A stretch of 64,000 nt of DNA from Sneathia vaginalis (GTDB lineage Bacteria > Fusobacteriota > Fusobacteriia > Fusobacteriales > Leptotrichiaceae), in contig NZ_CP011280.1 of the NCBI RefSeq assembly GCF_000973085.1, forward strand, positions 1,107,287-1,171,286, given 5' to 3'. This document shows positions 1 to 64,000 of the stretch, piece by piece. The stretch's first letter is position 1. Each line of letters opens with the position of its first letter. Made by a program: the position numbers and the translations under genes. The notes below the pieces were generated by a model. It worked only from the letters and a program-made list of their open reading frames with translations. It had not been told where the DNA came from and made no database searches.

Positions 1-334
1 CTAATAATTCATTACAATTATCATTTTCTTGATCTGATACTAGTTCTATTAATAGTGAAAGATTTATACCTGTTACTAAAAATTTATCAACATCATTTAC
101 AAGACTAGACAAGTAATTGTTAACACTGCCACCAAAAATATCTGTACAAAATACTATTTTCTTATCCTTATACTCTTCAATAATATTTTTAACTGTTTTT
201 TCTAAATTAAATTTTTCATCAACATAACAAGATACTGCAATTAAATTTTCTTGCTTACCTATAAGCATTTCAAGGCTATTCTTTATACCTTCTGCAAATT
301 TACCATGTGTAATTACTACAAATTGTTTATCCAT
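1..334 (-). CDS. PTS mannose-family EIIA component, partial (C-terminus off the window)
   Basis: Reading leftward from an ATG at 334, the open frame encodes about 111 residues and runs off the left edge. The N-terminus reads VVITHGKFAEG, with the histidine at residue 10. This matches the phospho-accepting His of EIIA-Man family domains, which take phosphate from HPr and pass it to an IIB. A later CTDIFGGS stretch matches the conserved D-x-x-G-G-S region of the same fold. A strong ribosome binding site (AAAGGAGGCG) sits just upstream of the ATG. It is transcribed divergently from the Rep_3-like gene at 518. A mannose/fructose/sorbose-type PTS would be expected off the left edge. Substrate cannot be told from this fragment. 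Confidence 0.82.
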   Translation of the reverse strand, partial: MDKQFVVITHGKFAEGIKNSLEMLIGKQENLIAVSCYVDEKFNLEKTVKNIIEEYKDKKIVFCTDIFGGSVNNYLSSLVNDVDKFLVTGINLSLLIELVSDQENDNCNELL

Positions 335-432
335 ATACGCCTCCTTTACTAGTATCATACTTGATATAAAAATGAAGTCAAATATACTGTTTTTTTCGTT
401 AATTAATTTTTTTAATATCTTCTTTTTACCAA

Positions 433-454
433 TATTCATGGTATACTATGAATA
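433..454. promoter_or_regulatory. 22-bp inverted repeat between PTS EIIA and rep-like gene, overlapping a -10-like box
   Basis: The sequence reads TATTCATGGTA then TACTATGAATA: 11-bp arms with one mismatched pair (a G-T wobble). It contains TATACT, a good -10 hexamer, so a protein bound here would block transcription. Rep_3-type initiators often autoregulate through inverted repeats related to their iterons, so autoregulation is one reading. A PTS regulator is another. Copies of the hexamer TTCGTT or its complement occur nearby at 395-400, 458-463 and 481-486. Confidence 0.5.
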
Positions 455-517
455 ACAAACGAATTTACATATATATTTTTTTCGTTTTATTCAACTAAAT
501 TTTGAGGTGTTTTAATT

Positions 518-1765
518 ATGAATAATGCAAATTACAAAATATTTTTTCCATTTTCTTACATAAAACTTTTTTACAACAGAAAATTTTCTAAAAATGATAT
601 TATCCTAAAAAACTATATCATAAAACAAATAATTACGAATCAAGAAAAAGAAATAACTCTTACACAAAAAGAAATAAATAAAATTCTAAAGCTAAATACA
701 TATGAAACTGTCGATGAATTTATGGATAAATTTAAAATTAAGCACTACACATTTCACATAGAAACTGATAATACCTATGATGGTTTCTTTAACATTTTAG
801 ATGGATTCATAAAAACTAACGATGTTTACAAGCTAATAATTTCTTCTACTTTTTTTGATATATTTACAAACCCAACTACAGAATTAAAAGAATACAAGCT
901 AGATACATTATTAAAGTTTTCTAATACAAATATTTCTAGCCTTTACAGCTTTCTACAAAATTTTACAAAAGATGGTAAAGTTAGAGTGAACTTACAACAA
1001 TTAAAATATATTATGGATATTGAAGAAAACAAATATACACGATTTTTTGATTTTGAAAAATTAATTTTAAAACCTTGCATAAATGAAATTGAAAAATATA
1101 CAAATTTAAAGATTACATATTCTAAATTAAAGCAAAATAACAAAAGAAATGAAAAGGTAATGGGAATACTCTTTAACATTAAAGATTTAACTTCTGAAAT
1201 TCTAGATAGAAGAATAAATAAAATTGGTGAGTTAATAAAAGTACACTGCAAAAATTATGATATAATTCTAAAATTCATAAAAAAGGAATTAGAAGAAAAA
1301 ACGTTCAGCTATATTTTTGAAAACACTCAATACGCACTAATGCACCCTAAAAATAATTTTGAGCTTTCTTTAATATCAGCTATAAAATACAATTCCTACA
1401 AAAATGAATTCAATAAAAAAGTTCAAAGCTATTTGAATACATATAAAATAATTACATATGAAACATTACTATTAAACAATAAAACAGATTTCTATAATCT
1501 CTTCATTAAAGAACTAGGTAAATATGATATAAAGCAACTATCTAAAATTATACCCTTTTTGAAGCAATTATTTGATCTATATGACTATTCTATTACTCTT
1601 CCTTCTAGCATAAAGGAAAATAGATTCTATAACGAAATATTTTTAAGTTTAGATAAAAAAAATGAGTTCATATTTAAAGAAGGTGATGTGATAATTTTAG
1701 GAGAATATAACGGAATATTAAATAGCAATTTTTGTATATTACTAAAAATTTACTCTCAAAGTTAA
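518..1765 (+). CDS. Rep_3 (initiator replication protein)-like protein, chromosomal
   Basis: This 415-residue protein resembles plasmid initiators of the Rep_3/RepB winged-helix family in its first half. It has LYSFLQNFTKDGKVRVNLQQL (about 138-158) followed by the signature KYTRFFDFEKLILKPCINEI, then TNLKITYSKLK and a lysine/arginine-rich turn leading into MGILFNIK (about 171-222). In the family this is the second winged helix, which binds iterons. The C-terminal half (about 225-415) is not recognised; it is helical-looking and Lys/Asn/Ile-rich. The family opens plasmid replication origins, but no plasmid context (ParA, mobilisation genes, clear iterons) is visible, so this may be an integrated-element relic or a domesticated regulator. 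It starts at ATG after GAGGTGTTTTAATT. Function here is inferred from the motif only. Confidence 0.62.
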   Translation: MNNANYKIFFPFSYIKLFYNRKFSKNDIILKNYIIKQIITNQEKEITLTQKEINKILKLNTYETVDEFMDKFKIKHYTFHIETDNTYDGFFNILDGFIKTNDVYKLIISSTFFDIFTNPTTELKEYKLDTLLKFSNTNISSLYSFLQNFTKDGKVRVNLQQLKYIMDIEENKYTRFFDFEKLILKPCINEIEKYTNLKITYSKLKQNNKRNEKVMGILFNIKDLTSEILDRRINKIGELIKVHCKNYDIILKFIKKELEEKTFSYIFENTQYALMHPKNNFELSLISAIKYNSYKNEFNKKVQSYLNTYKIITYETLLLNNKTDFYNLFIKELGKYDIKQLSKIIPFLKQLFDLYDYSITLPSSIKENRFYNEIFLSLDKKNEFIFKEGDVIILGEYNGILNSNFCILLKIYSQS

Positions 1766-1822
1766 AAAAGTGCTTAATTCGATTTGTGAATATATAATAC
1801 ATTAAATTCGTTAAGTTTGATT

Positions 1823-1875
1823 GTGGTTAAGAAATAAACTTTTATTTATTTCCAAACCACTTTTTTTTTTTTTTT
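1823..1875 (+). terminator. Intrinsic terminator after the rep-like gene; its T15 tract is also in the next promoter region
   Basis: Arms GTGGTT...AACCAC plus an inner 8-bp GAAATAAA/TTTATTTC stem (2x2 internal loop between them) end at 1860. Fifteen consecutive T residues follow at 1861-1875. The T-run is immediately followed by AGCTAAAATATAC, a likely -10 region for the downstream surface-protein gene. Confidence 0.8.
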
Positions 1876-1902
1876 AGCTAAAATATACTTGACTACTATA
1901 GA
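1861..1902 (+). promoter_or_regulatory. Promoter region of the surface-protein gene with a T15 homopolymer
   Basis: T15 at 1861-1875 is followed by AGC and TAAAATATAC, with an alternative -10-like TATAGA at 1897-1902. The homopolymer occupies the place where the -35 and spacer should be if TAAAAT (1879-1884) is the -10. The adhesin gene at 50878-52854 has the same arrangement. Length changes in such a tract by slipped-strand mispairing would alter promoter spacing. Confidence 0.45.
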
Positions 1903-1938
1903 AATATTAAAAAAATCTTTTTAAAAAGGAGAAAAATT

Positions 1939-3537
1939 ATGAAAAAGACATTATTACTAACTAGCTTAGTTGCATCAATGGTTGCAATAGCTGGAACAAC
2001 TGGATCAGTTGAAGCATATAACGAAAATGAAGCTACATTTGTAAAAGGTGCAAAACCAACTTTCGTAGCAAAGAAAACAGGAGTTAAAACAGAAGTTAAA
2101 GTAGAAGGAACAGGATTTAGCTTTGGTGGAGAATTTAAAGCCGAAGATTTAGAATTAGGTAAAGTTACAAAAGCAAATTACTTAAATCATTCAAGTGTAT
2201 GGGCTAAATATGAATTACCTGAATTAAAAGGAGTTAAATCATATGTTAAAGCAAGTGTTAGTCCTAAGTTTGATGAACAATTAAAGACATATGATTTAGC
2301 AGGATTACAAGCAAAATTATCTAATGCACAATCTGAACTTGCTGAAGCAGAAGCTAATTTTGACAATGTTGCAGATACTGAAGATAATAATTTAATTCAA
2401 GATGCATTTAATAAAGTTAGTACTGCAAGAAAAAATGTGAAAAATCTTGAAAGTGAAATACAAAATGCTAATAATTTAAAAACAATACCAGCTTATATAG
2501 ATAAAGGAAGTGCAGAATTAGAAGGACAAGTAAGTTATAAATATAATGAATTTACATTTGGTCTAAATTCAAAGACTAACTTCCCATTGAGTAATGAAGA
2601 ATATACATATGATGGATCAAAAACTCATAAGTCATCTGTTAAAGATTATGGAAAATTAGTTAAATCAACTCACAAACTATTCGTTGAAAGCGAAGAAGGT
2701 AAAGACGTATTCGTTAAAGGATTAAAAGACGTAAAAGCAAACGTTGAAATTAAGCATAACTACGCTAAAACAGTTACAAAAGCTGGAGATAGAGTAGACT
2801 ATGTTTCAGGTGAAGTATCAGCAAAATATGATGCTGTAAAAGATCTTGAACTTGAAGGTAAAGTTGCATTTAAGAAGAATATATCTGCTGAAAAGATTGG
2901 AGACTATGAAGTTTTAGGAACCAAACTATTTAAAGAATCACCAGCTAGATACATACACTCATATGAATTAAAAGGAACATACACAGGTGTTAAACACTTA
3001 ACATTATCTGCAAAACCTTTTGTTGCTCATGTAAATCTTTATAAAACAGTTACAGCTAACAAATTACAAAGATCTGACGTTGCTTTATACGGTATAGAAC
3101 TTGGTGCAGAATACAAGATGTTAAATGACAAATTAACATTAACAGGTAAATCATTACTTGCAGGTAAACACGGTAAAACAATAAATGAAGCAGCAATAGC
3201 TGATGCTGACAAATTAGTTAAAATAAATGCAGGTGTATTTGTATTTGATACAAATGCTAAATATGACTATAGCGTAACAGATAAATTCACAGTAAGTCCT
3301 GAAGCTAATGCTAACTTAAAATTAGATGTATTTAAGTTAGGAAATTCTTTAGTTACTTTACCAGAATTAACACTAACACCAAAAGTATCAGCTGAATACA
3401 AACCAACTGACACATTAACATTAAAAGGTAGCGTAGAAGCACCAGTTAAATTTGGAGTAAATGCAATAAGTAAAAAGTTTGAATACAAACAAACACAACT
3501 TAAGACAAGCTTAAACTTAAAATATGAATGGAAATAG
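1939..3537 (+). CDS. Secreted, probably outer-membrane beta-barrel protein with an inserted coiled coil
   Basis: The 532-residue product starts with a Sec signal peptide (MKKTLLLTSLVASM..., predicted cleavage after VEA, about residue 26). Most of the rest shows alternating hydrophobic/polar strands typical of transmembrane beta-barrels (for example LTLSAKPFVAHVNLY, TDKFTVSPEANANLKLDV). It ends in KTSLNLKYEWK, an aromatic-containing last strand. Between about residues 118 and 180 lies a very different Ala/Glu/Leu-rich stretch (LQAKLSNAQSELAEAEANF, a turn near 144-150, then STARKNVKNLESEIQNANN). It looks like an antiparallel coiled-coil hairpin inserted into the barrel, probably surface-exposed. 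The RBS AAAAAGGAG precedes the ATG. I do not recognise a named family; a porin or adhesin-like outer membrane protein is inferred. It is monocistronic, bounded by terminators. Confidence 0.7.
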   Translation: MKKTLLLTSLVASMVAIAGTTGSVEAYNENEATFVKGAKPTFVAKKTGVKTEVKVEGTGFSFGGEFKAEDLELGKVTKANYLNHSSVWAKYELPELKGVKSYVKASVSPKFDEQLKTYDLAGLQAKLSNAQSELAEAEANFDNVADTEDNNLIQDAFNKVSTARKNVKNLESEIQNANNLKTIPAYIDKGSAELEGQVSYKYNEFTFGLNSKTNFPLSNEEYTYDGSKTHKSSVKDYGKLVKSTHKLFVESEEGKDVFVKGLKDVKANVEIKHNYAKTVTKAGDRVDYVSGEVSAKYDAVKDLELEGKVAFKKNISAEKIGDYEVLGTKLFKESPARYIHSYELKGTYTGVKHLTLSAKPFVAHVNLYKTVTANKLQRSDVALYGIELGAEYKMLNDKLTLTGKSLLAGKHGKTINEAAIADADKLVKINAGVFVFDTNAKYDYSVTDKFTVSPEANANLKLDVFKLGNSLVTLPELTLTPKVSAEYKPTDTLTLKGSVEAPVKFGVNAISKKFEYKQTQLKTSLNLKYEWK

Positions 3538-3571
3538 TTATCAACACGTTTGATATATAATTGTTTTTTCT

Positions 3572-3600
3572 ACCCCTTGGGATTAGTCACCCGAGGGGTT
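3572..3600 (+). terminator. Intrinsic terminator of the outer-membrane protein gene
   Basis: The hairpin ACCCCTTGGG / CCCGAGGGGT (10-bp stem with one T-G pair, 8-nt loop) is followed by TTAATTTTTTTCTTTTTTTT. It lies 35 bp after the stop codon. Confidence 0.9.
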
Positions 3601-3626
3601 AATTTTTTTCTTTTTTTTAGTATCTC

Positions 3627-3659
3627 AAAAAAATAGGAGTCACATAAAAATGTAACTCC
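3627..3659 (-). terminator. Intrinsic terminator of the beta-glucoside PTS operon
   Basis: On the minus strand GGAGTTACAT / ATGTGACTCC forms a stem with one mismatch and a short T loop, followed by TATTTTTTTGAG. It sits just downstream of the bglA-type gene. Confidence 0.8.
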
Positions 3660-3666
3660 ACTTTTT

Positions 3667-5031
3667 CTACATATCTTCCCCATTTGATTGTATTACTTTA
3701 TTGTACCAATAGAAGCTATCTTTCTTTATTCTTGATAAATCCTTAATATCTTTATTATCTCTATTTACATAGATAAATCCATATCTTTTATCAAATCCTT
3801 GGTGTGTTGAAATTAGATCTATTGCAGACCATGTACAATATCCAAATACGTCTACTCCATCATCAACGGCTTTTTTCATGTATTCTATATGTTCTCTTAA
3901 ATAGTCTATTCTATAGTCATCGTGTACTTTACCATCTTCTAATTTATCATAAGCTCCTAGACCATTTTCAGTAACAATAAGTGGTAGTCTATATCTACCA
4001 TATATTTCATTTAGTGTAATATAGAATCCTAGTGGGTCTACTTGCCATTTAAATTCAGTAAACTTCAAATACTCATTTACATATGACTTGTAATATCCTT
4101 TTTCTAAAAGAACACTGTCTAAGTCTTTTAACTTATCACTTTTTGCATCTGGATCTTCAACAGTGAATGAGTTATAGTAATTAAAGGCTATGAAGTCTGG
4201 TTTAGCTGCCTTTAGTATTTCCATATCACCTTTTTTAATATCTAACACATAGTTTTTATCATGTATATACTTTAACGCCATGTTATTATACACTCCAAAG
4301 CATGTAGCATCTAGATAAAGCCAATTTCGTATAGCATTACAATATTGACTAGCCAATACATCTTTAGGATTACATGATTTAGGATAAACTACTCCCACAT
4401 TAAGTGCAGGCCCTATCTTTGCTTTAGGTAACATTTTATGGCATAGTATCATTGCTTTTGCTTGTGCTAAAAGCATATGGTGATTCTTTTGATAAACCAT
4501 CTTATTTGACTTACCACCATCTATTTGTTCTGAATGAATTATCATAACATTTTGTTCATTTATTGTTAGCCAATATTTAACTTTATCTCCAAAGTGTTCA
4601 AACAATATCTTTGCATATTCTTCAAAGTATGATACAATTTCAGGATTTTCCCAACCACCTTTTTTTTCTAATTCATATGGTAAATCAAAATGATACATAG
4701 TAACTATTGGTTCTATACCATATTTTAATAGTTCATCTATTAGGTTATTGTAAAAATCAAGACCCTTTTGATTAATTTTTCCAAATCCATTTGGCAATAT
4801 TCTTGACCATGCTATAGAGAATCTATATGCCTTTAATCCTAATTCACTAAAAAGTTTTACATCTTCTTTGTATCTATGATAGTGGTCAGAGCATACTTTA
4901 AAATCTGGTGTACCTTCTGGTACTTTTTTTACATCTTGTACACTAAGTCCTTTACCATCTTCATTGTATGCACCTTCTACTTGATAAGCACTAGTTGATG
5001 CTGCCCATAAAAAGTCTTTTTTAAAGCTCAT
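3667..5031 (-). CDS. bglA: 6-phospho-beta-glucosidase (GH1)
   Basis: This is a glycoside hydrolase family 1 enzyme of 454 residues from the ATG at 5031. It hydrolyses the 6-phosphorylated beta-glucosides delivered by the PTS encoded just upstream, giving glucose 6-phosphate and glucose or an aglycone in the cytoplasm. The N-terminal signature FLWAASTSAYQVEGA, the acid/base glutamate in TINEQ (E159) and the nucleophile in VTENG (E355) are present. DKRYGFIYV near 414-422 carries the Lys and Tyr typical of the phosphate-binding loop of the 6-phospho subgroup. A GTG at 5040 in the same frame is an alternative start with AAGGAG upstream. The ATG is preferred because family members begin at the equivalent of MSFKKDF. 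It is the last gene of the operon and overlaps the IIC gene slightly. Confidence 0.92.
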   Translation of the reverse strand: MSFKKDFLWAASTSAYQVEGAYNEDGKGLSVQDVKKVPEGTPDFKVCSDHYHRYKEDVKLFSELGLKAYRFSIAWSRILPNGFGKINQKGLDFYNNLIDELLKYGIEPIVTMYHFDLPYELEKKGGWENPEIVSYFEEYAKILFEHFGDKVKYWLTINEQNVMIIHSEQIDGGKSNKMVYQKNHHMLLAQAKAMILCHKMLPKAKIGPALNVGVVYPKSCNPKDVLASQYCNAIRNWLYLDATCFGVYNNMALKYIHDKNYVLDIKKGDMEILKAAKPDFIAFNYYNSFTVEDPDAKSDKLKDLDSVLLEKGYYKSYVNEYLKFTEFKWQVDPLGFYITLNEIYGRYRLPLIVTENGLGAYDKLEDGKVHDDYRIDYLREHIEYMKKAVDDGVDVFGYCTWSAIDLISTHQGFDKRYGFIYVNRDNKDIKDLSRIKKDSFYWYNKVIQSNGEDM

Positions 5032-6328
5032 TTTTTTCACCTTTTTCTCCTTGTTCCTTTTTGTATGCTTGTCTATCTAGACTAATTAAGAATGGAGCAT
5101 AAATAGCTACTGAGATAATTATGATAACTACTTGAAGTAATGCTGTTCTTGGACCTCCAGAAATTAATCCTGATATGATAGGTGGTGTTGTCCAAGGTGG
5201 ATTTACTCCTCCAAACAATGGTACTAGTCCAGATTTTATTGCTAAGTATGAAACAATTGATGAAATAACGGGAACTAATACAAACGGTATGAATAGTATA
5301 GGGTTATACACAATTGGAACACCAAACAATACTGGTTCATTAATATTGAATATTGCTGGAATAATACTTAATCTACCTATTTGTTTGTATTGTTCAGACT
5401 TAGCTCTAAATAGCATAGTTAATACCATACCCATAGTAATTCCTGCTCCTGTAACTGTAACAAAGCAGCTATTAAATTGATATGTAACAATATGTCCACC
5501 ATTTGCTATTGTTAGTGCTTTACCTGATTTTACAATATCTAAGTTTGTAGATACAGCTGATAACCAAATTCCTGTCATAACTCCACCTACAACATTACTT
5601 CCATGTATACCGAACCACCATAGTAATGATGTAATAAATCCTATTACTATTACACCACCTAATGAATCAGTTAAATTCATTAATGGAACTTGTACTAAGT
5701 GGTAAACACAATCAACTAAGTCACCATTACTTACAACATGAATTATTGCATAGATTATTATTGATAATGTTAGTATGAAAAAGCTTGGTATTAGTGCTGC
5801 AAATGAGTTTTGAACACCTAAAGGAACGCTATCTGGCATCTTAATAGTAATTTTCTTATGTATAAATAAGCAGTATATATATGATGAAACTAAAGATACT
5901 ATGATAGCAGCTATCATTCCACGTGAACTTAAAATATTTGCTAATGATAGTACACCTTCAACTTTTTTACCACCATCCATTACAAATTGATCAGATAATA
6001 TTAAAAAGGCCATTATTGATGTTACTATGTTTCCAATAGGATCTACCTTATCATTTCTTGCATAGTAATATGATATAGTCGCAACGCATATTAATGCTAG
6101 CACATTAAATGTTGAATTAAAAACTTGATATAGATAAAAACTTATCCCCATATTTGCTAGTGCTTCTTTAATAGGTGTATAAGGGAATTCTGCGATCAAT
6201 AGGAATACTGACCCAACTACTGTAGCTGATAGTATGGCAGTCATACCATCTTTTAATGCTACTACACCTTTTAAGTTAGAAAACTTATTTACTAATGGGA
6301 TAACTTTTTTCATGAAAAACTCTTTCAC
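5021..6328 (-). CDS. celB: PTS lactose/cellobiose-family IIC permease
   Basis: A 435-residue multi-pass membrane protein, the translocation subunit of a lactose/cellobiose-type PTS. The family hallmark region near the middle (GFITSLLWWFGIHGSNVVGG, then NIDIV-like and GGH motifs) and the late NINEPVLFGVPIVYNP segment are clear; the latter carries the NEP motif of sugar-binding EIIC proteins. It works with the single-domain IIB and IIA encoded directly upstream to phosphorylate an incoming beta-glucoside. The GTG start at 6328 is supported by GAGGAGG seven bases upstream and overlaps the IIB stop codon, suggesting translational coupling. An internal ATG at 6313 is less well placed. The C-terminus is Lys/Glu-rich (KKEQGEKGEKNEL). 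Confidence 0.92.
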   Translation of the reverse strand: MKEFFMKKVIPLVNKFSNLKGVVALKDGMTAILSATVVGSVFLLIAEFPYTPIKEALANMGISFYLYQVFNSTFNVLALICVATISYYYARNDKVDPIGNIVTSIMAFLILSDQFVMDGGKKVEGVLSLANILSSRGMIAAIIVSLVSSYIYCLFIHKKITIKMPDSVPLGVQNSFAALIPSFFILTLSIIIYAIIHVVSNGDLVDCVYHLVQVPLMNLTDSLGGVIVIGFITSLLWWFGIHGSNVVGGVMTGIWLSAVSTNLDIVKSGKALTIANGGHIVTYQFNSCFVTVTGAGITMGMVLTMLFRAKSEQYKQIGRLSIIPAIFNINEPVLFGVPIVYNPILFIPFVLVPVISSIVSYLAIKSGLVPLFGGVNPPWTTPPIISGLISGGPRTALLQVVIIIISVAIYAPFLISLDRQAYKKEQGEKGEKNEL

Positions 6329-6633
6329 TTTTTAGCCTCCTCTACTAATTTTAATGCTAATTTAAGAACATTTGTCCCATTCATCATTCCATAATCTTGC
6401 ATTGGTATAACGGCAACGGGAACACCGTTTGATACTTTCTTTAAATCATCAAGCATGAACTCAATTTGTGGTCCCAAAAGAGCAACATCTGTATCTTTAA
6501 CCTCATCTTCAAATTGTGTTGAAGAATATGCAGATATTTCTACATCTATGCCTTTTTCTTTAGCAACTTGCTTCATTTTATTCATAAGCATTGATGTTGA
6601 CATACCTAATGCACAAAATAGTTTAATTTTCAT
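6325..6633 (-). CDS. celA: PTS lactose/cellobiose-family IIB
   Basis: This 102-residue cytoplasmic phosphotransfer protein has its phosphocysteine in KLFCALGMSTSMLMNKM (C7), which matches the conserved IIB P-loop. It takes phosphate from IIA and gives it to the sugar bound by IIC. LLGPQIEFMLDDLKK in the middle matches the family. Its ATG overlaps the IIA stop (ATGA), and its own TGA stop overlaps the IIC start. It is one of the few TGA-terminated genes in the window. Confidence 0.94.
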   Translation of the reverse strand: MKIKLFCALGMSTSMLMNKMKQVAKEKGIDVEISAYSSTQFEDEVKDTDVALLGPQIEFMLDDLKKVSNGVPVAVIPMQDYGMMNGTNVLKLALKLVEEAKK

Positions 6634-6962
6634 ATTTTTTCCTCCAATTCTTTTATTTTTTTATATACATCAATAATTTCTATTGCATTATCTTTTAGCA
6701 TTAATGCCATGCTTAAATGGTCTTGAGCATGAACCATTAATATATTTGTTAAGCTCTTACCTGTCTTAGTTTCTTCTGTTAAAAGTTCATTTTGTATCTC
6801 GTGAGCATTTGAAAAGGCTTTATTTGCTTTTTTTATTTCTTCTTTAGCTGTATCAAAATCATATTCCTTTGATGCTTTAATTGCATTCATTGAATGAACT
6901 TTCGATTCCCCTGAACACATAATTAACTCCATTGCCTTTTCAGATATTTCTTCATATGTCAT
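6630..6962 (-). CDS. celC: PTS lactose/cellobiose-family IIA
   Basis: A 110-residue helical-bundle protein with the active-site histidine in LMVHAQDHLS (H78), the standard IIA-Lac/Cel motif. It accepts phosphate from HPr and passes it to the adjacent IIB. N-terminal EEISEKAMELIMCSGESKV and AKEEIKKANKAF also fit the family, and the length is normal. The ribosome binding site AAGGAGGAG lies upstream of the ATG, inside the end of the regulator gene. The two genes overlap at ATGA. Confidence 0.94.
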   Translation of the reverse strand: MTYEEISEKAMELIMCSGESKVHSMNAIKASKEYDFDTAKEEIKKANKAFSNAHEIQNELLTEETKTGKSLTNILMVHAQDHLSMALMLKDNAIEIIDVYKKIKELEEKI

Positions 6963-8788
6963 TTAGTATCTCCTCCTTCTTTAAGTAAATTCATGAAATT
7001 AGAATATGTTGGATTTTTTTGTAATCTCTCTAATTTCTCTTTAGAAAAAAACAAATTAAAAATATTAGAATAGATAATTTCACTATATCTATCAAAATCA
7101 TTTATACAAACTAGAAGCACAATATTTACAAATTTTTTATCCCACTTTATCTTATTATCCAATACTGCAATCGCTACCTTATTAAAATTAAAATCCTTTG
7201 TCATTGGATGAGGAATTGCAATATTATTTAAAATCTCTGTAAATCCTAATTTTTCTCTTTCTAACACTTTTTGGTAAATAGGGAAAGTTGTGTTAGTGTG
7301 TTTTTTTATCATATTACATAATATTCTTATCACCTCATCTTTAGTAACAGTCTTATCTATATGTACAAAAAGATCTGAAGAGATAAAGAATTTTACCTTA
7401 TCATCACCAATGAATAACTTCCTTATTTCATTTATTTCTTTTTCACTTAAGAAACAATTTACCTTATATACTTTTTTACCAACATCAACATCTAATTTCG
7501 TTGTTGTGAATAGTAAGTCATACTTATTTAAGTCTATAGATTTTAGTTCCATAACACCTACCGTATGTATACATTCTATATATTCAGAAAAAAGCTTCAT
7601 GTACATATATTCCAAAAACTTAGAAGTTCCCCTACCTAATGGGCAGATTATTAGGACACGCTTTTTGTTTAATCTTTCGTTTTTTTCTATATACATCTCA
7701 AATATTACTGCTAAATATCCTATTTCATCTTCAGCTATATTACAGCCTATCTTTTTACTCAATATATTTGCCATATACAGTGCTATATTATATGAAAAAG
7801 GCATATTCTCCTTTATTTCATCTAAGATAGGATTAGTAAATGGTATATTAAATCTAAGTCTAATTGCTAATGGCACCAAATGTTTGTATAGATTGTCGTA
7901 TAGCTCCTCATTTATTTTCAAGCTATATGTTAAATCGATATACTTAATTACCTCATCAATTAATTCATCTATTTCAATCGATCTTTCCTCACTTAACATA
8001 AAAGTTCTCTTTGAAAAGAAATGCAAAAGTATATATGAAATTTCATTCTCTGTTAACTTATATTTTGGATAATACTTCTTGTTTAGTGAGGTTATAAAGG
8101 AGATGATATTATCTGAATCTTTATATATTATTGAGTCGTTTATAAAGGTGGTTAGATACTTACCTTGTTCTATTCTTTTAAAGACTACATATATGGTAAT
8201 CACTAAGTTTATATATGCAACATCAGAAAACACTAAATTATTATTTTGTATAAATTTCAATACATCTTTAGAAATTAGATTAAATTTTTCAGAAAATATA
8301 TTCTTATGAAAGATATTTTTATTTAATTTTTCTTCTAAGAATCTTACAATATATCTTCTTATATCTATTTCTTCACCACATATGCTAAGACCATAGTATG
8401 GTGTTGATTTTAAATCTAGCTTATACTTTTTTAAGTTTTGCTTTATACTCTTTATATCACTAGATATTGTCCTATTAGATATATCTAATTCATAACTTAA
8501 ATCATCAATTTTAATATATTCATTTGTTATTAATTTTGAAATTATGTAATTAGTCCTATCTAAGCTAGTATTTTGTATTTTTTTATTAAATTTGTCTGTA
8601 TAATCTACTTTATTATTTTTTAACCTATAACCAACTCCTTTTTTTACATCTACATCTAGAATATTTCGCATATTATTTATTTTCTTTCTAACCGTTTTGT
8701 CAGAAATACCTAATATTTTTGCAAATTCATCGGATGTATGATAATTACCATCTTTTAAGATCTTATAAATTTGTAATTCTACATTCAT
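6959..8788 (-). CDS. PRD-containing transcriptional activator of the beta-glucoside PTS operon (LicR/ManR type)
   Basis: From the ATG at 8788 this is a 609-residue multidomain regulator. An N-terminal HTH (FAKILGISDKTVRKKINNMR) and a second HTH-like region (LSYELDISNRTISSDIKSIK) come first. Two PRD domains (about 170-390) with conserved histidines follow, then an EIIB-like domain (RVLIICPLGRGTSKFLEYM) and a C-terminal EIIA-like domain with the phosphorylatable His in NIAIPHPMTKDF. Such proteins are activated or inhibited by PTS phosphorylation, so the operon probably responds to sugar flux. An ATG at 8842 in frame has no ribosome binding site. AAAGGAAG lies 8 bases before the 8788 ATG, which I therefore prefer. 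It is first in the operon, ahead of IIA-IIB-IIC-bglA. Confidence 0.9.
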   Translation of the reverse strand: MNVELQIYKILKDGNYHTSDEFAKILGISDKTVRKKINNMRNILDVDVKKGVGYRLKNNKVDYTDKFNKKIQNTSLDRTNYIISKLITNEYIKIDDLSYELDISNRTISSDIKSIKQNLKKYKLDLKSTPYYGLSICGEEIDIRRYIVRFLEEKLNKNIFHKNIFSEKFNLISKDVLKFIQNNNLVFSDVAYINLVITIYVVFKRIEQGKYLTTFINDSIIYKDSDNIISFITSLNKKYYPKYKLTENEISYILLHFFSKRTFMLSEERSIEIDELIDEVIKYIDLTYSLKINEELYDNLYKHLVPLAIRLRFNIPFTNPILDEIKENMPFSYNIALYMANILSKKIGCNIAEDEIGYLAVIFEMYIEKNERLNKKRVLIICPLGRGTSKFLEYMYMKLFSEYIECIHTVGVMELKSIDLNKYDLLFTTTKLDVDVGKKVYKVNCFLSEKEINEIRKLFIGDDKVKFFISSDLFVHIDKTVTKDEVIRILCNMIKKHTNTTFPIYQKVLEREKLGFTEILNNIAIPHPMTKDFNFNKVAIAVLDNKIKWDKKFVNIVLLVCINDFDRYSEIIYSNIFNLFFSKEKLERLQKNPTYSNFMNLLKEGGDTK

Positions 8789-8844
8789 ACTTTCAACTTC
8801 CTTTTCTAAAACTAGTATAGCTTTATTTATTTTAAACTCCATAA

Positions 8845-8870
8845 AGTATATTCTGTTACCATAACGGTAA
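8845..8870 (-). promoter_or_regulatory. Promoter and operator-like palindrome of the beta-glucoside PTS operon
   Basis: On the minus strand a -10 hexamer TATACT (8845-8850) has no good -35. Instead TTACCGTTATGGTAA, a 15-nt palindrome with one mismatch (plus-strand 8856-8870), covers the spacer and -35 region. This is the position expected for a regulator site. Confidence 0.5.
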
Positions 8871-8884
8871 TTTTTTCATGTAAA

Positions 8885-8909
8885 CAAAAAAGTGCCCCCT
8901 TGGAGGCAC
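8885..8909 (-). terminator. Intrinsic terminator of the pepP operon
   Basis: Minus-strand stem GTGCCTCC / GGGGGCAC (8 bp including one T-G pair, 2-nt loop) is followed by six T residues. It lies directly after the small gene at 8914-9117. Confidence 0.88.
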
Positions 8910-8913
8910 CCAT

Positions 8914-9117
8914 CTAGTCCTTATACACATACTTATTATCCGCACTCACACTTATCTTTATACCCCTATTTTCAAAGTGTTGGCGTATATTTTCTATTTC
9001 GTTTTTATCTTCTAGTTCTATAGCATTGCCTCCGCACGCATCTCTAAAATGTAATTTTGTTTTAATATTTTTTTGAAGTTCCAAAAACTCTTCTATAGTG
9101 AAATTCCTATTTCTCAT
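8914..9117 (-). CDS. Small conserved-looking protein with an RDACGGN motif
   Basis: A 67-residue, highly charged cytoplasmic protein without membrane segments. It contains FRDACGGNAIELEDKNE in the middle and ends in KISVSADNKYVYKD. Its ATG lies inside the end of the peptidase gene, an 11-bp overlap implying translational coupling. It is followed at once by a terminator, so it is a genuine last cistron. I recall an RDAC-named small protein family in databases but cannot assign a function. The single Cys next to GGN could be a metal or nucleophile site; this is speculation. Confidence 0.7.
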   Translation of the reverse strand: MRNRNFTIEEFLELQKNIKTKLHFRDACGGNAIELEDKNEIENIRQHFENRGIKISVSADNKYVYKD

Positions 9118-10168
9118 ACTTAGTTAACACCTCGCAACCATCTTTTGTAACTACAACATCATCTTCTATTCTAACACCTGCAATGCCTGGTACATATATA
9201 CCTGGTTCTATAGTAAACACCATATTTTCTTCTAGTCTGTCATCAGTCTTTTCTGAAACATCTGGATATTCGTGTACATCAAGTCCTAAACCATGACCTA
9301 GTCTATGAGTGAAATATTCACCATATCCCGCCTCTTTTATTATATCCCTTGCTATCTTATCTACTTCACTGAATTTAACACCAGGTTTTGCAAATTTAAT
9401 AGCTTCCATATTGGCTCTTTTTACTGTTTCATATATCTTTTCTGCTTCTTCACTAATTTGTCCAAATTTTAAGGTTCTTGTTTCATCTGATGCATAACCT
9501 TCATAATATACTCCAAGATCAAATAATGCTAAATCACCTTTTTGTAATTTAGTCATACCACTTTCTCCATGAGGATCAGCTGCATTTTTACCAAAAAGTA
9601 CTATTGTATCAAATGACATTGCTTTTGCATATTTTTTCATTTCAAATTCTATTATTGCTTTTAATTCTAGTTCTGTTATACCTTCTTTTAGATTTTCTTT
9701 TGCTATGCTAATAGCTTTATCAGCTAAGCTTGCAGCTACTCTCATTTTTTCTAACTCAGAACTACTTTTGTACTTTCTCATGTCCTTTATATCTTCATCT
9801 ATTCGTACACATTCTTCTATACCAAATATTTTTGATATTCTTTCTAATCTATCTACAACTAAATGTTCTTTTTCTATACCTACAGCTTTCAATTTACCTA
9901 CTTTATTCATTAATAGCATATATCCATCTTCTGTATCTAGGTATTTCACAATTTCTATACTCTTGTCTACACTTCTTTTAGCATTTTCATATTCCATAGC
10001 TGGAACTAACATACTTACCCTATTTTTTTGTATGACTACCATAAGTAATCTTTCATGTGGGTCACAGCTCATATGTGTTAAATAGTACACATTAGTTGGA
10101 TTTGTAACTAATATTGCATCTAAATTCTTTTCTTGTAATTTTTCTTGTATTTCCTCTATTTTTTTCAT
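9107..10168 (-). CDS. pepP: M24-family Xaa-Pro aminopeptidase/dipeptidase
   Basis: This 353-residue metallopeptidase would cleave the residue ahead of proline in peptides, in the cytoplasm. The N-terminal creatinase-like domain covers about 1-130. The pita-bread catalytic domain follows with all five metal ligands: D217 and D228 (ALFDLGVYYEGYASDETRT), H292 (HRLGHGLGLDVHE), E321 (TIEPGIYVPG) and E335 (GVRIEDDVVV). The length is typical of the short PepP/PepQ group; the substrate split (aminopeptidase versus prolidase) cannot be decided from sequence alone. It is divergent from polA and shares a promoter region. It fits with the peptide import and pyroglutamyl peptidase genes elsewhere in the window. 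Confidence 0.9.
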   Translation of the reverse strand: MKKIEEIQEKLQEKNLDAILVTNPTNVYYLTHMSCDPHERLLMVVIQKNRVSMLVPAMEYENAKRSVDKSIEIVKYLDTEDGYMLLMNKVGKLKAVGIEKEHLVVDRLERISKIFGIEECVRIDEDIKDMRKYKSSSELEKMRVAASLADKAISIAKENLKEGITELELKAIIEFEMKKYAKAMSFDTIVLFGKNAADPHGESGMTKLQKGDLALFDLGVYYEGYASDETRTLKFGQISEEAEKIYETVKRANMEAIKFAKPGVKFSEVDKIARDIIKEAGYGEYFTHRLGHGLGLDVHEYPDVSEKTDDRLEENMVFTIEPGIYVPGIAGVRIEDDVVVTKDGCEVLTKYEK

Positions 10169-10184
10169 ATTATCACCTATTCAT

Positions 10185-10208
10185 ATTATATCAAAAATTT
10201 GATATAAT
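10185..10208. promoter_or_regulatory. Divergent promoters of pepP and polA in a symmetric element
   Basis: ATTATATCAAA then TTTGATATAAT form 11-bp perfect arms around a 2-nt centre. Each arm ends in TATAAT, so one element supplies a -10 box for each direction (leftward for pepP, rightward for polA). No clear -35 is visible for either. Confidence 0.55.
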
Positions 10209-10241
10209 GAAAATGTATATTTAAAGAAAAAGGAATTAGAA

Positions 10242-12773
10242 ATGAAGAAATTATTAATACTAGACACAAGTGCAATAATGTACAGATCATTTTATGCACT
10301 ACAAAATTTGATAAACAAAAAAGGTATGCCTACAGGAGCAATATTTGGGTTTGTAAAGCAATTAAATATGGCTATAGAAGAAGTTAATCCCGACTATATT
10401 GCTGCTGCATATGACGTAAAAAAATCTACTCTAAAAAGAAGAGAATTTTTTAGTCAATACAAGGAAAATAGATTAACTATGCCAGATGAATTACTTTGTC
10501 AAGTTGATATTATTAAAGACATTATTGGATACTTTGGAATAAGATCTTTTTCAGAAGAAGGTTATGAAGCTGATGATGTAATAGCTTCACTAACTGAATT
10601 TGCACTAAAAAACTCTATAGAAGTACATATTTACACTGGTGATAAAGACATACAACAATTAGTGACTAAGGATAATAACGTATTCATACATTTACTAGGT
10701 AAAAATGAAGTTGTTTCTACCTATGAGGATGTTAAAAATATGCTCTATGTCTACCCTAACCAAATACCTGATTTTTTTGGACTTAAGGGCGATAAATCAG
10801 ATGGTATACCTGGTGTAATGGGTATAGGTGATGTCAGTGGTAAAAATCTAATTGAAAAATATGACACCCTAGAAAATATATATATGAATATTGATGATAT
10901 TCGTGGAAAATTAAAAGAAAAATTAATTAAAGATAAAGAACTTGCATTTATCTCACGTGATTTAGCAAGAGTAAAAAAAGACATAGACTTTAATATTTCA
11001 TTATCTGATTTAATTAAAGAAAAAGATAATGTACAAAAATTAAAAGAAGTCTTTACTGAACTTGAATTAAACACTCTACTTCCTCTAATTAAAGAAGAAG
11101 AAATTAAAGTTAGTTATACAAAAACAGATTTTAATAATATATTAGAGCTTTGTAAGAATGCTAGTACATTAACAATATACATGGATGAAAACTACTTATC
11201 TATTCTTGTAGATGATAAGGTATATATCTGCAAAAATGAAAATGAAGATACCCTATTTTCTACTAAAATTGACTTAAAAAAGATTAATACTACTGCCAAA
11301 GTCATCATATTTGATGCTAAAAAGTATATGCATCTTGGTCTTAACTTAGTTAATTACTTTGATATTTTAATAGCTTCTTATGTAATAGATACACAAGATA
11401 AGTTTGAAGTTGAATTTATTATCGAAAAATATGCTAATATTCATACTGAACAATTTGACAAAAAAGCTCTAAAAAATATTACTGAAGAAAAATTAGAAGA
11501 AAAAAGTGCAAAAGTATGTTATGGGTTGTATAAAAGCTATGCTACCCTAGAAAAAAAATTAAAAGAAATTGATATTAATAATACATATGAAACAATTGAA
11601 AAGCCTTTAATTCCTGTCCTATACTCCATGGAAAAAAATGGGATAAAAATAGACAAAGGGGCTTTTGAAAAATTAAATTCTAATTTTAGTAAGATTTTAG
11701 AAACTGAAAAAGAAGCAATTTACAATCTTAGTGGAGAAGAGTTTAATATAGACTCACCTAGTCAATTGGCAAATATTTTGTTTAATAAGTTAAATATACA
11801 TGGAGTTAAAAAGACAAAACGTGGTTATTCTACTGATGCAGAAGTTCTTGAAATCTTATCTAAAAGAGGTATAGAAATTGCTGATCATTTAATAGTCTTT
11901 AGATACTACAAAAAATTACTTTCTACCTATGTTGAACCACTACCTTTATACGCTGATAGTAACAATTTAATACATTCTAGCTTCAACGGTACAGGTACTG
12001 CTACTGGTAGACTATCTTCACAAAACCCTAACCTACAAAATATACCTACTAGAACTACTGAAGGTAATATGATTAGAAACTGCTTTATTGCAAACGAGGG
12101 TATGAAATTAGTTTCTTTTGACTACTCACAAATTGAATTAAGAGTATTAGCTGAACTATCTAATGACCAACACTTAGTTGATTCGTATAACAATGATGTT
12201 GACCTACATACACATACCGCTAAAAAATTATTCCCTAATTGTGAAATCACAAAAGAAATGAGAAATATAGGGAAAGTAATTAATTTTAGTGTGCTATATG
12301 GTAAAACACCTTTTGGTTTATCTAAAGAATTAAATATTCCTTTATCTGATGCTAAGCAATATATAGAGACATATTTTAAAACATATGATGGCGTAACAAA
12401 GTATCTAGATAGTATTGTAGAATTTTGTAAAAAGAACTTGTATGTAGAAACTCTATTTGGAACTAGAAGATATATCTATGATATACGTTCTAGTAATGCA
12501 AAAGTATTTGAAGAAGCAAAGAGAAAGGCAATAAATACCGTTATACAAGGAACTGCAGCTAATATTTTAAAAATTGTAATGATAAAACTACATAAATTAG
12601 GGTTTAGAATGTTATTACAAGTACATGATGAATTGATTTTTGAACTACCTTCTAGTGAGGCAGAAAAATTAAGTCTTGAGATTAAAGATATTATGGAAAA
12701 TACTATAAAATTTACTAAAGTCAAATTAAAGACAAATTACAGTATAAGTGATAAATGGGGTGAATTAAAATAA
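10242..12773 (+). CDS. polA: DNA polymerase I
   Basis: An 843-residue family A polymerase for Okazaki fragment maturation and repair. The 5'-nuclease domain (about 1-290) shows MKKLLILDTSA, GYEADDVIAS, TGDKDIQQLV and KGDKSDGIPG. The central 3'-5' exonuclease-like region (about 295-465) lacks the catalytic acidic motif (the first motif reads TLTIYMDEN rather than a D-x-E), so proofreading is probably absent. The polymerase domain has motif A VSFDYSQIELR (D627), motif B RNIGKVINFSVLYG (R674-G687, with Ser where Gly is common) and motif C QVHDELIFEL (H795-D796-E797). It leads an operon with azlC, azlD and prfB. The ATG is preceded by AAAGGAATTAGAA. Confidence 0.97.
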   Translation: MKKLLILDTSAIMYRSFYALQNLINKKGMPTGAIFGFVKQLNMAIEEVNPDYIAAAYDVKKSTLKRREFFSQYKENRLTMPDELLCQVDIIKDIIGYFGIRSFSEEGYEADDVIASLTEFALKNSIEVHIYTGDKDIQQLVTKDNNVFIHLLGKNEVVSTYEDVKNMLYVYPNQIPDFFGLKGDKSDGIPGVMGIGDVSGKNLIEKYDTLENIYMNIDDIRGKLKEKLIKDKELAFISRDLARVKKDIDFNISLSDLIKEKDNVQKLKEVFTELELNTLLPLIKEEEIKVSYTKTDFNNILELCKNASTLTIYMDENYLSILVDDKVYICKNENEDTLFSTKIDLKKINTTAKVIIFDAKKYMHLGLNLVNYFDILIASYVIDTQDKFEVEFIIEKYANIHTEQFDKKALKNITEEKLEEKSAKVCYGLYKSYATLEKKLKEIDINNTYETIEKPLIPVLYSMEKNGIKIDKGAFEKLNSNFSKILETEKEAIYNLSGEEFNIDSPSQLANILFNKLNIHGVKKTKRGYSTDAEVLEILSKRGIEIADHLIVFRYYKKLLSTYVEPLPLYADSNNLIHSSFNGTGTATGRLSSQNPNLQNIPTRTTEGNMIRNCFIANEGMKLVSFDYSQIELRVLAELSNDQHLVDSYNNDVDLHTHTAKKLFPNCEITKEMRNIGKVINFSVLYGKTPFGLSKELNIPLSDAKQYIETYFKTYDGVTKYLDSIVEFCKKNLYVETLFGTRRYIYDIRSSNAKVFEEAKRKAINTVIQGTAANILKIVMIKLHKLGFRMLLQVHDELIFELPSSEAEKLSLEIKDIMENTIKFTKVKLKTNYSISDKWGELK

Positions 12774-13454
12774 ATGATAAATAAATTTTTTAAAGGTATG
12801 AAAAAAGGTCTACCCATAGGAATAGCATATTTCCCATTTGCCTTCACATTTGGATTTATAGCTACAAATGTAGGAATTAATGCATTCAAGTCTGGTGTAA
12901 TGAGCTTTTTATTATACGCTGGAACTAGTCAAGTATTAATAGTGAAATTATTAGAACAAAACTCTACAATGTTTCAAATTATACTTGCTAGTACTGTAAT
13001 AAATGTAAGGTATATATTGATAAATATGCCTATATTAAAAAGGCAGGAAAATGAAAGTTTAATAAAAAGATTTATTAATGCCTTCTTCCTAACTGATGAA
13101 TGTGTTTCATATATGATATTAAACAACATATATGATATACATGAAACAATAGGTTTTGGTTTTTGTGCATACTTATCTTTTGGTATTTCAACAATACTAG
13201 GGTCTATATTAGGTAGCTATATGCCACCACTATACACTCAATCACTAAACTTTATACTTTACGCAATATTCCTTTACCTATTGGTACAAGTTTTAATGAA
13301 TAACTTAAAATATATCTTTGTTGTTTTAACAACAATAATATTAAAGTGTATTTTAGTATATATTGGGCTTAGTGCATCGCTTTCAATATTATTAAGTATA
13401 ATATTAGGTGCTTTAATTCCATTACTATTAAAGGAGGAATATTATGGGGAATAA
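12774..13454 (+). CDS. azlC: AzlC-family branched-chain amino acid exporter, large subunit
   Basis: This 226-residue membrane protein begins immediately after the polA stop. The N-terminus GMKKGLPIGIAYFPFAFTFG and the following FKSGVMSFLLYAGTSQ match AzlC (the proton-motive branched-chain amino acid efflux permease), with about six to seven hydrophobic segments. AzlC works with the small AzlD encoded next, with which it overlaps by 11 bp. The ribosome binding site GGGGTGA lies within the polA end. The substrate (Leu/Ile/Val or analogues) is inferred from the family. Confidence 0.85.
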   Translation: MINKFFKGMKKGLPIGIAYFPFAFTFGFIATNVGINAFKSGVMSFLLYAGTSQVLIVKLLEQNSTMFQIILASTVINVRYILINMPILKRQENESLIKRFINAFFLTDECVSYMILNNIYDIHETIGFGFCAYLSFGISTILGSILGSYMPPLYTQSLNFILYAIFLYLLVQVLMNNLKYIFVVLTTIILKCILVYIGLSASLSILLSIILGALIPLLLKEEYYGE

Positions 13455-13767
13455 GTTATACATCTTAATAGGTATAATCACAGTAATTACAATATTTTTT
13501 AGAATATTACCTATATTCATACGTATACCAGATAACAAAAAAGTAAGTAAATTCTTTGAATTAATGCCTGTATCCATACTTACAGTGCTTGCATTCCCCG
13601 ATATATTTACTTCTATTGGGACAAAATTAAGTGATATATTAATTTGTCTAGTTGCCATTGCTCTTGTAATATTCATGGCTAAGAAGAAAAAAAGTATGGG
13701 ATTAACACTATTTCTATCTTTCATTTTGATAATACTACTAAAGGAGGTTTTCGTTGGAAAGTTTTGA
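13444..13767 (+). CDS. azlD: AzlD-family small subunit of the branched-chain amino acid exporter
   Basis: A 107-residue, three- to four-segment membrane protein that partners AzlC. It has the family features: an N-terminal hydrophobic helix, then the RILPIFIRIP segment, FFELMPVSILTVLAFPD in the middle and a positively charged AKKKKS turn. Its ATG follows AAAGGAGG within the azlC end, and its tail overlaps the prfB start by 14 bp, so the genes are tightly coupled. Confidence 0.83.
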   Translation: MGNKLYILIGIITVITIFFRILPIFIRIPDNKKVSKFFELMPVSILTVLAFPDIFTSIGTKLSDILICLVAIALVIFMAKKKKSMGLTLFLSFILIILLKEVFVGKF

Positions 13768-14842
13768 AATTAAGAAAAATGTATCAAGCATTTTTTCTGA
13801 TATTAAAGAGACATTTAAATTAGATGCCAGAAAAGAAGAATTAAAACAATTAGAAAATACTATGATGGAACCTGATTTTTGGGACAGAAAAGACAATCAA
13901 GAAATTTTACAGAAAATAAATATAATAAAATCTACTATAGACCATATTAATACAATTATAGAAACACATGATAATATTGAAGTATTAATTGACTTTGTTG
14001 AAAGTGGTGATGAAGGTTCAGTAAAAGAATTAGATAATCTATATGAAGAATTTGTAAAAATTACTCAAGATTTTTCTAATACTATGTTACTAGATGGTAA
14101 ATATGATACATACAATGCTATAGTCAATATTAACGCTGGTGCTGGTGGAACTGAAGCTTGTGATTGGACTAATATGGTATTTAGAATGTATGAAAGATGG
14201 GCTAACAAGAAGGGATTTAAGTGCGAAGTACTTGATTTACTAAATGGTGAAGAAGCTGGTATTAAGTCTATAACCTTCAATGTTAAGGGAGAATATGCCT
14301 ATGGCTTATTAGCCTGTGAAAAAGGTGTCCATAGACTAGTTAGAATATCACCTTTTGATTCTAATGCAAGACGTCACACCTCTTTTACAGCCGTTAATGT
14401 TATACCCGAAATTGAAAATGACTTGGATATAGACCTTAACATGAATGATCTTGAAATAGATACATATAGATCTTCTGGTGCTGGTGGGCAACACGTTAAT
14501 ACAACAGATTCTGCTGTACGTATAACTCATAAACCTACAGGACTTGTAGTTACTTGCCAAAATGAAAGATCACAAATAAAGAACAAGGAATCTGCTATGA
14601 AAGTCTTAAAAGCTAGATTATTTGAATTAGAACAAGAAAAGAAAAGACAAGAAATGAAGGATATTAAAGGTGAGGAGAATAAGATTGAATGGGGTAGCCA
14701 AATTAGATCTTATGTAATGCAACCGTATAAGCTAGTTAAAGATCATAGAACAAAGTATGAAGAAGCAAATGTTGATAAAGTCTTAGATGGCGATATAGAT
14801 GAATTTATAGGAAGTTATTTAAAATTTAAAAAAATGAGCTAG
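13754..14842 (+). CDS. prfB: Peptide chain release factor 2
   Basis: RF2 recognises UAA and UGA stops and triggers peptide release. The 362-residue protein has the SPF codon-recognition motif (S199-P200-F201 in RISPFDSNARRHTSF) and the GGQ catalytic motif (244-246 in SSGAGGQHVNTTDS). It starts at a TTG with AAGGAGG eight bases upstream; no ATG fits. Most bacterial prfB genes need a +1 frameshift at an early in-frame UGA. Here the equivalent region (TFKLDARKEELKQLE) is read through in one frame as TTA GAT, so that control is absent. UGA is used rarely in the window (for example IIA, IIB, the PRD regulator, the TrkA-like gene and the alarmone synthetase). Confidence 0.96.
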   Translation: MESFEIKKNVSSIFSDIKETFKLDARKEELKQLENTMMEPDFWDRKDNQEILQKINIIKSTIDHINTIIETHDNIEVLIDFVESGDEGSVKELDNLYEEFVKITQDFSNTMLLDGKYDTYNAIVNINAGAGGTEACDWTNMVFRMYERWANKKGFKCEVLDLLNGEEAGIKSITFNVKGEYAYGLLACEKGVHRLVRISPFDSNARRHTSFTAVNVIPEIENDLDIDLNMNDLEIDTYRSSGAGGQHVNTTDSAVRITHKPTGLVVTCQNERSQIKNKESAMKVLKARLFELEQEKKRQEMKDIKGEENKIEWGSQIRSYVMQPYKLVKDHRTKYEEANVDKVLDGDIDEFIGSYLKFKKMS

Positions 14843-14856
14843 GCCCAAAGCCTAGC
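14838..14856. terminator. Shared bidirectional terminator between prfB and the GGCT-like gene
   Basis: GCTAGGC / GCCTAGC forms a perfect 7-bp stem with a 5-nt loop. The prfB stop TAG and the stop of the convergent gene both lie inside the hairpin. On the minus strand it is followed by TCATTTTTTT; on the plus strand only by a weak T-rich stretch. Confidence 0.75.
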
Positions 14857-15247
14857 TTATATAATCATTACCCTCTATTTTTTTACCTAATCTTTCAGGA
14901 TTTTTAGCATTATCCATATTGTACTTATACATAAATGCTTCATCTATCTTTTTCATATTTTTATCATACACTTCTACAACGACTCTATTATACTCATTGT
15001 TTTTTAGATTTTTTTCATCATATCCTTCAAGTTCATCCATTTCTTTAAAATCATCCATAACTTCATATAGCTCACCTACTGAATATTCTGTATCACTATC
15101 TAAAAGTGCAGGATATCTCTTATCTTTTAATGTATATAGCTCACCACTAACATAGTAAGTTCCTAAATATTTTGCTTTACCCTCTAAATAATGATGGTTA
15201 TACCCTTTTTTTCTTAATGATCCATAAACAAATAACTTTTCTAACAT
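14852..15247 (-). CDS. Gamma-glutamylcyclotransferase-like (AIG2/GGCT) protein
   Basis: A 131-residue protein with the GGCT-fold hallmark [18 protein letters not shown] at the N-terminus. [19 protein letters not shown] then [21 protein letters not shown] follow, the last containing the glutamate expected of the active site. Family members release 5-oxoproline from gamma-glutamyl compounds or act on related gamma-glutamyl amines. Its position directly after pcp (overlapping by 7 bp) and DUF979/DUF969 supports a role in 5-oxoproline or gamma-glutamyl metabolism. The exact substrate is not determinable. Confidence 0.8.
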
Positions 15248-15882
15248 ATTGTGCCTCCACTTATCTTTTTATCACTATCATTTTCTATTATCGCTTCTAA
15301 TGCTAGTGTTAATGCTTTTACTATTGTAGAAATAGACATAGATGGTGTATTTGGTCTACTTATTACTTGTTCTGGTAAAAATGGTATGTGTATAAATCCT
15401 GATTTCTTATTAGGATATTTCTTGTCTAATAAATATTGTACTCCATATAGGACGTGATTACATACAAATGTACCTGCTGTATTTGAAATAGATGCTGGTA
15501 TATTATTTTTTCTAATATTTTCAACTATTGCTTTTATAGGTAAATTTGAAAAGTATGCATTTTCTCCATCATCATATATTTTAGTATCTATAGGTTGATT
15601 CCCTTCATTATCTTTTATTCTATAATCATCTACATTTATACCTACACGTTCAACAGTAATATCTGGTCTACCTCCTGCTTGTCCTATTGATAATATTACA
15701 TCTGGATTGTATTCCTTTATTGCTTCATCTATCTTTTCAAGTGATTTCATATATACTGTAGGTATTTCTAATTTAATAATTTCAACTCCTTTAATTTCAT
15801 CTGGTAATTTTTTTACAGACTCTATTGCAGGATTAATTTTATCTTCTCCGAATGGATCAAACCCTGTTACTAATATCTTCAT
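15241..15882 (-). CDS. pcp: Pyroglutamyl-peptidase I
   Basis: This 213-residue cytosolic cysteine peptidase (C15) removes N-terminal pyroglutamate from peptides. All three catalytic residues are visible: E78 in [11 protein letters not shown]141 in [12 protein letters not shown] and H165 in [11 protein letters not shown]. The N-terminus [18 protein letters not shown] is the family signature, and the length is standard. It sits between DUF979 and the GGCT-like gene. Its likely products, free 5-oxoproline and a peptide, fit the predicted transporter next door. A GGGGGA ribosome binding site lies about 11 bases upstream. Confidence 0.95.
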
Positions 15883-15906
15883 ATCTATGTATTCCCCCTT
15901 TTAAAA

Positions 15907-16812
15907 TTAAAATGCTAATGCAAGTATTAATAATATATGTACTACTATTAGTGCTAATGCTATTGGTAATTGTGCTTTAATAACTCCGTATTTATCCTTC
16001 ATTTCTAAAATTGATGCTGGCACTATATTAAAATTAGCTGCCATAGGTGTAATTAAAGTTCCACAAAATCCTGCTGTCATTCCCAATGCACCTACTACTG
16101 TAGGGTTAGCACCTTGGTTAATAACAAAAGGTATACCTATACCCACAGTTATTACTGAAAATGCTGCAAAACCATTACCCATTATCATTGTAAATATTGC
16201 CATAGCTATTACATAAACTATTACACCTAAAACTATATTCCCTTGGGGTATAATAGTTGAGACTAAGCTAGATATTACATCTCCTACACCTGCTTTTGTA
16301 AATATTGAACCTAAGGCTGCTAAAAGTTGAGGTAATAGTGATGCTGCTCCAACTTGCATTACTAGTTTTGTTGTATCTTCTACTGTATCCCCTACATTTG
16401 GTTTGAATATTATTAATGCTAAGACTATGGCTATTATTGAACCTCCACCTATACTAATTACTGATGGTATCTTGAATTGTAATAGTAAAAATGAAGCTAT
16501 ACCTATTGCTAATGCTGGTATAAAGATCAAATTTCTAAATTTTTCACTATTAGCCATTCTAAGAGATTCACTAACATTTTTAAATTGTCCCATAGTTAAT
16601 TTGTTAGTTACTGTTATTATCCCTAGAACAATAAGAAGTACACCTGTATATTCATAAGGAATATATTTACCAAAGATAAAAGTAATAGCTAAAATATTCC
16701 AAAATAGGAAGGTAGTAATCTTATTCTTTTCATTTTTTAAGCCTCTAAACCCTGTTAGTATACATACTATTCCACACAGCACATACATTAATTCAGATAA
16801 AATAACTTTCAT
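15907..16812 (-). CDS. DUF979-family membrane protein, predicted 5-oxoproline transporter subunit
   Basis: A 301-residue protein with around eight to nine hydrophobic segments. It starts with LSELMYVLCGIVCILTGFRGL, has a glycine-rich ISIGGGSIIAIVLALIIF stretch and a conserved-looking core MGNGFAAFSVITVGIGIPF near 205-225. It then has TAGFCGTLITPMAANFN. This matches DUF979, a family that pairs with DUF969 and pcp. I recall database names linking the pair to 5-oxoproline transport; I have not checked. It starts one base from the DUF969 end (shared A of the stop and start). Confidence 0.8.
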   Translation of the reverse strand: MKVILSELMYVLCGIVCILTGFRGLKNEKNKITTFLFWNILAITFIFGKYIPYEYTGVLLIVLGIITVTNKLTMGQFKNVSESLRMANSEKFRNLIFIPALAIGIASFLLLQFKIPSVISIGGGSIIAIVLALIIFKPNVGDTVEDTTKLVMQVGAASLLPQLLAALGSIFTKAGVGDVISSLVSTIIPQGNIVLGVIVYVIAMAIFTMIMGNGFAAFSVITVGIGIPFVINQGANPTVVGALGMTAGFCGTLITPMAANFNIVPASILEMKDKYGVIKAQLPIALALIVVHILLILALAF

Positions 16813-17474
16813 TACTTTTTACCTCCCTTTTGTATCTTTTTATCAAATAATACAAATTGTATTATAGCTAAAATTACTGTAACTATACCTATAGGTATAG
16901 AATAAAAGGCTAGGCCCTTAAGTGTTACTTCTATACCTGCTTCTTTTAGTGTCCCAAGGATTAATAGTAAGCCTGCTGAACCAACAAAGATATTTTGTGC
17001 AAAGAAATTAGCATAATTTTCTACTCCTGCATTTAATCCTTTTAATTCTTCTTTTTCTTTTTCAGTTAATTCTCTTCCAACAGCTGCTTCACTCATAGGT
17101 AATATCAATGGACGTATAAATTGTATGTGCCCACCTATTCTAATTGATAATGCTGATGCAATTGTTCTTATAACCATGTAGATACTAAGAATTTTACCTG
17201 CTGTTGCATTACTTAATTTAGATATTAGTTTTGCACTTCTTTCTTTTAGTCCATTTCTTTCAAGCAATGCTATTACTGGTAATGATATGAAAAATATTGA
17301 CATAAGTCTATTATCTATAAACGCCTTACCAATTATCCTCAATATCTCTAATATGTTCATTTTGGCTAATAAGCCTGTAACTATTCCTGATAGTAGAACT
17401 ACTGCTAATACATCTAGCTTCAAACTAAATCCTACTACTATTATTACTATTCCTATAAGGACTAAATAATTCAT
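16812..17474 (-). CDS. DUF969-family membrane protein, predicted 5-oxoproline transporter subunit
   Basis: This 220-residue protein has about five to six transmembrane segments: an N-terminal pair (YLVLIGIVIIVVGFSL), FISLPVIALLERNGLKERSA, then the conserved IRIGGHIQFIRPLILPM region and a GVENYANFFAQNIFVGSAG segment. These match DUF969, the standard partner of DUF979. It is transcribed just before DUF979 and 15 bp after a small membrane protein gene. Role by association: import or export of 5-oxoproline or a pyroglutamyl compound for pcp and GGCT metabolism. Confidence 0.8.
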   Translation of the reverse strand: MNYLVLIGIVIIVVGFSLKLDVLAVVLLSGIVTGLLAKMNILEILRIIGKAFIDNRLMSIFFISLPVIALLERNGLKERSAKLISKLSNATAGKILSIYMVIRTIASALSIRIGGHIQFIRPLILPMSEAAVGRELTEKEKEELKGLNAGVENYANFFAQNIFVGSAGLLLILGTLKEAGIEVTLKGLAFYSIPIGIVTVILAIIQFVLFDKKIQKGGKK

Positions 17475-17489
17475 AGTTATTCCTCCTTT

Positions 17490-17888
17490 TTATCTAAAAA
17501 ACATTCTAATAAATATTATTAATTTTAATATTGTGTATACAACACTAAGTTCAATAGAGTCATATATACCATTATTATTAAAATTCCTATATTCACTATA
17601 TGTTATTCCTATTATCGACAATACATATGTTATTAAATGCAAAATCCCAAATTTAAAAAATGATAAAACCAATATATCTAACGTTATGAAAATAAAGGGT
17701 AAAAGTATAAATTTACCTTCTTTAAAGTATAGCTTAATTAAAATATAGCTTAAAAGTATACTAGATAAAATTAACAGTATCTTAAATATATCAAACTTAA
17801 ATGATAATATATATGTTAGTATGAATAATATCATAGAAATTTGTATATTTGATTCATTACCTAAATATTTAAATATCTTTATCTTCAT
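17490..17888 (-). CDS. Small integral membrane protein of unknown function
   Basis: The 132-residue protein is almost entirely hydrophobic, with four or five predicted transmembrane helices (SMILFILTYILSF, IFKILLILSSILLSYIL, LPFIFITLDILVLSF, ILHLITYVLSIIGITY, SVVYTILKLIIFI). The loops are short and the ends are Lys/Arg-rich. No family is recognised. It overlaps the recombinase gene upstream by 20 bp and leads closely into DUF969, so it belongs to the same leftward transcript. Confidence 0.6.
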   Translation of the reverse strand: MKIKIFKYLGNESNIQISMILFILTYILSFKFDIFKILLILSSILLSYILIKLYFKEGKFILLPFIFITLDILVLSFFKFGILHLITYVLSIIGITYSEYRNFNNNGIYDSIELSVVYTILKLIIFIRMFFR

Positions 17889-18759
17889 CTTCTTCTCCCA
17901 ATTGTATTTTATCGTAAATAGATTTTAACTTTGATTTTTCTACGTGAGTATAAATTTCTGTAGTCGTTATACCTGCATGACCTAATATTTCTTGTACAGT
18001 TCTAATATCTGCTCCATTTTTCAATAATATTGTAGCAACTGTATGTCTTATCATATGTGGATGTACATGTTTTTGTATATTACACATCTTTGCATGTTTA
18101 ACTAGGCTTATATAAAAGCCCTGTCTAGTTGTTTTAGGAAAAACTTTAAAATCTCTTTTTCCATTTAAAAGCATTTCTCTTTCTTTGTATATATATTCTT
18201 TTAATATTTCTCCCATTTTTTTGTATATTGGTATGTATCTATACTTACTACCCTTACCTAAGACTCTAATAAATTTGTATTCACTATCTTCTACATCTTT
18301 AATTTCCAAATTAATTATTTCTGATATTCTAGCACCTGTTGCTATTAATAATTCTAGTATAATTCTATCCCTAACATTTTTAGCTTCATGATTGTATGTA
18401 TCAATTAGTCTTTTTAATTCATCTTCATCTAATATATCAGGAAGTCTTTTTTGCTTTTTCATAGAACGTACAGTATTAGTTGGATCTTTTTGTATATATC
18501 TATTGGTGTATAGGAACTTATAGAAAGACTTTAGTGATGATATCTTTCTTTGTGTAGAATTATACTTATACATCCCTTTTATCTTTTCTATATATCCATA
18601 TATATCATCTTTTTGTATTACATTGTATTTCTTATCTACTAATTTAAAAAAAGTCTTTAAATCTGTCCTATAGCTTTCTATAGTACGTTCTGAACTACCT
18701 TTTTCTAGTCTAAGATAATCTAAAAATTCATTTACATATACTAGATTTTCATTATCCAT
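17869..18759 (-). CDS. xerD: Tyrosine recombinase of the XerC/XerD type
   Basis: A 296-residue site-specific recombinase (from ATG 18759; an in-frame GTG at 18768 is an alternative). The SAM-like core-binding domain (about 5-95) is followed by the catalytic domain with R144 (ATGARISEI), K169/K172 (LGKGSKYR), H235-x-x-R238 (HPHMIRHT), H261 (ILGHAGI) and the nucleophile Y270 (TEIYTHV). Size and complete motifs fit the chromosome dimer resolution recombinases rather than a phage integrase. Whether it is XerC, XerD or a single XerH-like enzyme cannot be decided here. It sits in a housekeeping run after recN with no att-like repeats, arguing against a mobile element. Confidence 0.87.
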   Translation of the reverse strand: MDNENLVYVNEFLDYLRLEKGSSERTIESYRTDLKTFFKLVDKKYNVIQKDDIYGYIEKIKGMYKYNSTQRKISSLKSFYKFLYTNRYIQKDPTNTVRSMKKQKRLPDILDEDELKRLIDTYNHEAKNVRDRIILELLIATGARISEIINLEIKDVEDSEYKFIRVLGKGSKYRYIPIYKKMGEILKEYIYKEREMLLNGKRDFKVFPKTTRQGFYISLVKHAKMCNIQKHVHPHMIRHTVATILLKNGADIRTVQEILGHAGITTTEIYTHVEKSKLKSIYDKIQLGEEDEDKDI

Positions 18760-18760
18760 T

Positions 18761-20371
18761 CTACTCACTCATCATTTCTTTTACGTGTTCTACTAAGGCA
18801 CTAGTAATATTATCTCCAGCAACTATTCTTGCAATTTCTTGTACTCTTTGTTCTGAATCTAATTTCTTTATCTTTGTTTCTGAATTTTTCTTGTATATCA
18901 TAAATTGTTCCCTAGCTTTTGCTGCTATATTAGGTGAGTGTGTTACACATATGACTTGAACATTATTTGATAATTGTTTTAACTTATCAGCTACAAGCTT
19001 AACAGTTTGCCCTGAAATACCTGCATCAATTTCATCAAACACTAAAGTTTCAAGCTTATCAACTCTAGAAAATACTATCTTTAATGCTAGCATTATTCTT
19101 GATATTTCTCCACCAGATGCTATCTTAGCTAATTTTTGATAATCTTGATTCTTATTTGTTCTTATCATAAATTCTACATCATCTATACCTGAGGTATAGA
19201 ATCCATCTTTGTTTTTAAAGTATATTTTGAATGAAGCTTCCTTCATATTTAGTTCTTTCAACTCAGTATTTACCATTTCTTCTAATTTTCTAGAAAAATC
19301 TTTTCTAAGCTCGCTTAATTTTTGGGCTTCTTCTATATATTCTTTTATGTATTCTTCTTTTTCTTGTTTAAGCTTTTTTATATTCTCATCTGAATATTCA
19401 AAATTAATTAATTTTTCTTCTAAGTCTTTCTTATACTTCAAGATGTCAGTAATACTTCCAGCATACTTAAACTTTAATTTGTTAATTTTATTTAATTTAT
19501 CATTAATTTCTTCTATATCATCTTCTTCTTCTGGAATATATATTTCAGAATCTACTTCATTTAGTAATTCTCTAGCACTTTCTACTTTTTCTAATAGCTC
19601 TTGTATATTTTCATACTCACTTACTCCATGTAGTGGTCTTATACATTCTTTTAAACTAGGCAATATCTTCTCATTTAGATTACCTTGTAATATACTTAGT
19701 GCTTCTGTTATTCTACCTATGTCAAAGCTTTTTTTATACTTATACTCTAATTCTTCATCTAATCCTTCGTATAGATCTAATTCTGAAATTTCATTTATAC
19801 TAAATTCATATAAGTCCTTTTTTTCTAAAATAGCTTTCTTTTCTTCTTCTAAGTCTTCAATTTTTTTATTAACATCATGTATCTTATTAACTATGCTTTT
19901 TAAATTAATTTTATTAGGTAAAAATTCATCAAGTAAAGACAAATGATATGATTTGTCTAATAGATATTGGTTTTCATGTTGACCAACTATATCAACTACT
20001 TGTTTTGTAATACTAGCTAGTGTTGCTAATGTTACTCTTTTGCCATTTATATTTATCTTTGTCTTACCATCTTTTGTAATTTTTCTGTATATTATTAATT
20101 CATTATCGCTAAAATCTATATCATCTACAAGTGTTTCTAAATTAGACTTTAAATTATCACTTATTTCAATAACACCCTCAACAGTTAAACTGTCACAATC
20201 TTTCATTATGTCATTTACATTAGATCTTTTTCCTAATAGTAAGGATATACCATCTAATACTAGTGACTTCCCTGCTCCAGTTTCACCTGTTATTACTGCG
20301 AAATTTGTATCAAACTCCATTTGCACATTCTTTATTATCGCTAAATTATTTATCGTCAACTCTTTTATCAT
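18761..20371 (-). CDS. recN: DNA repair protein RecN
   Basis: This 536-residue SMC-like ATPase acts in double-strand break repair. The Walker A GETGAGKS (about 30-37) is near the N-terminus, after KELTINNLAIIKNVQMEF. Long coiled-coil arms (about 160-370) are rich in Glu/Lys. The C-terminal head carries the signature ASGGEISRIMLALK and Walker B LVFDEIDAGISG, then the H-loop VICVTHSPNIAAKA. It is slightly short for the family (usually 550-570). It overlaps the lipoprotein esterase gene upstream by 26 bp and nearly abuts the recombinase downstream, placing two DNA maintenance genes together. Confidence 0.95.
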   Translation of the reverse strand: MIKELTINNLAIIKNVQMEFDTNFAVITGETGAGKSLVLDGISLLLGKRSNVNDIMKDCDSLTVEGVIEISDNLKSNLETLVDDIDFSDNELIIYRKITKDGKTKININGKRVTLATLASITKQVVDIVGQHENQYLLDKSYHLSLLDEFLPNKINLKSIVNKIHDVNKKIEDLEEEKKAILEKKDLYEFSINEISELDLYEGLDEELEYKYKKSFDIGRITEALSILQGNLNEKILPSLKECIRPLHGVSEYENIQELLEKVESARELLNEVDSEIYIPEEEDDIEEINDKLNKINKLKFKYAGSITDILKYKKDLEEKLINFEYSDENIKKLKQEKEEYIKEYIEEAQKLSELRKDFSRKLEEMVNTELKELNMKEASFKIYFKNKDGFYTSGIDDVEFMIRTNKNQDYQKLAKIASGGEISRIMLALKIVFSRVDKLETLVFDEIDAGISGQTVKLVADKLKQLSNNVQVICVTHSPNIAAKAREQFMIYKKNSETKIKKLDSEQRVQEIARIVAGDNITSALVEHVKEMMSE

Positions 20372-21293
20372 TATATATTTCCTCCAAGAATCTTGAAATC
20401 TTATTTATCGAATCATTTGTTTCTTTAAATATATTAAATAATTGGAAATTATGTTGCATATTCTTATACCCTTTTATCCTTGCATCTACCCTATTTTTTA
20501 TCATATTATTATACACTAATATTGAATCATCACTCAATATTTCATTTGCACCATAATGTATTAATGTTTTAGGGAAGTTATAGTAATCACCATATACTGG
20601 GGAAACATATGGATTTGTTAAATCTTTAACTTCACTTACATATGGATTATTATTTAAATATCTTGGATGCCAACTTACACCGAATAAGATATCATCATCA
20701 AATTTATTAACCCTACTTTTTACCTTGTTACTCAAATCTGTAAATGGTGATAAAAGAACTATACCATCTATTAAAGGTTTATTCTCATCTCTTCTTTTCA
20801 AAAGTGTTGATAGTATTAAATTCCCTCCTGAACTATCTCCCATTATTACTATTTTATCATAATGATTTAGTGCATAGTCTACGACATTATTAACTTCTAT
20901 TGATTGGCTAGGATATTTTTTACCCTTATAGTCTACAAGTAGAATCTCATAATTGCTATTTTTTGTATTTTCTAGTATTCTTTCATTAAATTTAAAATAT
21001 GCTGACTTTATATACTCAACTCTAAAAGCTCCACCATGTACATAAACTAGTGCATTTTTGCTGTCTTTTTTTCTGTATCTATAAAAGACGGTATTTCTAA
21101 ATTTGTATGCATTTATACTATACCCTGGCTTATAGTCTACTGTATTTATTAATTTATCAACTGTATCATATATATCTATAACTTTTTCTTTATTGGTTAT
21201 GACATTATTAATTAATATATCTGTAATCTTTAATATTGAACAAGATAACAGGGTAAAATTTAGGAAAATTATTAAAAATATTTTCTTTATCAC
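20346..21293 (-). CDS. Lipoprotein alpha/beta-hydrolase (HSL-type esterase), copy 1
   Basis: A 315-residue predicted lipoprotein: the signal ends in the lipobox LLSC with Cys18. The mature part is an alpha/beta hydrolase of the hormone-sensitive lipase type. It has oxyanion-hole motif YVHGGAF (84-90) and nucleophile elbow MGDSSGGN (S154), with Asp and His likely in EILSDDS and MQHNFQLF. It is a close paralogue of the next gene (21290-22210), sharing SPFTDLSNKVKSR-type and NNPYV motifs. Probably a membrane-anchored periplasmic or surface esterase; the substrate is unknown. It is in the nadK-recN transcript with overlapping ends. Confidence 0.85.
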   Translation of the reverse strand: MIKKIFLIIFLNFTLLSCSILKITDILINNVITNKEKVIDIYDTVDKLINTVDYKPGYSINAYKFRNTVFYRYRKKDSKNALVYVHGGAFRVEYIKSAYFKFNERILENTKNSNYEILLVDYKGKKYPSQSIEVNNVVDYALNHYDKIVIMGDSSGGNLILSTLLKRRDENKPLIDGIVLLSPFTDLSNKVKSRVNKFDDDILFGVSWHPRYLNNNPYVSEVKDLTNPYVSPVYGDYYNFPKTLIHYGANEILSDDSILVYNNMIKNRVDARIKGYKNMQHNFQLFNIFKETNDSINKISRFLEEIYNDKRVDDK

Positions 21294-22210
21294 TTATATA
21301 TCCCTCCTAAAAATTTTGATACATTTTTTAATGCCTCATCTGTCCTATCGAATATACCGAATAATTGGAATACATGAACCATATTATCATATATTTCTAG
21401 TTTAGCATCAACCTTATTTTTCTTCATATTTTCATAAACTATTCTTGAATCATCTAGTAAAAGTTCTGTACTTCCACACTGTATTAATGTCTTAGGAAAA
21501 TTATGATAATCTCCATACACTGGTGAAATATATGGATTAGTTTTATCTTTTACATCTTCTATATATGGATTATTCAATAATAGTTTAGGATAAGTCTTAC
21601 CAAATAGTACATCTTTTGTAAAATTATCTTTTCTACTCTTTACCGTATTAGTTAAATCTGTCCATGGCGATAATAGTACTAGTCCATCTGGTAACTTTTT
21701 GTGCTCATCCCTTCTTTTTAAAATTTGAGATAATATTAAATTCCCTCCTGAACTATCTCCCATTAAAACTATTCTATCATATCTTTTTTGAACATAATCT
21801 AGTACATTTTCTAATTCCTTATTTTGTTCAGGATATTTTAATCCCTTATAGTCCAACAATATTATTTCATAATCCTTTGGACAATTTTCTAAAATCTTTT
21901 CATTCATTGTATAGTAAAAACTATTTACCGTTCTAATGTAAAATGCTCCTCCGTGTACATAAACTAAAACATTTTTACTATCCTTTTTCTTGTAGTTAAA
22001 AAATAGTGTATCTTTATACTTATACGGCACTAGTGTATAGCCATACTTTTTATCTATTGTTTCAATTAAGCTATATGCATACAATATATTTTTCAAAAAT
22101 TGATCCTTATCTTGGACTATATCATTACTTAATATATCCAGTGACTTTATAGTCAAACTTGTACATGATGATAAAAGTAATAGCACTAAAAGCATTTTAA
22201 TTCTTTTCAT
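21290..22210 (-). CDS. Lipoprotein alpha/beta-hydrolase (HSL-type esterase), copy 2
   Basis: The 306-residue paralogue of the preceding entry has the lipobox LLSSC (Cys16), YVHGGAF (84-90), GDSSGGN with nucleophile S153, and MVHVFQLF for the likely His. It overlaps its neighbours by 4 bp on both sides (ATGA-type junctions). The two copies lie head to tail and can be aligned along nearly their whole length, which indicates a tandem duplication followed by divergence. Cleavage of short-chain esters, host lipids or acetylated glycans are all possible; nothing in the sequence decides. Confidence 0.85.
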   Translation of the reverse strand: MKRIKMLLVLLLLSSCTSLTIKSLDILSNDIVQDKDQFLKNILYAYSLIETIDKKYGYTLVPYKYKDTLFFNYKKKDSKNVLVYVHGGAFYIRTVNSFYYTMNEKILENCPKDYEIILLDYKGLKYPEQNKELENVLDYVQKRYDRIVLMGDSSGGNLILSQILKRRDEHKKLPDGLVLLSPWTDLTNTVKSRKDNFTKDVLFGKTYPKLLLNNPYIEDVKDKTNPYISPVYGDYHNFPKTLIQCGSTELLLDDSRIVYENMKKNKVDAKLEIYDNMVHVFQLFGIFDRTDEALKNVSKFLGGIYK

Positions 22211-22938
22211 TTTTTACCTCTCCAATCGAGTTTTTTTCTTAGTATATAGTAAAAATTTTTATCTTTTGGTTCTATTAATTGAACATATTTATCAGAGTAT
22301 TTCACATTAACTTGGGGGCAAAAATGTGATTTTTGCTTACCATCTATATATATTTTTGCATTTGATTTTACTACTAGATTTTTTTCTGGCAATATTAATG
22401 GCCTTGTTCCTAGATATTGAGGTGCTATTGCAACAATATTCATAACCTTTACACTAGGATGTATAATGCTACCACCTGCTGACATTGCATAAGCTGTTGA
22501 TCCTGTTGGAGTTGAAATGATAAGTCCATCGCCTCTAAATCCACTAATTTCCTTGTCTTCGTCATATAGGACTAATTCTCCAACCCTATCAAATTTAAAT
22601 GCTATTTCATTTAGTGCATAGTATTTCTTGTCATTTATACTACATTCTAATAAGTATCTCTTACTTAAGTTAAAGTTGTTATCCAATAACTCTTCTATTC
22701 TAGTTCTAAAATACTTGCTATCTATGTCAGCCATATATCCAACTCTTCCAAAATTTACAGCTAATATTGGAACCATATACTTTATTGCATATTTTAATGC
22801 CCTTAATATTGTTCCATCTCCTCCAAATGTTAGTATATATTCTGGATATTCATCTACAATTTGTATATCATACTCTTTTAATATTTCTAATTCCTTTTCT
22901 ATTTTAATACCATCTTTTTTTACTATTAAAACTTTCAT
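22207..22938 (-). CDS. nadK: NAD kinase
   Basis: This 243-residue cytoplasmic enzyme phosphorylates NAD to NADP. The GGDGT motif (FGGDGTILRALKYA, D41) and the second conserved region GDGLIISTPTGSTAYAMSAGG, which binds NAD, are present. VNFGRVGYMAD in between also fits. It is slightly shorter than most family members. It lies between two esterase genes with 4-bp overlaps, an unusual neighbourhood for nadK; nadK next to recN is common in other bacteria, which explains part of the arrangement. Confidence 0.93.
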   Translation of the reverse strand: MKVLIVKKDGIKIEKELEILKEYDIQIVDEYPEYILTFGGDGTILRALKYAIKYMVPILAVNFGRVGYMADIDSKYFRTRIEELLDNNFNLSKRYLLECSINDKKYYALNEIAFKFDRVGELVLYDEDKEISGFRGDGLIISTPTGSTAYAMSAGGSIIHPSVKVMNIVAIAPQYLGTRPLILPEKNLVVKSNAKIYIDGKQKSHFCPQVNVKYSDKYVQLIEPKDKNFYYILRKKLDWRGKK

Positions 22939-23816
22939 TTTATCCTCTTTATTGTTTCATCTAATACTTCTTTTGCACTGTCAACATAGCCCAAAATTTC
23001 TAAAAAGCCATGCCCCATTCCTTTATACTCTATGCACTCTATATTAAACTTATTACAAAAATCATCTATATCTAAGTTAAAATAATCATATTCAGCCTTA
23101 ACAACTAATATTTTAGGTAATTTATTAAAGTCTTCCTTTTTAATATTTAATAGATTAATATACATAGAATCTTTGTTATACTCTTTGGGGAGATACAGCT
23201 TTTTCATGGTGTCTATAGAATATTTAAGTTGCATTATACTTGCCTTTGCATAAGTACAAGGTTCTTTTAGGTTATATTCTTTTATACTCCAATTAGCTCT
23301 TTTTTCTATTTGTATAACTGGATAATACATAAAAACATATGAAAATATGCTAGGATTTAATAGCACTACATCTAGTGCCAACATTGCACCTGCACTGTCA
23401 CCTGATATATATACTGTTGTATAACCATATTTTTCTATATTTTCCCTTATTGTATCATATATTTCGTACATTATATACGGATATTGTTTTGTAGGTGCTA
23501 GTGTGTAGTCTATTGATATAACATCTATGTTGGTGTTATTCGCTATGTATTTATTACAATTTTGAATAGAAGTTACATCTCCAGCATAAAAGCCTCCACC
23601 ATGTATTGAGAATATGACCCTATTTGTCTGACCTTTTGAGTATATATATACATTTTTTTCTTTTCTTACTTGTATATTTGGTGCTAAATCAATGCTACTA
23701 TACCCTCCTACCATAGAACGTATCTTAGAAACATTTATACCCTCATACACAAATTCTTCATACTCTTTTTTTACTCTATTACTGAATGCCTTAATCATTT
23801 TTTCATCAATATCCAT
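22935..23816 (-). CDS. Alpha/beta-hydrolase (HSL-type esterase), cytoplasmic, copy 3
   Basis: A 293-residue hydrolase with IFSIHGGGFYAGD (oxyanion hole HGGG, 72-75), the elbow ISGDSAGAM (S141) and likely His in GMGHGFLEI. Unlike the two lipoprotein copies it has no signal peptide, so it should act in the cytoplasm. It is only distantly similar to them. It is the first gene of the long leftward run. A TATAAT sits at 23836-23841 upstream without a recognisable -35. Confidence 0.82.
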   Translation of the reverse strand: MDIDEKMIKAFSNRVKKEYEEFVYEGINVSKIRSMVGGYSSIDLAPNIQVRKEKNVYIYSKGQTNRVIFSIHGGGFYAGDVTSIQNCNKYIANNTNIDVISIDYTLAPTKQYPYIMYEIYDTIRENIEKYGYTTVYISGDSAGAMLALDVVLLNPSIFSYVFMYYPVIQIEKRANWSIKEYNLKEPCTYAKASIMQLKYSIDTMKKLYLPKEYNKDSMYINLLNIKKEDFNKLPKILVVKAEYDYFNLDIDDFCNKFNIECIEYKGMGHGFLEILGYVDSAKEVLDETIKRIK

Positions 23817-23857
23817 TTTTCACCTACTTTTATTAATTATACTATATCCAAAAAAAA

Positions 23858-23881
23858 ATACTAGAATCATTGTTCTAGTAT
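23858..23881 (-). terminator. Intrinsic terminator of adhE
   Basis: Perfect 9-bp arms ATACTAGAA / TTCTAGTAT surround a 6-nt loop. On the minus strand eight T residues follow; on the plus strand a T-run also follows, so it could work both ways. Confidence 0.88.
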
Positions 23882-23891
23882 TTTTTCTATA

Positions 23892-26543
23892 TTATTTTTT
23901 CTTTTTTGTTTCTTTCTTTTCGTGTGCATTAGTCATATCATACATTTTTTCATATTCTTCTGCACCATAGTAAGCTCTTAGATAAATTTCTTTTAATTCA
24001 GAAATTAGTGGGTATCTAGGGTTTGCTGGTGTACATTGGTCATCAAATGCTTCTAATGCCATTTGGTCAACATGTTCTAAGAAGTCTTTTTCAGGTACTC
24101 CCCAGTCTCTAATTGTCTTAGGTACTCCAACTCTTTCTTTTAATTCTTCTATGTGTTTAATTAATTTTTCTACTTTTTCTTCTCTAGTTTCTCCACCTAA
24201 TCCTAAGAAATCAGCTATTTTTGCATATCTATTCTTAGTATCTGGATATCTGTATTGAGGGAATACTCCCATCTTAACTGGAGCATCAGTAGCATTGTAC
24301 TTAATTACTTCTGTTAATAGCATACCATTACAGATACCATGAGGTATGTGGAATTGTCCACCTAATTTATGTGATAATGAGTGAACTATACCTAGGAATG
24401 CATTAGCAAATGCCATACCTGCTATACATGAAGCGTTAGACATCTTTTCTTTAGCCTTAACAGCTTTTACTCCTAATGCAACTGATTCTGGTAAGTATTG
24501 GAATACTAATTTAATAGCTTCTAATGAATATGGTTTAGTATATTCAGTAGCCATTATTGATACATATGATTCAATTGCGTGAGTTAATGCGTCAACACCT
24601 GAAGCTACTGTTAATCCTCTTGGCATTGTTAACATTAATTCTGGGTCATTTATTGCTACATCTGGTGTTAATTCATAGTCAGCTAATGGATATTTTATTC
24701 CAGTTTCATCGTCAGTTATAACTGAGAATGGTGTTACTTCAGATCCTGTACCAGCTGATGTTGCTATAGCTATGAATTTAGCCTTTATACCCATCTTAGG
24801 GAATGCAAATATTCTCTTTCTTATATCCATAAATCTCATTGCAAGATCTTTAAATCTAATATCTGGATATTCATAAAGTACCCACATAATCTTAGCAGCG
24901 TCCATTGCAGAACCTCCACCTAATGCAATAATTACATCTGGTTGGTATTCTCTTGCTAATTTAGCTCCTTCTCTTGTACAACTTAAAGTAGGATCTACAC
25001 CAACTTCAGAGAATATTCTGTAATCTATTCCTATTTTTTCTAAAACAGTTGTAATATGGTTTGCATAACCTAGTTCAGCTAAAGTCTTGTCTGTAACTAT
25101 CATTGCTTTTTTATGTTCACCTTTTAATTCTTCTAGTGCTTGAGGTAAACATCCATATTTAAAGTAAATCTTTTCTGGAACTTTGAACCAAAGCATATTT
25201 TCCCTTCTTTCTGCAATAGTTTTAATATTTAATAAGTGCTTAACTCCAACGTTTTCTGATACAGAGTTTCCACCCCATGATCCACAACCTAATGTCAACG
25301 ATGGTTCTAATTTAAAGTTAAATACGTCTCCTATTGCTCCAAGAGATGCTGGCATATTTATTAATGTTCTTCCAGTTTTCATTCTTCTTCCGAATACTTC
25401 AATCTTTTCTTTTTCAGCTGGGTTTACATACATAACTGATGTATGTCCTAATCCACCTAATTCAATTAAAGCTGCTGCTTTTTCTATTGATTCATCGAAT
25501 CCTTCTGATTTATACATACCTAAAATTGGTGATAATTTTTCATGTGCTAATTCTTCATCGAATGTTGCTTTTTCTATTTCTGCAATTAATACCTTAGCTA
25601 ATTTAGGAACTTCGAATCCTGCTAATTTTGCAATTGCATATGCACTCTTACCAACTATTTCTGGGTTTAATGCTCCTGCTACACCATTTTTAAATAATGT
25701 CTTTCTTAATTTATTTTTTTCTTCATCAGTTAAGAAGTATGCTCCTCTTAATTGGAATTCACTCTTAACTCTGTCATATATATTCTTATCTACTATTAAT
25801 GATTGTTCAGATGCACATATTACACCATTATCAAATGTCTTAGATAATAGGATGTAGTTTACTGTCATCTTTATATCACAAGTTTCGTCTATTATTACTG
25901 GTGTATTTCCAGATCCAACTCCTATAGCTGGTGTACCTGATGAATAAGCACTCTTAACCATTCCAGGACCACCTGTAGCTAAAATTAAGTCTGATTCTGC
26001 CATTAATTCTTTAGATAATTCTAGACTAGGTTCATCTATCCATCCAATAATATCATCTGGAGCTCCATATTCTTTAGCAACTTCTAATGCTATTTTAGCT
26101 GTGTATATAGTTGCATTTTTTGCTCTTGGGTGTGGCGATATTATTATAGCATTTCTTGTTTTAAGTGCTAATAATACTTTAAATGCTACTGTTGATGTTG
26201 GATTTGTTGTAGGTATAACCCCTGCAATTACTCCTATAGGTGTTGCAATTTTCTTAATACCATATGCTTTATCTTCTTCTAAAACTCCACAAGTTTTTTC
26301 ATCCTTGTATTTGTTATAGATGTATTCTGATGCGAAATGATTTTTTATAACCTTATCTTCTACAACTCCCATTCCTGTTTCATCATGTGCAAGTTTTGCT
26401 AAAGTTATTCTTTCATCATTAATTTTTTGAGCTACTTTTCTGAAAATCTTATCAACTTTTTCTTGATCAAATGTTGAATATATTTCTTGAGCTTTTCTAA
26501 CTCTACTCATAAGTTCTCTCAAACTTTGAATATCATTAACCAT
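23892..26543 (-). CDS. adhE: Bifunctional acetaldehyde-CoA/alcohol dehydrogenase
   Basis: This 883-residue fusion reduces acetyl-CoA to acetaldehyde (N-terminal half, about 1-440) and then to ethanol (C-terminal iron-dependent half, about 450-870), regenerating two NAD+. The aldehyde dehydrogenase Cys is C243 in NGVICASEQS. The alcohol dehydrogenase half has GGGSAMDAAKIMWVLYE, TSAGTGSEVTPFSVITDD and the metal-binding ALTHAIESYVS and VHSLSHKLGGQFHIPHG. Such proteins form long filaments (spirosomes). The C-terminus is a Lys-rich tail (KKETKKKK). It has its own near-consensus promoter and a terminator, so is transcribed alone or with read-through from the MFS gene. The ribosome binding site is AGGAGG. 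Confidence 0.97.
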   Translation of the reverse strand: MVNDIQSLRELMSRVRKAQEIYSTFDQEKVDKIFRKVAQKINDERITLAKLAHDETGMGVVEDKVIKNHFASEYIYNKYKDEKTCGVLEEDKAYGIKKIATPIGVIAGVIPTTNPTSTVAFKVLLALKTRNAIIISPHPRAKNATIYTAKIALEVAKEYGAPDDIIGWIDEPSLELSKELMAESDLILATGGPGMVKSAYSSGTPAIGVGSGNTPVIIDETCDIKMTVNYILLSKTFDNGVICASEQSLIVDKNIYDRVKSEFQLRGAYFLTDEEKNKLRKTLFKNGVAGALNPEIVGKSAYAIAKLAGFEVPKLAKVLIAEIEKATFDEELAHEKLSPILGMYKSEGFDESIEKAAALIELGGLGHTSVMYVNPAEKEKIEVFGRRMKTGRTLINMPASLGAIGDVFNFKLEPSLTLGCGSWGGNSVSENVGVKHLLNIKTIAERRENMLWFKVPEKIYFKYGCLPQALEELKGEHKKAMIVTDKTLAELGYANHITTVLEKIGIDYRIFSEVGVDPTLSCTREGAKLAREYQPDVIIALGGGSAMDAAKIMWVLYEYPDIRFKDLAMRFMDIRKRIFAFPKMGIKAKFIAIATSAGTGSEVTPFSVITDDETGIKYPLADYELTPDVAINDPELMLTMPRGLTVASGVDALTHAIESYVSIMATEYTKPYSLEAIKLVFQYLPESVALGVKAVKAKEKMSNASCIAGMAFANAFLGIVHSLSHKLGGQFHIPHGICNGMLLTEVIKYNATDAPVKMGVFPQYRYPDTKNRYAKIADFLGLGGETREEKVEKLIKHIEELKERVGVPKTIRDWGVPEKDFLEHVDQMALEAFDDQCTPANPRYPLISELKEIYLRAYYGAEEYEKMYDMTNAHEKKETKKKK

Positions 26544-26561
26544 AATTCAAATCCTCCTAGT

Positions 26562-26579
26562 TAGTTATTTTTTTAACAT
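26562..26579 (-). promoter_or_regulatory. Candidate Rex redox-repressor site in the adhE leader
   Basis: The minus strand reads ATGTTAAAAAAATAACTA. Against the common Rex operator TTGTTAA-4N-TTAACAA, 11 of 14 defined positions match. It lies between the -10 box and the start codon, where a repressor could block adhE when NADH is low. Rex itself is not in the window, so this is an inference from motif and position. Confidence 0.4.
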
Positions 26580-26583
26580 ACTT

Positions 26584-26612
26584 ATTATATTACAAATATC
26601 TATTATTGTCAA
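26584..26612 (-). promoter_or_regulatory. Near-consensus sigma-70 promoter of adhE
   Basis: On the minus strand TTGACA (26607-26612) and TATAAT (26584-26589) are separated by exactly 17 bp. The -35 starts a few bases after the upstream MFS gene's stop codon. Confidence 0.85.
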
Positions 26613-26616
26613 CTTA

Positions 26617-27765
26617 TCAATTAACTTTAAATCTTTCCTTATTTAAAACTGAAATAACAAACCCTATAATCGATAATACAACTGCAAAAAGTAGTATTGC
26701 TCTTACTCCACTATTTTCAACTAAATATCCTGTAATTGTTGAACCTATCATAATTGAAAAATTAAATGATGATGATTGTAATGAATTAGCAACTTCAACT
26801 CCATTTGTAACTTGATGAGCTGTTGCAGTTTGAAATATACTACTTAATGATCCAAATTCTAGTCCCCATAAGAAGAACAATGTATGTAATACTATTAAAT
26901 TTCTATTAAAGATAAATACTAGAAATACTACTGCTGTTATTACAAACAAAACTAGGACCATAAGGTGTAGATGTTTATCAATAAATTTCATAGTTAGAAT
27001 TACAGAAATTATTGAACCTATTCCTATAAACAACTGTGCTGTTGCAATACTAGGATATGATGTATCTTTTATTAGATTAGTAATAAAGGTATAGACTCCA
27101 TAGTTTGCACCTACTCCTAAAAATGTTAGGACAATAACTAAAAATACACCTGGATTTGTAAGCATGGTAAGAATTGAATTACTTTTATCCTTTTTTTCTC
27201 CTGCTATATCAGGTAATTTTAAATAACATAAAAAAGCTATTACAAGTAAAGCAATTCCTAATATTAAAAATATTGCCCTATAACTTAAAAGATTACCTAT
27301 AATAGTCATAATAGGTAGTCCAACAGACATTCCTATTGTTATACCTGACATAATTATTGTAACTGCTCTTCCTTCTTCATCCTTATTAACTAATTTTATT
27401 CCATAACCTGTTATCATAGGCCAAAGTGTTCCTGCACAAAGTCCACCTAATAGTCTACCAAATAGCATAATATTAAAAGATGGTGCAAAACCTACAATTA
27501 AATTAGAAATTGAAAAACCTATTAAAAGTATAGTTAATAGTTTTTTTCTATTCCACGAAACAGTATATGAAATTAAAGGTATTCCAAAAATAGCAGATGC
27601 TAATGCATAGATACCTACTAATCTACCTGTTTCTGATATACCTATACCATACACGCTTCCTATTTGTGGTAAAAAACTAGTTGGCATAAGTTCACATAAT
27701 ATTGCCATTAAAGTTATACATGACATGAGTATAAGCAGTGGCAAACTTTTTTTATTTTTTTCCAT
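26617..27765 (-). CDS. Major facilitator superfamily exporter (DHA1/sugar-efflux-like)
   Basis: A 382-residue protein with 12 predicted transmembrane helices. The segment GRLLGGLCAGTLWPMITGYG matches the helix 4-5 motif of DHA1-type antiporters (AraJ/SotB group), and WNRKKLLTILL the loop 2-3 basic motif. It probably exports sugars or small drugs by proton antiport; the substrate is unknown. The ribosome binding site AGGGG precedes the ATG. It lies upstream of adhE and downstream of a small SdpI-like gene, with a weak hairpin before it. Confidence 0.82.
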   Translation of the reverse strand: MEKNKKSLPLLILMSCITLMAILCELMPTSFLPQIGSVYGIGISETGRLVGIYALASAIFGIPLISYTVSWNRKKLLTILLIGFSISNLIVGFAPSFNIMLFGRLLGGLCAGTLWPMITGYGIKLVNKDEEGRAVTIIMSGITIGMSVGLPIMTIIGNLLSYRAIFLILGIALLVIAFLCYLKLPDIAGEKKDKSNSILTMLTNPGVFLVIVLTFLGVGANYGVYTFITNLIKDTSYPSIATAQLFIGIGSIISVILTMKFIDKHLHLMVLVLFVITAVVFLVFIFNRNLIVLHTLFFLWGLEFGSLSSIFQTATAHQVTNGVEVANSLQSSSFNFSIMIGSTITGYLVENSGVRAILLFAVVLSIIGFVISVLNKERFKVN

Positions 27766-27793
27766 AAAAACCCCTATTTTTTATTAAGTAACA

Positions 27794-27820
27794 AAAGGAT
27801 TAACAAAAAGTTAATCCTTT
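27794..27820 (-). terminator. Hairpin overlapping the stop of the SdpI-like gene
   Basis: Perfect 11-bp arms AAAGGATTAAC / GTTAATCCTTT with a 5-nt loop include part of the gene's TAA stop. The following minus-strand bases (TGTTACTT) are only moderately T-rich, so termination may be partial, allowing some read-through to the MFS gene. Confidence 0.6.
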
Positions 27821-28151
27821 ACTTGTCAAATTTGTTATCAATATATATGCACATAAATACAAACGAACACGAACATATTACCGTTAACATAAGTGCATTC
27901 CATTCCATTGGTAATATATTAAAGTACAAAACTACTGAAACAAAAATAAATAAAACAACTCCTAAAATCATTGATATTTTCCCGCAAAGCATATTTATTC
28001 TCTTCCAATTCTCTTGATTCTTCATCGAATTTTTAGTTCTTATACCACATGCGTTGTTTATAGGACCATTTGCTATTTTTTTCCAATACGGATATGAAAT
28101 AATCAACAATATTGGTATTAAGTAATCAATTACTAAAAAGAAGTATTTCAT
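27819..28151 (-). CDS. SdpI-family-like small membrane protein
   Basis: This 110-residue protein has three predicted transmembrane helices and a central loop ACGIRTKNSMKNQENWKRIN. This resembles the GIRT...W motif of the SdpI/YhfL C-terminal domain. In Bacillus SdpI gives immunity to the SdpC toxin, but most homologues have unknown roles. The ribosome binding site is GGGAGAG. No toxin gene is adjacent. Confidence 0.65.
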   Translation of the reverse strand: MKYFFLVIDYLIPILLIISYPYWKKIANGPINNACGIRTKNSMKNQENWKRINMLCGKISMILGVVLFIFVSVVLYFNILPMEWNALMLTVICSCSFVFMCIYIDNKFDK

Positions 28152-28223
28152 AAATCTCTCCCATCATTTGTTATCGCAACATATTATATTATATTTCACA
28201 TATATTTTCAACTTGATAGGTTT

Positions 28224-28814
28224 TTATTTTTCTCTATGTAATTTTGCTGTGAACTTAAATTCTGCCATATCAGGTACTTTATATCCAGGTCCCATTGGTT
28301 TTGGTATGTATAAATAAGTGAACTTACCGTCTTTTTCTTTATACATTACAGACTTATCATAAGGCCCTACTGGATCAAATTTAACTACTTCATAGTCTTT
28401 ATCTTCAATCTTTATCTTATTTTCACTTAATTTTGGATATACATGTGAGTGTAGGTATCCATATGTTGAATGGAAAAATTCTCCTTTATCTATATCCATC
28501 ATTGTAACATTTGCCTTTATTATTAAATCACCTTTTTTAGTTTTAATAATATCAAAATTACCATTTCTATCTGCATAACCATATTTTGTTTTTACTATAA
28601 AGATTCTACCCCAACCCCAAACATATGCTACATCTAAGTTTGTATCTTTAGTTTTTGCAATAATTAATTTTAAAGGCAGATTACTTTTATCCTTATATGT
28701 CACATATACCTTTTCTGTTCCTTCTTTAAATTCAGGTCTTTTAAAATGTCCATGTGAAAATGAACTTACTGCTAAAGTTACTGTTGCTAGTAAAACTGTT
28801 AATATTTTTTTCAT
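28224..28814 (-). CDS. Secreted protein of unknown function
   Basis: The 196-residue product begins with a signal peptide (MKKILTVLLATVTLAVSSFS), followed by a mature N-terminus HGHFKRPEF. The rest is rich in beta-strand-like segments with several aromatic and His residues (AYVWGWGRIFIV, FFHSTYGYLHSHVY, KPMGPGYKV). The HGHF start after the cleavage site and paired histidines recall periplasmic metal-uptake accessory proteins (DUF4198-type), but the rest does not clearly align. I treat the function as unknown. It has its own promoter. Confidence 0.7.
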   Translation of the reverse strand: MKKILTVLLATVTLAVSSFSHGHFKRPEFKEGTEKVYVTYKDKSNLPLKLIIAKTKDTNLDVAYVWGWGRIFIVKTKYGYADRNGNFDIIKTKKGDLIIKANVTMMDIDKGEFFHSTYGYLHSHVYPKLSENKIKIEDKDYEVVKFDPVGPYDKSVMYKEKDGKFTYLYIPKPMGPGYKVPDMAEFKFTAKLHREK

Positions 28815-28841
28815 ATATATATTTACCTCCTATTTTTTCCT

Positions 28842-28870
28842 ATTATATATTACACTTTTCGTATAAGCAA
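28842..28870 (-). promoter_or_regulatory. Promoter of the secreted-protein gene
   Basis: Minus-strand TTGCTT (28865-28870) and TATAAT (28842-28847) with a 17-bp spacer; an AGGAGG ribosome binding site follows shortly before the ATG. Confidence 0.7.
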
Positions 28871-29113
28871 TATGCCTCATTCAGTTCCATATTTTTTTAT
28901 TCCACATATGCTTGATAATTGCTAAAAGCCTTTAATTTCAAATTTTTTTAGTTTTTTTTACATTAAAAATTTTTATGCTTACATTACTTATATTTATACA
29001 TAAAAGAAATTGAATAACTTTTCAGACTAATATTGTCAGTGTCTATAGCTTTTCTTTAACAGATTCTTATTTTTCTAATTTATATTTTTTCTAAATCATG
29101 ATTTTCACTAATC
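28871..29113. other. AT-rich intergenic region between divergent genes
   Basis: This is the core of the only gene-free gap over 300 bp (28815-29182). It separates the leftward secreted-protein gene from the rightward opp operon. Apart from the two promoters at its edges I see only T-rich sequence. There is no convincing ORF, tRNA, riboswitch or long repeat. Confidence 0.6.
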
Positions 29114-29142
29114 TTGTATTAAAAAAATATATAAGCTATAAT
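29114..29142 (+). promoter_or_regulatory. Promoter of the opp operon
   Basis: TTGTAT (29114-29119) and TATAAT (29137-29142) separated by 17 bp, about 40 bp upstream of the oppB ATG. GAAAGGAGAA is the ribosome binding site. Confidence 0.75.
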
Positions 29143-29182
29143 ACCCATATATTTTTAAAAGCCTAATAGAGAAAGGAGAACT

Positions 29183-30154
29183 ATGAAAAATATTTTAAAA
29201 TTTTTAGTAAAGCGGATTATTGCCAGCTTTATTACCTTATTATTAATAATAACAATAACATTTGTATTATTACATAAATTACCTGGAGACCCATTTCAAG
29301 GTGAAAAAGCCATTCCGCCTCAAATTAAAGCAAATTTGATGGCAAAATACAATCTAGATAAACCTTTATCTACTCAATACAAAACTTACTTAGAACAGTT
29401 AAGTAAAGCTGATTTAGGATTATCTATGAAGGAAAGAGGTAGAAGTGTTAACTCAGTAATAAAGGAAAGCTTCCCTGTTTCAGCTGACTTAGGAATAAGA
29501 GCTATACTTTTTGGACTTATAGTCGGTATACCTCTTGGAATATTATCAGCATTATTCAGAAACAAACTTATTGACAGATTCTCAATGATTATAGCAGTAA
29601 TAGGTATATCAGTACCAAGCTTCATAATAGCAGGTCTACTACAACTATATGCTGTAAATATACATAAAGAGATATTGATTAATAAGCTACATCTACCACT
29701 GGGTAGAATATTACTAACTGGTTGGGACAGCCCTGCTAAGAAGATATTGCCTGTAATAGCATTAGGACTATTCATAGTAGCAGAAATTGCAAGACTTACT
29801 AGAAGTAAAATGATAGAAATTATGGAACAAGACTATATTAAATTAGCAATAGCTAAGGGGGTTAGCCCATTTAAAATAGTAATGACACATGCTTTAAGAA
29901 ATGCGTTATTACCAATTATTACAATAATATCACCTACAATAGCTGGTGTATTAACAGGTTCATTCGTTATAGAAACAATGTTTGGTATACCTGGACTTGG
30001 TAAATATTACATAGGAAGTATAATCGATAGAGACTATACAATGGTATTAGGTGTTACAGTCTTTTATGCAGCATTTTTAATACTTATGATGATAATAATG
30101 GATCTAGTTTATGCTTTAGTTGATCCTAAGATAAAAATTGGAGGGGGTAAATAA
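29183..30154 (+). CDS. oppB: Oligopeptide ABC transporter permease OppB
   Basis: A 323-residue inner-membrane permease. The N-terminal RIIASFITLLLIITITFVLLH and then LPGDPF are the classic start of OppB/DppB proteins. The cytoplasmic coupling region (MEQDYIKLAIAKGVSPFKIV, then HALRNALLPIITI) carries the EAA-like loop that docks on the ATPases. It is first in a six-gene transporter operon and overlaps oppC by one base. Confidence 0.93.
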   Translation: MKNILKFLVKRIIASFITLLLIITITFVLLHKLPGDPFQGEKAIPPQIKANLMAKYNLDKPLSTQYKTYLEQLSKADLGLSMKERGRSVNSVIKESFPVSADLGIRAILFGLIVGIPLGILSALFRNKLIDRFSMIIAVIGISVPSFIIAGLLQLYAVNIHKEILINKLHLPLGRILLTGWDSPAKKILPVIALGLFIVAEIARLTRSKMIEIMEQDYIKLAIAKGVSPFKIVMTHALRNALLPIITIISPTIAGVLTGSFVIETMFGIPGLGKYYIGSIIDRDYTMVLGVTVFYAAFLILMMIIMDLVYALVDPKIKIGGGK

Positions 30155-31104
30155 TGGTTAAATATGACAGAGAAAAATATGTAACTACTCCTGAAGATTT
30201 CACATTTGTGGGTCCAGACAAGAATAAAAGAGAAGAAATTACTAAACCTAGCCTTACTTACTGGCAAGATGCATGGAGAAGATTTAAAAAGAATAAACTT
30301 GCTATGGCATTCTTAGTTTTCTTAGGTTTTGGACTATTCTTAGCCATCTTTGGACAACACATTACAAAGTATTCATACTTTGAACAAAATACAAAATTAA
30401 GATTCTTAACTCCACTAAAAGGAATAAAATTAGGACATTACCTAGGTACAGATACACTTGGACGTGACTTATTCGCACGTATATCACAAGGTATTAGAGT
30501 ATCTATGGAATTAGCAATAATAGTAGCTGCTGTCTGTGTTGTTGTAGGTACTATATACGGTTCTATTGCAGCATACTTCGGTGGAATAGTAGATATGTTA
30601 ATGGTTAGATTTATAGAAATAGTTATAGCTGTACCATCTATGATATACATCATACTTTTAATGGTTGTAATGGGTAACAGTGTTAAGACTATAGTAATCG
30701 CATTATCACTAACACGTTGGTTAGGATATGCCCTACTAGTAAGAGGTGAAGTTCTAAAATTAAAAGAAAATGAATATGTTATGGCTTCAACTGCTCTTGG
30801 TGCAAGTTTTACTAGAATAATATTCAAGCACTTAATTCCAAATACTTTAAGTGTAATAATAGTTAAACTTACTATGGACATACCATCAATAATATTCTCA
30901 GAAGCATTCTTAAGCTTTATAGGTCTAGGAGTTCCTATTCCTCAAGCTTCATTAGGTAACTTAGCAGCAGATGGTTTCAAAGAAATTAACTCACATGTTT
31001 ACTTATTCTTAATTCCATCAATAGCTATATCACTAATTACTTTATCATTTAATATTATTGGAGACGCATTAAGTGATGCTTTAAATCCAAAGCTTAGAGA
31101 TTAG
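30154..31104 (+). CDS. oppC: Oligopeptide ABC transporter permease OppC
   Basis: A 316-residue permease pairing with OppB. It has the long N-terminal cytoplasmic extension typical of OppC, then WRRFKKNKLAMAFLVFLGFG, the LGTDTLGRDLFARI family motif and the coupling loop VMASTALGASFTRIIFKHLIPN. The end GDALSDALNPKLRD is characteristic. Complete and of normal length. Confidence 0.93.
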   Translation: MVKYDREKYVTTPEDFTFVGPDKNKREEITKPSLTYWQDAWRRFKKNKLAMAFLVFLGFGLFLAIFGQHITKYSYFEQNTKLRFLTPLKGIKLGHYLGTDTLGRDLFARISQGIRVSMELAIIVAAVCVVVGTIYGSIAAYFGGIVDMLMVRFIEIVIAVPSMIYIILLMVVMGNSVKTIVIALSLTRWLGYALLVRGEVLKLKENEYVMASTALGASFTRIIFKHLIPNTLSVIIVKLTMDIPSIIFSEAFLSFIGLGVPIPQASLGNLAADGFKEINSHVYLFLIPSIAISLITLSFNIIGDALSDALNPKLRD

Positions 31105-31115
31105 AAAGGAACAAA

Positions 31116-32216
31116 ATGGAAGAAAATAATATTTTAGAAGTTAAAAATTTAAGTGTTTCATTTAATACCTATGCTGGTGAAGTTAAAGCACTAAGAGATA
31201 TTAGCTTTTCAGTAAAAAGGGGAGAAACACTGGCAATCGTTGGTGAATCTGGTAGTGGTAAATCAGTTACTGTACAAACTATAATGAGACTATTACCAAC
31301 ACCTCCTTGTGAAGTTAAACAAGGAGAAATAATATTCGATGGTGTAGACTTATTAAAACTATCACCAAAAGAAATGAGAAAATATAGGGGTGGAAGAATA
31401 GGAATGATATTCCAAGATCCTATGACATCACTAAACCCAGTTATTAAAATTGGAAAACAAATAATGGAAGGTATCTTAATACATAAAAAAGTTTCTAGGG
31501 CTGAAGCTAAAAAGTTAGCCATTGAAATGTTAAGAAAAGTTGGAATACCTAAACCTGAAGAAAGATTTGAACAATATCCACACCAATTCTCAGGTGGGAT
31601 GCGTCAAAGAGTTGTAATTGCAATTGCACTAGCATGTGAACCAGATTTACTTATCTGTGATGAACCTACAACAGCTCTAGATGTTACTATACAAGCTCAA
31701 ATACTTGATTTAATAAATGAATTAAAGAAATCATTGAATATAGCAGTAATACTAATAACTCACGATCTTGGTGTAGTTGCTGAAACTGCAGATAAGGTTA
31801 TTGTTATGTATGCTGGTGAAAAACTAGAAGAAGCTAGTGTAGATGACTTATTCAATAATCCACTACACTCATATACTTGGGGATTATTAAAATCACTACC
31901 AAGATTAGACACTGATTCTAGTACAGAATTATTCTCAATTAATGGTACACCACCTGATTTATTAAACCCACCAAAAGGAGATCCTTTTGCAGCTAGATCT
32001 GAATTTTCATTAAAGATAGACTACGAAAGAAAACCACCTTTAGTTGAGGTTACAAAAAATCATTTTGTTAGATGTTGGCACTATACAGATGGTGCTCCTG
32101 AAATGAAATTCTTACCAGACGGAAATATATTAATGAAACCTAAGGTTGGAGATCCATATATCATTAAAACAAGTTTTTCAAACTTAAAAATAGCTAACAT
32201 ACAAGGAGGGAAATAA
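31116..32216 (+). CDS. oppD: Oligopeptide ABC transporter ATP-binding protein OppD
   Basis: This 366-residue ATPase has Walker A GESGSGKSV, the Q-loop MIFQDPMTSLNPV, signature FSGGMRQRV and Walker B LLICDEPTTALDVT. The C-terminal oligopeptide-type extension (SINGTPPDLLNPPKGDPFA onward) normally holds a Cys-rich iron-sulphur site. Here only one cysteine (RCWHYTDG) is visible in it, so a cluster is doubtful. It works as a heterodimer with OppF. Confidence 0.94.
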   Translation: MEENNILEVKNLSVSFNTYAGEVKALRDISFSVKRGETLAIVGESGSGKSVTVQTIMRLLPTPPCEVKQGEIIFDGVDLLKLSPKEMRKYRGGRIGMIFQDPMTSLNPVIKIGKQIMEGILIHKKVSRAEAKKLAIEMLRKVGIPKPEERFEQYPHQFSGGMRQRVVIAIALACEPDLLICDEPTTALDVTIQAQILDLINELKKSLNIAVILITHDLGVVAETADKVIVMYAGEKLEEASVDDLFNNPLHSYTWGLLKSLPRLDTDSSTELFSINGTPPDLLNPPKGDPFAARSEFSLKIDYERKPPLVEVTKNHFVRCWHYTDGAPEMKFLPDGNILMKPKVGDPYIIKTSFSNLKIANIQGGK

Positions 32217-33148
32217 TGGAAAAGGTATTTGAAATTAAAAACTTAAAAAAATATTTCCCACTAGAAGGAAAATCAGTATTAAAAGCTGTTGATGATGTTT
32301 CTTTAGACATATACAAAGGAGAAGTTTTAAGTCTTGTTGGAGAATCTGGTAGTGGAAAAACAACATTCGGTAGAACAATTTGTAGACTTTATGAAAAAAC
32401 TTTCGGTAATATTTCATTATTTGGTAAACCCATTGAAAAGTATTCAAAAAAAGAATTTACTAAAAATGTACAAATGATATTCCAAGATCCTCAAGCTTCA
32501 CTAAATCCAAGAATGACTGTTGGAGATATTATAGCTGAGGGTATGGATATACATAAGTTATACAAAAACAAAAGTGAAAGACAGGAAAAAATATATTCTT
32601 TATTAGAATTAGTTGGTTTAAGTAGAGAACACGCAAACAGATTCCCTCATGAGTTTTCTGGGGGACAACGTCAAAGAATAGGTATAGCAAGAGCATTAGC
32701 AGTTAATCCAAAAGTTTTAATCTGTGATGAACCTATATCTGCATTAGATGTTTCTATACAAGCACAAGTTGTAAACTTACTAAAAAAACTACAAAAAGAA
32801 CGTGAACTAACTCTTATCTTTATTGCACACGATCTATCAATGGTTAAATACATATCTGATAGAGTTGCAGTTATGTTTAGAGGTAGAATCGTAGAATTAG
32901 GTAGTCCTGATGAAGTGTATAATAACCCAGTACATATTTATACTAAATCACTAATATCAGCTGTTCCTATTCCTGATCCCCATCATGATAGGAAAGCAAA
33001 CCGTATAAATATGGACGAATCATATTTGAGAAGTCCTGTTGGTACCATGGAAGAATTGAAAAACATTATGCCTAACTCAGGGTTAATTGAGTACAAAAAA
33101 GATCATTATGTTGAAAAAGAATACATAGAAAATAACGGAGGTAAATAA
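32216..33148 (+). CDS. oppF: Oligopeptide ABC transporter ATP-binding protein OppF
   Basis: A 310-residue partner of OppD with KYFPLEGKSVLKAVDDVSLD at the start, Walker A GESGSGKTT, MIFQDPQASLNPRMTV, signature FSGGQRQRIGIARAL and Walker B VLICDEPISALDVS. The C-terminal extension is short. It overlaps oppD by one base and is followed two bases later by oppA1. Confidence 0.94.
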   Translation: MEKVFEIKNLKKYFPLEGKSVLKAVDDVSLDIYKGEVLSLVGESGSGKTTFGRTICRLYEKTFGNISLFGKPIEKYSKKEFTKNVQMIFQDPQASLNPRMTVGDIIAEGMDIHKLYKNKSERQEKIYSLLELVGLSREHANRFPHEFSGGQRQRIGIARALAVNPKVLICDEPISALDVSIQAQVVNLLKKLQKERELTLIFIAHDLSMVKYISDRVAVMFRGRIVELGSPDEVYNNPVHIYTKSLISAVPIPDPHHDRKANRINMDESYLRSPVGTMEELKNIMPNSGLIEYKKDHYVEKEYIENNGGK

Positions 33149-33150
33149 CT

Positions 33151-34746
33151 ATGAAAAAACTTTTAGCAATATTTGTTTGCTTTTTAACACTGTTTAGTTG
33201 TGGGTCGAGCTCTACATCAAATGGTAAATATTTAACACTTAATTTATCAGAAGAAGGTAAAACGATAGACACAGCTTTACAAACAGACGTATCTTCAGGA
33301 GATTTACATCAATTTATAAGTGAAGGTTTAACAAAGATTGATCCTAAAACTAAACAACCAGTTCCTGGACTTGCTGAAAAATATGAAATCTCAGAAGATG
33401 GACTAACATATACATTCCACTTAAGAGATGGAATAAAATGGTCTAACGGAGAAGCTATTACAGCTAATGACTTTAAATTTGCATGGCTTCGTGCTCTAGA
33501 CCCTAACACAGCTGCACCTTATGCATATATGCTATACCCTATTAAAAATGCTGAAAAATTCAATAATGGTAAAGCAAGCAAAGATGAAGTTGGTATAAAA
33601 GTAGTAGATGACAAGACATTAGAAGTTAAACTAGAAGCTGCAACTCCATACTTCTTATCATTAACTGCATTCGTAACATATATGCCAGTAAATGAAAAAT
33701 TCTTTAATGAATGTGGAGATAAATTTGCACTAGAACCAGATAAATTACTTTACTCTGGACCATTCAAAATGGTATCTTGGACTCATAACTCAGAAATTAA
33801 ACTAGTTAAGAATGAAAACTACTATGATAAAGACAAGATAAAATTAGATGGTGTTAACATTAAATTTATAGCTAACCCAGCTGCTGCATTAAATGCATTT
33901 AAGAATGATGAAATTGACTTTACAGCTTTAACTGCTGAACAATATGATGAATACAAAGATAATCCTAACTTACATAAAGTCTTAATGGCTACAAACTGGT
34001 ATCTAGAATTTAATCATAAAGAAAAATTCTTAGGTAATACAAATGTAAGAAAAGCTATACTTCTAGCTATAAACAAAGAAGAATTAACACAAACAGTATT
34101 TAATGGAATAAATGATCCTGCATATACATTCACACCAAAAGGTGTTGGTATGCCTGGACTTAAAACTAATGACTTTGCGACTGAAATCGGTGTAAGTGCA
34201 CCTAAATTCAACGCATCTGAAGCAAAAGCTTGCCTTGAAAAAGGATTAAAAGAATTAGGACTTTCTAAAGCTCCAGTTATTTCAATTATACTTAACGATT
34301 CTGGATTAAACAAAAAGATTGGTGAATCTATACAAGAATACTTAAGAGTTAACTTAGGTATTGAAGTTAAGATTGAAACTATGGCATTTAAAGAAAGACT
34401 TGCTAGAATGGAAAGCGGACAATTTGATATGGTATTAGCTGGTTGGGGTGCTGACTACCAAGACGCAATGACATTCCTTGACTTACTAGAATCTACTAAT
34501 GGTAATAACCATGGTAAATATTCTAACCCTGAATATGATAAATGTATTAGACTTGCAAAGTCTACACCAAACAAGGAAGAAAGATACTTAGCTATGAAAC
34601 GTGCTGAAGAAATAATAGCATCTGATATACCTATTGCACTATTATTCCAAGCAAAACACAACTACATAGTAAATGAAAAGCTAAATAACTTCTCATTCTC
34701 AGCTATAGGACCTGAATTCCTTATGAATTATGCTGACTTTAAATAG
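33151..34746 (+). CDS. oppA: Oligopeptide-binding lipoprotein OppA, copy 1
   Basis: The 531-residue substrate-binding lipoprotein has the lipobox LFSC with Cys17. It shows the family pattern GLTKIDPKTKQPVPGLAEKY, YTFHLRDGIKWSNGEAITA, then the long type II binding fold ending near GADYQDAMTFLDLL and ANDIPIALLF-like strands. It captures peptides outside the inner membrane for OppBCDF. The following gene is a paralogue. Confidence 0.93.
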   Translation: MKKLLAIFVCFLTLFSCGSSSTSNGKYLTLNLSEEGKTIDTALQTDVSSGDLHQFISEGLTKIDPKTKQPVPGLAEKYEISEDGLTYTFHLRDGIKWSNGEAITANDFKFAWLRALDPNTAAPYAYMLYPIKNAEKFNNGKASKDEVGIKVVDDKTLEVKLEAATPYFLSLTAFVTYMPVNEKFFNECGDKFALEPDKLLYSGPFKMVSWTHNSEIKLVKNENYYDKDKIKLDGVNIKFIANPAAALNAFKNDEIDFTALTAEQYDEYKDNPNLHKVLMATNWYLEFNHKEKFLGNTNVRKAILLAINKEELTQTVFNGINDPAYTFTPKGVGMPGLKTNDFATEIGVSAPKFNASEAKACLEKGLKELGLSKAPVISIILNDSGLNKKIGESIQEYLRVNLGIEVKIETMAFKERLARMESGQFDMVLAGWGADYQDAMTFLDLLESTNGNNHGKYSNPEYDKCIRLAKSTPNKEERYLAMKRAEEIIASDIPIALLFQAKHNYIVNEKLNNFSFSAIGPEFLMNYADFK

Positions 34747-34757
34747 AGGTGAATTTT

Positions 34758-36350
34758 ATGATTAAGAAATTTTTATTATCAATATTTCTTTTTATTACCC
34801 TGTTTTCTTGTGGGAGTTCTACTCCCACAGGAAAAGTATTAAATTACAGACTTCCTGAAGAAGGTAAAAGTTTAGACCCGCAATTGTTAACTGATCACAC
34901 TGGTTGTAACATACACCAATTACTTAGTGAAGGTTTAACTAAACTTGATATGGAAACAAAACAACCTAAACCAGGTTTAGCAGAAAAATATGAAGTTAGT
35001 GCTGACGGTTTAACATGGACTTTCCACTTAAGAGATAATCTTAAATGGTCAAATGGTGATAAATTAACCGCAAATGATTTCAAATATGCATGGTTACGTG
35101 CATTAGATCCTAAAACTGCTTCAGAATATGCATTCATACTTTTCCCAATAAAAAATGCTGAAAAATTCAACGACGGAAAATGTAGTAAGGATGAAGTAGG
35201 AATAAATGTATTAGACGATAAAACATTAGAAGTTAAACTTGAAAATGTTACACCTTACTTCCCATCATTAACTTCATTTGTAACTTACTTACCTGCAAAT
35301 GAAAAATTCGTAGAAGAAAAAGGTGAAAAGTACGCATTAGAACCTGAAGATATTTTATCTTCTGGTCCATTTATATTGAAAAAGTGGACACATAACTCTG
35401 AAATGTATCTAGAAAAAAATCCTAACTACTATGCAAAAGATAAAATCTCACTTGATGGTGTTAAGATTAAATTCATAATGGATAATGCTGCTGCATTAAA
35501 TGCATTTAAGAATGATGAAATTGATTTTACTAATATAAGTTCTGAACAATATGACGAATTTAAAGATGACAAGAGATTAAAAGTTCTTCCTCAAGCTCAA
35601 ATGTACTTCTTAATGTACAACTTCCAAAACAAAGTATTAACTAACTTGAAGATAAGAAAAGCATTTGATCTTGCATTAAATAAGGATGATATAAACAAAT
35701 CTGCATTCAATGGTTTAAATTCTGTTATATACAACTTTACTCCACACAAAGTTGGTATGCCAGGTAATAAGACAAATGACTTTGGTAGTGAAGTTGGAGA
35801 TGTTATAGAAAAATACAATGTAGATAAGGCTAAAGAACTATTTAAAGAAGGTATGAAGGAACTTGGTTTAACTGAATTCCCTAAATTATCTATAATCGTT
35901 AATGATATGGACAACAACAAGAAAGTTGCTGAAAATATACAAGAACAACTTAGAACAAATCTTGGTATAGAATTTGATATCCAAGTTATGACATATAAGG
36001 AAAGATTATCAAGACAAACTAATGGTGACTTTGATATAGCTCTTACTCGTTGGGGTGCTGACTATCAAGATGCTATGACATTCCTTGATTTATTCATGAC
36101 TAAGAATGGTAATAACAATGGTAAGTATTCTAATCCAGAATATGATAAATATGTTCAATTAGCTAAAGCTGAACCAGACAAGGCTAAGAGATTTGAATAC
36201 TTGAAGAAAGTTGAAGAAATAATAGCAAATGATGTACCAATTACTGTACTTTATCAAGTAAATAAATACTATGTTGTAAATGATAGAATTTCAAACTATG
36301 CTTTCTCTCCTGTTAATAGTGATATGTTCGCTGAAACGGTGATAAAGTAG
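34758..36350 (+). CDS. oppA: Oligopeptide-binding lipoprotein OppA, copy 2
   Basis: This 530-residue paralogue of the preceding gene has lipobox LFSC and the same framework (GLTKLDMETKQPKPGLAEKY, TFHLRDNLKWSNGDKLTA, RWGADYQDAMTFLDLF). Differences are spread along the protein, including the ligand pocket region, suggesting a different peptide preference. I chose the ATG at 34758, six to eight bases after AGAGGTG, over an in-frame GTG at 34749 that overlaps the ribosome binding site. The HAD gene starts at the next base after its stop. Confidence 0.92.
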   Translation: MIKKFLLSIFLFITLFSCGSSTPTGKVLNYRLPEEGKSLDPQLLTDHTGCNIHQLLSEGLTKLDMETKQPKPGLAEKYEVSADGLTWTFHLRDNLKWSNGDKLTANDFKYAWLRALDPKTASEYAFILFPIKNAEKFNDGKCSKDEVGINVLDDKTLEVKLENVTPYFPSLTSFVTYLPANEKFVEEKGEKYALEPEDILSSGPFILKKWTHNSEMYLEKNPNYYAKDKISLDGVKIKFIMDNAAALNAFKNDEIDFTNISSEQYDEFKDDKRLKVLPQAQMYFLMYNFQNKVLTNLKIRKAFDLALNKDDINKSAFNGLNSVIYNFTPHKVGMPGNKTNDFGSEVGDVIEKYNVDKAKELFKEGMKELGLTEFPKLSIIVNDMDNNKKVAENIQEQLRTNLGIEFDIQVMTYKERLSRQTNGDFDIALTRWGADYQDAMTFLDLFMTKNGNNNGKYSNPEYDKYVQLAKAEPDKAKRFEYLKKVEEIIANDVPITVLYQVNKYYVVNDRISNYAFSPVNSDMFAETVIK

Positions 36351-37142
36351 ATGAGTATTAAGCTTATTGCATTTGATTTAGATGGTACAATTTTTAGTAA
36401 TACTGTTTCAGAAAAAGTTAAATTAGCTTTTTCTGAACTTGAAAAAAGAAAAATAAAGATACTTCCAATAACAGGAAGATCTCTACATTCTACGCTAGAC
36501 ATACTAGATATGGCTGGTATAAAGAATAACAAGGAATTGTCAGTTTTAACTACAGGAGCTCTTGTACAAGATTTAAACACAAAAGATATAAAAAATAAAA
36601 ACTTTCTCAAATCATTAGACTTTTTAAAACTGAAAAAATATGAAAACTCGAATATTCATATAAGTGTTTATACTACCAAATTTTTGTACTACACTACTCT
36701 AAGTGAAGAGCTCCTAAATGATGCTTATGCTCTAAAAGATCCGCTACGTTTAATAACTGATACAGATTTTGAAGGTGACATATGCAGAATAAATTTTATG
36801 GGAAAAGAAGAACATTTAAATGAGTTTAAAAAGCTTTATGTAGATGAACTTTCAAAGGATTATTATGTTGTAAGTAATATACCTACTAGCTTAGAGATAC
36901 TATCAAAAAAATCTAGTAAGGCTAATGGATTAAAGTTCGTAATGGATTACTATGGCTTTACTAAAGATGAAGTATTAGCAATAGGTGATGGTAATAATGA
37001 TGTTTCTATGTTTAATGTCGTTACAAACTCTGTTGCTATGGGTAATGCTAGTGAATATGTAAAAAAACATGCAAAATATATTACATCCTCTATTGAAAAT
37101 GACGGTTTCTATGTGATACTAAAAGAATTAGAGATAATATAA
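36351..37142 (+). CDS. HAD-superfamily (Cof-type) phosphatase
   Basis: A 263-residue cytoplasmic phosphatase of the Cof/YbjI group. It has motif I LIAFDLDGTIFS (nucleophile and acid Asp), motif II ITGRS, the Lys in the KASSKANG-like region, and motif III AIGDGNNDVSMF. The large C2-type cap lies between. It has the normal family length. Sugar phosphates or flavin nucleotides are typical substrates; not predictable here. Last gene of the opp transcript. Confidence 0.87.
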   Translation: MSIKLIAFDLDGTIFSNTVSEKVKLAFSELEKRKIKILPITGRSLHSTLDILDMAGIKNNKELSVLTTGALVQDLNTKDIKNKNFLKSLDFLKLKKYENSNIHISVYTTKFLYYTTLSEELLNDAYALKDPLRLITDTDFEGDICRINFMGKEEHLNEFKKLYVDELSKDYYVVSNIPTSLEILSKKSSKANGLKFVMDYYGFTKDEVLAIGDGNNDVSMFNVVTNSVAMGNASEYVKKHAKYITSSIENDGFYVILKELEII

Positions 37143-37144
37143 AT

Positions 37145-37176
37145 AAAGCTAATCAAGTTAAATCTTGGTTAGCTTT
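37145..37176. terminator. Bidirectional terminator between the opp operon and rsmG
   Basis: AAAGCTAATCAAG / CTTGGTTAGCTTT forms a 13-bp stem with one T-G pair and a 6-nt loop. T-rich tracts follow on both strands between the convergent HAD and rsmG genes. Confidence 0.82.
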
Positions 37177-37180
37177 TTAT

Positions 37181-37822
37181 TTACAGTGGCTTTTTTTTAG
37201 GAACTCCCACTTTTCTTGGATACTTCTTATCTGTTATTCCCTTTTTTTGTATTTCTATTACAACTCTTTCATCTTTTGAAATAGGTAAATTAAATTTATG
37301 TATTGCCTTTACTTCTGATTTTAAAACCTTTAATGCATTCTTTGCTTGTTCTATCTCATCTGCACTTTGTTTTTGTGCTAAAAATCTTCCATTAACCTTT
37401 AAAAAAGGAACTTCATATTCTAATATTATTGATAGATGAGCTACACCTCTACATAAACCTACATCGAATTTTTCTCTATTCTTTTCTATTAGTTCTTCTG
37501 CTCTCAAAGTACTTGTTTTTACATTTTTTAATTCTAAGTCTTCTATTACATTGTTAATAAAGTCAATTTTCTTCTTAACTGAATCAACTAACAAAAACTC
37601 TTTATCTGGATTTAGAATGGCTAAAACTAAACCTGGAAAACCTGCACCTGTCCCTATATCTATTATCTTCTTATCTTCTTTTGTTAATAAATCATTTAAA
37701 AGCATAGAATCATAAAAATGTTTGTCTATAATCTCATCTTTTTCTCTAATTGCCGTTAAATTCATTACCTTATTCTTTTCCATTAACAATTCAAGATATC
37801 TTTTTAATTTTTCATTTAACAT
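37181..37822 (-). CDS. rsmG: 16S rRNA m7G527 methyltransferase
   Basis: This 213-residue SAM-dependent methyltransferase modifies G527 of 16S rRNA. It has [22 protein letters not shown], the SAM motif [17 protein letters not shown] and [17 protein letters not shown]. The C-terminus is Lys-rich ([10 protein letters not shown]). It overlaps mnmG by 7 bp; the mnmG-rsmG pair is the usual arrangement near many bacterial origins, though no origin is visible here. Confidence 0.94.
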
Positions 37823-39705
37823 TTTAACCTACCATCTAAGTACATAATTAATACTGCAATATCTGCTGGTGTTACACCTAATATATTAGATGCTTGTCCT
37901 AGTGTATAAGGTCTTTTTTCTTTTAGTTTTTGTTTTGCTTCTCCTGTAATACCCTTCATATTATCATAATCAAAATCACTAGGTATCTTCCAATTATCAA
38001 GCTTCTTTGCTTTTTCTATCATTTGATATGCTTTTTTTATGTAACCTTCATACTTAACTACTACTTCTATTTGATATTCTATATCATCACGAAAATCAAG
38101 GTTATACCCTATTCCCATTTCTTTTACTATATTCTTAATATCTTCATAGCTTACCTTAGGTCTTCTTAAAAATTCCTTCAATGTTACACCACTTTTAGTA
38201 GTTTCTCCATATTTTTCAAGTAAATCTCTAAAAGTTGTGTTACTTATACCCACACTAGTCTTATCTAAGAATTCTACAACATCTTTTACTGTCTTTTCTT
38301 TTTCTAATACTTTATTATATTCTTCATCACTAACTAACCCTATATCATGTCCATACTTAGATAAACGTATATCAGCATTATCTTCACGGAGTATAAGTCT
38401 GTATTCTGATCTTGCTGTAAACATTCTATATGGTTCTTCTATTCTTTTAGTAATTAAATCATCTATCATAGTTGCTATATATGAACTATTTCTATAAAGT
38501 ATTAGAGGTTCTTTATTCATTAGTGATAAACTAGCATTAATTCCAGCTATTAGTCCTTGTGCTGCTGCTTCTTCATAACCACTAGTTCCATTTATTTGAC
38601 CTGCTAAGTATAGACCCTTTACTTTTCTAGTTTCAAGCGTATAATCTAATTCTTGTGCTGAAACAAAGTCATATTCAACAGCATATCCATATCTCATTAT
38701 CTTTGCATTTTCCATACCTTTTATTGAATTAACCATTTGTTGTTGATAGCTTGCTGGAAAACTTGTAGATAAACCACTAATATATACTTCTGTTGTATCA
38801 AAACCTTCTGGTTCTAAGAATAAATGATGTGATGACTTATCACTAAATCTTACTATCTTATCTTCTATAGATGGGCAGTATCTAGGCCCTGTACTGTGTA
38901 TAGTTCCATTATACATAGGTGCTTTATCTAGGTTATTTAATACTATATCATGCATAGTTTGGTTAGTTCTTGTAAGATAACATGATAGTTGTCTTCTTTT
39001 TAATACATCTTCATCTTTTGATGAGAATGAATACTTTAAAGGCTTTCCTATTTCACCTGGTTGTTCTTCTAATATATCAAAATTTATTGTTCTTCCATCT
39101 ATTCTAGGTGAAGTCCCTGTTTTAAATCTTCTTACTTCAAGACCTAATTCAACTAATGATTTTGTTAAGTCCTTTGCACTTAACTCTCCCATTCTTCCAC
39201 CTTCAAGTTTTTTATCACCTATGTATAGCAAACCATTTAAAAATGTTCCAGTTGATAGTATTAATTTTTTAGTTTTAAGTTCCAGACCATTTTTTGTCTT
39301 TATACCTGTAACCTTATTACCCTCGTGTAGTATTTCTGTTACTATATCTTGTATTATATCCAAGTTTTCTTGTTTTTCTACAGTCTTTTTCATGTTATTA
39401 GCATAAAGTTTTCTATCTGCTTGTGCTCTTAATGATCTTACAGCTGGTCCTTTTTTAGTATTTAGTATTCTCATTTGGATAAAGCTCTTATCCATATTCT
39501 TACCCATTTGACCACCTAATGCATCAATTTCTTTAACTAAATGACTCTTAGCTGGTCCACCAATAGATGGATTACAACTCATTTCCCCTATATTATCTAA
39601 ACGTATAGTAAACATCGCTGTTTTAAATCCAAGTCTTGCACAAGCAAGGCTAGCTTCTATACCAGCATGTCCTGCTCCTACAACTATTACATCATATTCT
39701 ATCAT
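37816..39705 (-). CDS. mnmG: tRNA uridine-5-carboxymethylaminomethyl modification enzyme MnmG
   Basis: A 629-residue FAD enzyme which with MnmE modifies wobble U34 of tRNAs. The FAD dinucleotide fold [21 protein letters not shown] is at the N-terminus, followed by [20 protein letters not shown] and [19 protein letters not shown]. The second conserved block includes [12 protein letters not shown], and the C-terminal helical domain has [19 protein letters not shown]. It is complete and of standard length. Its ATG overlaps the TGA stop of the TrkA-like gene (ATGA). Confidence 0.96.
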
Positions 39706-40352
39706 TTCATTAACGCTCCAATACCTTCTGTTTTACCTAATACTACTATTGTATCTTCTTCTTTAAATTTGTATTCTGGTGAAGGAGTAATATTAAATTC
39801 TCCTTGTGTTCTGATGGCTATAACATTGGTTGAATACTTATGTCTTAAATTTAGTTCTAATAAAGACTTACCTATGAATATCTTAGGCACTTTAATTTCA
39901 AATACTGAATATTCATTTGAGAATTTAAAATACTCTATTACTGTTGGTCTCATTACTGAATATGCTATCTTTTCACCCATTAATTCTTCTGGATAAACAA
40001 CTTGATCTGCACCTAATTTTTCTAAAACCTTACCTTGTATTTTTGTTTCTGCCTTACATACTATATTCTTAACATCTAATTCTTTTAACATAAGTGTTAC
40101 TAAGATACTGTCTTGTATGTTACTTCCTATACAAACAAATGCAGCATCAAAACTATCTTTAACTATATTCTTCAATGCATTTTCATCTTTTGCATCTAAT
40201 GTTATTGCATCTTCTACTATTCCTTCATCTAATATACGTTGTACTGCTTCTTCATTTTCATCTAATGCTAATACAATATTTCCGTTTTCATATAAAGTTT
40301 TTGCTATTGCTCTTCCAAATTTACCAAGTCCTATTACTAGATAATTTTTCAT
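39702..40352 (-). CDS. ktrA: TrkA/KtrA-type potassium channel regulatory subunit
   Basis: This 216-residue cytoplasmic gating protein has an N-terminal RCK (TrkA-N) domain with NAD/ATP-binding glycines in [18 protein letters not shown] and the acidic end ALDENEE. A TrkA-C domain covers about 135-216. The single RCK organisation is that of KtrA rather than the tandem TrkA. It regulates the adjacent membrane subunit. The ribosome binding site GGAG is eight bases before the ATG. Confidence 0.92.
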
Positions 40353-40360
40353 CTTAACTC

Positions 40361-41695
40361 CTAACCTATTAAAATAGTTTCTTCTGAATATTTATACTTT
40401 CCTTCTTGCTTTCTCTTTCTTGAAACAGCATATAGGATGGTAAGAGGTCCTACTCTACCTATATACATAGTTATTATCAATATTATTTTCGTAATCACAG
40501 ATAACTTTGCTGTTAGTCCCATACTTAATCCTACAGTACCAAAAGCTGATACTAATTCAAATAGTAGTGGCAAGAATCCCATTTTACTATCAAATATACT
40601 CATTAAAAATATCATGAATAATATATATGATAATGATAATATTAGTATAGCACATGCCTTATTAAACGTAGTCCATGATATTCTTCTTCTTCTATATTGT
40701 ATATCTTCTCTTCCTGTTATAGAGTTTGTTATACCTAATAAAAGAACTCCTAAAGTTGTTGTTTTTAGTCCCCCTCCTGTTGACCCTGGAGAAGCACCTA
40801 TAAACATTAAAAAGATATATATTATTATCGTAGGTAATGTAATACCACTTAAATTAATAGTTTGAAATCCTGCTGTTCTTAAAGTTATACTTTGAAAATA
40901 TGATGCTAATATCTTATTTTTCAAGCTCAAACTTCCTAATGTTAAACTATTACTATACTCTAGTACAAATGTTAGAACTGTACCTAATATTATTAATATT
41001 ATTGTCATATTTATTGCTATATGTGTACTATTAGAGATCTTACGTCTTACACCTTTAAATACATTGTATATATCAATTATGGCTGCAAATCCTAAACCAC
41101 CTAGAATGATAAGGGTTGTTACACATAGATTTATTAGTAAACTTGATTGATATCCTTCTAGGTTATTAGAAAATAGGGCAAATCCTGCATTACAAAAAGC
41201 TGATATTGCATGGAATATTGAATAACCTATTGCATCCTTAATAGGCATTTTTCTAATAAATTCAATAAAAAGAATAAGTGCTCCTAAAAATTCTATACTA
41301 AATACCATTATAGATACTTGCTTTAGGTATCTAGGTATTTCTGTTAATATATTGTAGTTTATATCCTCACTTACTATCTTTTTGGTATAATATCCCATTT
41401 TACTAGATATACTAAGAATAACCATAGATGAAAAAGTTAATACACCTAATCCACCTAATTGTATTAGTATCATAATAACTATTTTACCAAATATTGTATA
41501 TGTACTATGTACATCATTTACAACCAATCCTGTTACACATAATGCTGATGTAGCTGTAAATAGACTCTCTAAGAAATTCCCTATGTGTCCATTATTTAAT
41601 GAAATAGGTAGCATTAAAAGAAATGCCCCTAAAAACATCATAATAATGAAGGATAAAAGTATTAACACATACGGACTTAATTTTATCTTTTTCAT
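40361..41695 (-). CDS. ktrB: TrkH/KtrB-type potassium (or sodium/potassium) translocating subunit
   Basis: A 444-residue membrane protein with the four-fold TrkH repeat. Selectivity-filter loops appear around TATSALCVTGL, FHAISAFCNAGFALF, SITLRTAGFQTINL and ELVSAFGTVGLSMG, each with the conserved glycine. Such proteins form the K+ pathway gated by the RCK partner encoded 8 bp downstream. I start at ATG 41695 (GGAG five to six bases upstream) rather than the GTG at 41701. Confidence 0.92.
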   Translation of the reverse strand: MKKIKLSPYVLILLSFIIMMFLGAFLLMLPISLNNGHIGNFLESLFTATSALCVTGLVVNDVHSTYTIFGKIVIMILIQLGGLGVLTFSSMVILSISSKMGYYTKKIVSEDINYNILTEIPRYLKQVSIMVFSIEFLGALILFIEFIRKMPIKDAIGYSIFHAISAFCNAGFALFSNNLEGYQSSLLINLCVTTLIILGGLGFAAIIDIYNVFKGVRRKISNSTHIAINMTIILIILGTVLTFVLEYSNSLTLGSLSLKNKILASYFQSITLRTAGFQTINLSGITLPTIIIYIFLMFIGASPGSTGGGLKTTTLGVLLLGITNSITGREDIQYRRRRISWTTFNKACAILILSLSYILFMIFLMSIFDSKMGFLPLLFELVSAFGTVGLSMGLTAKLSVITKIILIITMYIGRVGPLTILYAVSRKRKQEGKYKYSEETILIG

Positions 41696-41710
41696 TTTCA
41701 CTCCACTTTA

Positions 41711-41749
41711 AAACACAATAAATGCTCTAAATGAGCATTTATTGTGTTT
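41711..41749 (-). terminator. Long hairpin covering the stop codon of the PpiD-like gene
   Basis: A perfect 17-bp stem, AAACACAATAAATGCTC / GAGCATTTATTGTGTTT, with a 5-nt loop. The gene's last codons and TAA lie within one arm. Only TTTAAAG follows on the minus strand, so this may be a partial terminator or an mRNA 3'-end stabiliser between the chaperone and potassium genes. Confidence 0.6.
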
Positions 41750-43541
41750 CAGTCATGTTTAATTGTTTATTTGCAAAATCGAATGCCATTTCTACTCTTA
41801 CTCTATCTTTAAATTCTTCAAAAGTAGCTGCCTTAAATGGTATTTCTTGAGTTTTTTGTATTATTACATAAGAATCATTTAAGTCTTTTTCTACTATATC
41901 TCCGACTTTCTTACTGAATAATTCATCCATTAATTCTTTTGAATATCCTACTTTTGGTAAGGCAGAATTTCTTTCAAGTAATGTAAATTGTTCTCTTATA
42001 TCATACTTCTTATACTTATTTGTCTTATCTGTTGTAATCTTTTCCCAAGTTATCTTTCCAGATTTAAGATCATTTTCTACATTTATTACTTCTTTTTTAG
42101 CTTCATTCTTAGTTTCATTAGATGCAACTGGTTTTAAAAGAATGTGTTTTAATTTTGCTTTATTTGGATCATCCTTATCCTTATCTTCTACAAAGATTAG
42201 GTGGTATCCATACATTGTCTTAACTGGTCCTATTATTGATCCTTTAGGTGTATCTCTTACAACTTGGAATTCTGGAACTAGTTGTGATACATTTAACCAT
42301 CCTAATTCTCCACCATTTGCCTTTGAACCTGGATCGCTTGATAATTCTTTTGCCTTTGCAGCAAAATTATTCTTATTCAATGTCTTTAATACTTCTTTTG
42401 CTCTTTTTTCTGTTTCTTTATCATCTTTTTCGCTAGACTTGTATGTTATACCTAAAATTTCACCAGATATTGTATTCTTTGTATCATATCTACTCTTATT
42501 CTTATCGAACCATGCTTTCATTTCTGCATCACTTGGCTTGTATGTATCAACTAAGTAGTAGTAATAGTTTTGTAATGCACTTTGTATTCTGTTTATTGGT
42601 GTTAAACCATCAAGACCCTTAACACCTTTTGAATTTGCAATCTTTTCTTTATCAACTAATTTTTGTATTTCAGTTTTTCTTTGTTCATTTACGAATTGTT
42701 CTATACCATCATAATATCCCTTAGGATTTTGTATAGCTTGTGAAGCGTAAAAACTTAACATATCTTTTCTAATAACTTTAACATCTGCTACTTCTATTTC
42801 TACCTTCTTTAAGTCATTGAACAGATCAATAATTTCTTTATTCTTAGTTGAAATTTTAGACTTGCTAAATAACTGTTCCATATTTGAATTGATTAAGAAG
42901 TCTAGATTTTGTTTGTAATACATATCTTCTACTTGTCCCTTAACTTCATCAAATTGTCTTGAAGCATATTCAGTGTATTTGAAACGATTATACATATCTT
43001 GTAATTGTTTGTCAGTAGGTTTAATTTTTTGTTTAAACTTATCAATTGTTTTTTGATATATTAAAGAATCTTTTATGTCTGCTTTTAAATCTTTTATTGT
43101 AGATCCTTTTTGTGCTAACATTAATGCTAATGTTTCCTTACCACCATACTTATTTTCTATTTCAGTTAATTTTGCATTAACATCAACTGTACTTACTTCT
43201 ATTTTCAAATCATGAGACAATACTTTTACCATCGTATTATTTATAACAGAAGCTAAAGCCATTTCATTTACAACTTTATTCGGTATCTTATTATACCCCT
43301 TGTTAACATCTAATCCGTTGTTTTTGTATAACTCTTCTATATTTGCATTAAGACTTTTTACTTCTTTTTCATAGTCTTCTTTATATACTTTTTCTCCATC
43401 TAATGTGAATAAAACTTGCTTTCTATTATGAAAATATGCTGTTAAATATGTGTATCCAGCGTATGAAGCAGATAAAACTGCTGAAATAATTATTAATACA
43501 GTCATTATCTTCATATATTTGCTAAATTTTCTAAGTGCCAT
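41739..43541 (-). CDS. Membrane-anchored PpiC-type peptidyl-prolyl isomerase/chaperone (PpiD/SurA-like)
   Basis: The 600-residue protein has one N-terminal transmembrane anchor (IMTVLIIISAVLSASYAGYTY) and a periplasmic remainder. SurA_N-like chaperone segments occur early (about 45-180) and again mid-protein. A parvulin domain lies around 355-455 with the hallmark DPGSKANGGELGWL and PEFQVV / GYHLIFVEDK. The architecture resembles PpiD, which helps fold exported and outer-membrane proteins, apt for an organism with surface adhesins. It has its own promoter. Confidence 0.85.
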   Translation of the reverse strand: MALRKFSKYMKIMTVLIIISAVLSASYAGYTYLTAYFHNRKQVLFTLDGEKVYKEDYEKEVKSLNANIEELYKNNGLDVNKGYNKIPNKVVNEMALASVINNTMVKVLSHDLKIEVSTVDVNAKLTEIENKYGGKETLALMLAQKGSTIKDLKADIKDSLIYQKTIDKFKQKIKPTDKQLQDMYNRFKYTEYASRQFDEVKGQVEDMYYKQNLDFLINSNMEQLFSKSKISTKNKEIIDLFNDLKKVEIEVADVKVIRKDMLSFYASQAIQNPKGYYDGIEQFVNEQRKTEIQKLVDKEKIANSKGVKGLDGLTPINRIQSALQNYYYYLVDTYKPSDAEMKAWFDKNKSRYDTKNTISGEILGITYKSSEKDDKETEKRAKEVLKTLNKNNFAAKAKELSSDPGSKANGGELGWLNVSQLVPEFQVVRDTPKGSIIGPVKTMYGYHLIFVEDKDKDDPNKAKLKHILLKPVASNETKNEAKKEVINVENDLKSGKITWEKITTDKTNKYKKYDIREQFTLLERNSALPKVGYSKELMDELFSKKVGDIVEKDLNDSYVIIQKTQEIPFKAATFEEFKDRVRVEMAFDFANKQLNMTETQ

Positions 43542-43574
43542 CTCGTCCTCCTAAATTGACTCATTATGTTAGTA

Positions 43575-43603
43575 ATTATACCATTTTGTATTTAAAATTG
43601 CAA
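43575..43603 (-). promoter_or_regulatory. Promoter of the PpiD-like gene
   Basis: Minus-strand TTGCAA (43598-43603) and TATAAT (43575-43580), 17-bp spacer. GGAGGA follows as the ribosome binding site. Confidence 0.75.
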
Positions 43604-43616
43604 TTGAGTGTTATTG

Positions 43617-44201
43617 TTAAGATTCATTTATTTTATTTATCCACTTTACATTAGAACCCTCAAATTTTTTTATAAATTCTTGAAAATTAGTAAATTGACC
43701 TAATCTTATTTTCATTTTATCATAGTTTTCTTTTGTTATTTTTAGCATCATTCCGTTGATTTGATTTTTATTACCTTCGTAATTTTTAACTCCTGTACAT
43801 TTTTCTATTAATTTAGAATTTTCTTTTTTGATTGATGTTTTTATATTTTTATCCGTCCAATGTTTTATAACTATCTGCATAGTACAAGGATACGAAAAAA
43901 TTATAACATCATTGGCTCTATTATGTATTTCATTTATTTTTTTCTTAATATTTTCATAATCTTTATCAGCATCGCAAAATACTAATACAATATCATATCT
44001 AGAAATATTGTACCAATATTGGTATCTAGATGATATATTCCCATTTCCTTTAGAGTCAACTAAGATAAAATCATAAATCTTATTCCAAACTTTTAACTCA
44101 ATAAGTCTTTCTAAATATTTCTTTTCTTCTAAACCTTCACAAATAATACAAATTTTATATTTATTAAATTTAATGTTTGGTTTAACTGCCATTATTATCA
44201 T
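43617..44201 (-). CDS. RloB-like (TOPRIM-type) protein, putative effector of a two-gene defence system
   Basis: A 194-residue protein resembling RloB/AbiLii proteins. ICIICEGLEEKKYL carries the early glutamates (E22, E25/E26). VLVFCDADKDYENIKKKI gives the D-x-D pair (D77, D79), and IIFSYPCTMQIVIKHW corresponds to the S-N-P-C-F-E-x-W-like block. TOPRIM-like acidic residues suggest a metal-dependent nuclease, but I have not confirmed the fold. It overlaps the upstream ATPase gene by about 20 bp, so the two are co-translated. An ATG at 44192 (MAVKPNIKF) is an equally good start. Activity against phage is inferred from the pairing, not shown. Confidence 0.68.
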   Translation of the reverse strand: MIIMAVKPNIKFNKYKICIICEGLEEKKYLERLIELKVWNKIYDFILVDSKGNGNISSRYQYWYNISRYDIVLVFCDADKDYENIKKKINEIHNRANDVIIFSYPCTMQIVIKHWTDKNIKTSIKKENSKLIEKCTGVKNYEGNKNQINGMMLKITKENYDKMKIRLGQFTNFQEFIKKFEGSNVKWINKINES

Positions 44202-45390
44202 CTTCTTTTATATCAAGTAGCACTTCTATCAAATTAGGTTCTGGCAATGCCCCTAACATTCCTCTTTTGTATTTTTCTATTATATCACTTGTATCTCTAA
44301 TACCTTCTTTTGCTTTAAAGTCTGCTAAAGAATAAACATATACACCAGTATTGTCCTTATGCACAAACCAAATTTGTTCTTTTCTAAAGAGTTTTTTACA
44401 ATCCATCAAGTTAATATCATGTACTGTGAAAATTAATTGTGCATTTTTATTTAATTCATTATTGAACATAGAAACTATTGCCCGCGTAAGTACAAAATGT
44501 AAACTACTGTCTAACTCATCAACAACTAAAATTTTACCTTCTTCTATCGCTTCTATAATATAGCTAGCAAGAGCTGTAACTTTCTTTGTTCCTAAAGAAT
44601 CATACTTTACACTAGAAACTTTAATCCCATTGTATGTAGATAATAATTTTTCAAAGCTTCTAGATGTATCGCCTTCACCTATATTATCATATTCTATTTT
44701 GTCTAAATAAAGATCTGCATTTTTAATAAACTCTATAACTTTTTGTTGGTTATTTCCTCCATTTTTAATAAGCTCTATTGTATGCGTAATAGGAATTAAA
44801 GTCATATCTATAACACAAATTTTATTTGCAAATCCTATTAGAATTTCTTTCATTCTTTTTACATATTCAAATCTTTCATTATCAATAACATTAAAAATTA
44901 AAATAGGTGCTGATATATTCTTTATTTCATCTTCAATTTTTTTATCTATACTCTCATAAATATTATTAATTCTATCTTTTTTTAACCAACATATTTCTTT
45001 TTCATTTCCATAGCTATCTTTAACAATTTCTGAAAATTTTTCATAAATATATTTTCTTACCACAGTATCGTATTTAAAGTCAAAACTATATTTTTTACCT
45101 TCATGTAAAAATATTACTCCTAATTCACAAATATTACTATTAGAGAAAAAATTTTTTTCTAATATGTTTTCTTCGTTTAATAGTATTTTTTTTATAGCTA
45201 AAATACATTTAACTAAACATGTCTTACCTGAATTATTAGTTCCATATATCCCAGCTGTTTTTAATATATTGAAATTATTTTCTTTGTACACATTAAAACC
45301 AAATTTTTTATTTCTCATATCAGCTTTCATAGAGAAACTAACTTCTTTTTCAAAAATATAACAATTTTTAATTTTTAAATCTATAAACAT
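44182..45390 (-). CDS. AAA/ABC-type ATPase (AbiL/RloA-like), putative sensor of a two-gene defence system
   Basis: This 402-residue ATPase is of the COG1106/AAA_21 type. It starts FIDLKIKNCYIFEKEVSF, has Walker A GTNNSGKT (50-57), a signature-like DSLGTKKVTALASYI (264-278), Walker B ILVVDELDSSLH (D291, E292) and switch His H324 (FTVHDINLMD). The family partners RloB-like, TOPRIM or other effectors in abortive-infection systems such as AbiL and, more distantly, PARIS. The fused nuclease of OLD proteins is missing; the partner gene may supply it. It is the first gene of the pair. Its 5' leader, AAAAGGCGGTGGATT, is mirrored by the divergent alarmone synthetase. Role in defence is inferred. Confidence 0.72.
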   Translation of the reverse strand: MFIDLKIKNCYIFEKEVSFSMKADMRNKKFGFNVYKENNFNILKTAGIYGTNNSGKTCLVKCILAIKKILLNEENILEKNFFSNSNICELGVIFLHEGKKYSFDFKYDTVVRKYIYEKFSEIVKDSYGNEKEICWLKKDRINNIYESIDKKIEDEIKNISAPILIFNVIDNERFEYVKRMKEILIGFANKICVIDMTLIPITHTIELIKNGGNNQQKVIEFIKNADLYLDKIEYDNIGEGDTSRSFEKLLSTYNGIKVSSVKYDSLGTKKVTALASYIIEAIEEGKILVVDELDSSLHFVLTRAIVSMFNNELNKNAQLIFTVHDINLMDCKKLFRKEQIWFVHKDNTGVYVYSLADFKAKEGIRDTSDIIEKYKRGMLGALPEPNLIEVLLDIKEDDNNGS

Positions 45391-45509
45391 AATCCACCGC
45401 CTTTTACAAATATTATACCATAAAATATTTTTTGTGCAATATTTTTACATAAAATATATATTACATGTTTTATTTTTTTATGCTAAAATATACACAAAGG
45501 TGGTGGATT
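45391..45509. promoter_or_regulatory. Mirrored promoters and leaders of the ATPase and alarmone synthetase genes
   Basis: The intergenic region carries near-identical elements in opposite orientation at both ends. Leftward: a -10 TATAAT (45412-45417) followed by AAAGGCGGTGGATT ending at the ATPase ATG. Rightward: TAAAAT (45484-45489) followed by AAAGGTGGTGGATT (45496-45509), two bases before the synthetase ATG. The 14-bp arms differ at one base, and similarity extends upstream through TTTTATG(G/C)TA(T/A)AATAT. Both ribosome binding sites are the unusual AAGG(C/T)GGTGG. Confidence 0.75.
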
Positions 45510-45511
45510 AA

Positions 45512-46207
45512 ATGTTAGATTTTACTGTTTTTGAACAGCTAGCTATTTACTATGAAACTCTTGATACAGAGCAATTTGAGGTGATTTTAAAAAGTTCATA
45601 TCCTTATCAAAGAATGATATCAGAATATGAATGTGCACTGTTAGAAGTTGAAACAAAACTAAAAGTTTTAAATTTAGAATTTTCTGTAAAAAAGGAAAGT
45701 AACCCTATAGAAAGTATAAAAAGCAGGATAAAAACTCCTACTAGTTTTATTAACAAATTAAAAAGACGTAATATCAGTTTAAATAAGCAAGATATTGAAG
45801 ATAATATATTTGATATTGCAGGTATTAGAGTAATATGTCACTTTGTTGATGATGTATATAGCATAATAGAATCTCTTAAAAATCAATATGATCTTAAAAT
45901 ATTTGAAGAAAAAGATTATATAAAAAATCCAAAACCTAATGGATATAGAAGTTACCATCTGATAGTTGAAGTCCCTGTTTTCTTATATGAACAAATGATA
46001 TATAGAAAAGTGGAAATACAATTTAGAACCATAGGAATGGACTTCTGGGCTACAACAGAGCATAAGATACGTTATAAGAAGAATATAAAAAATACTGAAA
46101 AAATACAAAAAATACTATACGATTGTGCCGTTTTAAGTGCACAGTTAGACGATAAGATGAAAACTGTTAGAAATATTATATTAGAGCAAAAAAAGAATGA
46201 GGTTTGA
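45512..46207 (+). CDS. relQ: Small alarmone synthetase (RelQ/YjbM-type GTP pyrophosphokinase)
   Basis: A 231-residue single-domain RelA/SpoT-like synthetase making (p)ppGpp from ATP and GDP or GTP. It has SRIKTPTSFINKLKRR (ATP-binding Arg/Lys), DIAGIRVICHFVDDVY (Mg-binding D101), NPKPNGYRSYHLIVEV and VEIQFRTIGMDFWATTEHKIRYK (E168). No hydrolase, TGS or ACT domain is present. The length and motifs fit housekeeping RelQ, though toxic SAS and CapRel relatives share this domain. It is divergent from the ATPase/RloB-like pair with a mirrored leader. It ends in a TGA inside a terminator hairpin. Confidence 0.88.
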   Translation: MLDFTVFEQLAIYYETLDTEQFEVILKSSYPYQRMISEYECALLEVETKLKVLNLEFSVKKESNPIESIKSRIKTPTSFINKLKRRNISLNKQDIEDNIFDIAGIRVICHFVDDVYSIIESLKNQYDLKIFEEKDYIKNPKPNGYRSYHLIVEVPVFLYEQMIYRKVEIQFRTIGMDFWATTEHKIRYKKNIKNTEKIQKILYDCAVLSAQLDDKMKTVRNIILEQKKNEV

Positions 46208-46220
46208 ACCCCATTCTTTT
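46192..46220. terminator. Bidirectional terminator between relQ and dnaJ
   Basis: AAAGAATG / CATTCTTT outer stem plus GGT / ACC inner stem, with relQ's TGA stop in the loop. The minus strand is followed by a seven-T run and the plus strand by TTATTATTT, serving both convergent genes. Confidence 0.82.
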
Positions 46221-46221
46221 A

Positions 46222-47364
46222 TTATTTAAAGAATTTTCTTATCTTTTGAAAGAATGATTCTGTTTCTCTGTAATTATCTTTTTCTAATGAAGTGTCCAAT
46301 TTAGAAACTAGCTTCTTTTGATCTTCGCTTAAATTTACTGGTATTTCTATAGTATAAGTTATTATTTGATTTCCTACACTACCTTTAAATTTAAGACCTT
46401 TACCTACCAATACTTTTCTGTTTCCATATTGAGTTCCAGCCTTTATTTCAACATTTTCAGTTCCATATAAAGTTGGTATTTGCTTAGTTGTACCTAATAT
46501 TGCTTCTGTTAGAGTAATTGGCACAGTTAAATATATATTTAAACCCTCTCTTTTGAATATATCGTGTTTTTTCACTTCAACTCTAATATATAGATCACCA
46601 CAATCACTATCACGTCCTGCATATGATCCCATGTCTCTTAAAATCATTCTAGTACCATCTTCAATTCCTGATGGTATCTTTATTGTCTTTGAAACCTTTT
46701 CTTTCTTTATACCAGTTCCTTGACAATCTGTACATAACTTCTTAGGCACTCTACCTGTACCTGAACATGTACTACATACTACTGTTTGTTTCATATACCC
46801 TAGTATAGTCTTTGTAGTCTTTGTTATATGACCTTGTCCTTGACAATTTCCACAAGTTGTCAAATTTCCATTTTCTGCTCCTGTACCAGAACAACTACTA
46901 CATTTACCATCTCTTGTATATTCAATTTTAACTTCTTTATCATTTACAATGTCTTCTAGTGTTAGTCTAACTCTATACTCTAAATCTCTTCCTCTAGATC
47001 TAGTGCTAGTGTGAAAGCCTGATGTTTGTCCACCACCAAATGCACTTTCGAATATATCAGAGAAATCAAAACCTCCAAAATTGAATCCACCAGTATTAAA
47101 GCCTTCAAATCCACCAGCTCCAGATGCACCTCCATTTTCAAAGGCAGCTTGACCGTAATTGTCATACATTTGACGTTTCTTATCATCTTTTAAAACTTCA
47201 TATGCTTCTGATACTTCTCTAAATTTTTCTGTAGCTTCTTCTTTGTTATCGGGATTCAAATCAGGATGATACTTTTTTGATAATTCCCTATATGCTTTTT
47301 TGATTTCATCCTGACTTGCATTCTTATTAACACCTAACACTTCATAATAATCTCTTTTAGCCAT
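46222..47364 (-). CDS. dnaJ: Chaperone protein DnaJ
   Basis: This 380-residue class I J-protein has a J domain (1-70) with the HPD motif (KKYHPDLNP) and a Gly/Phe-rich linker (about 75-125, [18 protein letters not shown]). Four zinc-finger repeats C-x-x-C-x-G-x-G follow ([37 protein letters not shown]), then substrate-binding C-terminal domains. It stimulates DnaK. Last gene of the CIRCE-controlled operon. Confidence 0.97.
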
Positions 47365-47377
47365 TTTCTCTCTCTTC

Positions 47378-49718
<2,341 letters not shown>

Positions 49719-49727
49719 TTTCATCTC

Positions 49728-50726
49728 CTAACTTGTTAATTTTAGTATAACAGCACTATTTATAGCTTGTTTTAAAATATCTGTTACATAATTCAATAAC
49801 TTAATATTTTCCTTGTATTCCATACGTTGAGGACCTATTATTCCTATCAATCCTCTTTCACCTTCATATTCATAGATTGAAAATATTATTACCATGTTTT
49901 TGAAGGCTTCGATTCCTAATTTAGATCCGAATAATATATTAACTTCATATGGATCATATTTTTCATCATCAACAATATTTTTAAATATATTCTTTAGATT
50001 TTGCTTATCTTCTATGAAGTTTATAGTCTCAATTAAGTTATCTGAATGAAGTAAGAGATTAGGTTCATTAGATATACGGAATTTAGAATCGTTTCTATCT
50101 GAAAAACCAGTATCTAATTCTCCAACTTTTTCTAAAAAATTCTTCAAATCTTGTAAAGTGTAGCTATAGTTATTTGAAACAATTAAATTATTAACATATC
50201 TAGTTGCTTCCTTTAATACCTTTTCACTAGTTATGTTGTATAAGTTAATGTTAGCTGCCTTTACAATATCTAAATCGGTTACAGCTACCACATAAGCTCT
50301 TCTATCATTTACATGTATCATGTCTATTTTCTTTATCTTATGCTTTTCAACTGACGGTTCCAATGATACTGCTGTATGCTTAGAAATTTTTGATAATAGC
50401 TCAGTAATATTTTCCAATATTAAACCGATTTGCTTACTCTTTAATTTAATATATGAATTGATGTCATTATATCCATCATCTTTTTCATCATCCATAAGTT
50501 CATCTATATATGTTCTGTATCCCTTTTCTGTTGGAACTCTACCAGATGATGTATGCATCTTATATATCAAACCCTTATCCTCAAGGTCTGCCATCGCATT
50601 CCTTATAGTAGCTGATGAAACACCAATGTCATATTTTTTTTCAATTGTTCTTGATCCAACACTTTCACCTGTTTTAATATAGTGATTTATTATTGTGTTT
50701 AGAATCTGTTTTTCTCTTTCATTCAT
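49728..50726 (-). CDS. hrcA: Heat-inducible transcription repressor HrcA
   Basis: This 332-residue repressor binds CIRCE. The N-terminal winged helix includes NHYIKTGESVGSRTIEKKYD and SSATIRNAMADLEDKGLI, followed by the GAF-like and C-terminal regions (GLIGIIGPQRMEYKENI). It leads the hrcA-grpE-dnaK-dnaJ operon and lies directly behind a CIRCE element, so it represses itself and the chaperones. Confidence 0.96.
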   Translation of the reverse strand: MNEREKQILNTIINHYIKTGESVGSRTIEKKYDIGVSSATIRNAMADLEDKGLIYKMHTSSGRVPTEKGYRTYIDELMDDEKDDGYNDINSYIKLKSKQIGLILENITELLSKISKHTAVSLEPSVEKHKIKKIDMIHVNDRRAYVVAVTDLDIVKAANINLYNITSEKVLKEATRYVNNLIVSNNYSYTLQDLKNFLEKVGELDTGFSDRNDSKFRISNEPNLLLHSDNLIETINFIEDKQNLKNIFKNIVDDEKYDPYEVNILFGSKLGIEAFKNMVIIFSIYEYEGERGLIGIIGPQRMEYKENIKLLNYVTDILKQAINSAVILKLTS

Positions 50727-50738
50727 GTTACACCTCTG

Positions 50739-50765
50739 TTAGCACTCTTTATCCCCTAGTGCTAA
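50739..50765. promoter_or_regulatory. CIRCE operator
   Basis: TTAGCACTC (50739-50747), a 9-bp spacer, then TAGTGCTAA (50757-50765). The right arm differs from the consensus GAGTGCTAA at its first base only. It sits between the hrcA -10 box and its ATG. Confidence 0.95.
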
Positions 50766-50769
50766 TTGT

Positions 50770-50798
50770 ATATTACAACATATTTTTCAATATGTCAA
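50770..50798 (-). promoter_or_regulatory. Promoter of the hrcA operon, preceded by an A26 tract
   Basis: Minus-strand TTGACA (50793-50798) and TAATAT (50770-50775) with a 17-bp spacer. Ten bases upstream of the -35 begins a 26-bp homopolymer (50809-50834, A on the plus strand). Confidence 0.8.
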
Positions 50799-50808
50799 CA
50801 GTTTTTTC

Positions 50809-50834
50809 AAAAAAAAAAAAAAAAAAAAAAAAAA
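50809..50834. repeat. 26-bp homopolymeric A tract
   Basis: Twenty-six consecutive A residues on the plus strand, followed by further A-rich sequence. It lies between the adhesin terminator and the hrcA -35, so it could serve as an extended U-tract for one and an UP-like element for the other. Such a long tract is expected to vary in length. Confidence 0.85.
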
Positions 50835-50852
50835 TAAAATAAATAAAAAAAT

Positions 50853-50872
50853 AAGAACCCATACAGGTTCTT
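50853..50872 (-). terminator. Intrinsic terminator of the YadA-like adhesin gene
   Basis: Minus-strand arms AAGAACC / GGTTCTT with a 6-nt loop, then ATTTTTTTATTTATTTTATTT and the long T-run. Confidence 0.88.
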
Positions 50873-50877
50873 ACTTT

Positions 50878-52854
50878 CTACTTATGGATAAGCTTTCTAA
50901 CTACTTCTTTTAATTCATTTATTTCTTTTCTCATTTCCTTATTTTCATCTTTTAATTGTTCTATAACCTTATCCTTATTATTTACACTACCAAGCATTAC
51001 TCCAGCTCCTATACCAAAGGCAAGATTTCCCTTACTATTAACTGCTCCACTTAATTTGTATGTGAAGTTTTGCTTGTCATTTGTTCCACTAAGTCCTACT
51101 GCTACTGAATGAGATCCTCCATAGTATCCATATGATGCAGCTAAATTAAACTTTCTATCTCCACTTACTTGTGGTAAGTTTGCCATTGCCACAGCACTTG
51201 ATACTCCACTTAAAGCTAAATCTGTTTTTTCATTAAGTTTAGCTACTTTTTCATCTACATATGCCTTATCAGCCTTATTTTCCTTAATAGTTTTTAAGTC
51301 ATTAATTACAACAACACTATCTCCATTTTCACTAGTTGATGATGCTGGTGTTGTATCTGAGCTTGTTGTATTACCATCACCTAATGAACTTTTAATATTA
51401 GAAAGTTTATGTGGTTCTTTGGCTTTTATGATAACTTCATCAACTTTACCTTCATATTCCTTATTATTTTTTTTATAATAGTATTTCTTACCATACTTAT
51501 ATAAACTTTCACCTTTTGTAGTAGCATATTCAAATGGTGTAGAATTATCTACATAAGTCTTCAATTCTTTCAATTGTGCAACATTGACAGCATCTGTGTC
51601 ATAATAACCTGCAGCAACATTTGTTATTTGTCTTGTTCCATATCTAGGATCACCTATTGACACTACACCTAAATTTGCTTTCCATACTCTATCTTTAAAC
51701 ATCGCATTAAATGCTTCTTTCGCTTTTTCTCTACCTTCTTTTAAAGCTATTTCTCTTATTTTTTCTTGTGTAATTCCCTTATATTTTCCATCTATAGCAC
51801 TATATGGTCTATATCCATCTTTTTCACTAGCTTCACCTGCTTTAGAACTAGAACCAAGTGCAACACTATGTTCTCCAAAAACTTCAGCACCATATCCTAA
51901 TGCTGTCCCTTCTTCAGCAATTACTTTAGAATTACTTCCTAATGCAGTAGACCAATTACCATATGACATTGCATTAGCACCTATTGATGTAGAGTTTTCT
52001 CCATAACTTCTCGCATTATATCCTAAAGCAACTGCTAATTTATTTACAGCAACTGCACGAGGTCCAACAGCTGTTGCTGATCGCCCTTTTGCTCTTGCAT
52101 AAAAACCAATTGCAACATTTCCATGACTATTAGAATTTTCTACTTCTGCAAGATAACCCATAACAACACTATTTTCAGACTTTTCTGCTTTATTACTTTC
52201 TCCCAATATGGTATTATAATCTGAATATCTATATAAAGATGAAGTTGCAATATCTTTTTTTATCTCCTCATCTTTTTTATTTTTTTTAGATATTACTTTC
52301 TTTATTACATCTCTATTATAATAGCCATCTGAATCAAAAGCTTTATACAGTATGTCATCATCTTCTGTAAGTTTTCTTTCTTTTACATTTTTAATAATAT
52401 TATTTATTATTTCAAAATCGTATTTTGCAGCTTCGTTAGGACCTAAAGTTCTTTCTATACTTTTTAATATTTCTGCATCAGTTTCTTTTATTTCATTTTT
52501 TTCTGGTTTTTTCCCATCAGGTGTTTTATCATTTTTATTATATTTTTTATTTTCATTAGCTTTAACTATATCCAAAACTTTTTTATATTTCTTACCTAAT
52601 TCTTTTGAAATCTCTTTCTTTATTTCAGCCTCACTTTTATCCTTATTAGCTATTGCAATATCTAAAAACTCATCATTTACTTCGTTATTTCTCCCACCAA
52701 TAACATTATCGTAACCATTTATCTTATTATCTATACTTGGTTTTAGAATTATATTACTTGCTCCATCTATAGTTACATTGCCATCATTTTTATCACTATA
52801 CCCAACACTTGCTAACATTGTTAATGCAGCACAAATTAAAATAGATTTTTTCAT
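50878..52854 (-). CDS. Trimeric autotransporter adhesin (YadA-like)
   Basis: From ATG 52854 this is a 658-residue adhesin. A signal peptide (MKKSILICAALTMLASVGYS) is followed by one head-like strand (YDNVIGGRNNEVN). A Lys/Glu-rich, mostly helical insert of about 150 residues comes next, then a regular YadA head of 14-15-residue repeats (NVAIGFYARAKG, TAVGPRAVAVN, ALGYNARSYGE, SIGANAMSYGN, TALGSNSKVIAE; about 225-340). A neck RQITNVAAGYYDTDAVNVAQL, a short stalk and the four-strand anchor (about 557-623) follow. Unusually it does not end at the anchor: about 35 residues of heptad-patterned coiled coil follow (VIEQLKDENKEMRKEINEL onward). A GTG at 52863 is in frame but too near the ribosome binding site. 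The upstream region carries a T16 tract. Confidence 0.93.
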   Translation of the reverse strand: MKKSILICAALTMLASVGYSDKNDGNVTIDGASNIILKPSIDNKINGYDNVIGGRNNEVNDEFLDIAIANKDKSEAEIKKEISKELGKKYKKVLDIVKANENKKYNKNDKTPDGKKPEKNEIKETDAEILKSIERTLGPNEAAKYDFEIINNIIKNVKERKLTEDDDILYKAFDSDGYYNRDVIKKVISKKNKKDEEIKKDIATSSLYRYSDYNTILGESNKAEKSENSVVMGYLAEVENSNSHGNVAIGFYARAKGRSATAVGPRAVAVNKLAVALGYNARSYGENSTSIGANAMSYGNWSTALGSNSKVIAEEGTALGYGAEVFGEHSVALGSSSKAGEASEKDGYRPYSAIDGKYKGITQEKIREIALKEGREKAKEAFNAMFKDRVWKANLGVVSIGDPRYGTRQITNVAAGYYDTDAVNVAQLKELKTYVDNSTPFEYATTKGESLYKYGKKYYYKKNNKEYEGKVDEVIIKAKEPHKLSNIKSSLGDGNTTSSDTTPASSTSENGDSVVVINDLKTIKENKADKAYVDEKVAKLNEKTDLALSGVSSAVAMANLPQVSGDRKFNLAASYGYYGGSHSVAVGLSGTNDKQNFTYKLSGAVNSKGNLAFGIGAGVMLGSVNNKDKVIEQLKDENKEMRKEINELKEVVRKLIHK

Positions 52855-52891
52855 CTTTCCCACTTCTTCCTTTATTATTGTTTGGTTATCA

Positions 52892-52922
52892 GTTATATTT
52901 TACATCAAAAAAAAAAAAAAAA
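52892..52922 (-). promoter_or_regulatory. Adhesin promoter region with a T16 homopolymer
   Basis: On the minus strand sixteen T residues (plus-strand A at 52907-52922) run to GATG and then TAAAATATAAC, which holds overlapping -10 candidates (TAAAAT, TATAAC). The homopolymer occupies the -35/spacer position. The same layout precedes the beta-barrel gene at 1939. Phase variation by slippage is plausible. Confidence 0.5.
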
Positions 52923-53031
52923 GGAACATTTTTTTAAATACTTTGTTTATTTCTTAACCTCTTTTTTTCTATTCTTTGTCTTCATTGAATTTGTTCGCCT
53001 TGGTTCATAATCGTTTTTTAACTAAATAAAA

Positions 53032-53065
53032 AAGCTCCAAAGTTTTTTTCTTCACTTTAGAGCTT
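53032..53065 (-). terminator. Intrinsic terminator of the dnaG-rpoD-ridA transcript
   Basis: Minus-strand AAGCTCTAAAGT / ACTTTGGAGCTT (one T-G pair, 10-nt loop), followed by TTTTTATTTA. Confidence 0.85.
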
Positions 53066-53073
53066 GTTTTTCT

Positions 53074-53442
53074 CTATCTATGTGCAATTACTTCAATTTC
53101 TACTAATGCTCCTTTAGGCAAGTCCTTAACTGCAAATGCTGATCTTGCAGGATAAGGTTCATTAAAGTATGTCATATATATTTCATTAACTGGTACAAAA
53201 TCATGAATATCAGATAAAAGAACTGTTGTTTTAATTACATTATCCATAGTTAAATTTTCTTTAGCTAAGATATTCTTGATGTTTTCTAATATTCTCTTTG
53301 TTTGTGAACTAAGGTCCAATTCCAATTCATTAGTTTCTGGATCTAGTCCTATTTGACCTGAAATATATACATAATCATCTACTACTCTATATGCTGAATA
53401 TGGTCCTACAGCCTTTGGAATTAAATTGCTCATAATTTTCAC
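53074..53442 (-). CDS. ridA: RidA-family enamine/imine deaminase
   Basis: A 122-residue protein of the Rid/YjgF family, which hydrolyses reactive enamines formed by pyridoxal enzymes. It has AVGPYSAYRVVDDYVYISGQ, GLDPETNEL, the catalytic Arg in PARSAFAVKDLPKGALVEIE and the following glutamates. It is trimeric in known members. It starts right after the rpoD stop, so it is probably co-transcribed with dnaG and rpoD. Confidence 0.93.
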   Translation of the reverse strand: MKIMSNLIPKAVGPYSAYRVVDDYVYISGQIGLDPETNELELDLSSQTKRILENIKNILAKENLTMDNVIKTTVLLSDIHDFVPVNEIYMTYFNEPYPARSAFAVKDLPKGALVEIEVIAHR

Positions 53443-54552
53443 CTATTTTCTGTAATTTTCTAAATTACTTGTATATTTTTTACTTTTTAACTTATTAATT
53501 GCCTTAACTTCAATTTGTCTAATTCTTTCCCTTGTTACATTGAAGATTTTACCAACTTCTTCTAGAGTCTTAGGAGCTCCATCATCAAGTCCAAATCTAT
53601 GACGAAGAACTTGTTCTTCCCTTTCATTTAGTGCTTCTTTTAATATACTTTCTAGTTTTTCTCTTAAAAGCACTCTTGATGTAGCATCATATGGGTTCAA
53701 GAATTTATCATCCTCAACAAAATCTCCTAATTCACTATCTTCTTCACTACCAACTGGTGTTTCAAGTGAAATAGGATCTTGATTCATTTCTAATATACTT
53801 TTAACCTTGTCCATAGGAATACCTAATTTCTTAGATAATTCATCTGGAGTAGGTTCTCTACCTGTTTCTTGTAGTATTATTCTACTTTCCTTTTTTATCT
53901 TATTTATTGTTTCTATCATATGCACTGGTATTCTAATAGTTCTTCCTTGATCTGCTATTGCTCTTGTTATAGCTTGTCTTATCCACCATGTTGCATAAGT
54001 TGAAAATTTAAATCCTTTTTCATATTCAAATTTTTCAACTGCCTTCATTAGGCCCATATTCCCTTCTTGTATCAAATCAAGTAACTTAAGTCCTCTATTA
54101 GTATGTTTTTTAGCAATACTTACAACCAATCTCAAGTTAGATTCTATCAACTTTTGTTTGGCTTGCATATCACCTTCAACAACTTTTTGTGCAAGACTTA
54201 TTTCTTCCTCGTGTGTTAAAAGGGGTATTTGTCCTATTTCACGAAGATACATTTTTATAGGTTCATCTACATCCATATATTCTGCTATCTTCATGATGTC
54301 ATCATTTAACATCTTTTGTACTTCAGCATCATCTAGTTTTTCATATGGAACTTCAGAATCTACGTCTTCTATAATAGTAATACCTTCATTTCGTAATTTT
54401 TCAACTATTTGGACTATTTTTTCATTCGATATTCTATTTTCAAGAAGATTTTCTATCATATTTTTGCTTATTTCTTTTTTATCACGTGCTTCTTTCAATA
54501 TTTTTGATATATCTTCTTTTAAACTATTTGTTTTCTTCTCCTTTTGTAGCAT
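53443..54552 (-). CDS. rpoD: Primary sigma factor (sigma-70)
   Basis: From ATG 54552 (AGGGG eight bases upstream) this is a 369-residue housekeeping sigma factor. A short region 1.1 (about 10-70) is followed by region 1.2 ([22 protein letters not shown]) and region 2 with [21 protein letters not shown] and RTIRIPVHM. Region 3 and region 4.2, [20 protein letters not shown], complete it. It lacks the large non-conserved insert of proteobacterial RpoD. It overlaps the dnaG end by 29 bp. Promoters seen in the window (TTGACA/TATAAT, 17 bp) fit this factor. Confidence 0.97.
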
Positions 54553-56290
54553 GTAATTTCCCCTTTTCATATTCCATATAATTGATATATACTTCTTTAA
54601 TTTTTGGTAAATCCACGCTTTTTTCTATTTCTTTAACTTGGCTTACAAAAGACATATATTTAGCGTAGTCTTCATCATTCATATTTTCATATCCGTTGTA
54701 ATAATCTAATATCATTTCTCTTGAATTTTTGATATAATCTAAAACCCATTCTTTGTATAGTAAAATATAGTCTATCTTACTAATATCAGTATACTTTGTT
54801 TTTAAATGAAAAACAATTTCTTTTTCTTCTTCTGAAAATTTAGAGCCATCAAACCCCTTATCTATTATACTTTCATAATAGATATTTTCAAATGAAAATG
54901 TGTTGAATAAGCTATACTTTGTTTTGTCGTATAATAAATACAGTATTGTTAGTTCTTCTAATCTTGCTTTTTTACTGATTTTTAAATTACTTTCTTTTGG
55001 TTTCTTTGTCGATACAAGATTATTACTAACAGCAATTTTACCTAAATTTGATTTTAGTGCCTCTTTTGATATATTAAGTCTTTTTGAAAATCTATCTACA
55101 AATTCATCATAATATATCATATTCTTTAATGATGAAAAATACGGCTTCATATCGCCTATTACTTGCATTTTAGTACCAAGTTTGGATATATCTTTTTCTT
55201 TCAAGTAATATTCGAATAAAAAATCAAACGCATCTTTGGACTTACTAAGGATATCCACGAAATCATTTTTACCATATTTATGTAAAATTTCATCTGGATC
55301 TTTTCCTAAATTAGAATAATCCATAACCTTAATGTTAAATTCAAATTTATTCAAAATATGTATAGCCCTTTTTTTAGCTTCAAGTCCTGCACTGTCATTG
55401 TCATACGCAATTACTATATTATTTGTAAACTTACGTATATATTCTGCTTGTTTTTCTGTTAATGCTGTACCAAGACTTGCAACAACATTCTTTATATTAT
55501 TCTTATGTAATGCTAGAACATCAAAATATCCTTCTACAAGTATGCATGAGTTATATTCTTTTATCTTCTTCCCACCATCAAAGACTCCAAAAAGCTCAAA
55601 GCTTTTCTTAAATATCTTTGATTCTTTAGAATTTAGATATTTAGCTACATTAGGATTAGATGAAATATCTCTTCCACCAAAACCTATAATATCTCCCTTT
55701 ACATTTAGAATGGGTATCATTATACGGTTTTTAAATGTATCATAATATCTATTTTCCGAATGTGATACAATACCAAGCTCTAGTAAATCTTTTACTGCGT
55801 CATCATTTTCATACTTTGTATATATACTATCCCATTTATCTAGTGCATAACCAAGCCTATATTCCTTAATATCATTAAGACTATATCCCCTATTTTTTAA
55901 ATATTCTAGTGCTTCTTTTGAAGCTAATAGATTTTCTTGATATATCTTTGATATCTCTGATAGTAGGTTATAGTACTTTACGTTATATCTCTTCTCACTA
56001 GTAATGTTAATATTGACATTGTATTTTCTAGCTAACTCATCTACTGCTTCTAAATATGTTAGATTATTTATTAACATATAGAACTTTATAGCATCGCCAC
56101 CTATATTTGAACTAAAATCTTTAAATATTTTTTTACTAGGACTAACCATAAATGATGGTGTATTTTCACTCTTAAATGGTGATAAACCTTTAAATCCTGC
56201 ACCAGACTTTTTCAAGTCCACATATTCTGATATTAATTCTACAATATCAATCTTAGATAACAATAACTGCTTATCCGACTCTTTTAACAT
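54524..56290 (-). CDS. dnaG: DNA primase with degenerate zinc-binding domain
   Basis: The 588-residue primase makes RNA primers. The N-terminal zinc-ribbon region is present by alignment ([20 protein letters not shown], then [17 protein letters not shown]). However, the four metal ligands (normally Cys-x2-His-x17-Cys-x2-Cys) are Ser37, Lys40, Asp58 and Ser61, so it cannot bind zinc in the usual way. The TOPRIM core is intact: [13 protein letters not shown] (Glu) and [14 protein letters not shown] (D-x-D-x-A-G). A C-terminal helicase-interacting domain (about 430-588) ends in a charged tail. It starts after GAGGTAATGTAG, with its own promoter, and leads the dnaG-rpoD macromolecular-synthesis operon without rpsU. 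Confidence 0.95.
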
Positions 56291-56309
56291 CTACATTACC
56301 TCATGCTAT

Positions 56310-56337
56310 AGTATAATTTGATATTTGCGTTTGTCAA
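56310..56337 (-). promoter_or_regulatory. Promoter of the dnaG-rpoD operon
   Basis: Minus-strand TTGACA (56332-56337) and TATACT (56310-56315), spacer 16 bp, in the 56-bp gap between rpoZ and dnaG. Confidence 0.75.
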
Positions 56338-56346
56338 TGAAAAATC

Positions 56347-56529
56347 TTAATTTTCTTCTATTTTTATTTTATCTTCCATTACTTCTTCAAAAACTATATC
56401 CATTACTTTTGACTTTGCAACTCCATTTTGTAATTTAATACGTGCTAACTTACCACATGCTATTGCTAATTCATATTTATTTGGAAACTTATTTACTAAT
56501 TCATCTACTGTTATTTTATGCTTTTTCAT
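56347..56529 (-). CDS. rpoZ: RNA polymerase omega subunit
   Basis: A 60-residue subunit that helps assemble beta-prime. It has ITVDELVNKFPNKYELAIACGKLAR, the core omega motif, and an acidic C-terminus (EEVMEDKIKIEEN). Shorter than most omegas but complete. It overlaps gmk by 14 bp; the gmk-rpoZ pairing is common. Confidence 0.9.
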   Translation of the reverse strand: MKKHKITVDELVNKFPNKYELAIACGKLARIKLQNGVAKSKVMDIVFEEVMEDKIKIEEN

Positions 56530-57079
56530 ATGATTCTTCCTTTATAATATCTATCAATTGCTTTATCGCATCATCTAATTTCTTATTAACTATCACATAG
56601 TCATACTCTTTCTCATATGACAATTCTTTTTTAGCATTTTTTAATCTTAATTCTATAATTTCTTCACTATCAGTCTTACGATTTCTAAGTCTTTTTTCTA
56701 AAACTTCTTCGTTTTCTGTTCTGCAAAAAATTAAAACTGCATCTTGTTTTCTCTTCTTAGCCTGTATGCCACCTTGTACATCTATTTCAAGTATAATATT
56801 ATGTCCCTTATTTAAGCTATCTTCTACAACTTTTTCTAAAGTCCCATAATAGTTCCCATGCACAAGTGCATATTCGAAAAATTCATTATTCTTAATTTTT
56901 TCTTCAAATTCTTCTTTGGTTAGGAAATAGTAATCACGACCATCAACTTCACCAAGTCGTGGTTTTCTACTAGTTGCAGAAATTGATAAAGGAATATTTA
57001 ACATATCCCTTACCTTTTTTGTGATTGTTGACTTTCCAGACCCTGAAGGTCCTGAAACTACAAATAATCTACCTTTCAC
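56516..57079 (-). CDS. gmk: Guanylate kinase
   Basis: This 187-residue kinase converts GMP to GDP. The P-loop VSGPSGSGKSTITKKV is near the N-terminus, followed by SATSRKPRLGEVDGRDYYFLT and FFEYALVHGNYYGTL. I start at GTG 57079, which has AGGAG five bases upstream and gives the usual short N-terminus (VKGRLFVVSG). A longer in-frame ATG at 57130 would lie at the rpoC end and add 17 unrelated residues. The gap from rpoC contains a hairpin. Confidence 0.93.
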   Translation of the reverse strand: MKGRLFVVSGPSGSGKSTITKKVRDMLNIPLSISATSRKPRLGEVDGRDYYFLTKEEFEEKIKNNEFFEYALVHGNYYGTLEKVVEDSLNKGHNIILEIDVQGGIQAKKRKQDAVLIFCRTENEEVLEKRLRNRKTDSEEIIELRLKNAKKELSYEKEYDYVIVNKKLDDAIKQLIDIIKEESYEKA

Positions 57080-57094
57080 AATAACTCCTAAAGT

Positions 57095-57120
57095 GGCAGT
57101 CAATATTTCTATTGACCGCC
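57095..57120 (-). terminator. Hairpin between rpoC and gmk (weak terminator or processing site)
   Basis: Minus-strand GGCGGTCAATA, GAAA loop, TATTGACTGCC: an 11-bp stem (one G-T pair) with a GNRA tetraloop. It begins at the last base of the rpoC stop. No T-run follows (ACTTTAGG), so it is more likely an attenuating or mRNA-stabilising structure between RNA polymerase and gmk-rpoZ. Confidence 0.5.
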
Positions 57121-60100
57121 TATATTTCATCCTCTGATATTTCTTCTAATTCTTCTACTTTTAAATCGTTATAGTCCTTAAATCCTGTTCCTCCTGGTAT
57201 CTTCTTACCAATTATTACATTTTCTTTAAGTCCTTCTAATCTATCAACTTTACCTTCTATAGCTGCATTAGCTAATACTTTTGTTGTTTCTTGGAATGAA
57301 GATGCAGAGATAAAGCTTTCTGTATTAACAGCTGCTTTAGTTATACCTTGTATAATAGGTTCATATTTAGCAGGTTGTTTACCTTCTTCTATCTTCTTTC
57401 TGTTAATATTTTCAATTAACTTCTTGTCAACTAATTCTTCTTCTAAGAATAAAGTTGAACCAGATTCAAGTATTCTAACTTTTTGGAACATTTGTTTAAC
57501 AATAATTTCTATATGCTTATCGTTAACTGTAACTCCTTGTCCTCTATATACACCTTGAACAGCTTCTAGTATAAATTGTTGTGCAGCAACTTCGCCTTTA
57601 ACTCTTAACATATCATGTGGTGATATAGGACCATCAGTAATTTTAGCTCCTTTTTCTATTAACATTTCGTTTGTAACAACTAAACGTTCTCCACCTTGGA
57701 TTACATACTGTTTAATTTCTTCACCAGTTTCTGGATCAGTTATTATTACAGTACGTGCCCCCTTCTTATTATTCATATCTTCTTTTAGTATTACTCTACC
57801 TGCAACATCTGATAATAGAGCTTTACCTTTTGGATTTCTTGCTTCAAATAATTCTTGTACTCTTGGAAGACCACCTGTAATATCCTTTGTACCTTCAGCA
57901 GTTTTTACTATTTTTGCAATTATTTCTCCTGAATTTACATGTTCCTTTTCACTGTGCATTATATATGCCCCATATGGAATACTGTATTCTGCTAACTTCT
58001 TATTTGTCTTTTCATCGTAGATAATAGCTCTTGGGTTTATTTCGTTATTTTCACTAGGCTTAATTGCTAATTTTTCTATAACATTATACTTAATATCTAC
58101 ATTTTCCTTTATATATATATCTCTATATGAAATTCTACCTGCCTTAGTTGAAATTATTGGTGTTTGGAATGGGTCGAATTCTACTATTACTTCACCCTTC
58201 TTAACCTTTTCTCCATTTTTAAACATTAATGTTGATCCACTAGGTATTTCATATTTATGTTTTCCTACTATTGCCTTAGCTGTTTGTGTTGCAACAATTT
58301 CACGACCATTTTCATCAGTAATCAATTCTAGGTCTACATATTTAATCTTACCACCGTCAATTGCCTTATAGCTTGATTGAACAGCAGCTGCTTGTGCTAC
58401 CCCTCCTGTATGGAAAGTACGCATTGTAAGTTGGGTACCAGGTTCTCCTATTGATTGTGCTGCAATAACCCCTACTGCTTCACCTTTTAGAATTTCTTTA
58501 TGGTTAGATAAGTCTATACCATAACATTTTCTACATACCCCTTTATTTTCTAATTTACATGTTAATGGACTTCTTACCATAACTTCTGTAATACCAAGCT
58601 CTTTAATCTTTTCATTTAATTCATCTGTAACCATAGTATTGTACTTAGCAACAACTACTCCGTCATGAACTAAGTCTTGTGCTAATCTTCTACCATATAT
58701 TCTTTCTGCTAATGGTTCGATTACTTCACCTGAATCAACTAAACTAGATACTAATAGTCCTTCTCCATGACATCCACAATCATCTTTTTTGATTATTACT
58801 TCATGTGAAATATCAACTAGTCTTCTTGTTAAGTATCCTGAATCGGCAGTTCTCAAGGCTCTATCTGAAGCTCCTTTTCTAGCCCCGTGTGATGACATGA
58901 AGAAATCTAATACACTAAGTCCTTCTCTAAAGTTTACTTTTATAGGTTTTTCCATGATTCTTCCTTGTGTATCTGCCATTAGTCCACGCATACCTGCTAG
59001 TTGACGCATTTGTGCGATACTACCTCTGGCTCCTGAAGTTGCCATCATGTATACTGGGTTAAATTCATCAAGGTTATCCATCATATCTTTTGTAACTTGT
59101 TCTGTAACATCTGACCAAATTTCAACAGTTCTTCTGTATCTTTCGTCATTTATTATCTTACCTTGTCTGTATTCTTCATCTACTTCTAGAACTTGCTTAT
59201 CTGCTTTTTCTAATAGACCCTTCTTTGTTGCTGGGATTTCTAGATCTTCAACACTGACTGTTACCCCTGCTAATGTTCCGTAGTGGTAACCAAATGCCTT
59301 AATCTTATCTAATAATTCTGATGTTTTTTGTGCTCCATACTTCTTGTATAGTACTGCGATTAATTTTGCAATTTGTTTTTTACCATAAGTTGCACCATAA
59401 TCCCTTACTTCTGGAGGTAACATTGTTGTAAACATAACTCTTCCTGGAGTTGTTTCAACTAATTTTCCATCTATTCTTACTTTAGCTACAGCGTGTGTAT
59501 CAATGTTTCCTGTTTGATATGCAGTTATTAACTGATTCTTATTAGAGAACATTAATCCTTCACCTTTAGCTCCTTTTTTTGTTGTTGTCATATAGTAACA
59601 TCCCATAACCATATCTTGTGATGGAACAGCTATAGGCTTACCACTTGATGGTGATAATAGGTTACTTGTTGATAACATCAATAGTTTTGCTTCCATTTGT
59701 GATTCTGGTGATAATACCAAGTGTATTGCCATTTGGTCACCATCGAAGTCGGCATTAAATGCAGCACAAACTAGAGGATGTAGTCTCATAGCCTTACCTT
59801 CTATAAGGATAGGTTCAAATGCTTGTATAGATAGTCTGTGTAGAGTCGGTGCTCTGTTTAGTAAAACTGGGTGATTCTTAATTATTTCTTCTATTAATTC
59901 CCATACACATTCATCTTCTTCTTCAACCATTCTCTTTGCTATCTTAATGTTAGAAGCTAATTCTCTTTTTACTAATTCTCTCATTAAGAATGGCTTGTAT
60001 AGTTCTAAAGCCATCTTCTTAGGTAAACCACATTGATTCATTTTAAGACTTGGTCCTACGACTATAACAGATCTTCCTGAATAGTCAACACGTTTACCTA

Positions 60101-61091
60101 GTAAGTTTTGTCTAAATCTTCCTTGTTTTCCTTTTAACATTGAAGATAATGACTTTAATTCTCTGTTATTTTGAGATAATATTGCCTTACCTCTTCTACC
60201 ATTATCTATTAGACAGTCTACTGCTTCTTGTAACATTCTTTTTTCATTTTTTATCATTGTTTCAGGTGCATTAATTTCTAATAGTTTTTTAAGTCTTGCA
60301 TTTCTATTTATTACACGTCTATATAGATCATTTAAATCTGAAGTTGCAAAACGTCCACCATCTAATTGAACCATAGGTCTTAAATCAGCTGGCATTACTG
60401 GTAAAACAGTTAATATCATCCATTCAGGTCTATTTCCTGAATTCTTAAAGTCTCTTATTACCTTTAATCTCTTAACTATTTTCTTTTTCTTTTGTACTGA
60501 ATTTACAGTTTCTAACTCTTCATCTAACTTAGCTTCTGCTTCATCTAGATCTATTTTTTTAAGTAAGTCTTGTACACCTTCAGCACCCATTTTAGCAACA
60601 AAATTTTCACGATTTTGAGTTTTAATAAGTTCATATTCTCTACTTTGTATTACTGAACCTGCTGGGTACTCGTCATCCCCTTCAATTACTATATATTTTG
60701 AGTGGTATAAGACAGCTTCTAAATCTTTAGTAGAAATACCAAGTAATAAGCTCATCTTGTTTGGTGTTCCTTTAGAATACCAAATATGTGCAACTGGTGA
60801 TGCTAGTTCAATGTGTCCCATTCTTTCACGTCTAACTTTTGATGTTGTAACATCTACACCACATTTTTCACATTTTATACCTTTATGTTTTAGTCTTTTA
60901 TACTTCCCACATGAACATTCATAATCTTTTGATGGTCCAAATATTTTTTCACAAAAAAGTCCATTTGGTTCTGGTTTTAATGTTCTGTAGTTAATAGTTT
61001 CAGCCTTAGTTACTTCTCCATAAGACCATTCTCTAATTTTTTCTGGAGAAGCTAGTTTAATTTGTATGCTGTCAAAATCTTTAATACTCAT
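57120..61091 (-). CDS. rpoC: DNA-directed RNA polymerase subunit beta-prime
   Basis: A 1323-residue subunit. The N-terminal zinc ribbon is CSCGKYKRLKHKGIKCEKCG. The catalytic Mg-binding loop reads NADFDGDQMAIH, the bridge-helix/trigger-loop region includes GEPGTQLTMRTFHTGG, and the second zinc site is present (DDCGCHGEG...CKLENKGVCRKCYG). Complete. It starts 14 bp after rpoB with GGAG upstream. Confidence 0.98.
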   Translation of the reverse strand: MSIKDFDSIQIKLASPEKIREWSYGEVTKAETINYRTLKPEPNGLFCEKIFGPSKDYECSCGKYKRLKHKGIKCEKCGVDVTTSKVRRERMGHIELASPVAHIWYSKGTPNKMSLLLGISTKDLEAVLYHSKYIVIEGDDEYPAGSVIQSREYELIKTQNRENFVAKMGAEGVQDLLKKIDLDEAEAKLDEELETVNSVQKKKKIVKRLKVIRDFKNSGNRPEWMILTVLPVMPADLRPMVQLDGGRFATSDLNDLYRRVINRNARLKKLLEINAPETMIKNEKRMLQEAVDCLIDNGRRGKAILSQNNRELKSLSSMLKGKQGRFRQNLLGKRVDYSGRSVIVVGPSLKMNQCGLPKKMALELYKPFLMRELVKRELASNIKIAKRMVEEEDECVWELIEEIIKNHPVLLNRAPTLHRLSIQAFEPILIEGKAMRLHPLVCAAFNADFDGDQMAIHLVLSPESQMEAKLLMLSTSNLLSPSSGKPIAVPSQDMVMGCYYMTTTKKGAKGEGLMFSNKNQLITAYQTGNIDTHAVAKVRIDGKLVETTPGRVMFTTMLPPEVRDYGATYGKKQIAKLIAVLYKKYGAQKTSELLDKIKAFGYHYGTLAGVTVSVEDLEIPATKKGLLEKADKQVLEVDEEYRQGKIINDERYRRTVEIWSDVTEQVTKDMMDNLDEFNPVYMMATSGARGSIAQMRQLAGMRGLMADTQGRIMEKPIKVNFREGLSVLDFFMSSHGARKGASDRALRTADSGYLTRRLVDISHEVIIKKDDCGCHGEGLLVSSLVDSGEVIEPLAERIYGRRLAQDLVHDGVVVAKYNTMVTDELNEKIKELGITEVMVRSPLTCKLENKGVCRKCYGIDLSNHKEILKGEAVGVIAAQSIGEPGTQLTMRTFHTGGVAQAAAVQSSYKAIDGGKIKYVDLELITDENGREIVATQTAKAIVGKHKYEIPSGSTLMFKNGEKVKKGEVIVEFDPFQTPIISTKAGRISYRDIYIKENVDIKYNVIEKLAIKPSENNEINPRAIIYDEKTNKKLAEYSIPYGAYIMHSEKEHVNSGEIIAKIVKTAEGTKDITGGLPRVQELFEARNPKGKALLSDVAGRVILKEDMNNKKGARTVIITDPETGEEIKQYVIQGGERLVVTNEMLIEKGAKITDGPISPHDMLRVKGEVAAQQFILEAVQGVYRGQGVTVNDKHIEIIVKQMFQKVRILESGSTLFLEEELVDKKLIENINRKKIEEGKQPAKYEPIIQGITKAAVNTESFISASSFQETTKVLANAAIEGKVDRLEGLKENVIIGKKIPGGTGFKDYNDLKVEELEEISEDEI

Positions 61092-61105
61092 CTACAATAA
61101 GCTCC

Positions 61106-64000
61106 TTACATATCTACATTATTGTCTAATTCAATCTTTTCACCATCAGCACTGTATAAATTAATATCTAATCCTAGTGATTGGAATTCTTTCATAAGTA
61201 CTTTGAATGATTCTGGTGCATCAGCCTCAGGCATAGGTTGACCTTTTACAATTGCTTCATAAGTCTTTGTTCTTCCATTAATATCATCAGACTTAACAGT
61301 TAGCATTTCTTGTAATACATTTGATGCTCCATATGCTTCTAGTGCCCAAACTTCCATTTCTCCTAATCTTTGTCCACCGAATTGTGCTTTTCCTCCTAAT
61401 GGTTGTTGAGTTACTAATGAATATGGTCCTATTGCTCTTGCATGCATTTTATCTTCTACAAGATGGTGTAATTTTAATATGTACATATATCCAACTGTTA
61501 TTTCACTATCAAATGGTTTACCTGTTCTTCCATCTATTAATTTAACTTTACCTGTCTTATTAAATCCAGCTTTTTCAAGCATTTCTTTTACTTCTTCTTC
61601 TGTTGCTCCATCGAATACTGGTGTTGCTATGTGTTTTTTCAATTTACCTAAAGCCATACCTAAGTGTACTTCTAGTACTTGCCCTATATTCATACGTGAT
61701 GGAACCCCTAATGGATTTAAACAAATATCAACTGGAGTCCCATCTTCTAAGTGTGGCATATCTTCTACTGGTAATATTCTTGAAACTATACCTTTGTTAC
61801 CGTGTCTACCTGATATCTTATCTCCAACTGTTATCTTTCTCTTTTCAGCTACATATATTCTAATTAATTTGTTAACTCCAGCTTTTAAGTCATCACCATT
61901 TTCCTTTGATAATTCTAGAACTTCTACTACAGTTCCTTTTACACCATGAGGTAATCTAAGTGATGTATCTCTAACATCTTTTGCCTTATCACCAAATATT
62001 GCTCTTAATAATTTTTCTTCTGCAGGTGGTTCTGTTTCACCCTTAGGTGTTACTTTACCAACTAAGATGTCATCTGGTTTAACATATGCTCCTACACGGA
62101 TAATTCCGTTTTCATCAAGATCTCTTATTGCTTCTTCTGATACATTAGGTATTTCTCTTGTAATTTCTTCATCACCTAATTTTGTTGTTCTTGATTCTAT
62201 ATCAAATTCTTCTATGTGTAATGATGTTAAAACATCGTCTTTTCTTAATCTTTCTGAGATTAAAATAGCATCTTCATAGTTGTATCCTTCCCATGGTATA
62301 AATGCTATTAATAGGTTTCTACCTAAAGCTAAATCTCCACCACAAGTTGCTGGACCATCTGCTAATATTTGTCCTTTTTCAACTTTTTCATCTATGTCTA
62401 CTATAGGTTTTTGGTGTAAGCACATAGATTGGTTTGATTTTTCAAAGTTTAATAATCTATATAGATGTTCTTTACCTTCATTATCTGTTACTATTATCTT
62501 CTTAGCATCTACTGCTGTTACAACTCCACTAGTCTTAGAACATATTACAGCTCCAGAGTCTATTGCAACTTTTCTTTCTAGTCCTGTTCCAACTAATGGG
62601 GCTTCTGTTTTAAGTAAAGGTACTGCTTGTCTTTGCATATTTGATCCCATTAACGCACGGTTGGCATCATCGTGTTCTAAGAATGGTATTAATCCTGCAG
62701 AAACAGATACTAATTGTTGTGGAGAAACGTCCATTAAATCAACCTTATGTTTGTCTATAGTAACTATTTCATCATCATATCTACAAACTGGATTAGTTAA
62801 TAGGTTACCCTTATCATCAACTGGTGTATCGGCTTGTGCTATGAATAATCCTACTTCTTCATCAGCTGCTAAGTATTCTATCTTATTAAAATCTGCAACA
62901 CCATTTTCAACCTTAACATATGGTGTTTCTATAAACCCATACTTATTAACCTTACCGTATGTTGATAATGATGCTATAAGCCCGATATTAGGACCTTCTG
63001 GTGTTTCTATTGGACATATTCTACCATAGTGTGAGTTGTGTACGTCACGAACTTCGAATCCTGCTCTATCTCTTGATAAACCTCCAGGACCTAATGCTGA
63101 TATTCTTCTTTTATGTGTCAATTCACTTAAAGGATTTGATTGGTCCATAAATTGTGATAATTGTCCACTACCAAAGAATTCTAATATTAATGCATTTAAT
63201 GGTTTTGTGTTTAATAGACTTTGTACTGATAATGCTTTAATATCTTGTATAGTAGTCATTTTTTCCTTAGCCATCTTAGCTAATTTAATCATTCCACCTT
63301 TAACTTGTATAGCAAGTAATTCTCCTACACCTCTAACACGTCTATTTGATAAGTTATCTATGTCATCAGTTGTTCCTTCACCTCTAATTAACTTTTTAAG
63401 GTAATTAATAGTTGCAACAACATCTTCTTTCTTTAAGACTACATCTGTATCAGGTAATGATAATTTTAGTCTCTTGTTTATCTTGTATCTACCAACATTA
63501 GCTAAATCATATCTTTGAACATTAGTAAACATTGGTATTATTAATTGCTTAGCACTTGTTAATGTTACAAGATCTCCTGGTCTTAATTTTCTATATATTT
63601 CTATTACTGCTTCATCTGAATCTACTGTATCATCTATTTGTATTGAGTTTGCTAAAGGTATTTCTTCAGGCTTAACTTCCCAAATATCAATTGAACTTTC
63701 TTTTGCTTCTATTAAGCTTTGTATGATACCTTCAGTAATTCTTTGACCTATTTCTACAATAAATTCACCAGTATTACCATCTATCTTATCTTCTCTTGAG
63801 AATGAACCTTCTATTCTTGATTTAATAGCACTAAGTGTTTCATCAGTAGTATAGTCATACCATTCACTTAAATCTATTGTCTTTTTTTCTAAGAATTCAT
63901 CTAATATTTCATTATTATCATGGAAAAATCCAATAGCTTTTAAGAAGACTGTTGCAGGAACTTTCTTTCTTCTGTCAATTTTTACATTTAAAATATCTTT
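61106..64000 (-). CDS. rpoB: DNA-directed RNA polymerase subunit beta, 5' end off the window
   Basis: The frame is open from the right edge to the stop at 61106, about 964 codons. It begins inside the conserved [20 protein letters not shown] segment, so roughly the first 190 residues are missing. Visible motifs include the rifampicin-region [20 protein letters not shown] and [12 protein letters not shown], then [32 protein letters not shown] and [12 protein letters not shown]. The first ATG in the window part (63532) is internal and is not the start. Confidence 0.97.

What the first reader, a model, noticed from the sequence alone, without database searches (positions are those of the whole stretch)
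52892..52922. T16 homopolymer in the adhesin promoter: likely phase-variable expression
Seen: sixteen T on the minus strand end four bases before TAAAATATAAC, covering the -35/spacer region of the YadA-like gene. Established: slippage in promoter homopolymers switches surface proteins in several pathogens (fim in Bordetella, nadA-type tracts in Neisseria). Inference: adhesin expression varies between cells by changes in tract length.
Basis: partly seen in the sequence, partly recalled or inferred. Interest (0 to 1): 0.55.

Follow-up and report, generated by a model that had tools for sequence, protein, structure and literature searches.

The report
Slippage-prone poly-T surface-protein promoters
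A run of sixteen T in front of an adhesin gene is one copy of a repeated promoter design, found before about a dozen surface-protein genes of this probable vaginal bacterium, that looks built to change gene output when the run gains or loses a base; no strain or read data were available to show that it does.

Summary
In detail: T16 lies on the minus strand at 52907-52922, four bases 5' of TAAAATATAAC, before a YadA-type adhesin. It is not an isolated run. The genome has 20 T runs of 11 or more. Eleven share one module: GTTAARAAATAARC, 17-22 bp, T13-T19, 3-4 bp, TANAAT, then a surface-protein gene. All 9 exact copies of the box in the genome precede such a run. Two paralogous promoters are identical over 25 + 60 flanking bases but read T13 and T18. 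Box-to--10 distance is 43-45 in 8 paralogs without a pure run of 13 or more T, and 37-43 in the 11 tract copies. A second set has G8-G11 between -35-like and -10-like hexamers before adhesin and other secreted genes. Best explanation: slippage changes the spacing between a distal promoter element and the -10, tuning surface-protein expression, as in H. pylori sabA and N. meningitidis nadA. Variation between strains or reads, and expression, could not be tested; the genome is probably a 454 assembly, so exact lengths are uncertain. New variant of a known kind.

The parts
52907..52922 (-). T16 homopolymer, spacer and -35 position of the adhesin promoter
52945..52958 (-). Conserved distal box GTTAAGAAATAAAC (GTTAARAAATAARC), 22 bp 5' of the tract
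   Evidence: 9 exact copies genome-wide, 9 of 9 before a T tract
52897..52902 (-). Predicted -10 hexamer TAAAAT (TANAAT in all 11 module copies)
   Evidence: sequence comparison; start site not mapped
50878..52863 (-). YadA-type trimeric autotransporter gene (661 aa from GTG, or 658 aa from ATG at 52854)
   Evidence: PF05658, PF05662, PF03895 over cut-off
53020..53068 (-). Terminator-like hairpin of the upstream gene, separate from the T16
   Evidence: fold -15.2 kcal/mol, z -3.58; the consensus scan did not list it
1826..1839 (+). Second copy of the box in the window
   Evidence: exact match
1861..1875 (+). T15 tract of the second module in the window, followed by AGC and TAAAAT
1939..3537 (+). 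Surface-protein gene (532 aa, start MKKTLLLTSLVASM) behind the second module; multi-copy family
   Evidence: no Pfam hit

Best explanation
The T16 is the adjustable part of a repeated promoter module. A conserved distal element (GTTAARAAATAARC, centred near -60 of the predicted start) and a -10 hexamer (TANAAT) are held apart by a fixed 24-26 bp (20 in one copy) plus a pure T run that takes the place of the -35 and spacer. Replication slippage adds or removes T, changing the distance and helical face between the distal element (activator site or UP element) and the polymerase at the -10, and so the amount of surface protein made. Shown: the module, its recurrence, its genes, and length differences between near-identical copies in one assembly. 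Inferred: slippage in living cells, the effect on transcription, and what binds the box.
For: 20 T runs of 11 or more in 1.33 Mb; 11 of 20 in one module with box and TANAAT before surface-protein genes, a twelfth with TANAAT only. Exact box 9 times in the genome, 9 of 9 before a tract. Paralog promoters 85083 and 882219: 0 of 25 and 0 of 60 flank mismatches, T13 against T18. Fixed part 24-26 bp in 10 of 11 copies while T varies 13-19. Box-to--10 43-45 in 8 paralogs without a pure run of 13 or more, 37-43 in 11 tract copies. The box-tract unit is also in the other species of the genus. Poly-G spacer promoters at adhesin genes in the same genome and in a related genus. In H. pylori sabA a promoter T-tract was shown to act this way (PMC4081817, passages and section 11).
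Against: No reads and no second isolate of the species were available. The published genome of the likely species is 454-sequenced, which measures long runs poorly (recalled). In the sister species the promoter of the closest gene has T9-C-T8, not a pure run, and no evident box. MutS and MutL are present. The difference in spacing variance is not significant (p 0.16), and paralogs are not independent. 6 of 20 T runs are not before surface-protein genes.
Confidence: 0.68

Rival explanations
1. The tract is a fixed structural promoter element (stiff T-tract or UP-like DNA replacing the -35) whose length hardly matters; its repeats are copies of one duplicated promoter.
For: Several copies are recent duplicates. 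The promoters lack a -35, so the T-tract itself may be what polymerase uses; T tracts of any length of this order would fill the -35 place.
Against: The same module stands before unrelated gene families, YadA type and the MKKTLLL type. Older copies have interrupted or no tracts at a narrow spacing, so a pure tract is not required for the arrangement.
Confidence: 0.2
2. The long T runs are neutral expansions by slippage in AT-rich intergenic DNA, for instance at terminators, with no selected role.
For: Some T runs follow hairpins, such as T26 at 50809-50834, or have no ORF of 100 aa or more within 400 bp. Several relatives have long T runs too (27 of 40 genomes with at least one T13).
Against: 11 of 20 share the same position between the same box and -10, and the T16 has no hairpin before it.
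Confidence: 0.07
3. The run is mainly a sequencing or assembly artefact of 454 data.
For: 454 assembly reported for this species; G001 draft contigs break in poly-A/T.
Against: The distribution is bimodal, with a gap from 9 to 15 in the window; G001, a separate assembly, also carries long runs and the box-tract start. Errors could scatter lengths by a few bases but not create tracts at one promoter position.
Confidence: 0.05

Closest known systems
Helicobacter pylori sabA promoter T-tract (rheostat; PMC4081817, passages and section 11 read)
   Same: Pure T run of similar length (T5-T22 in strains, per the paper) in the promoter of an adhesin, with an upstream element whose alignment to the core promoter depends on tract length.
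   Different: There the tract is adjacent to a -35 and single-gene; here it replaces the -35/spacer, has a conserved box, and recurs before about a dozen genes. Variation and expression are shown there, not here.
Neisseria meningitidis nadA promoter repeat (NadR/IHF; PMC2791445, passages read)
   Same: Variable repeat between a distal operator and the core promoter of an adhesin; spacing is the variable.
   Different: TAAA repeats further upstream, a known repressor and IHF; here a mononucleotide run and an unknown box partner.
Homopolymer in the -35/-10 spacer (Neisseria porA/opc, Bordetella fim; recalled)
   Same: Slippage changes promoter geometry of surface genes; the poly-G promoters of this genome look like this class.
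   Different: The T16 promoter has no recognisable -35.
YadA-type trimeric autotransporter adhesins
   Same: Head, stalk and anchor domains.
   Different: Nothing unusual noted in the protein.

Membership tests
sabA-type promoter T-tract | Long pure T run in the promoter of an adhesin gene | tested here: met
sabA-type promoter T-tract | Tract next to, and upstream of, a -35 element | tested here: not met
   No -35/-10 pair found; the tract ends 4 bp from the -10
sabA-type promoter T-tract | Tract length varies between clones or strains | not testable with these tools
   No reads or second isolates; paralogs in one genome vary T13-T19
sabA-type promoter T-tract | Expression depends on tract length | not testable with these tools
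   Needs reporter or RNA data
nadA-type variable spacing of a distal element | Distal element at a fixed offset on the far side of the repeat | tested here: met
   Box 17-22 bp 5' of the tract in 11 copies
nadA-type variable spacing of a distal element | A regulator binds the distal element | not testable with these tools
   No binding data
Homopolymer in the -35/-10 spacer (porA/fim type) | Recognisable -35 and -10 on either side of the run | tested here: not met
   0 pairs in 52820-53120; met instead by 11 of 13 G runs of 8 or more elsewhere in the genome, with lenient hexamers
YadA-type trimeric autotransporter (gene product) | Head repeats, stalk and membrane anchor | tested here: met
   PF05658, PF05662, PF03895 over cut-off

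The most novel reading that the evidence does not exclude
The bacterium runs a two-part stochastic surface programme: one shared trans-acting factor (or polymerase contact) reads a common box at about a dozen adhesin and outer-surface promoters, and each gene's private T tract sets whether that gene can answer, while a second set of adhesins is switched by poly-G spacers; each cell would show its own surface combination, which global regulation can still turn up or down together.
Probability: 0.35. Interest if true: 0.78.

Novelty: new variant of a known kind. Interest (0 to 1): 0.6.

Why it matters
If the window is Sneathia vaginalis, as it seems, this would give a poorly understood pregnancy-associated bacterium a ready explanation for variable adherence and immune escape, and a clear test in reads that already exist. 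Searches of the held open-access library for Sneathia with phase variation, homopolymer, phase variable or slipped strand, Streptobacillus with phase variation, and Fusobacterium with homopolymeric promoter phase variation listed no paper that by title and abstract describes this; two Sneathia genome papers have no occurrence of 'phase' or 'homopolymer'.

Tried and rejected
Terminator reading: rejected for the T16, because no hairpin directly precedes it and the upstream gene has its own hairpin. Repair deficiency as cause: MutS and MutL domains are in 24 of 24 genomes searched, this one included. Finding the module elsewhere: outside the genus, one strict box-tract match (G031) among the 38 other genomes, reported with the eight T that the pattern asks for and probably chance; 0 in genome contigs and viral contigs, where this genome's own and near records may be left out; protein scans gave no confirmed relative. 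G001 as a second tract sample: its 9 T runs of 13 or more all lie within about 50 bases of a contig end, so full lengths cannot be read. Contig starts C21-C30 of G001 read N and were not pursued. A variance test of spacing was not significant. The automatic box search picked a wrong upstream match for genes 64662, 69368, 85083 and 1095895; these were re-measured with a box chosen by eye in register. Gene 799515 (box with 1 mismatch, T9, no TANAAT) and the T20 promoter 1095895 (distance 46, weak box) were left out of the spacing comparison.

Full report
Observation. The minus strand carries T16 at 52907-52922, then GATG and TAAAATATAAC. In the window A runs stop at 9 and resume at 16 and 26, and T runs stop at 8 and resume at 15; Markov models of order 1-6 expect 0.0006-0.003 A runs of 16 or more in 64 kb. 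The gene, 50878-52863, is a trimeric autotransporter with YadA head, stalk and anchor. Upstream lies a gene with its own terminator-like hairpin (53020-53068), so the T run is not a terminator tail.

Genome. The window is part of a 1,330,224-bp genome, with one further species of its genus among the 40 genomes searched. I take it to be Sneathia vaginalis SN35 (CP011280); the size match is recalled and comes from no call. The published genome of that species was sequenced by Roche 454, with an initial scaffold of 1,339,284 bases (PMC3535699, passages).

A repeated module. The genome has 20 T runs of 11 or more, 19 of them 13 or more. I fetched the surroundings of all 20. Eleven share GTTAARAAATAARC (up to 2 mismatches), 17-22 bp, T13-T19, 3-4 bp and TANAAT: tracts at genome 16837 (T15), 62915 (T16), 67568 (T19), 83266 (T17), 85008 (T13), 878853 (T17), 882282 (T18), 1100867 (T18), 1109147 (T15), 1160193 (T16, the one reported) and 1205353 (T17). 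A twelfth, T20 at 1095834 before a YadA-anchor gene, has TANAAT 5 bp on but no good box. T14 at 1021780 (YadA gene) and T12 at 76944 (196-aa protein with a signal-peptide-like start) lack the module. The other six are: T26 before hrcA (name recalled), T17 directly 5' of TTGACA of an enzyme-like gene, T18 about 300 bp from a gene that I take for ribosomal protein L10 (recalled), T26 at 198253, T20 at 259255 and T19 at 964434. Conversely, the box occurs exactly 9 times in the genome and 9 of 9 are 5' of a tract; with one mismatch there are 10 more, of which 3 (47064, 799570, 987556) stand before paralogs of the second gene family, and the reversed control pattern gives 5 in all. The box was derived from these promoters, so its presence there is by construction; the absence of exact copies elsewhere is the result.

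Genes. With YadA domains: 16902, 1095895, 1160149, 1205257, 1021697, and the gene after 878853, 83% identical to the window adhesin over residues 393-661. Seven others belong to a multi-copy family with the start MKKTLLLTSLVASM or a relative, represented in the window by 1939-3537; the three members scanned have no Pfam hit.

Tract length against flanks. In the recently duplicated copies the flanks are nearly frozen and the tract is not: 85083 and 882219 have 0 of 25 and 0 of 60 mismatches with T13 and T18; 62993 and 83345 differ by 2 and 2 bases, with T16 and T17; 67649 has T19 with 1-2 right-flank mismatches to these copies, but its left flank is changed next to the tract, 12 of 25. The fixed part (box to tract plus tract to -10) is 24-26 bp in 10 of 11 copies and 20 in 67649. 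In eight paralogs without a pure run of 13 or more, box-to--10 is 43-45 (46969, 49538, 57878, 58690, 61233, 64662, 69368, 987461; some boxes have 3-4 mismatches and 46969 has a second candidate at 31); tract copies are 37-43. The two sets differ in rank (p 0.0005), the variances do not differ significantly (p 0.16), and relatedness makes both only descriptive. My inference: 43-45 is the ancestral working distance, and tract alleles move at or below it by up to more than half a helical turn.

Second class. The genome has 13 G runs of 8 or more. Eleven have a -35-like and a -10-like hexamer (at least 4 of 6 each, best match chosen, so lenient) 15-20 bp apart around the run; I leave out 576604, which also passes that lenient test but lies within a proline/glutamate-rich coding stretch, and 1023995, which does not pass at 15-20 bp. 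Twelve, all but 576604, are followed by ORFs with signal-peptide-like starts by eye; of nine such proteins or parts scanned, five have YadA domains over cut-off. In G014, which by size I take to be Streptobacillus moniliformis (recalled), there are 40 G runs of 8 or more; of 12 that I looked at (11 stretches of my choice), 10 have TTGACA before and a TATAAT-like hexamer after the run. So homopolymer promoters at surface genes look like a habit of the family, and the T module is, by strict pattern, confined to this genus among 40 genomes apart from one probable chance match.

Mechanism. Shown: sequence, recurrence, gene class, length differences in one assembly. Inferred: slippage and an effect on transcription. 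The predicted start near 52890 puts the box centre near -60, where UP elements and class I activator sites lie (recalled). Without a -35, output should depend on the distal contact, and the tract sets its distance and face. In H. pylori sabA, T-tract length was shown to change alignment of UP-like elements with the core promoter and to vary in vivo (PMC4081817, passages and section 11); in nadA, repeat number changes operator spacing (PMC2791445, passages).

Against. No reads or further isolates could be searched; 454 lengths are uncertain; the sister-species promoter of the gene most like this one has T9-C-T8, GGTGG, TATAATATAAC and no evident box, although another YadA-type gene of that species has the box and a long T run on one contig end; mismatch repair is present; T runs also occur at terminators and elsewhere.

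In print. The two Sneathia genome papers were read only by term search: 'phase' and 'homopolymer' have 0 occurrences in each; the Leptotrichiaceae comparison (PMC5093955) likewise. Subscription papers and preprints are not held.

Noticed in passing
window 50809-50834: T26 (minus strand) between the adhesin's terminator hairpin and the TTGACA of the promoter before hrcA-grpE-dnaK-dnaJ (names recalled; inverted repeat TTAGCACT...AGTGCTAA present). This is the sabA-like position, just 5' of a -35, so heat-shock operon output might also vary.
   Followed up: partly
L065, L061, L039, L136, L078 and others (G000 1046788, 1015676, 876939, 884081, 985709): G9-G11 runs between -35-like and -10-like hexamers of YadA-type and other secreted-protein genes.
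   Followed up: partly
G014, 40 G runs of 8 or more; L142-L152: A related genus has many TTGACA-G8-13-TATAAT promoters before secreted-protein genes: 10 of the 12 runs looked at.
   Followed up: partly
L134, G000 576604: G9 inside a proline/glutamate-rich coding stretch, a candidate for translational phase variation.
   Followed up: no
L039, gene after the tract at G000 878853: Where the window adhesin's paralog should start, the codon reads ATA rather than ATG (listing of promoters).
   Followed up: no
G001 contig ends (L051-L059, L082-L112): All 9 T runs of 13 or more in this draft genome lie within about 50 bases of a contig end, so such tracts break draft assemblies and would be under-counted in them.
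   Followed up: yes
L037, G000 198253-198278: T26 flanked by TGGGTG and CGCCCA, which could pair as a stem with the T run in the loop, about 220 bp before a G10 promoter of a YadA-head gene.
   Followed up: no
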